Source: Myxococcaceae bacterium (GTDB taxonomy: Bacteria > Myxococcota > Myxococcia > Myxococcales > Myxococcaceae). Taken from it: a stretch of 38,103 nucleotides of DNA. The notes under the pieces were generated by a model that searched no databases, was not told where the DNA came from, and saw only the letters and a list, made by a program, of their open reading frames with translations. Positions within the stretch are counted from its first letter, which is position 1; every line of letters begins with the position of its first letter. Positions 1-38,103 of the stretch are shown here, one piece after another. The translations under genes were made by a program, and so were the position numbers. The DNA lies in contig JAFGNZ010000005.1 of the NCBI GenBank assembly GCA_016926755.1, positions 1-38,103 of the forward strand, given 5' to 3'.

Positions 1-37
1 CTCTTGAGCCGTCCGCCTGGAGCCTATGGGGTGCCTC

Positions 38-208
38 CTATGCGCCCTCTTCGCTCTGCCTCATTCGCCGACAAGCTCCTAGGGCACCGATCAGTTTGAA
101 GGCGAGTAATTCCGACCACTTAAGTGCAGCACGTCGACGTGACGCCCGTCCGGCCAGCATCCCGTGTATGGCGCCGGTGGTAGCGCCGTGGTCGCCCCAG
201 TGAGCCAT
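38..208 (-). CDS. possible small ORF or 3' gene remnant, unrecognised
   Basis: A short minus-strand frame of 56 codons runs from an ATG at 208 to a TAG at 38-40. The same frame stays open upstream to a TAA near position 250, so it may be the end of a broken gene. The product would be basic with a short hydrophobic patch (LLAFKLIGALGA). I recognise no family. Base composition is less GC3-biased than in the genes that follow, so this may simply be non-coding. Confidence 0.15.
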   Translation of the reverse strand: MAHWGDHGATTGAIHGMLAGRASRRRAALKWSELLAFKLIGALGACRRMRQSEEGA

Positions 209-308
209 ACCCCTTCCGGCTAAGGTGCGGCTAACTTGCTGCTGTGTAGCGGGTCCTGTAGCTTAGGGGCTCAGAGCAAATCAAATATTCCATGAATTCC
301 GATTTTTA

Positions 309-341
309 ATCTCCAGTCAACCTCTCGGAATCACTGGAGAT
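309..341 (+). promoter_or_regulatory. 9-bp inverted repeat over the sheath gene leader
   Basis: ATCTCCAGT at 309-317 is perfectly complementary to ACTGGAGAT at 333-341, with a 15-nt spacer. The right arm contains the GGAG (336-339) that would serve the ATG at 351. It could be a protein-binding operator or an RNA hairpin covering that ribosome site. Translation from the ATG at 369, which has its own AGGAG, would be less affected. Confidence 0.4.
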
Positions 342-350
342 ATCAATTCG

Positions 351-2033
351 ATGGCCCTAGGAGAGGGCATGAGCCAGACCATGAGTCCAGAGAGTGCGCG
401 GGTGCGTTTGTTGGTGGCGGGGGCCTTCACCGCCTCGCCCTCGGGCCGCAGGTTCCTCCTCACCGGGGACTCCTTCGCCGCGGAGCTGGCCAAGGCCGCC
501 TCCGGGTTGCGCGTCACCGTGCCGGATCGACTGGGCGACGCCGAGCTGCGCTCCTTCGAGCTGTCCTTCGACAAGCTGCGCGCCTTCCAGGTGATGGACC
601 TCATCGCCGCGGTGCCGGAGCTCAAGAAGCTCCAGGCGCTCACCGAGGGCTTCATGAAGGCGGACCCCTCTCGCCCCCTCACCCCGGAGGAGGGCGCCGC
701 GCGCGTGGCGGAGGTGGTGGGCGCCGGACGCCTGTCCTCCGCCGTCTTCGCGGCGCTGGGCGGCACCCCCGAGCCCGTCGCCCAGGCCACCGCGAGCCCC
801 CCGGCCGCTCAGGCCAGCGGTGGAGGCGATCTCGTCAATGAGCTGCTCGCCAAGGCGGAGACCCCCTCGGCGACCGCCACCGCCAAGGCGGGCGTGGATG
901 CCTTCGTGCGCGCCATGGCGCCCAAGGCCGCTGGCCCCGCTCGCATGAGCCCGGACGCGCGCCGGGCCGTGCGCGACGCCATCGAGCTGGCGCTGATCCA
1001 CACCGCGAAGGACCTGCTGGCCGCCGAGCCCGTGGCGCGAATCGAGGCAGGGTGGCGAGGCCTGAAGTTCCTCCTGGAGCAGTGCCCCACCGCGTCCGGC
1101 ATCGCCGTCGAGGTGGTGGACGTGGAGCCCGCCCAGGTGTCCGAGGCGGTGGAGAAGGCGGTGGAGGCCGAGCCCTTCGAGCGCCCGGACGTGTGCTTCG
1201 TCGTCGACGCCACGGACGAGGTGGCCCGGCTGCGCAAGCTGAGCTCGATTGGCGAGGAGGCGCAGGTGCCCGTGGTGGTGGCGGTGACGCCCGCGCTGCT
1301 GGGCACGACGCTGGCGGAGCTGCCCACCGCGCTGGACGACGCGAAGCTCGGCACCGAGGGAGACTGGGCCGAGCTGCGCAAGGATGACGGCTCGCGCTGG
1401 CTGTGCCCCGTCCTCAACCGCATGGTGGCCGCCAGCGAGAAGCGCGGGGTGCTCAACCGCGCCAGCTTCGCCAGCCCCGCGTTCGCCGTGGCGGCGATGC
1501 TCGCGGCCAGCTTCCAGGCCACCACGGGCTTCGCGCGCATCACCGGCCAGGCGGGCGGCCTGCGCGCCCCGGGGACGTGGGAGCCCCCCAGCGGGAAGGA
1601 CGCGGGCTCGGCCTACCCCACCGAGGCCTTCCTCTCCATCCGCGCGCAGACGCGCCTGTCCGAGCTGGGCCTCCTCGGCGTGGGCAGCGGGCGCAACACG
1701 GACATGCTGCTGCTCTCGGTGGCGCCCATGGCGTGCGGCAACCCCCACGTGATGCCGCTGCCGGCGCAGATCCTCACCGGCCGCATCGTCCGCTTCGCGC
1801 TCTGGGTGAGGGATCAGCTCCCGGCGGGCTCCAGCGCGCAGGAGATGTCGGCCATGTTCTCCCAGGCCGCGGAGATCTTCCTCTTCGGCGGCTCGCAGGA
1901 GATCGGCAAGCTGGAGGCGCAGCTCGTGCCGGGCGAGGGAGGCAGCCAGCTCATCCAGGTGGGCGCCGTGGTGCGGCCCGAGCAGGCGGGCACCCGCTTC
2001 CACCTCGAGTTCTCCCTGCCGCTGCGCCGCTGA
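351..2033 (+). CDS. TssB-TssC-like fused type VI sheath protein, orphan
   Basis: The 560-residue product looks like the small and large subunits of a T6SS contractile sheath in one chain. Residues about 15-100 resemble TssB (VipA): an RxLVxGxF start, a VPDRLG stretch, a 'FELSFDKLRAF' segment and a 'VPELKKLQAL' end. An Ala/Pro/Thr-rich linker at about 145-200 follows. Residues about 205-560 resemble TssC (VipB), including IEAGWRGLKFLLEQ (TssC usually has EAxWRGLxxL) and a C-terminal sheath-like region. A full T6SS would also need baseplate, Hcp, VgrG, TssM and ClpV genes; none is in this window. The ATG at 351 has GGAG 11 nt upstream. The ATG at 369 has AGGAG 5 nt upstream and may be the true start. 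The family assignment is by eye; the fold could also belong to a non-T6SS contractile system. Confidence 0.65.
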   Translation: MALGEGMSQTMSPESARVRLLVAGAFTASPSGRRFLLTGDSFAAELAKAASGLRVTVPDRLGDAELRSFELSFDKLRAFQVMDLIAAVPELKKLQALTEGFMKADPSRPLTPEEGAARVAEVVGAGRLSSAVFAALGGTPEPVAQATASPPAAQASGGGDLVNELLAKAETPSATATAKAGVDAFVRAMAPKAAGPARMSPDARRAVRDAIELALIHTAKDLLAAEPVARIEAGWRGLKFLLEQCPTASGIAVEVVDVEPAQVSEAVEKAVEAEPFERPDVCFVVDATDEVARLRKLSSIGEEAQVPVVVAVTPALLGTTLAELPTALDDAKLGTEGDWAELRKDDGSRWLCPVLNRMVAASEKRGVLNRASFASPAFAVAAMLAASFQATTGFARITGQAGGLRAPGTWEPPSGKDAGSAYPTEAFLSIRAQTRLSELGLLGVGSGRNTDMLLLSVAPMACGNPHVMPLPAQILTGRIVRFALWVRDQLPAGSSAQEMSAMFSQAAEIFLFGGSQEIGKLEAQLVPGEGGSQLIQVGAVVRPEQAGTRFHLEFSLPLRR

Positions 2034-2048
2034 GCCCTCGCGCTCAGC
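2029..2048. terminator. hairpin spanning two convergent stop codons
   Basis: GCTGAG (2029-2034) and CTCAGC (2043-2048) form a perfect 6-bp stem with an 8-nt loop. It covers the stop of the sheath-like gene (2031-2033) and of the convergent DUF6483-like gene (2044-2046). It may act as a bidirectional terminator, but there is no U-run on either side. Confidence 0.3.
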
Positions 2049-2490
2049 CGGGGGGCCCGCCCGCCAGCAGCCGCTGGTAATGCTCGGAGAGCAGCGTGGG
2101 CGCCACGTTGGCCCGCAGCGAGGCGAACACCCGCGCGTCCTCGCCCTCGAGCGTCGCCCCCAGCTCCCGCGCCTCCAGGAAGAGCTCCAGCGCGAGCCCC
2201 CACCGGAGCGCCGCCCGCGCGCCGTCTCCCTGCTCCTGGAGCAGCGCTCCCTCCTCGGCCACCAGCCGCGCCAGCCCCACCACTCGGAGCGGGTGCCCGA
2301 GCAGCCGCGCCGTGGAGGCCGCGTCCGCCATCGTCAGCACGCCGTACTCCATGCCCAGCACCGTCAGCGCCGTGTCGCGGATGAGCTGCCGGGCGTCCTC
2401 CGCCCGTTGCTCGCGCCGGGCCTTCATGAGGGCGGCGAACGCTTCGGCGAGCTGCTCGATGAGCCTCTCGATGTAGTCCTTGCGAATCAT
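2044..2490 (-). CDS. DUF6483-like small helical protein
   Basis: A 148-residue protein, cytoplasmic by appearance (no signal peptide or membrane segment). It starts MIRKDYIERLIEQLAEAF, which matches the (I/F)xxDYIxRxIEQL start typical of the DUF6483 family as I recall it. The rest is predicted helical and rich in Ala, Leu and Arg, and could pack like a TPR fold. Function is unknown. It is convergent with the sheath-like gene 10 nt away and divergent from the DUF3592 gene, with about 96 nt between them. It need not be linked to the sheath gene. The start at 2490 is preceded by AGGAGAT on its own strand, a good ribosome site. Confidence 0.65.
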   Translation of the reverse strand: MIRKDYIERLIEQLAEAFAALMKARREQRAEDARQLIRDTALTVLGMEYGVLTMADAASTARLLGHPLRVVGLARLVAEEGALLQEQGDGARAALRWGLALELFLEARELGATLEGEDARVFASLRANVAPTLLSEHYQRLLAGGPPG

Positions 2491-2533
2491 ATCTCCTCGG
2501 CTGGCAGTACTTTGCCCGTGGAGTCTGATTGCG

Positions 2534-2549
2534 CCAGGTCTCGACCTGG
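2534..2549. promoter_or_regulatory. palindrome in divergent intergenic region
   Basis: CCAGGTC (2534-2540) and GACCTGG (2543-2549) are 7-bp perfect inverted arms around 2 nt. The site lies between the divergent DUF6483-like and DUF3592 genes, about 40 nt before the second start. The geometry suits a dimeric regulator operator. No regulator gene is adjacent. Confidence 0.35.
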
Positions 2550-2586
2550 GCTCTGCTGGCCCGCGGATTCAGCTTGGAGGCACAGC

Positions 2587-2991
2587 GTGTGGATCATCGG
2601 TCTCATCCTGGCGGTGGTGGGCATCGGGCTCGTGGTGGGCAGCATCGTCGCAGCCTCTCGCACGAAGCGCTTCCTCGCCACCGCTCAAGAGGCCCGGGCC
2701 GAAGTCATCGGCATGCACGTGAGCTCAGGCACCCAGAGCAGCCGGGCGTACTTCCCCGTGCTCCGCTACCGGACGCAGAAGGGGGCCACGCATGAGGTGA
2801 CGTCCTCCGTGGGCTCCAACCCGCCTCGCTACAAGGAGGGCGACAGCGTCGTCATCCTGTACGAGCCGGCGAACCCCACGAACGTGCGCATCCACACCTT
2901 CTCCAACGTGTGGCTCGTCCCGATGATCCTCGGCGGCATCGGCGGCATCTTCATCCTCGTCGGCGGCGTGCTGGCGGCCGTGATGCGCTGA
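2587..2991 (+). CDS. DUF3592 membrane protein
   Basis: A 134-residue protein with a hydrophobic segment at about residues 2-22 and another at about 108-130, enclosing a soluble beta-rich domain. That domain has the DUF3592 pattern: an A-x-V-x-G motif after the first helix, 'YFPVLRYRTQKG', and 'YKEGDSVVILYEPANP', where the family usually has a YxxGdxVxVlYdPxnP motif. The exact role is unknown. The frame is open far upstream (to 2080), but that part is antisense to the DUF6483-like gene. I chose the GTG at 2587 because TTGGAGG lies 6 nt upstream (2574-2580) and the protein then starts in its first membrane helix. Confidence 0.75.
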   Translation: MWIIGLILAVVGIGLVVGSIVAASRTKRFLATAQEARAEVIGMHVSSGTQSSRAYFPVLRYRTQKGATHEVTSSVGSNPPRYKEGDSVVILYEPANPTNVRIHTFSNVWLVPMILGGIGGIFILVGGVLAAVMR

Positions 2992-2999
2992 GCCTCAGC
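2987..2999. terminator. palindrome spanning two convergent stop codons
   Basis: GCTGAG (2987-2992), C, CTCAGC (2994-2999) is a perfect palindrome covering the stop of the DUF3592 gene (2989-2991) and of the convergent acetyltransferase (2995-2997). The single-base centre forces a smaller stem. It repeats the arm sequences seen at 2029-2048, though stop-codon context may explain much of that. Confidence 0.2.
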
Positions 3000-3525
3000 C
3001 CTTCAGCCGCAGGAGAAAGGCCTCCAGGTACACCAGGGGCAGGTAGTCGAGATCTCCCTCGGGTGTCCGCACGTAGCCGCGCCGCTGGTACATGCTCACC
3101 ACTCCGTGGACGCCCCTGCGCACGTGCAGCCCCACGGCGTCCACGCCCCACTGGCGCGCGAGGCCCTCCGCCGCGTCCAGCAGCGGGCGCCCCAGGCCCG
3201 TGCCGTGGTAGCGCACCGCCGTGGCGAGGTGCCGCAGATCCACGCTCCTCGGCGTCCAGGCCTCCGAGCCAGGGGCTCCCGGCGGGAAGAGCGACACCGT
3301 GCCCGCCACCTCCCCGTCCACCTCGGCCACCAGCACCGTGGCCACCGCGCGCTTGCTCGCCACGTCCCGCAGCGCGCGCTTGCGCTCCTCCGTGTACACC
3401 ACCTCCGGCATCTTCCTGGCGTACTGGGTGACGTACGCCTCGATGAGCAGCTCGCCAATGGTGACGTCATCCTCGGGCCGGGCCTCGCGGATGATCGCCC
3501 GGCCCGCCACGCTCGTGTCGCTCAT
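2995..3525 (-). CDS. GNAT-family N-acetyltransferase
   Basis: A 176-residue single-domain protein with the GNAT fold order: 'RAIIREARPED' as beta-1, 'TVLVAEVDGEVAGTVSLF' as beta-2 to beta-4, and an acetyl-CoA pyrophosphate loop at residues about 105-118 (RYHGTGLGRPLLD, fitting (R/Q)xxGxG/A). A late 'SMYQRRGYVR' matches the usual FYxxxGF segment. The acceptor (small molecule or protein) cannot be read from sequence. The frame is open to 3663, but those codons overlap the DUF4091 gene region and do not look coding. The ATG at 3525, giving MSDTSVAGRA, is the sensible start. It is convergent with the DUF3592 gene and lies just downstream of the DUF4091 gene on the same strand. Confidence 0.85.
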   Translation of the reverse strand: MSDTSVAGRAIIREARPEDDVTIGELLIEAYVTQYARKMPEVVYTEERKRALRDVASKRAVATVLVAEVDGEVAGTVSLFPPGAPGSEAWTPRSVDLRHLATAVRYHGTGLGRPLLDAAEGLARQWGVDAVGLHVRRGVHGVVSMYQRRGYVRTPEGDLDYLPLVYLEAFLLRLKG

Positions 3526-3545
3526 GGGCGGCGCTCTATCACACC

Positions 3546-5441
3546 TCAGCCGCCCCGGCCTGGGCGGCGAGCACGGGCGAAGGCCCGGCGGCGCTCGAGC
3601 AGCAGCCACCCCATCAAGAGGAGCGCACCGCCCACGGCCTCCGTGGCTCCGCTCGTGCTGCACCCGGCCGCGGGCTCCGCCTCCGGGTCCAGCGAGGCCC
3701 CGGGCGACCGCGGGTCCGAAGTCACAGGGGCCCCTGCCTGCGGCGGAGCGCTCGTCCCGGGGGCGGGCGAAGCCTCTGGCGCGCTCGGCCCCGTGGCCGG
3801 CTGGGTCCCGCCCGTCAGCTCCAGGTAGCGCTCGATGAGCGCCAACCGCGCCCGCTCGAAGGCCGCGCCGTCATCCGTCACGCGCGAGGCCGAGGGGATC
3901 AGCTCTCGGGCGATCTTCCGCGCGAAGGAAGGATCCCCCGCGTCGCTCACCGCCTTCAGCCACTCGTAGTCCTGCACGCCCAGGCGGATGAGCTTCAGCC
4001 GGATGGAGGCCACCGGCACATCCGTCGCCCCGCCAATGGCCGAGGGCGTCCCCGGGTAGAACAGCGTCCCGTCCCCGTTGCCGTTGTAGCGGAACTGGTC
4101 CGTCCACGCCGACGCCAGCATCCCCACCGTCTGGTAGTACAGCTCGCCCGTCGCGCCCTCCAGGAAGCTCACCCACTCCATCGCCCGGGCCTTCGCCGCG
4201 GAGCGGTCCACCATGTACGAGGGCCACCCGGCGCCCGGCTTGTTCTCCGGCGCGTTCGTCCCGTATGCGCAGCCGTGGCTCATGCAGCTCTGGTAGAGCC
4301 ACAGCTCGCGCCTCGGCCGCGCCAGGAAGGCGTCGTACGTGGAGCGCTGCCCGTCGATGTGGTTCACCAGCGGCACCGCCAGATCGATCAGCTCCTCCAA
4401 CCGGTAGCGGGCCAGCTCGCGCGCGTTCGTCGTCACCAGCGTGCGCAGCCCTGGCGCCACTCGCCGCGTCAGCTCCGCGCGCTTGCGCAGCGCTTCGAAC
4501 GAGATGCCATGGGGCGGCTCGTCCCCCACGTAGTCGTAGGCCCGCTCCAGCCAGCCGCGCTCCTGGAAGTGGGCCGCGAAGTCCGCGACGCCCTGCTCCG
4601 AGGGCTCGCCCACGTACTCCACGCTCGTCATCCGCGCGCCCGGCAGCCGCGTCTCCGCCGTGCCGTCCAGCAGCGGCCCCCATGTCGCGTCGAAGGTGCT
4701 CCAGGGCCGAGGCACGCGCGGGAAGGCGCTGGAGAGCGTGATGCGGTGCTCGAGCGCCATGCGGTGGTAGCGCGGCAGCAGCGCCTCCTGCTGCTCCACC
4801 GAGCAGTCCGGGCTCCCCGTGTGCGCCAGGCACACGTGGGGCGGCCAGAGCAGGAAGGCCGAGGCCAGCGAGGGGGTGCTCGGCAGCTCCGCGGCCACCA
4901 CCGTCAGCCGCACCGGCACCTCCGAGGCGTGGCCCTGGGCCGTCACGGCCACGGTGCCGCGGTACTCACCCGGCGGCGCGTTCACCGGGACGTGCACATC
5001 CACCCAGACGGCGCGCGCCTCGCGCGCGGGCACGTCGAAGGGGAAGGCCCGGCGCTGCTCACCGGCGATCTCGTCCACGTCGGGCACCAGCCCGTCCGGC
5101 CAGAGGCCCACCGGCGTTCCGGGCACCGAGGCCCGCTTCGTGTTCAGGTACGCCACGCGATACAGCGTCACGTCCGCGCCGGAGATGCGCGCGGGCCCCT
5201 CCAGTCCGCTCAGGCTCGCGCTCACATCACGCAGCCCGGTGTCTCCCCCGTGCACCCCCACCTGGAAGGAGACGAACTCGTTGCGCGCGCCGGTGAGGTG
5301 CAGCTCGGACTGGGCGCGCGGCGCGGCGTCGGGGCGGAGCTTGACCATCGCGCTCTCTCCCCAGGCGACCGGGGCTGAGGCAACGGCAGGGAGGGCGAGG
5401 GACAGCACCAGCAGGCCGAGGGCGGGCTTCATGAATGACAT
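3546..5441 (-). CDS. secreted DUF4091 protein with MYXO-CTERM tail
   Basis: A 631-residue exported protein. It has an N-terminal signal peptide (MSFMKPALGLLVLSLALPAVASA), a beta-sandwich region, then a TIM-barrel-like region typical of DUF4091 / glycoside hydrolase 123-like proteins ('WLERAYDYVGDEPP', 'LWLYQSC', a late 'IRLKLIRLGVQDYEWLKAV'). A Pro/Ala/Thr-rich spacer follows, and the protein ends in a MYXO-CTERM signal: GCSTSG, a hydrophobic helix, then ERRRAFARARR. Known MYXO-CTERM proteins are sorted to the cell surface by a myxosortase acting at the Cys. The 'DEPP' acidic residues fit a hydrolase active site, but the substrate is unknown. Start: the frame is open to 5609, but codons before 5441 do not form a signal peptide. 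The ATG at 5432 is an equal alternative. Confidence 0.8.
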   Translation of the reverse strand: MSFMKPALGLLVLSLALPAVASAPVAWGESAMVKLRPDAAPRAQSELHLTGARNEFVSFQVGVHGGDTGLRDVSASLSGLEGPARISGADVTLYRVAYLNTKRASVPGTPVGLWPDGLVPDVDEIAGEQRRAFPFDVPAREARAVWVDVHVPVNAPPGEYRGTVAVTAQGHASEVPVRLTVVAAELPSTPSLASAFLLWPPHVCLAHTGSPDCSVEQQEALLPRYHRMALEHRITLSSAFPRVPRPWSTFDATWGPLLDGTAETRLPGARMTSVEYVGEPSEQGVADFAAHFQERGWLERAYDYVGDEPPHGISFEALRKRAELTRRVAPGLRTLVTTNARELARYRLEELIDLAVPLVNHIDGQRSTYDAFLARPRRELWLYQSCMSHGCAYGTNAPENKPGAGWPSYMVDRSAAKARAMEWVSFLEGATGELYYQTVGMLASAWTDQFRYNGNGDGTLFYPGTPSAIGGATDVPVASIRLKLIRLGVQDYEWLKAVSDAGDPSFARKIARELIPSASRVTDDGAAFERARLALIERYLELTGGTQPATGPSAPEASPAPGTSAPPQAGAPVTSDPRSPGASLDPEAEPAAGCSTSGATEAVGGALLLMGWLLLERRRAFARARRPGRGG

Positions 5442-5627
5442 GCCGGCATCAACGGGGGCACTGCTCAGGTTGCTTCCCGCTGGCCGCGGCCAGGAGAAGG
5501 AGCGCTCGGGCGCCACCCGGCCGGGTCCAACGAGCGCGCAGCCTCCCCGCGGGCTCTCGAGGAGAGGGCTGGCGTCACAGCGCTCGCCCGCACGGGTGCG
5601 CTCATCCACCCCCGCGGCGCCGCCGCC

Positions 5628-6875
5628 TCACAGGTAGCGGCCGATGAGGCGCGGGAGCTGCTCGGCCAGCTTGCGAAACAGTCCCCGCCGGCGCCAGCCG
5701 CTCGCGTGAATCTCGCGCGAGTGCGTCAGATCCCGCTCGAAGCTGGCCGCCAGCGCCGCCGCCAGCGCCGCGTCCTCCACCACCAGCGAGCCCTCCTCCA
5801 CCTGATCCAGCGACAGCGGGTCCATGTTCGTCGAGCCGATGACGCTCAGCCGCTCATCCACCAGGATCGTCTTGGAGTGCATCATCGACAGCTCGTACTC
5901 CCAGATGCGCACCCCGCCCTCCAGCAGCCGCGCGTACGAGGCCCGCTGCCCCGCGTGCACCGGGGCGATGTCGTGGTGGCGGCCCGGCGCCAGCACCCGC
6001 ACGTCCACGCCCTGCTTCGCCTTCAGGATGAGCATGTCGCTGATGTCATCGGACGGGATGAAGTAGGAGTTGGCGATCCACAGCCGGCGCTGGGCCGCGG
6101 CGATCGCCACCAGCGTCATCCGCCGCCCGTCCGAGAGGAACGTCTCCCCCGTGCTGCCCACGAAGCCGGCGCGCGCCTCTCCCTCGGGCGCCAGCGGAGG
6201 GAAGCACTCGGGCGGCAGGTAGTCCCCACCCGCCTCCTGCCAGTTCTCCGCGAAGGCCTGCTGCATGCCTCGCACCGCCGGCCCCCACACCCGCACGTTC
6301 GTGTCGCGCCACTCCTCCGCGTTGCGCGCGTTCCCCTCCCAGCTCTTCCAGATGCCGAACCCGCCCGTGACGCCCACCTCTCCATCACGCACCACGAGTT
6401 TCCGGTGCGTCCGCGCCAGCATGCGCCTCAGGTCCAGCGAGGCGATGGAGCCCTGGATGGGGCGGAAGAGGCGCGTCTCGCAGCCAGCGGCCACCAGCTC
6501 CTTGGACACGGGCTCGAAGTTGATGCTGCCCAGCGGATCCACGAGCACCCGACAGGCCACGCCCGGCTCGCGCTCGCGCACCGCGCGGATCAGCCGATCC
6601 GAGACGTCTCCCGGTCGCCAGATGTAGCTGAGGATGTGGATGCTGGAGCGCGCCGCGCGCACCTCCTCCTCGATGACGTCGAAGATGCGGCCGTTGTCCA
6701 CCAGCTCCACCCGGTGGCCCGGCTCCAGCGCCACGCCCATGGACTGGAAGAACGCCTGCGAAATCCCCTCCGGCCCCTCGGGCACGCTGCGGAGGCGCAG
6801 ATCATGACGATGGTTGGGGTAGGGGCACCCCAGGCATACGAAGGCGAGGATGAGTGCGGGCCAGCAGCGGTTCAC
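5628..6875 (-). CDS. phospholipase D / cardiolipin-synthase-like lipoprotein
   Basis: A 415-residue protein with two HKD motifs, the signature of the PLD superfamily: H157-x-K159-x4-D164 (THRKLVVRD) and H333-x-K335-x4-D340 (MHSKTILVD). Each is followed by the usual GG or GSxN element. The family makes cardiolipin by phosphatidyl transfer or hydrolyses phosphodiesters. The order and spacing here resemble ClsB/Cls C-terminal catalytic halves. The N-terminus is a lipoprotein signal (hydrophobic run ending L-G-C17) rather than the two membrane helices of ClsA, so the enzyme would be envelope-anchored. I therefore cannot say whether it is a cardiolipin synthase or an envelope phospholipase/nuclease. 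It appears monocistronic. Confidence 0.85.
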   Translation of the reverse strand: MNRCWPALILAFVCLGCPYPNHRHDLRLRSVPEGPEGISQAFFQSMGVALEPGHRVELVDNGRIFDVIEEEVRAARSSIHILSYIWRPGDVSDRLIRAVREREPGVACRVLVDPLGSINFEPVSKELVAAGCETRLFRPIQGSIASLDLRRMLARTHRKLVVRDGEVGVTGGFGIWKSWEGNARNAEEWRDTNVRVWGPAVRGMQQAFAENWQEAGGDYLPPECFPPLAPEGEARAGFVGSTGETFLSDGRRMTLVAIAAAQRRLWIANSYFIPSDDISDMLILKAKQGVDVRVLAPGRHHDIAPVHAGQRASYARLLEGGVRIWEYELSMMHSKTILVDERLSVIGSTNMDPLSLDQVEEGSLVVEDAALAAALAASFERDLTHSREIHASGWRRRGLFRKLAEQLPRLIGRYL

Positions 6876-6893
6876 CGCCAGAAGCTATGTCCC

Positions 6894-6910
6894 GAGCCCT
6901 GGCCGGGCTC
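6894..6910. promoter_or_regulatory. small inverted repeat upstream of PLD gene
   Basis: GAGCCC (6894-6899) and GGGCTC (6905-6910) form perfect 6-bp arms around 5 nt. The site is 19 nt upstream of the PLD gene start on its strand, so it could be an operator or a leader hairpin. GC-rich sequence makes chance pairing plausible. Confidence 0.2.
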
Positions 6911-7116
6911 CTGGCCCGCGCGCCTCGAAGCCGGAACTGGATGGCAGCTGACACTTCGCGGCGTGCGGCAATCAACGGCTCGCGCCGGGCTCTGTCGGCT
7001 GGTCGGCCGTGAGTGGCAACCCGCCTCGGGGCACCGGTGGCGATCAACGCGCGCCGTGCCTACCCGTTGGGCCGCCGTGGACGCACTGCTTGCGGGGGCG
7101 TGCGCGGCCAGCCACT

Positions 7117-7773
7117 ATGCAGATCTCCTTCGTCTCCCTGGCCCGAAGCGTCGTCCTGATCTGGCTCCTGTTCTGGGCCACCCTGTCGCTGGCGCAGCCA
7201 GGCACCTCCCTCCGGGGGAGGCCGGCGCCGGAAGCGAGCGGCCGGATCGCGGAGCGTGGCGCCACCGACGCGCCGCTCTCCGCCGGGGCCTGGGTGGCGC
7301 ATGGCACGCTGACGCTGCTGCCGGTGGGGAGTGTGTATGCCACGAGCCGCTTGGGAGACGAGCGCCTCTGGGCCACGGGCGCGCAGGCGGGAGCGGGGAT
7401 GGTGGCGGGGTGGCTGCCTTCACGGCTGCTCTTCCTCCGCCCCCAGGCGTCGGGGCCTCGCTGGATGGAGCTGGAGGTGGCCACCTTCGGGGTGGGCCTG
7501 GTGCTGACGCCGGTGATGAGCGCGCTCGGCACGTGGGGCATGGGCGAGGCGGCCTTCCACGGCAGTCGGAAGCCAGGCGCCGCGTTCCTCGGCGCGATGG
7601 GAGGCGCGGCGGTGGGCATGCTGCTCGGCCTCGCCACCCACGGGCTGCTGGAGTGGCTGGTGGCGCCAGGGGCGAAGCTGAAGTGGGCGCGCCAGCTCAT
7701 CGCGCTGGGCATCATCGGCGCGGGCGCCAGCGCGGGCTACCAGTGGGCGGGCGGCGGGCCGAGGCCTCGGTAG
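7117..7773 (+). CDS. hypothetical exported/membrane protein
   Basis: A 218-residue protein of unknown family. A signal-anchor-like N-terminus (MQISFVSLARSVVLIWLLFWATLSLAQ) has a plausible signal-peptidase site after LSLA. Several Gly/Ala-rich hydrophobic stretches follow at about 60-85, 115-140 and 150-175, plus one near the C-terminus. This pattern suits a small polytopic membrane protein; a small outer-membrane barrel is less likely because the stretches look helical. G/C third positions support coding. The frame is open from 7009, but 7009-7116 lacks the hydrophobic start; the ATG at 7117 begins the signal. No good ribosome site is visible. Neighbours give no functional clue. Confidence 0.6.
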   Translation: MQISFVSLARSVVLIWLLFWATLSLAQPGTSLRGRPAPEASGRIAERGATDAPLSAGAWVAHGTLTLLPVGSVYATSRLGDERLWATGAQAGAGMVAGWLPSRLLFLRPQASGPRWMELEVATFGVGLVLTPVMSALGTWGMGEAAFHGSRKPGAAFLGAMGGAAVGMLLGLATHGLLEWLVAPGAKLKWARQLIALGIIGAGASAGYQWAGGGPRPR

Positions 7774-7782
7774 ACAGGGCCT

Positions 7783-7920
7783 TCAGCGCAGCAGCTTCAA
7801 GGTGGACAGCGAGCGCTCCGCCCGGGAGGAGCGAGGCCCATAGTCGCGCTCGGGAGCGGTGAAGGTGAGGACTCTGCCACGGTCCACGCGTGACGGAAGG
7901 GTGAAGCGCTCCCCTCCACC
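7783..7920 (-). pseudogene. possible coding remnant downstream of cysteine desulfurase
   Basis: On the minus strand a frame ending in TGA at 7783-7785 keeps strong G/C third positions and a natural amino-acid mix (...RVLTFTAPERDYGPRS...). It lacks an ATG: upstream it runs into the out-of-frame end of the cysteine desulfurase. It may be the 3' end of a deleted gene, or chance. Confidence 0.2.
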
Positions 7921-7924
7921 GGGC

Positions 7925-9079
7925 TCAGCGTCCGCCTGGGTCCGCCGCCGCTCGCCAGGCCCGGGCCAGCGCCGAGGCCGCGACGTCCACTTCCTCCGCC
8001 GTGGTGCCATGGCCCAGCGTCAGCCGCACCGCGCCCAGCGCCTCCTCCGCGGGCAGCCCCATGGCCAGGAGGATGGAGGAGGCCGTCTCCCCCCCCTCAT
8101 GACACGCCGAGCCCGTGGAGGCCGCCACCTCTGGCGCTCCCGCCAGCACCGCGCTGCCACGCACCCCGGGGAAGCGCACGTTGAGCGTGTTGGGCAGCCG
8201 CTCCGTGGGGTGCCCGGTGAGCCGCATGCCGGGCACCTCCGCCCGCAGCCGCCCCCAGAGCCGCTCGCGCAGCTCCACCAGCGCCACCCTCCCTCGCTCC
8301 AGCCGCCCCTGCGCGAGCTCGCACGCGGCGCCCAGCCCGACGATGTACGGCACGTTCTCCGTCCCCGGCCGCAGCCCGTGCTCCTGCCCACCTCCGAGCA
8401 TGAACGGCTTCAGCGGCGTGCCCGTGCGCACGTACAGCGCGCCCACGCCCTTGGGCGCGTACAGCTTGTGCCCCACCACCGTCAGCAGATCTACCCCGAG
8501 CGCCTCGACGCTCACCGGCACCTTGCCCACCGACTGCGCCGCGTCCGTGTGCACCACCGCGCCGCGCCCGCGCGCCCGCGCCCCCAGCTCGCTCACCGGC
8601 TGCAGCACGCCCGTCTCGTTGTTGGCGTGGATCACCGTCACCAGCGCCGTGTCCTCCCGAAACGCCGCGTCGGCCTCCTGCGCGCGCACCCGCCCCTCGG
8701 CGTCCACCCCCACCCGGGACACGGCCCAGCCCAGGCGCTCCAGGGAGCGGCACGGCAGCGCCGTGGCCGGGTGCTCGATGGTGGAGGTGATGATGTGCCG
8801 CCGCTCGGGCCGGGCCTCGGCCACGCCGCGGATGGCCAGGTTGTTGGCCTCGGTGCCCCCGGAGGTGAAGAAGATCTCCTCCGCCCGCGCGCCGATCAGC
8901 GCCGCCACCTGCGCCCGCGCCCGCTCCACCGCCGCCTTGGCACGGCGGCCGTACGGGTGCGTGCTCGAGGGGTTGCCGAACTCCTCGCGCAGGAAGGGCA
9001 GCATTGCCTCCAGCACCTCGGGCGCCACCGGCGTGGTGGCGTTGTAGTCCAGGTAGATCGGTCGCTCGGAGCTTGGCAT
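7925..9079 (-). CDS. cysteine desulfurase, NifS/IscS-type class V aminotransferase
   Basis: A 384-residue PLP enzyme that would take sulfur from cysteine, giving alanine and an enzyme persulfide for Fe-S cluster or thio-cofactor assembly. Motifs visible: the N-terminal 'YLDYNATTP', 'TSGGTEANN' (PLP phosphate binding), E102-H103 (substrate/PLP stacking His), 'HTDAAQSVGK' (Asp at 179 for the pyridine N), 'VGHKLYAPKG' with Schiff-base K205, and 'STGSAC' with the likely persulfide C326. A GxGQExGxRxGTxN-like loop follows K205. The length is close to IscS/NifS (about 390-405). No iscU, suf, thiI or mnmA gene is adjacent, so the sulfur acceptor is unknown. Start ATG at 9079 gives MPSSERPIYLDY, as expected for the family. 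Confidence 0.92.
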   Translation of the reverse strand: MPSSERPIYLDYNATTPVAPEVLEAMLPFLREEFGNPSSTHPYGRRAKAAVERARAQVAALIGARAEEIFFTSGGTEANNLAIRGVAEARPERRHIITSTIEHPATALPCRSLERLGWAVSRVGVDAEGRVRAQEADAAFREDTALVTVIHANNETGVLQPVSELGARARGRGAVVHTDAAQSVGKVPVSVEALGVDLLTVVGHKLYAPKGVGALYVRTGTPLKPFMLGGGQEHGLRPGTENVPYIVGLGAACELAQGRLERGRVALVELRERLWGRLRAEVPGMRLTGHPTERLPNTLNVRFPGVRGSAVLAGAPEVAASTGSACHEGGETASSILLAMGLPAEEALGAVRLTLGHGTTAEEVDVAASALARAWRAAADPGGR

Positions 9080-9102
9080 GGGCGTGGCGTGCGGGAGCGC
9101 GG

Positions 9103-11016
9103 CTACGGCTCCACCTTCACGGTATCTCCCTCGACGCGTATTTTCACGCTCGCGTGGTTGGGCAGCGTGTCCTGCTCATCGATGAGGTTGTTCTCGTCCA
9201 CGCCCACGCGCAGCGAGTACGTGCCGTCCTGCAGGTCCGTGATGTCCAGCCACTGGCACGGCAGGTCCGACGTGTAGATGTCCGACCAGCCCGGCGAGAT
9301 GACCTGCTCGACGCCGATCTGCGAAGGGGGCCCCGCGTCCATGCAGTAGGCCATCAAATCGATCATCGCGAAGCCCTGCTTGCGCCCGGTGGCCGTCACC
9401 GTGTCCTGCGCGTCGCGCAGCGTGTAGTCGGCGAACCCGATGAGGTGGTCATGCCCGTGGCACGAGTCCCACTGGTACAGCTCCGGCGCCGTGTCCGAGG
9501 CCGGGATCCGCACCTCGCCCGCGCCCAGGTTGGGGATGGAGACGCTGAAGCGCAGCAGGCGCCGCTCGCCCGTGCCGCCCACGCAGCCCTCGATGACCTC
9601 GCACGAGGTCGCCTCGAAGTGCTTGCGCTCGATGTAGAGCGAGCGGCTCAGCACATCCGCGTCCACCGTGACATCCGGCTTGCCGCTCGTGTTCACCCCG
9701 CAGTTGCGCGGCTCCGGCAGGTACGGCGGCTTGAAGTCGGCCGGCACCTTGCCCCCGCTGAAGACCATGACGCGCCCCGGCTTCGTGCTCTCCCAGGCCG
9801 GCGGATTCGCCACCAGCAGCTCATCGCGGCCGTCCCCGTCGAGGTCTCCCACGGGCAGGCCTCGCACGGTGGACAGCCCCCCCTCGCGCCCCTCGAAGGA
9901 GTCCGAGCCCGGCCACGCCCAGCTGGGGCGCAGGTCCGCGGAGATGCCTGCCTGCGGGGTGAACAGGTACATGCGCCCCAGCGCCCCCATCACGAACTCG
10001 GTGTGCTGACCGTCCCCGTCGAGATCCCCCACGGGGGTGATGCCGCTCCCGAAGCCCGGGAAGAGCGGGTCGCCGCCCAGGGACCAGACCGGCACGGAGG
10101 CATACCCTCCCGAGGCCTCCGAGAGGTGCAGCCACACGCGGCCGCCGACGTTGTCGCCCAGGAAGAGCTCCATGCGCCCATCGCCGTTCTGGTCGGGGAA
10201 GGCCGCCCTCACGGTGAGGGTCGTGCTCCACACGGGCTCCGCCGTCGCCGGGCCCTCGCACGTCAGGGAGCTGCCCTGCTTGCAGCCCAGGTGGAGGCGC
10301 GACTCGTCACCCGAGAGGACGAGCAGATCCTCCGCGCCGTCGCCGTTGGTGTCCCCCAGCTCGGCCACGCCATAACCGGGGATCTCCCGGGCCACGGTGA
10401 ACAGTCCTTCGGGGGCCTGGGGCGTGGCCAGGTAGATGGAGGCGTTGCCCAACCTGACGCTGACGAGATCATCCAGCCCATCGCCGTTCACATCGCTCAG
10501 GATGGCCGCACCGAAGGTGCCGTTGGCCGGGATGCGGAAGGTGGGCGCCGCGAGCATCGCGCCGAGGTCCGCCTGGCCGGTGAAGATCTGCACGCCGAAG
10601 GCGTTGCGGACGAGCAGGTCCGCGTACGCATCCCCGTTCACATTGCCCACGCTCACCGCGATGCCGCGGCCGGAGGTGCGCGAGTGCGTGTTCTGCCAGT
10701 TGATCTCGGCGGACACGGCCTCCGCGGAGAAGTACGACTCGGTGCCGACGTGGATGGCGACGCGGCCCGCGAGCTGCCCGGCAGCCCAGTTGCACGGAGG
10801 CCGCGCGGCCACGAGATCCTTGCGCCCATCCCCGTTGAAGTCACCGAGCGCCAGGGAGGTGCCGAAGCAGGACGTGCCATTCAGGGTGTCCTGCTCCAGC
10901 GACCAGCTCGGCTCCTGAGAGAGGGCTGGCTCCGGGTTCTCGGGGGGCTTCGGGTCATCACAGCCCGTGGCCGCCGTCACCAGGGCGGCGAGCATGAGCG
11001 CGCGTTTCGGGAGCAT
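9103..11016 (-). CDS. FG-GAP repeat lipoprotein with lysyl oxidase domain
   Basis: A 637-residue lipoprotein (lipobox ending TAATGC, Cys19). Residues about 45-420 hold FG-GAP/VCBS-type repeats with Ca-binding DxNGDG or DxDGDG loops (around 59-64, 175-180, 222-227, 275-280, 331-336, 391-396), a predicted beta-propeller. Residues about 440-637 match the catalytic domain of animal lysyl oxidase: the copper site W517-DSCHGHDH (H520, H522, H524), a following K546, then Y581 in a SDIYTSDLPCQWLDITD segment. Animal enzymes build the LTQ cofactor from the Lys and Tyr at the equivalent positions, so both seem conserved. Such enzymes oxidise peptidyl lysine to allysine and cross-link proteins; the substrate here could be a surface or matrix protein. 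Activity is inferred. Confidence 0.85.
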   Translation of the reverse strand: MLPKRALMLAALVTAATGCDDPKPPENPEPALSQEPSWSLEQDTLNGTSCFGTSLALGDFNGDGRKDLVAARPPCNWAAGQLAGRVAIHVGTESYFSAEAVSAEINWQNTHSRTSGRGIAVSVGNVNGDAYADLLVRNAFGVQIFTGQADLGAMLAAPTFRIPANGTFGAAILSDVNGDGLDDLVSVRLGNASIYLATPQAPEGLFTVAREIPGYGVAELGDTNGDGAEDLLVLSGDESRLHLGCKQGSSLTCEGPATAEPVWSTTLTVRAAFPDQNGDGRMELFLGDNVGGRVWLHLSEASGGYASVPVWSLGGDPLFPGFGSGITPVGDLDGDGQHTEFVMGALGRMYLFTPQAGISADLRPSWAWPGSDSFEGREGGLSTVRGLPVGDLDGDGRDELLVANPPAWESTKPGRVMVFSGGKVPADFKPPYLPEPRNCGVNTSGKPDVTVDADVLSRSLYIERKHFEATSCEVIEGCVGGTGERRLLRFSVSIPNLGAGEVRIPASDTAPELYQWDSCHGHDHLIGFADYTLRDAQDTVTATGRKQGFAMIDLMAYCMDAGPPSQIGVEQVISPGWSDIYTSDLPCQWLDITDLQDGTYSLRVGVDENNLIDEQDTLPNHASVKIRVEGDTVKVEP

Positions 11017-11202
11017 CGGTACCTCCAGTCAGGACTGCGTTGAGTCGAAAGGCTCGAGGACGTACAGGCAGCAGCCGAGCCTAGGCGGCGTGCGGTGCTT
11101 CGCCCAAGAGGCAGACAACCGTGCGCTGTCAGCATTAGGTTGGGGTTTTCCAGGTAGGTGCGCCGAGCACCCTGGCATCCCCACCTTCCCCGCATCCTTA
11201 TT

Positions 11203-12807
11203 ATGGACGCTGCGTCTCCCATGGCCCCGCCGGGCGAAGCTCCCTTCACCTTCACCCGAGCCCAGAAGGCCTTCACCCTGCTGGGCTCGATGCTGGGGAT
11301 GCTGCTGGCGGCGCTGGACCAGACGATCGTCGCCACCGCGGGGCCCGCGATCCAGGCGGATCTTCGGATGCCTGCCTCCCTCTACCCGTGGCTCACCACC
11401 TCGTACATGGTGGCCTCCACGGCGATGGTGCCGCTGTGGGGCAAGCTGTCGGATCTCTTCGGGCGGAGGACGATCCTCGTGGCCGGCATCCTCGTCTTCC
11501 TGGGGGGCAGCTTCCTGTGCGGGGTGGCGTGGGGGACGGTGCCGCTCATCCTCTTCCGAGCGGTGCAGGGGCTGGGCAGCGCGGCGCTCTTCACCAGCGC
11601 CTTCGCGGTGGTGGCGGATCTGTTCCCGCCCGCCGAGCGCGGCAAGTACCAGGGGCTCTTCGGCGGGGTGTTCGGCCTGTCCAGCGTGGTGGGGCCGCTG
11701 GCGGGCGGCTTCATCACGGACCACCTGGGGTGGCACTGGGTCTTCTACATCAACCTGCCGGTGGGGGCGGTGGCGCTGGCCGTCATCCTCCTGCGCATGC
11801 CCGCGCTGCGGCTACAGGGTGTGGGGCGGCCCCGGTTTGACTTGGCGGGGGCCGGGGGCCTGGTGCTGGCGGTGGTGCCGCTGCTGCTGGCGCTCAGCCT
11901 GGGCCGAGGCCACGTGGCGCCGGGCGAGCCGGGCTTCGCCTGGGGCTCGTGGCAGGCGCTGAGCCTGTTCGCCCTGTCCGCGGTGGGCGCGGTGCTCTTC
12001 GTGCTCGTGGAGGGCCACGCGGACGAGCCCGTGCTGGACTTGAAGCTGTTCCAGGATCGCACGTTCGCGCTGGGCAACGCCGCGGTGTTCTTCATCGGCG
12101 CGGGCTTCCTGTCGGCGGTCACCTTCCTGCCCCTCTTCATGGTGAACGGGGTGGGGCTGTCGGCGACGCGCTCGGGGCTCACCCTCACGCCGCTGACGCT
12201 GGGCGTGGTGGCGGGCAACGTGCTGTCCGGGCAGCTCGCCTCGCGGCTGGGGCACTACCGCAGGCTGATGCTGGGCTCGCTGGTGGTGCTCTGCGGGGGG
12301 TTCACGCTGATGGCCTTCACGCTGACGCCGGACGCCACCCAGGCGACGGTGACGGCGAAGATGGTGCTCATGGGGCTGGGGCTGGGGCCCTCCTTCCCGC
12401 TGTACACGCTGGCCATCCAGAACGCGGTGCCTCCGCGGCAGATCGGCGTGGCCACCTCGATGGCGACGTTCTTCCGGCAGCTCGGCGCGACGATGGGCGT
12501 GGCGGTGGCGGGCCTGGCCTTCGCCACCACGCTCTCCAGCGAGCTGCGGGAGCGGACGGAGCAGGTGGCCCGAGAGCCTCCCGCGGAGCTGCGCGAGCAC
12601 CTGTCGGCGGGGGCCCCAGGCGCGGAGCGCGCGGGGGCCGAGGGCTTCGTTCCGAGCCACGCGATGAAGGAGGCGTATACCGAGGCCACCTCCTCGGTGT
12701 ACCAGCTGGCGATCCTGGTGGCGCTGCTGGCGTTGCTGTTGACGGCGCTGCTACCCGAGCGTCCCTTGCGGCAGGGCCCGGGGCCCGCGTCGCCGCCCAT
12801 GGAGTAG
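11203..12807 (+). CDS. DHA2-type MFS drug efflux transporter
   Basis: A 534-residue major facilitator of the 14-helix EmrB/QacA (DHA2) type, expected in the inner membrane as a proton-drug antiporter. Visible signatures: motif D1 'LDQTIVATAGPAI' (residues 38-50), motif A in the loop between helices 2 and 3 (G80-KLSDLFGRRT), and motif C 'GPLAGGFI' in helix 5. Length and hydrophobic pattern fit 14 helices. A soluble insert near residues 445-490 sits before the last helix, as often in this family. Start: the ATG at 11203 (MDAASPMAPP) is in frame; ATG 11221 is an alternative. No adjacent TetR/MarR regulator or EmrA-like fusion protein is seen, so the substrate cannot be inferred. It is divergent from the lysyl oxidase gene and convergent with the M28 peptidase gene. 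Confidence 0.9.
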   Translation: MDAASPMAPPGEAPFTFTRAQKAFTLLGSMLGMLLAALDQTIVATAGPAIQADLRMPASLYPWLTTSYMVASTAMVPLWGKLSDLFGRRTILVAGILVFLGGSFLCGVAWGTVPLILFRAVQGLGSAALFTSAFAVVADLFPPAERGKYQGLFGGVFGLSSVVGPLAGGFITDHLGWHWVFYINLPVGAVALAVILLRMPALRLQGVGRPRFDLAGAGGLVLAVVPLLLALSLGRGHVAPGEPGFAWGSWQALSLFALSAVGAVLFVLVEGHADEPVLDLKLFQDRTFALGNAAVFFIGAGFLSAVTFLPLFMVNGVGLSATRSGLTLTPLTLGVVAGNVLSGQLASRLGHYRRLMLGSLVVLCGGFTLMAFTLTPDATQATVTAKMVLMGLGLGPSFPLYTLAIQNAVPPRQIGVATSMATFFRQLGATMGVAVAGLAFATTLSSELRERTEQVAREPPAELREHLSAGAPGAERAGAEGFVPSHAMKEAYTEATSSVYQLAILVALLALLLTALLPERPLRQGPGPASPPME

Positions 12808-12813
12808 GCGGCC

Positions 12814-14331
12814 TCAGTGGGCCGGGGGCTTCACATTTCCAGCGGCGGGAGCGAAGGGGGACGGCGCCGCGGGCGGGCGAGGCAGCACCTCGGGCAGCTC
12901 CGCCATGACGTAGGCCATCCACGCGGCCGCCGCCGTGCTCTTGGCCAGCGCCTCGGGATCGATCTTGTCCAGCGTGTCCGCGTGGGTGTGGTGGAAGTCG
13001 AAGTAGCGGCTGCTGTCCTGCCGCACGCCGAAGAAGGGCACGCTCGCGGGGAGCAGGGGCAACAGGTCCGCTCCACCGGCCTCCGCGGGCAGCAGCGTCC
13101 CGGCCCCCAGCGCGACGAGCGGGTTCAGCCACGGCCGCACCAGCTCGGCGGCGCCCTCGGCCGACCGGAGCACCACGCCCACCGGCTGTCCTCCGCCGGC
13201 ATCCATCTCCATCGCGGCCACGTGGCGCGGCAGCTCGGCGGCGTGGGCCTCGGCGTAGGCCCTGGCGCCGCGCAGCCCGTTCTCCTCGTTCATGAAGAGC
13301 ACCACGCGCACCGTGCGGCGAGGCGCGGGCTTCTGCCGGGCGAGCAGCCGCGCGGCCTCCATCACCATCACCACGCCTGCGCCATCATCGTGCGCGCCGG
13401 TGCCCACGTCCCACGAGTCCAGGTGCGCGCCGATCAGGACGATCTCCTCGGGCTTCTGGCGCCCCTTCACCTCAGCCACCACGTTGAAGGAGTCCTTCTC
13501 CGGGAGCTCCTTGCACCCGAGCACCAGGCGCACCTTGACCGGGCCAGCTCCGGCGAGCAGGCGGTGCAGGAGCTCGGCGTCCTCGACGGTGACGGAGGCG
13601 GCGGGGATGGGCGTGACACCGTCCTCGAAGCGGGTGGCCCCCGTGTGCGGAGTGCTCAGCGACGCGGTGGCCAGCGAGCGCACCAGGGCCGCCACGGCTC
13701 CGGCCTTCGCCGCCGCGGAGGGCCCGCGCCCGCGGAGCGAACCGAAGCGCCCATAGTCCTCCGGCCCCTTCATGTCGTGACTGAAGAGGACGATGCGGCC
13801 CTTCACGCGATCACCGAGCGCGGCGAGCTCCTCGAGAGAGCGCACCTCCACCACCTCGGCGGTGATGCCCTCGGGGGGAGTGGCCACGCTGCTGCCCAGC
13901 GCCATCACCGTGAGCGGCCGGCCGCGGAAGCGCTCGGAGGCGATGAGCTCGGCGCGCTCCTCGCCTCGGATCCAGTGGGGGACCTTGACGGGCTCTGTCC
14001 ACGCCTTCACGCCATCGGCCTTGAAGGAGCGCAGGGCCCACTGCACGGCGGCCTCGGAGCCTTCGGAGCCGGCCAGGCGCGGGCCGATGCCATCGGTGAG
14101 CTCGGCGAGGCGGGCAAGGGCATGGCCTTCGGTGAGCGCGGGGCCCACGAGCCGCTCCGCCACCTGGAGCTGCGCCACGGTGGGCCCTGCCTTTCTGGTG
14201 GCGGGTGCTGCCGGAGTGCTCGCCGCGCCAGCCTTGGCAGGCGGGGGCGTGGCAAGGAGGTTCATCATCAACGCGGAGGACAGGACGAGACTGGACACAG
14301 GCACGGTGACGCTCCCAGCGAGGCGCCACAC
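12814..14331 (-). CDS. secreted M28-family zinc peptidase
   Basis: A 505-residue exported peptidase resembling carboxypeptidase Q / bacterial leucyl aminopeptidase. A signal peptide is at about 1-34. A pro- or linker region leads to an inserted PA-like domain at about 130-270 ('VKGRIVLFSHD'). The catalytic M28 domain follows: zinc ligands and catalytic residues read as H303 (GAHLDSWDVG), D315 (bridging Asp in HDDGAG), E349 (catalytic base in NEENGLRG), E350, D377 (MEMDAGG) and H448 (FHHTHADTLDKID). All five metal/catalytic positions are present, so it is probably active, removing or splitting small peptides outside the cell, in keeping with a predatory lifestyle. It ends 7 nt from the MFS gene stop, convergent. 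Confidence 0.9.
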   Translation of the reverse strand: MWRLAGSVTVPVSSLVLSSALMMNLLATPPPAKAGAASTPAAPATRKAGPTVAQLQVAERLVGPALTEGHALARLAELTDGIGPRLAGSEGSEAAVQWALRSFKADGVKAWTEPVKVPHWIRGEERAELIASERFRGRPLTVMALGSSVATPPEGITAEVVEVRSLEELAALGDRVKGRIVLFSHDMKGPEDYGRFGSLRGRGPSAAAKAGAVAALVRSLATASLSTPHTGATRFEDGVTPIPAASVTVEDAELLHRLLAGAGPVKVRLVLGCKELPEKDSFNVVAEVKGRQKPEEIVLIGAHLDSWDVGTGAHDDGAGVVMVMEAARLLARQKPAPRRTVRVVLFMNEENGLRGARAYAEAHAAELPRHVAAMEMDAGGGQPVGVVLRSAEGAAELVRPWLNPLVALGAGTLLPAEAGGADLLPLLPASVPFFGVRQDSSRYFDFHHTHADTLDKIDPEALAKSTAAAAWMAYVMAELPEVLPRPPAAPSPFAPAAGNVKPPAH

Positions 14332-14423
14332 TCTCCGGCGTCACACGCATCCTCGCAAGCGTTTCGATCAGCGCTCACGCTGGCGGACGGTGGGCTCCTG
14401 GAGAGCGGGACGCCGGGGCGGGC

Positions 14424-14468
14424 GGACCCGCAGCGACGGGGGGACCCGCCCCGCAGCGAGGGACCCGC
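14424..14468. repeat. short direct repeats upstream of the M28 gene
   Basis: Three copies of GGACCCGC occur at 14424-14431, 14442-14449 and 14461-14468, start-to-start 18 and 19 bp. GCAGCGA is repeated at 14430-14436 and 14453-14459. They lie about 93-137 bp before the M28 peptidase start on its strand, between it and the cupin gene. Regular spacing near two helical turns suggests a regulator-binding array; it could also be GC-rich slippage. Confidence 0.35.
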
Positions 14469-14567
14469 GACCTGCGCTTCCGTGAGCGTGGGTCCGTGCC
14501 AGGAGCACCCGCGTCACCCGGTCCCATGCTCGCGCTGCGTTGGCTGTGGGAGATCGCGCCGCTCCCC

Positions 14568-15035
14568 TCACTCCTCGGCGTCGCGGTCGCCGTGGAGGTA
14601 GTCCACCTGATCCTTCACGCGGAACATGTAGCGCTTACCGGTGGGGAACTTGCCCACCGCAGCGGCGAGCTTCTCCGACTCAGGGTATTCCACCACGTCC
14701 ACGCCCTGGGTCGCGGACATGGCGATGTAGACGAGCGGCTCCGAGCTGTCGTTGATCAGCTGGTGCGCGGGGCCACCGGCCGGGAACGAGACGAAGTCGC
14801 CTGGCGCCAGCGCGGTCTCACCTTCCGGCGTGCGCACCTTCCCGCGGCCGGAGATCACGAACATCGCCTCCTCGGTGACAAGGTGGGTGTGCATCGGGAA
14901 GGACCTCTTTCCCGGCGCCAGCTCCCACAGCCCACACGCGAGCCGCTCTCCGCCCAGCTCCTTGCGGCGGTTGGCATAGGCCCCCTTCATCAACGCGTTC
15001 TGCCACGGCATGTCACTCGTGCGTACGACCTTCAT
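14568..15035 (-). CDS. single-domain cupin protein
   Basis: A 155-residue protein with one complete cupin barrel. Motif 1 reads GKRSFPMHTHLVTEEAMFVISG (ligands H49, H51 and E55 or E56). Motif 2 reads PGDFVSFPAGGPAHQL, with H91. All four metal positions are therefore present. The first 35 residues and the C-terminal 40 (a 'YPESEKLAAAVG' segment and an acidic tail) are typical of stand-alone cupins of unknown substrate, often annotated as mannose-6-phosphate isomerase-like or dioxygenase-like. Start: the ATG at 15035 has AGGAGGAG 8-10 nt upstream, a strong ribosome site, so the longer frame to 15083 is not used. It is a single gene, divergent from the next plus-strand gene. Confidence 0.8.
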   Translation of the reverse strand: MKVVRTSDMPWQNALMKGAYANRRKELGGERLACGLWELAPGKRSFPMHTHLVTEEAMFVISGRGKVRTPEGETALAPGDFVSFPAGGPAHQLINDSSEPLVYIAMSATQGVDVVEYPESEKLAAAVGKFPTGKRYMFRVKDQVDYLHGDRDAEE

Positions 15036-15236
15036 GACGGCGCTCCTCCTGCTGGCAAGGCGGCGGAGTCTAGCTCCTCCCACGAGAGCGTCGAGCGCTC
15101 AAGGCACTCGAGGTTAAGGACTATCCCTTTCAAGGTATAAACGATGGGGGCGCAAGTTCAGCGAGAGCCAGTGCCAGGCATGTTGGGACCTGTGCCGCCG
15201 CACCGGACAGTGGCCAGAAGAGGCTAACGACAAGCC

Positions 15237-15761
15237 ATGCCCGGGAGGGTGACCATGAGGCTCACGCGCAGGGAGTGGTGGCACAGCATCGCGCAGCGGC
15301 GAGAGCAACTTTTCTTGAAGCTCATCGAAGCCAAAGCCCCCTATCAGGATTACAAGCGTGCTGTGTTGGAGCAGGAAAAGGAACTCCTGCGCGAGGCGCG
15401 GACGCCCGCCGAACGCCTACACCTTCAGCAGATCACCGCGAAGGAGGTGCTAACCGAGGCGTACATGGCGCGCGCTCCGTGGGAGGAGTTTGGTCCCCTG
15501 CTCCGCCGCTGCCAACGACTCGGGTTTACAGACCTTGGGGATCACGTCCATGTGGCATGTCTCTTCGTCCAAGCGTTGCCGCGCTTCCCCAAGCAAGGCC
15601 GGCAGGCGTTCGCCATGTTGGCCGAGGTGGAGGGGCTGCTCAGGCGCGTCCGCAAGGATCATCACCTACGCCGCGAAGGGGCAAAGAGCATCGCGCACGC
15701 TCGGGCGGTAGCAGCATCGTCCGGCATCACTCCTCCAGGTGGGGCACGACCATCGAGATGA
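15237..15761 (+). CDS. unknown soluble protein; C-terminus altered by recombinase remnant
   Basis: A 174-residue protein with no recognised domain. Its body (residues about 7-150) is predicted helical, with a highly charged stretch 'YKRAVLEQEKELLREARTPAERLHLQQITAKEVL' split over two helices, and no signal or membrane segment. Third positions support coding. The last 15-20 codons run, out of frame, into a fragment of a tyrosine recombinase (15733 onward), so the natural C-terminus was probably lost or replaced. ATG 15255 (MRLTRREWW) is an alternative start; neither has a clear ribosome site. Function cannot be stated. Confidence 0.5.
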   Translation: MPGRVTMRLTRREWWHSIAQRREQLFLKLIEAKAPYQDYKRAVLEQEKELLREARTPAERLHLQQITAKEVLTEAYMARAPWEEFGPLLRRCQRLGFTDLGDHVHVACLFVQALPRFPKQGRQAFAMLAEVEGLLRRVRKDHHLRREGAKSIAHARAVAASSGITPPGGARPSR

Positions 15762-15830
15762 CAATGAGGTACGCGCACCTGTCGCCCGAGGCGCGGGAGC
15801 GCGCGGTGCGCAGGCTTGTACGCCCCTGCC
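15733..15830 (+). pseudogene. tyrosine recombinase (phage integrase) C-terminal remnant
   Basis: A plus-strand frame reads TIEMTMRYAHLSPEARERAV (15756-15815). This is the classic end of XerC/phage-type integrases: the box II Tyr in (M)RYAHLSP, after a conserved 'LLGHxxIxMT' segment. Just before it a different frame reads SLLQVGHD, matching 'LLGH', so one frameshift separates the two halves. The upstream core and Arg/His/Arg residues are absent. It is a decayed fragment, not a working enzyme, and marks a past integration or deletion here. Confidence 0.7.
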
Positions 15831-15866
15831 TCCACAGCTCGCCAGGGGGGATGTATAAGGCGTCTC

Positions 15867-17606
15867 ATGCGCCTGACGATCCTTGCCTGCCTCCTGTCGC
15901 TCACCGCCGCTCACGCCTCGGCGGATGATCCCAGTGCGCAGAGCTGTGGCGAATGCAAGAAAGAGATTCAGGCGCTCGAGAAGAAGATCGACGCGCTGCC
16001 CCAAGGGGACGCCAGGCTGCCGGCTCTGCTGTTGCGTCTGGGTGAGCTCCACCAGGAGGCATCGGAGTTCTACAAGCCGACGCGCGATAGGGGCACCTCC
16101 TCTAGCGGTCTGGAGCACTTCACGCATGCCAAGGAGGCACGCCGGAAGGCAGCGGAGCAGTACACGAAGCTCATCGAGGGATTTCCTCGCTCCAAGCGCC
16201 GGGATGAGGCGCTCTCCCTCCTGGCTCAGCTGTACCTGAACAACAATCAAACCCAGAAGGCGGTGGAGGTATACGAGCAGCTGATCGCGGAGCATCCGAA
16301 GTCGCGATTCCTTCCGGCCACGCACTTCGCCGTCGGTGAGCATCTCTTCGTGCGCACCAAGGGGAAGCCCGCGAAGCTGGAGAAGGCTCGAGAGGCCTAC
16401 AAGAAGGCGGCCGACTTCCCAGGCAGCCCCGTCCAGCCCGCGGCGCTCTCCATGCAGGGCTGGTGCTCCTTCTACCTGGACGACTTGACGGACACCCAGG
16501 CTGCGTGGATGGCAGCGGTGATCTCTTTTCGGGCCAAGGCTCGCCGCAAGGCCGTCAGCGCACGTGACCAGGAGCTCATCGACCCGATGCTCCTGGACTA
16601 CGTGAAGGTGTTTGCTCGCGCGCGGGACGCGCACAAGGCCCGCGACGACTTCAGCAAGCTGGCCTCCGGCCCCGACGAGCGCATCGCGCTGATGATGGTG
16701 CTGGACCTCGTCTACCGTGAGAGTGGCAGCGGCAAGGAGCGCGACGCGGCTGTCACCCTCAAGGAGCTGGACAAGGACTGCCGGGCAGGAAAGGCCCTCG
16801 CCTGCAATGCAGTCGGCCTCCTCTATATGGAGGGGGTGGGCGTGGAGGCAGACAAGCCGCGCGCCGCCATGCTCTTCGAGAAGGCCTGCCGGAGCAGGTT
16901 GACCGCCGGGTGCCACAACTTCTGCAGCCCCGACGTGGAGAAGGCGAGTGCCACTTCCCACGAGCGCCAGACTGAAGAACTGCGCGAGAAGGCCTGCGGT
17001 GACACCCTCAGCCCGGCCTTCGAGGATGACGCGGAGGACCTAGCGTTCTGGGAGCCGCTGGAACTGCTGGACCGCCGAAGCCCGACGCCTCTCTCCCGCC
17101 TACTGGGTAGCACGGAAGACACTCCGCTCTCCCAGGTGCTGAAAGGGATCGACGACAGGTACCGCGAGCGCATGGCCCTCTACCCGGAGGAAGAACCCGA
17201 GGCGGCTCCTCCGAAGCCCTCTCCCAAGCCCTCCATCGATATCTCCCTGTCTGCCCTTCCGGTGGTGGCTCAGCGAGAACCCTCGACGCCGGAGGGCAGG
17301 AAGAGCGCGGAGGAGATCCGATCCGTCATCGCCTCCCATCAGGCGCAGCTCCGCTGGTGTTACGAGGAGGCGCTCAAGCGGAAGCCCGCGCTCGAGGGAA
17401 CGTTCACGGTGAGGTTCATCGTGAGCGCGGATGGCTCGGTCTCCCGCTCGGAGGTCGCTCGAAGCACTCTGGGAGACGCGACCATGGCTTCCTGCATCGT
17501 CGAGCGCGTGAAGAGCTGGAGCTTTCCATCCCGGGCTCAGGGTGGGTGGGTCGACGTGCAATACCCCTTCGTCTTCAAACAGAGCCCGTATTCCGTCCCC
17601 CGGTAG
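15867..17606 (+). CDS. exported TPR/Sel1-like protein with AgmX/PglI C-terminal domain
   Basis: A 579-residue protein with a signal peptide (MRLTILACLLSLTAAHASA). Helical repeats follow: TPR-like units at about 30-230 ('AVEVYEQLIAEHPKSRF') and a Sel1-like unit near 310-340 ('ACNAVGLLYMEGVGVEADKPRA'). A Pro/Lys-rich spacer at about 455-470 leads to a C-terminal AgmX/PglI-type domain (about 475-575) with its hallmark 'QLRWCYEEALKRKPALEG', 'VRFIVSADGSVS', 'MASCIVERVKSWSFP', 'VDVQYPFVF'. Two Cys in this domain are at the usual positions. In Myxococcus such TonB-like domains occur in gliding-motility and envelope proteins, so an envelope scaffold role is likely. The ATG at 15867 has AAGG about 8 nt upstream; the longer frame from 15816 overlaps the recombinase remnant. 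Confidence 0.82.
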   Translation: MRLTILACLLSLTAAHASADDPSAQSCGECKKEIQALEKKIDALPQGDARLPALLLRLGELHQEASEFYKPTRDRGTSSSGLEHFTHAKEARRKAAEQYTKLIEGFPRSKRRDEALSLLAQLYLNNNQTQKAVEVYEQLIAEHPKSRFLPATHFAVGEHLFVRTKGKPAKLEKAREAYKKAADFPGSPVQPAALSMQGWCSFYLDDLTDTQAAWMAAVISFRAKARRKAVSARDQELIDPMLLDYVKVFARARDAHKARDDFSKLASGPDERIALMMVLDLVYRESGSGKERDAAVTLKELDKDCRAGKALACNAVGLLYMEGVGVEADKPRAAMLFEKACRSRLTAGCHNFCSPDVEKASATSHERQTEELREKACGDTLSPAFEDDAEDLAFWEPLELLDRRSPTPLSRLLGSTEDTPLSQVLKGIDDRYRERMALYPEEEPEAAPPKPSPKPSIDISLSALPVVAQREPSTPEGRKSAEEIRSVIASHQAQLRWCYEEALKRKPALEGTFTVRFIVSADGSVSRSEVARSTLGDATMASCIVERVKSWSFPSRAQGGWVDVQYPFVFKQSPYSVPR

Positions 17607-17611
17607 CCTCC

Positions 17612-18070
17612 GAACCCTTCCCGTACCCGCTCGTCCTGCCGGCACTGCTCGCTGCGTGCGCGAGCTCGCCACAGCCCCCTCCAGCCTCAGCGCCCCTGGC
17701 CTCCACCCCCGCGCCCGAGAGCGGTGGCGCGCAGGCCTCCGCCGCCCCGGCGCCCTCGGGGAGCGTGGAGAAGGCGACGCCCGACGTGCCCTCCGGAGCG
17801 GACGCGGCGCGCACCGCCGAGCTCGCGCGCAAGGTGGCGCCGCTGGTGGATGCGTTCACCAACTCCGAGGCGATCCTCACGCGCGACGGCAAGCGCGTGC
17901 TCCTCATCTCCAACCGGGACGGCCTGCCGCAGCTCTACGTGGCCGATGCCGCCCGCCCTGACTCGCCGGCGAAGCGCCTGGTGGAGAGCAGCGAGCGCAT
18001 GACGATCGCGGGCACCCTGCCCGATGGCCACAGGATGGGCTACACCGCACAACCTCGGAAGCTCTCATGA
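17612..18070 (+). pseudogene. N-terminal fragment of S9 prolyl-oligopeptidase-like lipoprotein
   Basis: The frame ending TGA at 18068-18070 reads a lipoprotein-like start (FPYPLVLPALLAACASS), an Ala/Pro/Ser spacer, then 'AELARKVAPLVDAFTNSEAILTRDGKRVLLISNRDGLPQLYV' in two pieces, followed by 'VESSERMTIAG'. That is the start of the beta-propeller of S9 peptidases. The rest of the propeller and the whole catalytic alpha/beta-hydrolase domain are missing, and there is no ATG, GTG or TTG before the lipoprotein signal. It is therefore truncated at both ends. Strong G/C third positions show it was coding recently. It sits between the AgmX-type gene and the convergent amidohydrolase. Confidence 0.6.
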
Positions 18071-18090
18071 GAGCCTGTCTCCGGCGCCGC

Positions 18091-21411
<3,321 letters not shown>

Positions 21412-21638
21412 GAGGTGTTCCTGGGGGCTCGAGCCGGGCGGATACTAGCTTGCCTCCCGCGGGAGGTCGCTCATCACCCTGGGTGTACTCAAACTCACTT
21501 CCCTCGTGGCTCCTCGGCCGTCTCAGCCCCTGCCTGCCTTGCCGCTGTGGGGCACCCCGCACGGGTCCAGTAAAGTCGAGCCATGGCCACTCCTGGCACC
21601 TCTACGAACAGTGGGCGCGCCTCCTCGTCAGGACAGTC

Positions 21639-22973
21639 ATGAGCGCCCCGCCGAAGCAACTCCCGCTGGATACGGATCCGGAGCACGTCCACAAAGGCAC
21701 GCAGGCCCTCGGGGGCCTGGGGCCGATGGTGTTCAACCTCACCATGATCCTCTGGCACTGGGGGCAGTGGCGCACGGTCGGCGTGCTGGCGGTGATGGCG
21801 TTGCTGCTGGGGCTGACGAACATGGTGTTCGTCGAGTGGTGCGCGCGGTGGCACAGCCGAACGGTCGCGGAGTGGCTCCGCATCGTGGCCAACACGATCG
21901 GCCTCTGCGTGGGCGGGCACGTCACGCAGTGGTCCCCGCTGGTGTTGATCTACCTGCCCTACAACCTGCTCTGGTTCTACGGGTTGGACGCGTGGGTGCG
22001 CCCGCGGCTCGTGATGTATGTGACCGTGACGAGCGCGTTCGCGCTGCGGGATGGGGCCTCCCCGGAGCTGTTGCTGGCCCTCGGCATGCTGGGCTCCTTC
22101 GCCTACCTGCTCACCGAGAAGCGGGCCGCGCTGCTGCGCAAGGCGCTGCGCCAGGTGCTGGAGCAACGCGAGCAGCTGGAGCGGGCCCACCAGCAGCTGC
22201 AGCAGGTCCACGAGCGCGCCCTGGCCCAGGAGAAGTTCTCCAGCCTGGGCTTGATGGCGGCGGGCGTCGCGCACGAGATCAACAACCCGATGAGCTTCGT
22301 CACCAGCAACGTCAACTCCCTCTACAAGGATCTCCAGCGGCAGGGCTCGCTGCCCGAGCCGCTCAAGGAGTACGTGGAGGAGGTGCTGCCGGCGACGCTG
22401 GATGGCATCCGGCGGGTGAACGCCATCGTGTCGGACCTGCGCCGCTTCGCGCGGGGAGACGCGGAGGCGCATTCCGAGTATGCGCTGAACGCCGAGGTGC
22501 AGGCGGCGCTGCGCATCGCCCACGGCCAGCTCACCCACTGCCGGATGGAGGTGGAGCTGGGCGAGGTGGGCAGGCTGATGGGCCGGCCGCAGCAGATCGT
22601 CCAGGTGCTGGTGAACCTGCTGGTCAACGCCGGGCAGGCCACGGGCTTGGGCGGCAAGGTGCACCTGTCCACGCACCACGAGGGCGAGGGGGCGCGGGTG
22701 GAGATCCGCGACACGGGAGCGGGCATGTCCGCGGAGACGTTGCGCCACCTGTTCCAGCCCTTCTTCACCACCAAGGCTCCCGGGGAGGGGATGGGGCTGG
22801 GCCTGGCGGTGGCGCATGGCATCATCGAATCCCATGGCGGCCGCATCGAGGTGGAGAGCGAGCCCGGCAAGGGGACGCGCTTCACGGTGCACCTGCCCCG
22901 CATGCCGCCGCAGCCGATGCCCCCCGCCACCTTGGCGGCCGCTCCCGCCACGGGCTCGCTACCGGCGGCGTGA
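21639..22973 (+). CDS. membrane sensor histidine kinase, orphan
   Basis: A 444-residue kinase. The N-terminal 165 residues hold about six hydrophobic helices (from about 28-48 to 140-160), a membrane sensor of unknown ligand. A coiled coil at about 165-200 follows, then a HisKA domain with phospho-acceptor H212 in 'GVAHEINNPMSF', and a HATPase with N box (N330, LLVNAGQA), G1 (D358-TGAGM) and G2 (GEGMGLGLAVAHG, from about 382). HEINNP-type H-boxes are typical of kinases acting with NtrC-like regulators. No response regulator is adjacent, as is frequent in myxobacteria. Start: ATG 21639 has AGGA about 6 nt upstream and begins just before the first helix; the frame is open from 21450 but that stretch is promoter-side sequence. 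Divergent from the amidohydrolase gene. Confidence 0.87.
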   Translation: MSAPPKQLPLDTDPEHVHKGTQALGGLGPMVFNLTMILWHWGQWRTVGVLAVMALLLGLTNMVFVEWCARWHSRTVAEWLRIVANTIGLCVGGHVTQWSPLVLIYLPYNLLWFYGLDAWVRPRLVMYVTVTSAFALRDGASPELLLALGMLGSFAYLLTEKRAALLRKALRQVLEQREQLERAHQQLQQVHERALAQEKFSSLGLMAAGVAHEINNPMSFVTSNVNSLYKDLQRQGSLPEPLKEYVEEVLPATLDGIRRVNAIVSDLRRFARGDAEAHSEYALNAEVQAALRIAHGQLTHCRMEVELGEVGRLMGRPQQIVQVLVNLLVNAGQATGLGGKVHLSTHHEGEGARVEIRDTGAGMSAETLRHLFQPFFTTKAPGEGMGLGLAVAHGIIESHGGRIEVESEPGKGTRFTVHLPRMPPQPMPPATLAAAPATGSLPAA

Positions 22974-22979
22974 GCGTGC

Positions 22980-22993
22980 CCCGGATGGGGCGC
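22980..22993 (+). terminator. GC hairpin after histidine kinase gene
   Basis: GCCCC (22980-22984), GGAT loop, GGGGC (22989-22993), beginning 7 nt after the kinase stop. It is compact and terminator-like but has no U-run, and lies before the same-strand GT39 gene. Confidence 0.3.
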
Positions 22994-23077
22994 CGAGCGC
23001 TTCACCCCGCCCTGGGCTTCTGGTGATATTCCGGGAGCGGCCTCCCTGGCTTCCGCCAGGGCCGAGCGGATCCTCCC

Positions 23078-24637
23078 ATGCCAGCACCCCCTCCGCGTCA
23101 CGAGCTCCCCTTCGGGCCATCCGCCGAGGCGTCGCGCCTGTCCTGGGTGCTCCCTGCCCTCTCGGCAGGCACCGTGGCCCTCCACCTGCTCTTCGCCGGA
23201 CGCTACGGCTACTTCCGAGACGAGCTGTACTTCATCGCCTGTGGCCAGCGCCTCGCGTGGGGCTATGTGGATCAGCCGCCCCTCATCGCCCTGGCCGCGC
23301 GGCTCGCCGCCACCCTCTTCGGCGAGTCCCTGGTGGGCCTGCGCACGCTGCCCGCGCTCGCCGCCGGGGGGCTGGTAGCCCTCACCGGGTGGCTCACGCG
23401 GAGGCTTGGGGGCGGCACGTATGCGGCGGCGCTCGCCGGCGTGGCCTTCGCCCTGGCGCCCTTCTTCCTCTTCGGCGGCCATACGCTGACGATGAACGCC
23501 TTCGAGCCCCTGTTCTGGACGGGGTGCGCGGCCCTCCTGGTGGAGCTGATCCGCACGGGCGAGCGACGGCTGTGGCTGGCCGTGGGCGCGCTGGTCGGCG
23601 TGGGCGTGCTCAACAAGCACTCCATGGGCTTCTTCGCCGTGTGCCTCGCGCTGGGGCTCCTGCTCACGCCCCAGCGGCGGTTGATGCGCAGCCGGTGGCT
23701 CGTGCTCGGCGGGCTGCTCGCCGTGCTGCTCGTGCTGCCTCATGTGCTCTGGCAGCTCCAGCACGGCTGGCCCATGTTCGAGCTGCTCCGCAACGGGCAG
23801 CTCTACAAGAACGCCCCGTTCACCCTGGGCGAGTTCCTCTCCGGGCAGCTGCTCAACCTCCACCCGCTCTTCGCGCCGCTGTGGCTCGCCGGGCTCGGCT
23901 TCCTGCTCTTCGCTCCTTCGGGGCGGGCCTGGCGCGCGCTGGGGCTCGGCTTCCTGCTGCTGTTCGGGCTGTACATCGCCCTGAAGGCCAAGGCGTACTA
24001 CCTGGCCCCCGCCTACCCCATGCTGCTGGCCGCGGGCGCCGGTGTCCTCGAGCGCGCCGTGCGCGGTGCGCTCCCACGGGCGGCCGTGCTCACGGTGCTG
24101 CTGGCCGGTGGCGCGGCGCTCGTGCCCCTGGCCTTGCCCGTGCTCCCGGTGGAGACCTTCATCGCCTACCAGCGCACACTGGGCCTCGAGCCCCCACGCA
24201 CCGAGCGCCACCAACTGGGCCTCCTGCCCCAGCACTACGCGGACCAGCACGGCTGGCGGGAGCTCGCCGCGGCGGTGGCGGAGGTGTACCGGCGCCTGCC
24301 TCCCGAGGAGCAGGCGCGGACGATGATCTACGCCCAGAACTACGGCCAGGCAGGCGCGATCGACTGGCTGGGGCGCGCGCACGGGCTGCCGCCGGCCCGC
24401 TCCGGTCACAACCACTACTTCCTGTGGGGACCCGGAGACAGCGAGCCGCGGGTGGTGCTCATCATCGGTGGCGATGCCGAGGACCACGCCCAGGCGTGCT
24501 CACGCCTGGAGCTGGCCGCGCGCCTGCCGCACAACCCCTACGTCATGCCGTATGAGGATCAGCTCCCGCTCTACCTCTGCCGAGACCTCAAGGCGCCCAT
24601 GGCCACGATCTGGCCGAGCGTGAAGCACTACCAGTGA
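23078..24637 (+). CDS. GT39/ArnT-like membrane glycosyltransferase
   Basis: A 519-residue polytopic membrane protein of the PMT/ArnT superfamily (glycosyltransferase family 39). The first periplasmic loop has the catalytic-type acidic pair in 'YGYFRDELYF' (D48-E49), followed by 'WGYVDQPPLIAL', which is typical of these enzymes. About 10-12 hydrophobic helices fill residues 25-370. The C-terminal 150 residues form a soluble domain ('MIYAQNYGQAGAIDWLG', 'GHNHYFLWGP') found in the bacterial subgroup. The family moves a sugar from a polyprenyl-phosphate carrier to lipid or protein acceptors on the outer face of the inner membrane; donor and acceptor here are unknown. The ATG at 23078 is the first good start; no strong ribosome site is seen. 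Confidence 0.87.
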   Translation: MPAPPPRHELPFGPSAEASRLSWVLPALSAGTVALHLLFAGRYGYFRDELYFIACGQRLAWGYVDQPPLIALAARLAATLFGESLVGLRTLPALAAGGLVALTGWLTRRLGGGTYAAALAGVAFALAPFFLFGGHTLTMNAFEPLFWTGCAALLVELIRTGERRLWLAVGALVGVGVLNKHSMGFFAVCLALGLLLTPQRRLMRSRWLVLGGLLAVLLVLPHVLWQLQHGWPMFELLRNGQLYKNAPFTLGEFLSGQLLNLHPLFAPLWLAGLGFLLFAPSGRAWRALGLGFLLLFGLYIALKAKAYYLAPAYPMLLAAGAGVLERAVRGALPRAAVLTVLLAGGAALVPLALPVLPVETFIAYQRTLGLEPPRTERHQLGLLPQHYADQHGWRELAAAVAEVYRRLPPEEQARTMIYAQNYGQAGAIDWLGRAHGLPPARSGHNHYFLWGPGDSEPRVVLIIGGDAEDHAQACSRLELAARLPHNPYVMPYEDQLPLYLCRDLKAPMATIWPSVKHYQ

Positions 24638-24945
24638 GCTGCCGCGAAGCTCGCGGAGCGGGCGGCCCCTCCGCGCTGCTCACTTCTCGACCCCGCGGTG
24701 CCCCCTGTCTTTGTTACAGCGCGGTCCTGACGCTTCTACAGGGTGGCCGGGCGCATCCAGGGAAAGCGCAGGAAATCTCACAGCCCTGGAGGGGGCTCGG
24801 CCGGCGCGTGGGTGGACATCCGCGCCTTCCGCCGGGCGCGGCTTCGCCGACCACTGAACCCTTCGCGCGAGGCGGCTCACCGGCACATTGAATGCTTGCA
24901 GTGATCAGGCGCGCGTCCGTGGAGGAGCGCAGGGGAAGGGCGTCC
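24638..24945. other. 308-nt gap between GT39 and TPR genes
   Basis: It contains the hairpin at 24642-24656 and then no recognisable gene or RNA. The frame of the TPR gene is open from 24892, but residues encoded there are not typical and the real ribosome site is at 24931-24940. The promoter of the TPR gene is expected here; I see no clear consensus boxes. Confidence 0.4.
24642..24656 (+). terminator. hairpin just after GT39 gene
   Basis: CCGCGA (24642-24647), AGC, TCGCGG (24651-24656) form a perfect 6-bp stem starting 5 nt after the GT39 stop. There is no U-run, so factor-independent termination is uncertain. Confidence 0.35.
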
Positions 24946-25905
24946 ATGGGGTTGAGGGAGCTGAAGGAAGTGGCGCACCAACAGTTCGTGCGAGGAAAGT
25001 TCGCGCAGTGTGCGCAGACGTATCATCAGATCCTTCGCCTGGCGCCGAGGGATCCGAACATGCGCGTGCGGCACGCGGAGGCCTGCAAGCGCGCGGGGGA
25101 TCGGCTGCAGGCCATTGCCTCGTACCGGGCCGCGGCGGAGCTGCTGCTGGAGCTCGGCTGTGAGTCCCGCGCGCGTGGAGCGCTGAAGGCCGCGCTCGAG
25201 CTGGATCCGCGAGATCCGATCCTGCAGGTGGACATTGCGCGCCTGGGGCCGCACGCGCCTCGCTACTACGGGGAGCGCGATGAGCTGCCCCTGCTGCCGC
25301 CCCTGGAGTCCGGCATGGATTCTGTTCCGCCGCCACCTCCGCCCGCTCCGCGCCCGGTGAGGGTGCTGCGGCCCGAGGCGTTCTCGCGGACGCCAGCGCT
25401 GCCGAAGATTCACAGGGCCCTGCCCGCCGCGCCGTCGGTGCCGCCGCTCGTGCCGCCGGTGCTGCTCCCCGCCCCGAACGTGACGCCCACGGCCTCGGGC
25501 CAGCCAGCGGCAGCGGCTCCCCGGCCGACTCCGCAGCCGCCGCGCTCGGCCACGACGAGCCACCCGAGTGCGCCTCCTCCGCCCCCGCCTTCCATCACCC
25601 CGCCGCCACCTCAGGAGGCGATCCTCGAGCACGACCTGGGAGCGTCACTGGCCCAGACTGCTGCCGCCGTGGCTCCGGAGCCCGCGCAGGAACCTCGTCC
25701 TCGCCTGGAGGTGCGGCGCCTGTCCTCGAATGCGATCGCGTTCCGCTGCTCGCCCACGGACGGCTGGGCGCTCATCCGCGCTCACACGCCGCTCGAGCTG
25801 CACGTCGTGGATGACCTGGAGCGGCTCCCGCCGATGATGCGGGACCTCGCGCCGGAGATGACGGTGGGGGCCGCGGCCGAGGCAGCCTCCAGCTCGATGC
25901 ACTGA
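24946..25905 (+). CDS. TPR protein with long Pro-rich linker
   Basis: A 319-residue cytoplasmic-looking protein. Residues about 4-95 form two to three TPR-like helix pairs ('HQQFVRGKFAQCAQTYHQIL', 'AGDRLQAIASYRAAAELLLE', 'RARGALKAALELDPRDP'). Residues about 128-245 are low-complexity Pro/Ala with PPPPPP runs. A small C-terminal domain (about 250-319) contains 'LEVRRLSSNAIAFRCSP' and an acidic 'VVDDLERLPPMMRDLAPEM'. No catalytic motif. TPR plus Pro-rich linkers suggest a protein-interaction role, perhaps in signalling. Start: ATG 24946 follows AGGGGAAGGG (24931-24940). The longer frame from 24892 is possible but lacks such a site. Confidence 0.7.
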   Translation: MGLRELKEVAHQQFVRGKFAQCAQTYHQILRLAPRDPNMRVRHAEACKRAGDRLQAIASYRAAAELLLELGCESRARGALKAALELDPRDPILQVDIARLGPHAPRYYGERDELPLLPPLESGMDSVPPPPPPAPRPVRVLRPEAFSRTPALPKIHRALPAAPSVPPLVPPVLLPAPNVTPTASGQPAAAAPRPTPQPPRSATTSHPSAPPPPPPSITPPPPQEAILEHDLGASLAQTAAAVAPEPAQEPRPRLEVRRLSSNAIAFRCSPTDGWALIRAHTPLELHVVDDLERLPPMMRDLAPEMTVGAAAEAASSSMH

Positions 25906-25969
25906 CGAAGGTTCTCCTCACCCCCCCTCGCCCGAGGGGCTGCCAGCCAGCGCCCACCCGAGCGGAGGC

Positions 25970-26206
25970 TCAGAGCGAGACGGAGTCCTTCGCTTCCTTC
26001 TCGGGAGCGGGGGCCTTTACGGGCGCCTCACAGTGGTCGCTCTTGCGGTTGGGGTGGCAGTGCCGGATGCCATACACGTGATGGCAGCCGCACGCGTCCA
26101 CCCGCTTCTTCGCGCACACCTGCGGATCGAAGATCTGCCCCGCCGTCGGCACCGGAGGAGCCGTGTGCAGCGCCATCGCCAGGAACAACCCACCCAGAGT
26201 CACCAT
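25970..26206 (-). CDS. small exported Cys/His-rich protein
   Basis: A 78-residue protein beginning with a short signal-like hydrophobic stretch (MVTLGGLFLAMALHTA). The mature part has five Cys (C31, C39, C41, C50, C59) and five His packed in residues 39-59: ACGCHHVYGIRHCHP then SDHC. That arrangement suggests metal binding or two disulfides. The tail is Lys/Glu/Ala-rich. I do not recognise a family; it recalls small secreted YHYH-like Cys/His motifs but is not clearly one. The ATG at 26206 is the only in-frame start near the hydrophobic segment, with a weak GGGGGTTGGG before it. It is divergent from rtcB. Confidence 0.55.
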   Translation of the reverse strand: MVTLGGLFLAMALHTAPPVPTAGQIFDPQVCAKKRVDACGCHHVYGIRHCHPNRKSDHCEAPVKAPAPEKEAKDSVSL

Positions 26207-26230
26207 CGCCCAACCCCCATGATGCTGTGA

Positions 26231-26276
26231 GGGAATGAATGGGAACGCGGCGCGACTCCGGCAAGCCCTCATTCCC
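26231..26276. repeat. 8-bp inverted repeat between small Cys-rich gene and rtcB
   Basis: GGGAATGA (26231-26238) and TCATTCCC (26269-26276) are perfect inverted arms 30 nt apart, in the divergent region. They could be paired operator half-sites or a long-loop hairpin. No regulator is adjacent. Confidence 0.3.
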
Positions 26277-26425
26277 GTAGAGCGGATCCAGATGTGCGCG
26301 AGCGGAACTTCGCTCGCGCAGCAGCCAGCCCCTCCCGAAGGTCCAAGCGCCTGTTCTCCCACAGTCAGTTTCCCTGGACGGTCCCGTCCCTGGCGCGTGT
26401 TGAATACCCCCGGGAGGCTCGCGCC

Positions 26426-27778
26426 ATGAGCTGGATCCAGCGGTTGGAGAAGGTCTCGGAAGGCCACTACGTGCTGCCGAAGACCAAGTCGATGCGAGTG
26501 GACGCGGATCTCTTCCTGTCCGACAAGCTCCTCTACGGCGAGCCCCCCGACGTCCCCGGCCTGGAGGAGGCCGTCTTCGATCAGGTCGTCAACGCCGCCA
26601 CCTTCCCGGGCGTCACCCGCGTGGCGGTGACTCCGGACTGCCACGTGGGCTACGGCGTGCCCATTGGCACCGTGGTGGAGACCGACGGCATCCTGCTGCC
26701 CACCGCCGCGGGCTACGACATCGGCTGCGGCATGGTGCAGCTGAAGACGACGCTCACCGCCGAGGACGTGGCCGACAAGCAGAAGCGCCGGCGGTGGATC
26801 GACGAAGTCATTCAGCGCATCGCCGTGGGCGTGGGCGCCAGCCGGGTGCAGAAGCAGCGCCACGTCAGCGCGAAGTCCTTCGCCGAGGTGGTGCGCCACG
26901 GCGCCAAGGCCCTGGGCCGCAACGCCTCCTCCACGGAGCGGGACTTCATCCCCGTGGAGGATGACCGGGTGGACATCCCCGAGCGCGCCTACGACAAGCG
27001 CGATCAGCTGGGCAGCCTGGGCGGCGGCAACCACTTCACCGAGATGCAGGTGGACGAGGACGGGCGCGTGTGGGTGATGCTGCACACGGGCAGCCGCGGC
27101 TTCGGGTGGAACATCGCCAAGCACTTCTTCGTGGCGGGCGCGCAGGCGCTGGGCCTCCGCAGCCGCAGCGAGGACTTCGTGTGGCTGGACGCGGAGTCCA
27201 CGCTGGGCCGCGAGTACTGGAACCTGCACAACATGGCGGCCAACTTCGCCGTGGCCAACCGGCTCATCATCGGCGAGGCGGTGTGCGCCGCGCTCGAGGA
27301 GGTGTTCGGCGGCACCGCGGACATCTACTATGAGATCTCCCACAACCTGATCCAGAAGGAGGCCGGGAAGTTCGTGGCGCGCAAGGGCGCCACCCGCGCC
27401 TTCCCCAAGGGGCACCCGGCGCTGAAGAAGACGGCGTGGGAGAACACGGGCCACCCCATCCTCATCCCGGGCTCGATGGAGACGGGCAGCGCCATCCTCT
27501 TCGCCGAGGAGGGCGCCGCCAGGTCCATCTACTCGGTGAACCACGGCTCGGGCCGGCGGCTGTCTCGCGGCGAGGCCCGGCGCCTGCTCCACCAGGAGGA
27601 GACGGATCGGCGCATGGCGGAGGCCGGCATCCTGCTCAACACCCGCAATACGCCGCTGGACGAGTCGGGGCCCTGCTACAAGAACCTCGACGACGTGCTG
27701 GAGACGGTGGAGCTGGCGGGGCTGGCCCGGGTGGAGCGCCGCCTCAAGCCGGTGGCCTGCATCAAGGGCGCGGACTGA
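26426..27778 (+). CDS. rtcB: RtcB family RNA ligase
   Basis: A 450-residue protein, close in length to short bacterial RtcB proteins. It joins RNA 2',3'-cyclic-phosphate or 3'-phosphate ends to 5'-OH ends using GTP and Mn. Metal and catalytic residues visible: D98 and C101 in 'GYDIGCGM', H203 in 'GGGNHFTE', H220 in 'LHTGSRGFG', H306 in 'ISHNLIQ', and the guanylylated H373 in 'VNHGSGRRLSR'. All are in family order, so it should be active in RNA repair. There is no rtcA, archease or sigma-54 RtcR regulator nearby; the gene seems to be a lone unit. Start: ATG 26426 lies 8 nt after CGGGAGG (26411-26417); the frame extending to 26294 does not look coding. Confidence 0.93.
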   Translation: MSWIQRLEKVSEGHYVLPKTKSMRVDADLFLSDKLLYGEPPDVPGLEEAVFDQVVNAATFPGVTRVAVTPDCHVGYGVPIGTVVETDGILLPTAAGYDIGCGMVQLKTTLTAEDVADKQKRRRWIDEVIQRIAVGVGASRVQKQRHVSAKSFAEVVRHGAKALGRNASSTERDFIPVEDDRVDIPERAYDKRDQLGSLGGGNHFTEMQVDEDGRVWVMLHTGSRGFGWNIAKHFFVAGAQALGLRSRSEDFVWLDAESTLGREYWNLHNMAANFAVANRLIIGEAVCAALEEVFGGTADIYYEISHNLIQKEAGKFVARKGATRAFPKGHPALKKTAWENTGHPILIPGSMETGSAILFAEEGAARSIYSVNHGSGRRLSRGEARRLLHQEETDRRMAEAGILLNTRNTPLDESGPCYKNLDDVLETVELAGLARVERRLKPVACIKGAD

Positions 27779-27804
27779 GGCAGGGCCCCAGGCGCGGCCC
27801 CCAC

Positions 27805-27819
27805 CCCGCCGAGAGCGGG
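27805..27819 (+). terminator. short hairpin after rtcB
   Basis: CCCGC (27805-27809) and GCGGG (27815-27819) pair around a 5-nt loop, 26 nt after the rtcB stop. It is weak and lacks a U-run. Confidence 0.25.
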
Positions 27820-27921
27820 TGCTCGCCTGCCTGCCCCGGGTGGAGGGCCGGGGGGCCTTCTGGGGGCTCGTGGCGCGGGCGGAGGGGCGGTAGAGTGGCG
27901 CCTCGTCTGGAGCCTGCCGAG

Positions 27922-28848
27922 ATGCCGTCGCCCAACGCCCCCCACCGTCCCCCCACGGCCCGCGAGTCCGAGCTGGCGCGTGAAGAGTCCGAGCTGACCG
28001 CCGTGGAGTCCCGCCTGGCGGATCAGGTGGTCCGCGCCACCCAGGAGGCGAGCACGCTGGCCTCGCGGCTGACGCAGGTGCGCGCCGAGCTGGGCCGGAC
28101 CCAGTCCGAGCACACCGAGGACGTCACCCTCCCGGAGATTGGCGCCCGGCTGCAGGCCGCCGCCATCCCCGAGCTGGCCGTGGAGGCCGCGAGAGAGAAG
28201 GCCCTGGCCGCGCGGCAGAAAGCGCTGGAGGCGCGCCGCCAGGCCTCGCAGGAGATGCAGATCGCGCTGCATGCCTTCCAGCAGCAGACCCACGCGCTGA
28301 CGAAGGAGCTGGCCGAGGCGGAGTCACACCTCAAGGGAGTCGTCGAGTCCGCCGCCCGCGCCCGTCGTGAGCAGGAGGCCGCTCGCGCCCGGGAGGCCCA
28401 GCGGGCCCGCGCCGAGGCCGCTCGCGCCCGGGAGCCTGCCCCCAAGACGCTCGTCGATACTGCCCCCATGCCCGCCGCCCGCTCCGGATCTGGCGCCGCG
28501 GCTGGGCAGGGCCGCCATTACTCCCGCGTGCGGCTGCAGACGAACATCCACCTGGGCAGCGACTCGAACTTCTTCACCGGCTTCTCCACGGACATCAGCG
28601 AGGGCGGCCTCTTCGTCGCCACGGTGGAGACGGTGCCCCGCGGCACGAAGGTGGACCTGGACTTCACGCTGCCCGGCGGCCGGCCATTGAAGGCCAGCGG
28701 CGTGGTGCGCTGGCTGCGCGAGCCGAACGACCACACGCCGGACCTGATGCCGGGCGTGGGGGTGCAGTTCCAGGAGCTGCCGGATGAGGTGGCCTCGCTC
28801 ATCTCGGACTTCGTGCGCAAGCGCGAGCCGCTCTTCTTCCCGGACTGA
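27922..28848 (+). CDS. coiled-coil PilZ (TIGR02266-like) c-di-GMP receptor
   Basis: A 308-residue protein. Residues about 14-170 are a long charged coiled coil rich in Ala, Arg, Glu and Gln. A short Ala/Pro/Ser linker leads to a C-terminal PilZ domain (about 197-300). The c-di-GMP motifs are both present: R198-x3-R202 (RHYSR) and D224-x-S226-x2-G229 (DISEGG). The domain continues with 'GTKVDLDFTLPGG' and 'GVVRWLREPND', as in the paralogous TIGR02266 group abundant in Myxococcus. It probably senses c-di-GMP and signals through dimerised helices, for example to motility or development. ATG 27922 starts the protein; the frame is open far upstream because it is antisense/alternate to rtcB. It is convergent with the M50 protease gene. 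Confidence 0.85.
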   Translation: MPSPNAPHRPPTARESELAREESELTAVESRLADQVVRATQEASTLASRLTQVRAELGRTQSEHTEDVTLPEIGARLQAAAIPELAVEAAREKALAARQKALEARRQASQEMQIALHAFQQQTHALTKELAEAESHLKGVVESAARARREQEAARAREAQRARAEAARAREPAPKTLVDTAPMPAARSGSGAAAGQGRHYSRVRLQTNIHLGSDSNFFTGFSTDISEGGLFVATVETVPRGTKVDLDFTLPGGRPLKASGVVRWLREPNDHTPDLMPGVGVQFQELPDEVASLISDFVRKREPLFFPD

Positions 28849-28870
28849 GCGCCTCCCCTCTCGCGAGCGG

Positions 28871-29527
28871 TCAGCTCACCCCGAGCGTGTACATGAGCTC
28901 TCGGAGCCAGCCCATCATGTAGCGGGCGGGCCCGGAGATGAGCCCCCGTCCGAAGAAGATGACGGCGAGCAGCAGCAGCGGGCTGAGCTGCACCACCCGC
29001 TCCCACGCCCCCCTCATCCGGTAGGGCAGCAGGCCCTCCACCACGCGGCTGCCATCCAGCGGCGGCACGGGCAGCATGTTGAAGATGGCCAGGCCCACGT
29101 TCATCACCATCGCCGTGAAGAGGAACTGCTGCAGGCCCGGGTTGGCCGCGAGCGCGTGGGGCGCCCAGCGCAAGGTGAGCCCGTAGGACACCGCGCTCGC
29201 GATGGCCAGCAGCAGGTTGGACGCCGGGCCGGCCACGGCGGTGAGCATCATCCCCGTGGTCATGTTCACTTCACGGCGGAAGCGCGCCGGGTTGATGGGC
29301 ACGGGCTTCGCCCAGCCGAACGGGATCCCCAGCAGCGGCAGCAGCAGCGTGCCGATCGGGTCGATGTGCGGCACCGGGTTGAGCGTCAGCCGCCCCTGCA
29401 TCGCCGCCGTGTCGTCGCCCAGCTTCCAGGCACTCCACGCGTGGGCGAACTCGTGCACCGTCAGCGACAGCACGAGCGGGATGAGCAGCATCACCCGCTC
29501 CAGGATCATCTGGGGGTCCATGTCCAT
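28871..29527 (-). CDS. M50-type site-2 protease family membrane protein
   Basis: A 218-residue polytopic membrane protein. The zinc motif H25-E26-F-A-H29 lies in the first helix. The second signature, N150-MLPVPPLD158-G (NxxPxxxLDG), supplies the Asp ligand. Four to five hydrophobic segments fit the minimal rhomboid-sized site-2 protease group (SpoIVFB/YwhC-like). There is no PDZ or CBS domain. Such enzymes cut transmembrane helices of regulators, but the substrate is not predictable. 'GWAKPVPINP' between helices is typical of the short YwhC-like branch. The start at 29527 gives MDMDPQMILERV; ATG 29521 is an in-frame alternative. Convergent with the PilZ gene, divergent from the MBL-fold gene. 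Confidence 0.87.
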   Translation of the reverse strand: MDMDPQMILERVMLLIPLVLSLTVHEFAHAWSAWKLGDDTAAMQGRLTLNPVPHIDPIGTLLLPLLGIPFGWAKPVPINPARFRREVNMTTGMMLTAVAGPASNLLLAIASAVSYGLTLRWAPHALAANPGLQQFLFTAMVMNVGLAIFNMLPVPPLDGSRVVEGLLPYRMRGAWERVVQLSPLLLLAVIFFGRGLISGPARYMMGWLRELMYTLGVS

Positions 29528-29607
29528 GGGAGCGCTTCCTTAAGGCAGCACCCGGGGGGCGCGCCAGTCATCCGTGACTTTCCCGCGAGGGCTGCTCCCC
29601 CAGCACC

Positions 29608-29624
29608 GCTGCCGCACGGGCAGC
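29608..29624. promoter_or_regulatory. inverted repeat between M50 and MBL-fold genes
   Basis: GCTGCC (29608-29613) and GGCAGC (29619-29624) are 6-bp perfect arms around 5 nt, in the divergent region between the protease and hydrolase genes. Possibly an operator; chance cannot be excluded. Confidence 0.2.
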
Positions 29625-29730
29625 CAGGCGCTACCGCGCCGGCCCCTTCACGGATTCCTCCCGCGCACATCACGGCACACCTTTGCTCTGGACCCGGGCC
29701 GCACCGGCCCCGAGCCCCTGGAGCCACGCC

Positions 29731-30639
29731 ATGCCGCTGCGGATTCACCACCTCAACTGCACGACGATGTGCCCGCCCGGCGGGCGGCTGACGGATGGAC
29801 GCAAGGGGGCGTCCGGACCGGCGGCGCTGGTGTGCCACTGCCTGCTGGTGGAGACGGATCAGCGCCTGGTGCTGGTGGACACGGGCTTCGGGCTGAACGA
29901 CGTGCGCGAGCCCCGGCCGCGGCTGAGCCGGCTGTTCCTGAACGTGCTGTCCCGGCCCCAGCTCCATGAGGAGATGACGGCCATCCGGCAGCTCGAGCGG
30001 CTGGGCTTCAAGGCCTCGGACGTGAGCGACATCCTCCTGACGCACCTGGACTTCGACCATGCGGGCGGGCTGGACGACTTCCCCGGGGCGCGGGTGCACC
30101 TGCTGGACGCGGAGTACCAGGGGGCGGTGGCGCAGCAGACGCCGCTGGACCGCAGGCGCTTCCGGCCACGCCAGTGGATGCACCAGACGAACTGGGTGAC
30201 GTACCCCACGCCCCAGGGCGGCGAGCGCTGGTACGGCTTCGAGTGCGTGCGCGAGCTCTCGGGGCTGCCGTCGGAGCTGCTGCTGGTGCCGCTGCCAGGC
30301 CACACGCTGGGGCACGCGGGCATCGCGCTCCACGTGGGCGCGCGCTGGATGCTGCATGCGGGGGACGCGTACTTCTACCACGGCGAGATGGATCCGCTGC
30401 GGCGGCGCTGCACGCCGGGCCTGCGCTTCTACCAGACGCTGATGCAGAAGAACGCGCGCCTGCGGCACTACAACCAGCGGCGGCTGCGCGAGCTGGTCCT
30501 TCGCCATGGCTCCGAGGTGACCGTCTTCTGCGCCCACGACGCCGTGGAGTTCGAGCGGCTGGAGGAGGCGGAGAAGGTGCCCAGCGACTCGCCCCTGCGC
30601 ACGCTGCCCCTGGAGCCCGGCCCCACGCTGCACGCCTGA
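29731..30639 (+). CDS. metallo-beta-lactamase-fold hydrolase
   Basis: A 302-residue MBL-fold enzyme. The metal motif is T-H105-L-D107-F-D109-H110-A-G-G, with further ligands H191 (PGHTLGH), D212 (LHAGDAYF) and H269 (FCAHDAVEF). This set of two-zinc ligands, with HxDxDH and not HxHxDH, is the pattern of the AHL-lactonase-like and related subgroups, in which Asp replaces the second His. A lactonase acting on acyl-homoserine lactones is possible, but sequence alone does not fix substrate. The insert with 'RRRFRPRQWMHQTNW' may shape the pocket. The ATG at 29731 has CTGGAG about 6 nt upstream. Single gene, convergent with the CHASE3 kinase. Confidence 0.85.
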   Translation: MPLRIHHLNCTTMCPPGGRLTDGRKGASGPAALVCHCLLVETDQRLVLVDTGFGLNDVREPRPRLSRLFLNVLSRPQLHEEMTAIRQLERLGFKASDVSDILLTHLDFDHAGGLDDFPGARVHLLDAEYQGAVAQQTPLDRRRFRPRQWMHQTNWVTYPTPQGGERWYGFECVRELSGLPSELLLVPLPGHTLGHAGIALHVGARWMLHAGDAYFYHGEMDPLRRRCTPGLRFYQTLMQKNARLRHYNQRRLRELVLRHGSEVTVFCAHDAVEFERLEEAEKVPSDSPLRTLPLEPGPTLHA

Positions 30640-30666
30640 TCTGCGCTACGGGCCGCGTGTCCTCAC

Positions 30667-30681
30667 GCGCCCGGCGGGCGC
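30667..30681. terminator. bidirectional hairpin between convergent genes
   Basis: GCGCCC (30667-30672), GGC, GGGCGC (30676-30681) form a perfect 6-bp stem in the 43-nt gap between the MBL-fold gene (stop 30639) and the convergent kinase (stop 30683). It is well placed to end both transcripts; there is no U-run. Confidence 0.4.
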
Positions 30682-30682
30682 C

Positions 30683-32956
30683 TCAGTGCGGCCCCAGCCT
30701 GAACCCCGGCTCCTGCTCCACCCCCGCGGGCGGGGTGCGCGGCAGCTCCACCGTGAAGAGCGCCCCCTCCCCCGGCTGGCTCTCCACCCGGATGAAACCT
30801 CCGTGCGCCTCCACCAGCTGGCGGACGATGTAGAGGCCCAGCCCGAAGCCCGCATGCCGCCCCCCGGACTTCTCCCGCTCGAAGCGCTCGAAGATGCGCC
30901 GCTGCGCCTCCGGCGGAATGCCCGCCCCGTGGTCCCTCACCTTCAGCCGGACCCACTCGCCGGACTGCGCCAGGCGGACCTCCACGGGCTTGCCCCGCCC
31001 GAACTTCAGCGCGTTGGACAGCAGGTTCGTCACCACGCGCTCCAGCCGCAGGCGATCCCACCACCCCTCGAGCTCTCCCTCCGCCTCGAAGGAGATCAGG
31101 CAGCCCGCCTCGGTGGCCTGCTCGGCGTGGCGCTCCACCACCTCGCGCACCAGCTCCGTGAGCTCCACCCGCGACACGTCCAGCACCAGCTTCCCCGAGG
31201 ACAGCCGTGACAGATCCAACAGGTTGTGCAGCAGCTGCCCCAGCCGCTGCGCGTTGCGCAGCGCCGCCCCCAGCCCCTCGCGGACCCGCTCGGGCTCGGC
31301 CGCCGGGTCCACCCGCTTCAGCCGCGCCAGCTGCAGCTGCAGCGCGTTGAGCGGGTTGCTCAAGTCGTGCGAGGTGACACCGATCAGCTCCAGCGCCCGC
31401 TGGGCCTCCTGGAAGAGCCGCGCGTTGTCCAGCGCCAGCGCCGCCCGGCCCGCCAGCTCCTCCACGAAGACCTGCTCCGTCACCGTGAAGCGGCGCTCCG
31501 GCTGGGAGGACATCAGCACCAGCGCGCCGGAGGTCTGCTCGCCCACCGTCAGCGGCACCATGAGCACCGAGGCCAGCTCCAGCCGCCGCAGCAGGCGCAG
31601 GTGCTCCTCGTCCAGGGCCACCTGCCGCAGCCGCTCGTCCGTCACCACCTCGGCCCGCTCCGAGCGGCCCGTGTGCACCACCCGCGAGATGCCAAAGGAG
31701 TCCGGCTCCTCCGGGTGGCAGCGGAGCACCTCCCACAGCAGCCGCTCCTTCTCCGCCGAGGCGTGCGTCACCGCCTTCGGCAGCAGCCGGCCGCCCTCCG
31801 TGAGCATGAAGAGGATGCACCCATCCGCCACCTCCGGCACCATCAGCCGCGCCAGCTCCGCCACCGTCAGCTCCGGCTCCTGCAGCTGGTTGAAGATGCG
31901 CCCGGCCTCCGCGAAGAGGCGCTGGGTGCGCTCGGTGCGCCGGCGCTCCGTCACGTCGCGCGTCACCTTGGCGAAGCCCTTCAGCTCCCCATTCTCGCTG
32001 CGCAGCGCGGTGTAGATGACCTCCGCCCAGAAGCGCGTGCCGTCCTTGCGCACCCCCCAGCCCTCGGTGCGCAGCCGCCCGTCCCGCTCGGCGCGCGCCA
32101 GGTCCCGCTCCGGCTCCCCCGCCGCCACCGACTCCGGCGTATAGAAGAGGGCGTTGGGGCGCCCCAGCACCTCCTCCGCCCTCCAGCCCTTGATGCGCTC
32201 GGCGCCCGGGTTCCAGCTCGCCACGCGCCCCCGCGCATCCAGCAGGTAGAGCGCGTAGTCCTGCACGCCCTCCACCAGCAGCCGGAAGCGCTGCTCGACG
32301 TCCTCCACCTCGCGGTGCAGCGGGTGCAGCTTGCGGATGAGCACCCACGCCAGGCTCGCCATGCCGAGCAGGCCCAGCACGGAGCCGGTGATGATGAGGG
32401 CCAGCGCGCGATGATCCTCGACGATCTCGTGCCGGAAGCTGCGCTCCAGCCGCTCATGGCTGTGCTTCGCCAGCTGCCCGAGCGCCACCTCCACCTGCGC
32501 GCGGGCGCGCCCCACCTGCTTGCGCAGCAGCGCGTCCACCTCCTGTTGGCTGTGGGCGTCCTGCTGCGACCACAGGAGCCGCCGCATCACCTCCTCGTGC
32601 TCACGCTCGGCACGGAGGAGCTCGTCCAGCAGCGCCGGGCCCGGCGCCTCCCTCAAGCGAAGACGGAGCCGCTCGGCCGCCAGCAGGAAGCGCTCGCGAT
32701 CGGCCCCCATCTGCTCCTCGAACAGGGCGTCCCGGGTGATGATGAAGCCTCGCTCGCTGCCCACCTTGTCGTAGAAGGCCTTTCGCAGCCGGTCGACCTC
32801 GAGCAGCTCCGAGACCAGCTCCCGGCTGACGAGCTCGCTGCCCACGTTGACGCTCCGCACCGCGAGCACGGCAGTCACGAGGATGACGAACGCCACCCCC
32901 CCGACGACCACCAGCCCTGCACCGATGCGGCGTGCGAACGTCCACGAGCGCCTCAT
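30683..32956 (-). CDS. CHASE3-PAS-GAF hybrid-sensor histidine kinase, orphan
   Basis: A 757-residue membrane kinase. Domains in order: TM helix about 11-33; a periplasmic CHASE3-like helical domain about 35-180 ('FYDKVGSERGFIITRD' is the typical core); TM about 185-206; PAS about 220-340 ('LLVEGVQDYALYLLDARGRVASWNPGAERIKGW'); GAF about 345-515; HisKA with H530 in 'VTSHDLSNPLN'; HATPase with N box 'NLLSNALKFG', G1 'DHGAGIPPE' and G2 'GFGLGLYIVRQL'. No receiver domain or regulator is adjacent. The ATG at 32956 starts just before the first helix after a purine-rich run; upstream codons in the same frame (to 33439) belong to the pseudogene. CHASE3 ligands are unknown. Confidence 0.9.
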   Translation of the reverse strand: MRRSWTFARRIGAGLVVVGGVAFVILVTAVLAVRSVNVGSELVSRELVSELLEVDRLRKAFYDKVGSERGFIITRDALFEEQMGADRERFLLAAERLRLRLREAPGPALLDELLRAEREHEEVMRRLLWSQQDAHSQQEVDALLRKQVGRARAQVEVALGQLAKHSHERLERSFRHEIVEDHRALALIITGSVLGLLGMASLAWVLIRKLHPLHREVEDVEQRFRLLVEGVQDYALYLLDARGRVASWNPGAERIKGWRAEEVLGRPNALFYTPESVAAGEPERDLARAERDGRLRTEGWGVRKDGTRFWAEVIYTALRSENGELKGFAKVTRDVTERRRTERTQRLFAEAGRIFNQLQEPELTVAELARLMVPEVADGCILFMLTEGGRLLPKAVTHASAEKERLLWEVLRCHPEEPDSFGISRVVHTGRSERAEVVTDERLRQVALDEEHLRLLRRLELASVLMVPLTVGEQTSGALVLMSSQPERRFTVTEQVFVEELAGRAALALDNARLFQEAQRALELIGVTSHDLSNPLNALQLQLARLKRVDPAAEPERVREGLGAALRNAQRLGQLLHNLLDLSRLSSGKLVLDVSRVELTELVREVVERHAEQATEAGCLISFEAEGELEGWWDRLRLERVVTNLLSNALKFGRGKPVEVRLAQSGEWVRLKVRDHGAGIPPEAQRRIFERFEREKSGGRHAGFGLGLYIVRQLVEAHGGFIRVESQPGEGALFTVELPRTPPAGVEQEPGFRLGPH

Positions 32957-32970
32957 CCCTCCCCCCCCTC

Positions 32971-33015
32971 GCCCCCCCGAGGAGGGCTTGGGGGGCCTGG
33001 CACAAGGTGTGCCAG
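32971..33015. terminator. two tandem hairpins upstream of the CHASE3 kinase
   Basis: GCCCCCC (32971-32977) pairs with GGGGGGC (32990-32996). Directly next to it, CTGGCACA (32997-33004) pairs perfectly with TGTGCCAG (33008-33015) around AGG. Both lie 15-60 nt before the kinase start on its strand, at the decayed end of the pseudogene. They may terminate upstream transcription or regulate the kinase. Confidence 0.45.
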
Positions 33016-33421
33016 TGTGGCGGCGGGAAGAAGCCGCCCCGCCGGACGTGCGCGTTGTTGGAAACCAGTCCGAGCGAGCGCTCCCAGTGCTCGTGGAAGC
33101 ACTCGGGGCCGAGGTGCTCGATGAGCTGGCGCTCGCGGGAGCTGGCCTCGGGGGTGCCAACCTGGGTGGGCAGCGCGTAGCGCTGGACCAGGACGATGCC
33201 GCCGCCGAGGCCCGTGAAGGCAGAGCCGCTCTCCGAACATGTGAACGAAGGGCGGGCCGAAGAAGGTGCGCCAGAAGAGCCCTGCCAGGCCCTGGCCGTA
33301 CCTCATCGGGCGAAACCACCGCTACTCTTCGAAGACGCGCCGGTAGAACTCTCGGATGACGGAGCTTGTCGGGACGCCTGGTGGTCGCCAGATCCCCGTT
33401 GTCGGGGCTCAGGTAGCTCAT
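33001..33421 (-). pseudogene. decayed gene with two frameshifts and a stop, unrecognised family
   Basis: Three minus-strand frames give consecutive natural-looking peptide: MSYLSPDNGDLATTRRPDKL (33421-33362), then after a shift near 33360 'VIREFYRRVFEE', TAG at 33322-33324, 'RWFRPMRYGQGLAGLFWRTF' up to 'FVHMFGE', then after another shift near 33229-33235 'GSAFTGLGGGIVLVQRYALP' through 'ECFHEHWERSLGL'. All have G/C third positions. The TAG is one base from TAC. The original protein was at least 140 residues; I do not recognise it. The 3' end is lost in the GC hairpins before the kinase. A sequencing error could mimic one shift but hardly all three lesions. Confidence 0.65.
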
Positions 33422-33559
33422 CGGATCACCGCGGGCCACGGTAACCCAGGGCCTTGGGATTCAGCGAGTACGCCCCACCGAGCCCTATTCACCAGCAAGC
33501 GCTTGGGTAGAATGAGCGGAGACCCCGCGCAAGGCGGACTGACAGATATTCGAGGGGGC

Positions 33560-34444
33560 ATGCCAGTCGAATCTGCGGATGGTGGAGGGCGCTCGTGGCT
33601 CGCCGAGTCCGTGCGTGAGAAAAGGCGTCTGATCTGGACAGGGCACGGTGCGTCATTTGCTCTCGCCCAGGTATTCGCGGCGGTGTTGGAGGAGCAAGGC
33701 TGTCCCACCCTCTCGCTCCCGCTCTCCCAGTGTGGCGGCGCAGAGGTCTGTCTGGTGTCCCAGTCCGCGCGCGATCCAGGAATCCCTGTTGCGCTCCTGA
33801 TCACCGAGGCGGGGCGAAAACCGGATTGGACTTCCGTACCGCGACTCGAAGTCCCTCATCTAGGGCAGCTTGAGTGGCTGCCACTGTCATTCATGAGGGA
33901 GGCGCTGAGAGTGTTTGGCCTCGCGCTGGGAGTGCCGGCAAGGCCTGTCTCGTGGGTGCCCCAGCGCGAGCCGCGGAGCGAGATCCTGGTCGTGGAGCAG
34001 TATGTGGAGCCCCTGCGGGCGCTCGTGGGCGCCGCGAGGCACAAGCTGGAAGGCTTCCCGCTGGAGGTCGCCTCGTGTGATGAGCTGGGTCACGGCCTGC
34101 ATGCGCGGCTCTGGCGGCGGCCTGGGGCATATCGGGTGAGGTTGCTGTGCCTGCCCGGGGCAGAGCAGGGGCGGATGGATGCCGTGCGCAAGTGGTGCGA
34201 GCAGGCAGGGACTTCCCTCGTGGAGATGAGGCTGGCCACTTCCACTGAGGAGGAGGCAGGAACACGACCCTTGGAAGTCTTCGAGCAGAGCCTTGCCCTC
34301 ATTGCCGAGCTGTGCGTGGCACATGGGATCGACTGGCGAGAGCGCCAGGTTCCGGCGGAAGCGGACTGGTTGAGAGATGTACGGCCCGGCGAGGAGGAGC
34401 GTGTGCCGGCTCCTGGAGGCAAGTCATGCGCTGGGCGCTCGTAA
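33560..34444 (+). CDS. SIS-domain protein, GlmS-isomerase-like, no glutaminase
   Basis: A protein of about 294 residues that looks like a double SIS (sugar isomerase) fold. First half: 'LIWTGHGASFALAQVFAAVLEEQG' (usual GxGxSxxxA phosphosugar loop), 'LVSQSARDPG' (SQSGxS-like). Second half: 'DELGHGLHARL', at the place of the GlmS 'ExxHG' segment, and a C-terminal 'LIAELCVAHGIDWRERQVP' like the end of GlmS isomerase domains. It lacks the N-terminal glutaminase of GlmS. It may isomerise or deaminate an amino-sugar phosphate, but some SIS residues are replaced. It overlaps the next gene by 19 nt, so the two are translationally coupled. GAGG lies 4 nt before ATG 33560; ATG 33512 is an alternative with no ribosome site. 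Confidence 0.65.
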   Translation: MPVESADGGGRSWLAESVREKRRLIWTGHGASFALAQVFAAVLEEQGCPTLSLPLSQCGGAEVCLVSQSARDPGIPVALLITEAGRKPDWTSVPRLEVPHLGQLEWLPLSFMREALRVFGLALGVPARPVSWVPQREPRSEILVVEQYVEPLRALVGAARHKLEGFPLEVASCDELGHGLHARLWRRPGAYRVRLLCLPGAEQGRMDAVRKWCEQAGTSLVEMRLATSTEEEAGTRPLEVFEQSLALIAELCVAHGIDWRERQVPAEADWLRDVRPGEEERVPAPGGKSCAGRS

Positions 34445-36861
34445 CGGGTGGCGTCTGCTCGGGACTTGGCAAGGGCTGCGTAGCGGCGATGGTGGCGCGG
34501 GCCTGCGCGCGAGCCGGTCAGCGTGTGGCGTACCAGAAGCTGGAGCCTTGTCTGCAGGGTGGCATCGAGTCCTTGCCGAATACGTTCTTCGGGGAGATCG
34601 TCCACACCGCCTCGGGCGCGAGCTTCGATGGAGATGTGGCTCGGGCGGCCTTCTATGTGCCGGGCTTCCTACCAGAGGAGAGGGCCGACCTCTCTCTCGG
34701 TCGATTGCTCGCGGACGTGCTGGCCCGTACCCGCGGAATGCCCGCCCCAAGGTTCCAGGACATGGATGCCGTGCTCTGGAGCAGATTCCAGGGAGTGGAG
34801 ACGAGCGTCGTGGAGGTCGGGGGGACGGCGGGGGAGAAAGAGCACCGGCTCGTCTGCGAAGCACTCCGGCGCGTGTTGGGCCCTCCGGCGCTCCATGTGC
34901 ACGTGACAGCGCTCATTGCGTCGCCGCAGGGGCGATGGACCACGAAGCCCGCGCAGCTCTCCATCGAGGCGCTGGCACTCCCTGTCGATCTCGTGCTCGT
35001 GCGCGGAGCGGCCGCGCATGACGAAGAGCTCACACCGCTGCGGCTCACCGTGGGGGAGTGGGTGCCGGTGCTCAGGCTCCCCGAGGAGCCGGACTGGCCA
35101 GAGCGCGCGGCTACGCGGACGCTGCGCACCCCGCTGCTTGCGCAGCTCCTCCGGCAGAGACTGGGCGTGGAGCAAGGAACGGATCCACTGTTTGAGCCCT
35201 GGGATGGCAATCGGGAGGCACCTCAAGAGGTCGTCGTCGTTCATGATGGTGCCGGGGAGGAGGGCTACGCGAGCCTCGCCCACCGACTGCGCGCATGGTC
35301 GCGCGGGCGCCTGCGCATCCGGTGGCAGGCGGAGGGGTGGGTGGAGCGTGCGATCGGGGTGTGCCGGATTGGCGAACAGCCTGTCGCTGAACTCCAGCTT
35401 CAGGCACAGGTGCCGGTCCAGGTGATCGTCCCCCCGGAACAGGGGCTTCCTCCTCGAGATGTAAAGGCTCGACCGGACTGGTGGGGTACGGCTGATGCTC
35501 CCGAGGGCCCCTTGGTGCGCTTCATCGAGGCTGTGCTCGCCCCGCCTCGTCCAGGTAAACAAGGAGACGACCTGGCCTATGCTGATCCTGAATTCGCGGC
35601 GATCTACCTCGCGGCGAGCCAGACGGGTGCGCTGCGTGATCACACCTCGCTGGATGCGCTCGTCGCGCGTGCGCTGCCAGCCGGTGAGCGGCTCCAGCAA
35701 GCGCGGGTATTGGATGTGGGCTGCGGTGCCGGACGCTGGGCCGCGCGCCTCATCGCCGCGGGGGCCCGGGAAGTCGTAGGGGTTGAACCAGCGCCTCCCA
35801 TGGCCGCCGCCGCGGCTGTGCTGGGGCTGGAGCGGTTCAGGCTTGTTCGCGGTGCCATTGAGGACTACCAGCCGGAAGGCCTCTTCGATGCGGTGCTGGC
35901 GAGCATGTCCCTCGATCATGTCGAGAGGATCCCGGATGTGCTGGGGCGGCTGGCCTCGCACCTCGTACCCCATGGCCGGCTGGTGGTCTCGACGGAGCAC
36001 CCGCTGCGGACCGCGCCGCGCTCGGGGCCTCGCTGGGTGGAGGAGGCCGGAGGGAGAGCAGCGCGGCTCCGCGACTATGGGGAGGAGGGGTGGCGCACGT
36101 TCCACTGGTTCGGACACCCCGCGCTTGTCCGAGTGTACCACCGAACCGTGGGCTCCTGGGTGGCGCTGCTCCGTGAGGTAGGGCTTGAGCTCATCGCGCT
36201 CCACGAGCCGCTCCATGAGGATCCGCGTGACGCGGGCAATCCCCGGTTCTGGCTGCTCGTCGCGAAGAGGCCCGGACCTCGGCGACTGCTCGTCACGGTG
36301 GATGGAGGTGCTGGGAGTGGCAAGACCACCTTTGGCCAGGCGTTGGCGTCACGCTTGGAATGGACACTGCTGGACACCGGCCAGCTCCAGCGAGCCTTTG
36401 CGTGGCGCTGGCTCAAAGAGAGGCGGGAGGCTCCTGTCCGGCTGCGCGTCGAGGCAGGAAAGCCCCGATACCATGTCGGTGAGAGCGATGTGACCGAAGC
36501 GCTGGGAGGAGAGGACATTGCGCGTGCGTGCGCGGACGTGGCCAGGGAGCCACGCGAGGTGGCGGAGATGGCTGTGCTGCTCGACGAGCTCACGCAGGAG
36601 CGCTGTGTCATCACTGGACGTGCCATGGGGCGCCTCTACGGTGATGCGCTGGCAAGGTTCTTCCTCACCGCCCCTATCGAGGTCCGCGCAGTCCGACGCG
36701 GGTGCGCCCCATCATGGATCGAAGAGCGTGATCGCCGGGACATGGAGCGAGGGCGGCTGCTGCCACCGGATATCGACTCGGTGAGCTTCGACACGGGTGC
36801 GGAGGGGCTCGACAAGCTCGTCACGCGGGCGGTCGACATCGTACGCTCACGGTTGGGATAA
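34426..36861 (+). CDS. CTP-synthase-like / SAM methyltransferase / CMP-kinase-like fusion
   Basis: An 811-residue three-enzyme protein. (1) Residues 1-245 match the synthetase half of CTP synthase: 'LVTGGVCSGLGKG' P-loop (K16), 'FGEIVHTASGASFDGD' with acidic D68/D70, 'VEVGGTAGEKE' (E130), 'TTKPAQLS'. (2) About 255-345 recalls the start of the glutaminase half but is short and lacks its Cys/His triad. (3) 390-612 is a class I methyltransferase ('VLDVGCGAGRWAARL', 427-441). (4) 619-811 resembles cytidylate kinase: Walker A 'GGAGSGKTT', 'LLDTGQLQRAFAW', 'VITGRAMGRLYGDALARFFL', 'IEERDRRDMERGRLLPPDIDSVSFDT'. CTGGAGG lies 6 nt before ATG 34426. It is coupled to the SIS gene. A role in making a modified pyrimidine nucleotide is inferred. 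Confidence 0.8.
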   Translation: MRWALVTGGVCSGLGKGCVAAMVARACARAGQRVAYQKLEPCLQGGIESLPNTFFGEIVHTASGASFDGDVARAAFYVPGFLPEERADLSLGRLLADVLARTRGMPAPRFQDMDAVLWSRFQGVETSVVEVGGTAGEKEHRLVCEALRRVLGPPALHVHVTALIASPQGRWTTKPAQLSIEALALPVDLVLVRGAAAHDEELTPLRLTVGEWVPVLRLPEEPDWPERAATRTLRTPLLAQLLRQRLGVEQGTDPLFEPWDGNREAPQEVVVVHDGAGEEGYASLAHRLRAWSRGRLRIRWQAEGWVERAIGVCRIGEQPVAELQLQAQVPVQVIVPPEQGLPPRDVKARPDWWGTADAPEGPLVRFIEAVLAPPRPGKQGDDLAYADPEFAAIYLAASQTGALRDHTSLDALVARALPAGERLQQARVLDVGCGAGRWAARLIAAGAREVVGVEPAPPMAAAAAVLGLERFRLVRGAIEDYQPEGLFDAVLASMSLDHVERIPDVLGRLASHLVPHGRLVVSTEHPLRTAPRSGPRWVEEAGGRAARLRDYGEEGWRTFHWFGHPALVRVYHRTVGSWVALLREVGLELIALHEPLHEDPRDAGNPRFWLLVAKRPGPRRLLVTVDGGAGSGKTTFGQALASRLEWTLLDTGQLQRAFAWRWLKERREAPVRLRVEAGKPRYHVGESDVTEALGGEDIARACADVAREPREVAEMAVLLDELTQERCVITGRAMGRLYGDALARFFLTAPIEVRAVRRGCAPSWIEERDRRDMERGRLLPPDIDSVSFDTGAEGLDKLVTRAVDIVRSRLG

Positions 36862-36866
36862 CAACG

Positions 36867-37577
36867 CTACCGGACATCACGAACCAGGCCCGTCTTGTCA
36901 TGAATCTTGTCATCACGTGTATCAAGCGCCCCGTCTTGACCCGCGAAAGTGAGCACGTATCCGCGACCTGGATCTGGCTCATAGCGAATCTTTGAGTTTC
37001 TGAGGATGGGTATCTCCTCTGGGAGCTGAGGATACTCAGTGATGAGGTGGGTCAGCGATTCGGGATAGCTCCCGTGCTTCCGTTGGTAGGAGTTTATGGC
37101 ATCAACGATTCTATTGACCGCGGCACGGTCACGTTGGCCCTGCACCACTGGCAGTTGAGAGGGATCTGACGCCATCCGCTTGATCTGCTCTCTATCGAGC
37201 CTGCTGATGACCCCGCTTTCAACGAGAAACAGCAGTTTCTTCTTGGCGAGATCGAGATCGTCCGTAGCAGGGTCGTTGTCCGTAACAAGGGCTTTTTCAA
37301 GGAGGCCGTACTCGAACTTTTGCTGTTCAAGACTTGCGTTCCAGTAACCCTGCAGACCCGCACCCAGCCCGGTCCCCAGCACCCCAAACAATGCTGAGAA
37401 GACCGCGACGATGACAGGTGACGACAACGCCGCGGTCTTTCGATTGCTCTCCTGCTCCCTCTTCCTGAGTTCCAACTCGGCTTCCCTGAGCCGCAGGTCC
37501 CCTTCAACCTTCAGCCGGTCCAGTTCCGCGGGGGAGAAACCAGGGGAGCTCGATTCGGGGCCAGTCATCTCGTTCAT
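36867..37577 (-). CDS. membrane protein with GspG-like C-terminal domain
   Basis: A 236-residue protein. An N-terminal charged helix (about 15-45, 'LKVEGDLRLREAELELRKRE') leads to one membrane helix (51-76). Next is a helical segment, 'SLEQQKFEYGLLEKAL ... LLFLVESGVIS', of a kind seen in many bacterial one-helix membrane proteins. The C-terminus (about 150-228) looks like a type II secretion pseudopilin GspG end: 'AINSYQRKHGSYPESLTHLI', then 'GYVLTFAGQDGALDTRDD'. It has no prepilin peptidase site, so it is not a pseudopilin. Third positions are clearly less GC-rich than in most genes here, suggesting recent acquisition. Role unknown. Convergent with the fusion gene, 5 nt apart; the start at 37577 is preceded by GAGAAGG. 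Confidence 0.7.
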   Translation of the reverse strand: MNEMTGPESSSPGFSPAELDRLKVEGDLRLREAELELRKREQESNRKTAALSSPVIVAVFSALFGVLGTGLGAGLQGYWNASLEQQKFEYGLLEKALVTDNDPATDDLDLAKKKLLFLVESGVISRLDREQIKRMASDPSQLPVVQGQRDRAAVNRIVDAINSYQRKHGSYPESLTHLITEYPQLPEEIPILRNSKIRYEPDPGRGYVLTFAGQDGALDTRDDKIHDKTGLVRDVR

Positions 37578-37683
37578 CCTTCTCTGGGAAAATGGAAGCC
37601 ATCCAATGGCATGGCCTCCGCTGTGGCTCTACCTGGGATGTCCACCTGGTTCAAGGTCAGGCCGTGGGACCCAGATAGCAGTT

Positions 37684-37947
37684 CTAGTCCTCCGGATCAT
37701 CCAAGGCTTCAAGCGAGGTCTCGGCGATCTCGCGGTAGTGGGGCACGACCTCCACGGCGAGCACGTCACGCATCTGCTGGCGCGCCCCATCGAGATCTCC
37801 CGCCTCCTGCAGGCGCCGCATCTGCGTCATGGCACGAGAGAGTCGCTGTGAGCCGTCGCGGATGCGCCGTGCCAGCTCCCGCAGCAGGTCGGTCGCGGTA
37901 GGAACTGTATGGAGGGCCTGTTCTGCTTCTTCGGCGTCGATGGCCAC
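37684..37947 (-). CDS. DUSAM (DUF2379) protein, N-terminally truncated
   Basis: The product (87 residues from GTG 37947) matches the C-terminal two-thirds of the myxobacterial DUSAM/DUF2379 family: 'EEAEQALHTVPTATDLLREL', 'RRLQEAGDLDGARQQMRDVL', 'VEVVPHYREIAE'. The same frame continues upstream as 'TGTIEEGEPLILTEDVRAIL' to a TGA at 38026-38028, also family-like, but with no ATG, GTG or TTG before 37947. The normal first 20-25 residues are absent. So either a short GTG-started product is made, or the gene is a 5'-truncated relic. Homology stops at the inverted repeat 38020-38052. Family function is unknown; members are numerous in myxobacterial genomes. Confidence 0.7.
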   Translation of the reverse strand: MAIDAEEAEQALHTVPTATDLLRELARRIRDGSQRLSRAMTQMRRLQEAGDLDGARQQMRDVLAVEVVPHYREIAETSLEALDDPED

Positions 37948-38019
37948 CTGGCGCGCGGTGCGCCGCAGAATGGCGCGAACATCCTCGGTGAGAATAAGGG
38001 GTTCGCCTTCTTCGATGGT

Positions 38020-38052
38020 ACCCGTTCACGTGTAAGTGAAAGATGAACGGGT
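38020..38052. repeat. 9-bp inverted repeat at the 5' break of the DUSAM gene
   Basis: ACCCGTTCA (38020-38028) and TGAACGGGT (38044-38052) are perfect arms with a 15-nt spacer. Inside, TTCAC (38025-38029) pairs with GTGAA (38036-38040) as an alternative stem. The left arm carries the in-frame stop that closes the DUSAM frame, and DUSAM homology ends within a few codons of it. It may be a recombination or insertion scar, or a recombinase recognition site. Confidence 0.45.
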
Positions 38053-38103
38053 CCAAGTCAAACAGGCTCGGGAAGGAGGGAAGGAGGAGGGTGGCCGAGG
38101 AGA

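Follow-up and report, generated by a model that had tools for sequence, protein, structure and literature searches.

The window analysed here is the whole 38,103-nucleotide stretch of contig JAFGNZ010000005.1 from a Myxococcaceae bacterium. Two open reading frames lie on its + strand, P0002 at 33560–34444 (294 aa) and P0001 at 34426–36861 (811 aa), placed and overlapping as the initial annotation has them; the last 19 nt of P0002 are also the first of P0001. The sequence read by eye contains a purine-rich stretch shortly before the ATG of both genes. They are followed by a convergent gene on the − strand (36867–37577, 236 aa, GC3 0.654) without an assigned family. P0002 likewise has no assignable family (GC3 0.729), and GC3 at the pair is lower than in most neighbouring genes. 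GC content of P0001 by codon position (0.77, 0.52 and 0.76) follows the pattern of a coding frame. This composition, together with an open frame of 811 codons, argues that P0001 is maintained.

P0001 is one intact chain with three statistically secure domains: a CTP-synthase synthetase-like domain (34426–35025, residues about 1–200), a class I SAM-dependent methyltransferase (35647–36195, residues 408–590) and a (d)CMP-kinase-like domain (36286–36858, residues 621–811). An unassigned middle stretch (35146–35595, residues about 241–390) takes the position of the glutaminase in PyrG. The fusion proposed from the initial reading holds, with secure matches in Pfam and PDB sequences. Residues 1–245 and 619–811 were placed by sequence searches with CTP synthases and cytidylate kinases, respectively, and not in unrelated P-loop families, the outcome that the initial annotation had named as refuting its view.

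CTP_synth_N of Pfam was found in P0001 as two stretches, the best being residues 3–102 (E 1.3e-15). Among PDB sequences, E. coli PyrG (1s1m) matches residues 3–192 (E 1.9e-11). The similarity to PyrG spans residues 1–202 at most, with 27% identity over 196 columns to the PyrG of the same genome. The NCBIfam equivalog cut-offs were missed (56.4 vs 308 bits for NF003792 and 48.6 vs 462.75 for TIGR00337). A model of residues 1–392 matches 1s1m with TMq 0.64 and has fair confidence only for about residues 1–190; this match is partly circular, since 27 PyrG rows were used in building the model.

An alignment with 32 PyrG sequences has 81 columns in which at least 97% of these agree, and P0001 retains 37 of them. 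The equivalents of E. coli K18, K40, D72, E140 and R211, which we take to be the ATP/Mg-site residues, are kept as K16, K38, D70, E130 and R193. If retention were random, all five would be kept with a probability of 0.017, the residues having been named with the alignment in view. In contrast to PyrG, where K187 and K223 are lysines in 32 of 32 sequences, P0001 has T172 and T208 at these positions, the K223 column being weakly aligned; both lysines presumably hold the UTP triphosphate. Equivalents of E149 and Q192 are present. P54, H57 and V60 (E. coli numbering) are lost. According to PMC8641951, the ammonia-channel gate of yeast Ura8 is formed by P52, C58 and H55, which we mapped onto P54, V60 and H57. 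On this mapping the gate is changed in P0001, which fits the absence of a glutaminase.

No glutaminase was present among the 19 Pfam families listed for P0001 at E ≤ 1, and the G-x-C-x-G motif is absent from residues 241–407. Scored with an HMM of the PyrG glutaminase, residues 241–380 ranked 397th against 1370 scored shuffles (3002 given), not clearly above them. Smaller segments gave ranks of 388 of 1056 (residues 241–300), 149 of 1113 (301–380) and 72 of 812 (331–378), with 2001 shuffles given for each. MAFFT aligned pieces of residues 241–380 with the C-terminus of PyrG; the stretch may be a decayed glutaminase, but the HMM scores did not clearly exceed those of shuffles. The earlier suggestion that the CTP-synthase-like part lacks a working glutaminase is thus supported.

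The methyltransferase domain matches Methyltransf_23 over residues 408–590 (E 4.4e-16, 59.5 bits against a cut-off of 27). It contains the glycine-rich motif I as LDVGCGAGRW, and its closest relatives within the phylum are 38–40% identical (five candidates scored per genome). Among PDB sequences it matches 3bkw (E 7.9e-15). It resembles the class I methyltransferases 3bkw and 3g5l in the domain match, including motif I; their titles, however, read merely SAM-dependent or putative methyltransferase, and the domain of P0001 is part of a fusion.

The Pfam cytidylate kinase family matches residues 623–759 (E 1.3e-18). The match to E. coli Cmk (1kdo) is nearly full-length (chain residues 7–224, E 6.8e-10), whereas the TIGR00017 cut-off was missed (59 vs 135.55 bits). 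Among 29 Cmk sequences, 54 columns reach a conservation of 90% or more, and P0001 retains 27 of these. K633 of the P-loop, R656, R732, R768, D772 and R775 are the kept equivalents of K18, R41, R131, R181, D185 and R188; the last five of these Cmk residues are, on our assumption, those contacting phosphate and ribose. S101, R110 and D132, which we take to read cytosine and which are Ser, Arg and Asp in 29 of 29 Cmk, are replaced by A703, by V712 (A713 in another alignment) and by A733, and the NMP-side insert is shorter than in Cmk. Hence the ribose and phosphate side is kept, and the base side is changed to small nonpolar residues. Under random retention the six named residues would be kept with a probability of 0.0115 and the three base residues lost with a probability of 0.118, these residues too having been named with the alignment in view. 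Because of the latter value, the loss of recognition residues is by itself the weak half of the pattern.

Few enzymes of nucleotide metabolism are as conserved as CTP synthase and CMP kinase, and the same genome encodes normal versions of both (PyrG, E 7.5e-128; Cmk, E 9.7e-67). The domain families of P0001 would suit an ordinary backup supply, in which an ammonia-dependent CTP synthase and a CMP kinase make CTP or CDP without glutamine. We consider this very unlikely given the normal enzymes already present and the loss of K187, K223 and the cytosine-reading residues; besides, it leaves the methyltransferase unexplained.

The initial annotation proposed a pathway in which a pyrimidine nucleotide is amidated, methylated and phosphorylated. 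With UTP and CMP as substrates such a pathway becomes less likely, since P0001 has lost the lysines presumed to bind the triphosphate of UTP as well as the putative cytosine-reading residues, and has kept those for ATP/Mg and for phosphate and ribose. The residue pattern is better explained by a shifted, nucleotide-like substrate. A version at the monophosphate level would keep the pyrimidine. Here UMP or a base-modified UMP would be aminated at C4, the base methylated (e.g. at N4), and the kinase would yield a diphosphate. In favour of such a route, the lysines that are gone presumably hold the triphosphate, those corresponding to E149 and Q192 stay, and the kinase is changed on its base side and kept on its ribose and phosphate side. 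We take E149 to be equivalent to E155 of human CTPS1. The latter touches both ribose and base, according to PMC12312343. The methyltransferase family is generic, however, and no biosynthetic cluster, pathway or nucleoside-antibiotic genes were found with Pfam among the 20 neighbouring ORFs scanned. We regard this route as rather improbable. We give similarly low credence to its more general form, in which one chain aminates a pyrimidine-like NMP by CTP-synthase chemistry, methylates and phosphorylates it, the amine being something other than glutamine-derived ammonia. If true, the monophosphate-level chain would provide a complete route to a new modified nucleotide within one polypeptide, and nucleotide-modifying enzymes of this multi-domain type would not have been described before.

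The upstream gene was previously described as a GlmS-like SIS protein. For P0002, no Pfam family was found at E ≤ 1 and no PDB sequence at E ≤ 10, and it was not among the PF01380 matches of its own genome at E ≤ 10. Its sole NCBIfam match is GlmD (E 0.11, residues 16–57), the only likeness to GlmS isomerase and SIS proteins besides a layout that can be drawn by eye (Glu-Leu-Gly-His-Gly vs Glu-x-Lys-His-Gly of GlmS). Against an HMM of 27 GlmS sequences from one phylum, P0002 fell in the middle of its shuffles (index 375, counted from 0, of 798 scored; 2002 given). With a GlmS PSSM, 154 of 300 shuffles equalled or beat it, as did 1077 of 2000 for a fixed block. The hhalign probability was 0.2%. 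In an overlap alignment the score of P0002 was reached by 31 of 150 shuffles, and by 4 of 29 fragments taken from other proteins of the window. The SIS assignment was dropped, as three profile tests gave results no better than shuffles; GlmS rows from a single phylum may still leave room for a remote SIS link. A single-sequence model of P0002 was unusable (pLDDT 37.5), giving weak matches to unrelated proteins and no SIS protein in the best 50 of each list. Of the four activities claimed for the two genes, the three in P0001 are consequently secure and the fourth is not.

At E ≤ 0.001, a single genome out of 96 matched P0002. A search of 195 genomes gave matches in 20, including its own, at E ≤ 0.5, two of the others being below 0.001. 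These two were treated as noise; one of them overlaps a reading frame that, by eye, resembles HMG-CoA reductase.

Searches of 194 further genomes from the phylum and of plasmids, phages and viral contigs revealed no relative of the fusion. At E ≤ 1e-12 and with at most 10 candidates scored per genome, 24 genomes of the phylum match P0001, and the 23 others are 30–33% identical over residues 2–203. The first search of the phylum (five candidates scored per genome) gave three other genomes matching from residue 422 on only. A single motif pattern, run over 84,980 species, retrieved 41 stretches, none with the fusion. In tblastn, the CTP-synthase domain of P0001 matched all 41 (21–32% identity). 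They were taken as housekeeping PyrG, since 14 pass a strict PyrG filter that includes the glutaminase motif and 31 a loose filter; the 31, minus four that were cut off, supplied the rows for the model above. The kinase domain also matched in two stretches, about 6 kb from the CTP-synthase match in L055 and on the opposite strand in L060. The motif pattern demands Glu in place of the Asp in KLDP, and the scan would miss any relative that keeps this Asp. Exact 8-mer scans and steered patterns confirmed no fusion relative, and no description of the fusion appeared among the open-licence papers listed in literature searches.

Two congeners lack the pair at the corresponding site, which was located via a metallo-beta-lactamase gene; this agrees with the accessory location noted initially. 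DUF2379 was discarded as a site marker, being multicopy with non-syntenic loci. Of the pseudogenes mentioned in the initial annotation, none was noticed in passing among the neighbouring ORFs scanned. Products of viperin are altered nucleotides that stop phage polymerases. The strain-specific location and nucleotide-type domains would suit a unit making such a compound. Yet PADLOC, run on P0001 and P0002, gave just mad2 on the methyltransferase stretch (residues 401–539), Pfam revealed no defence genes among the neighbouring ORFs scanned, and the phage and viral collections hold no fusion relatives. We thus see hardly any chance of a defence role.

As no P0001 orthologue was found, purifying selection is not measurable and drift is possible. 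P0001 might be a captured non-catalytic fusion, either drifting or sensing ATP, SAM or nucleotides. A single copy is known in the collections searched, GC3 is below that of most neighbours, and each nucleotide domain has lost about half of its conserved columns. This last point also counts against an active enzyme, as does the finding of no pathway genes next to the pair. Since the overlapping frames are intact and the catalytic residues are retained in all three domains at once, we find a decaying or regulatory pseudoenzyme doubtful, although worth serious consideration.

Our preferred reading, to which we assign a probability of about 0.4, is that P0001 works in specialised metabolism as an active enzyme whose three domains perform three steps on one phosphorylated, probably nucleotide-like compound. 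Its activity, the order of the steps, the kind of substrate and most of the roles given to residues are inferred. The CTP-synthase-like domain would use Mg-ATP to phosphorylate an acceptor oxygen, and ammonia or an amine would displace the phosphate. The amine would come from outside P0001, as no glutaminase is present. The methyltransferase would then methylate the aminated product, and the kinase would add a phosphate onto the product's phosphate. Because the residues reading UTP and CMP are gone, the acceptor would be neither of them. P0002 may be a partner of P0001. Retention of catalytic residues with loss of putative substrate-reading ones in both nucleotide domains suggests a nucleotide-like, possibly new metabolite. 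P0001 is a single 2.4 kb gene, and its product is thus open to direct search by expression and mass spectrometry.

The fusion gene P0001 (34426–36861, plus strand; an 811-aa ORF) and the gene just upstream, P0002 (33560–34444, plus strand; a 294-aa ORF), overlap, as described in the initial annotation (the overlap is 19 nt), and a purine-rich stretch lies directly 5' of the ATG in both. P0001 is a real, unusual fusion of known families. In Pfam, two stretches of it match CTP_synth_N (E 1.3e-15), residues 408–590 match Methyltransf_23 (4.4e-16) and residues 623–759 match Cytidylate_kin (1.3e-18), all above the cut-off. Sequence searches of solved structures likewise support the annotated union of CTP-synthase-like, methyltransferase and cytidylate-kinase-like domains in one chain. 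All 25 matches of the N-terminal part below E 1e-3 are CTP synthases, within residues 1–202 (for E. coli 1s1m, E 1.9e-11); methyltransferases are on top for the middle part (3bkw, E 7.9e-15); and all 11 matches of the C-terminal part at E ≤ 1 are cytidylate kinases (for 1kdo, E 6.8e-10, chain 7–224). P0001 falls far below the equivalog cut-offs that NCBIfam sets for CTP synthase and (d)CMP kinase, and its nucleotide domains are therefore relatives, not members, of these enzymes. Judging by sequence, the methyltransferase is a class I enzyme. Its nearest relatives (38–40% identity) are found in three genomes of one genus, out of 195 genomes searched; two of these three loci were inspected and, judged by eye, encode stand-alone proteins. 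An antisense open frame of 515 codons with a coding-like GC pattern (0.76/0.51/0.81) runs over P0001 (34669–36216, minus strand); its presence is most likely just a by-product of the high GC content of the sense gene.

The CTP-synthase-like chain had been thought to lack a functional glutaminase, and this is supported, because P0001 has no glutaminase family in Pfam at E ≤ 1, residues 241–380 do not score clearly above shuffles against the profile of the CTP synthase (PyrG) glutaminase, and G-x-C-x-G is absent from residues 241–407, which contain one Cys. The same results fall short of identifying the stretch as a decayed glutaminase. The CTP-synthase-like domain was compared with 32 PyrG sequences that passed the motif filter, from 61 loci examined; at 81 alignment positions at least 97% of them share one residue, and the domain retains 37 of these. 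Present (E. coli numbering) are T9, G10, G11, V12, S14, L16–G19 including K18, K40, D72, E140, E149, T188-K189-P190, Q192 and R211, whereas K187, K223 (in a weakly aligned stretch), H57, P54, V60, E68 and D147 are missing. In CTP synthase K18, K40, D72, E140 and R211 are ATP/Mg-site residues, and K187 and K223 bind the UTP triphosphate. Under random retention, the chance of keeping those five ATP/Mg-site residues, picked with the alignment in view, is 0.017. In one account of the yeast enzyme the ammonia-channel constriction is made by P52/C58/H55 (PMC8641951), which by our own mapping would correspond to P54/V60/H57; E155 of human CTPS1, described as touching the ribose and base of CTP (PMC12312343), would similarly correspond to E149. 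Thus this domain may still carry out ATP-driven activation chemistry, but it has probably lost the ability to recognise the UTP triphosphate and to receive ammonia from a glutaminase.

The phylum search supplied 30 loci for comparison with the kinase part, 29 of which passed the filter as (d)CMP kinases (Cmk). At 54 alignment positions a residue is conserved in 90% or more of these Cmk, and the kinase part retains 27 of them. The P-loop K18, R41, R131, R181, D185 and R188 are present. S101, R110 and D132, each found in 29/29 Cmk, are replaced by Ala, by Val or Ala (depending on the alignment) and by Ala, respectively; we take these three to be the cytosine-reading residues of E. coli CMP kinase. 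Under random retention the probability of keeping the six named residues is 0.0115 and that of losing all three others is 0.118, the residues having been picked with the alignment in view. Since the cytosine-reading residues are gone and the other named ones are kept, the kinase looks suited to a phosphorylated compound that may bear a ribose and has either a different base or no base. Specificity looks altered in both nucleotide domains.

The description of P0002 as a GlmS-like SIS protein was not supported: in the GlmS profile tests it does no better than shuffles, the NCBIfam match to GlmD has E 0.11 (residues 16–57), and the protein is left without a family. Its single-sequence structure model was unusable.

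The source genome comprises 9.6 Mb in 409 contigs. A histidine kinase gene (Pfam domains PAS, GAF, HisKA and HATPase; 30683–33439, minus strand) adjoins the segment. On the other side, a convergent gene (36867–37577, minus strand; 236 aa with a hydrophobic stretch), whose stop is 5 nt from that of P0001, matches neither a Pfam family at E ≤ 0.001 nor any plasmid; it may have arrived together with the pair. The order RtcB, M50 peptidase, metallo-beta-lactamase, histidine kinase is common to the window and two congeners (L163, L164), the only two of six congener stretches examined in which the matching kinase was seen as such; past it, they carry different genes. The location had been called accessory-looking, and by gene order the pair indeed lies in an accessory segment, which this genome acquired or the congeners lost, because the flanking order is kept at the matching site of two congeners while P0002, P0001 and the convergent gene have no match in the six stretches at E ≤ 1e-5. 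Composition is weak evidence of foreign origin. GC3 is 0.729 in P0002, 0.759 in P0001 and 0.654 in the convergent gene, against 0.91–0.97 in Pfam-supported neighbours (RtcB, M50, metallo-beta-lactamase and histidine kinase among others); the overall neighbour range of 0.81–0.97 is partly a product of filtering at GC3 > 0.80, and the adjoining DUF2379 gene (37684–37947, minus strand), of a family multicopy in the genus (11 matches in its own genome, 24 in one congener), is also low (0.761). No biosynthetic cluster was recognised among 20 ORFs scanned around the pair, and PADLOC, run on P0001 and P0002, matched only the methyltransferase stretch of P0001.

The component families of P0001 are known; no described counterpart of their fusion was found in the literature listings searched, in agreement with the initial annotation. 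The full chain occurs in 1 of 195 phylum genomes, its own; three others match from residue 422 onward only. P0002 has a match in 1 of 96 family genomes (E ≤ 0.001) and none in plasmids (E ≤ 0.1). No relative of P0001 was confirmed in the viral contigs searched. Seven phage records match its methyltransferase or kinase part alone. Of 73 matching plasmid records none spans 80% of P0001, and the 30 listed all take in the methyltransferase region (within 352–671). A motif scan covering 84,980 species gave 41 hits, all consistent with housekeeping PyrG; relatives differing at the motif may escape these searches, and entries from this genome or a very close one may be missing from the results. These 41 stretches carry Glu where KLDP usually has Asp, as the pattern demanded; by their titles, 19 come from Alphaproteobacteria and 9 from Mycoplasmataceae.
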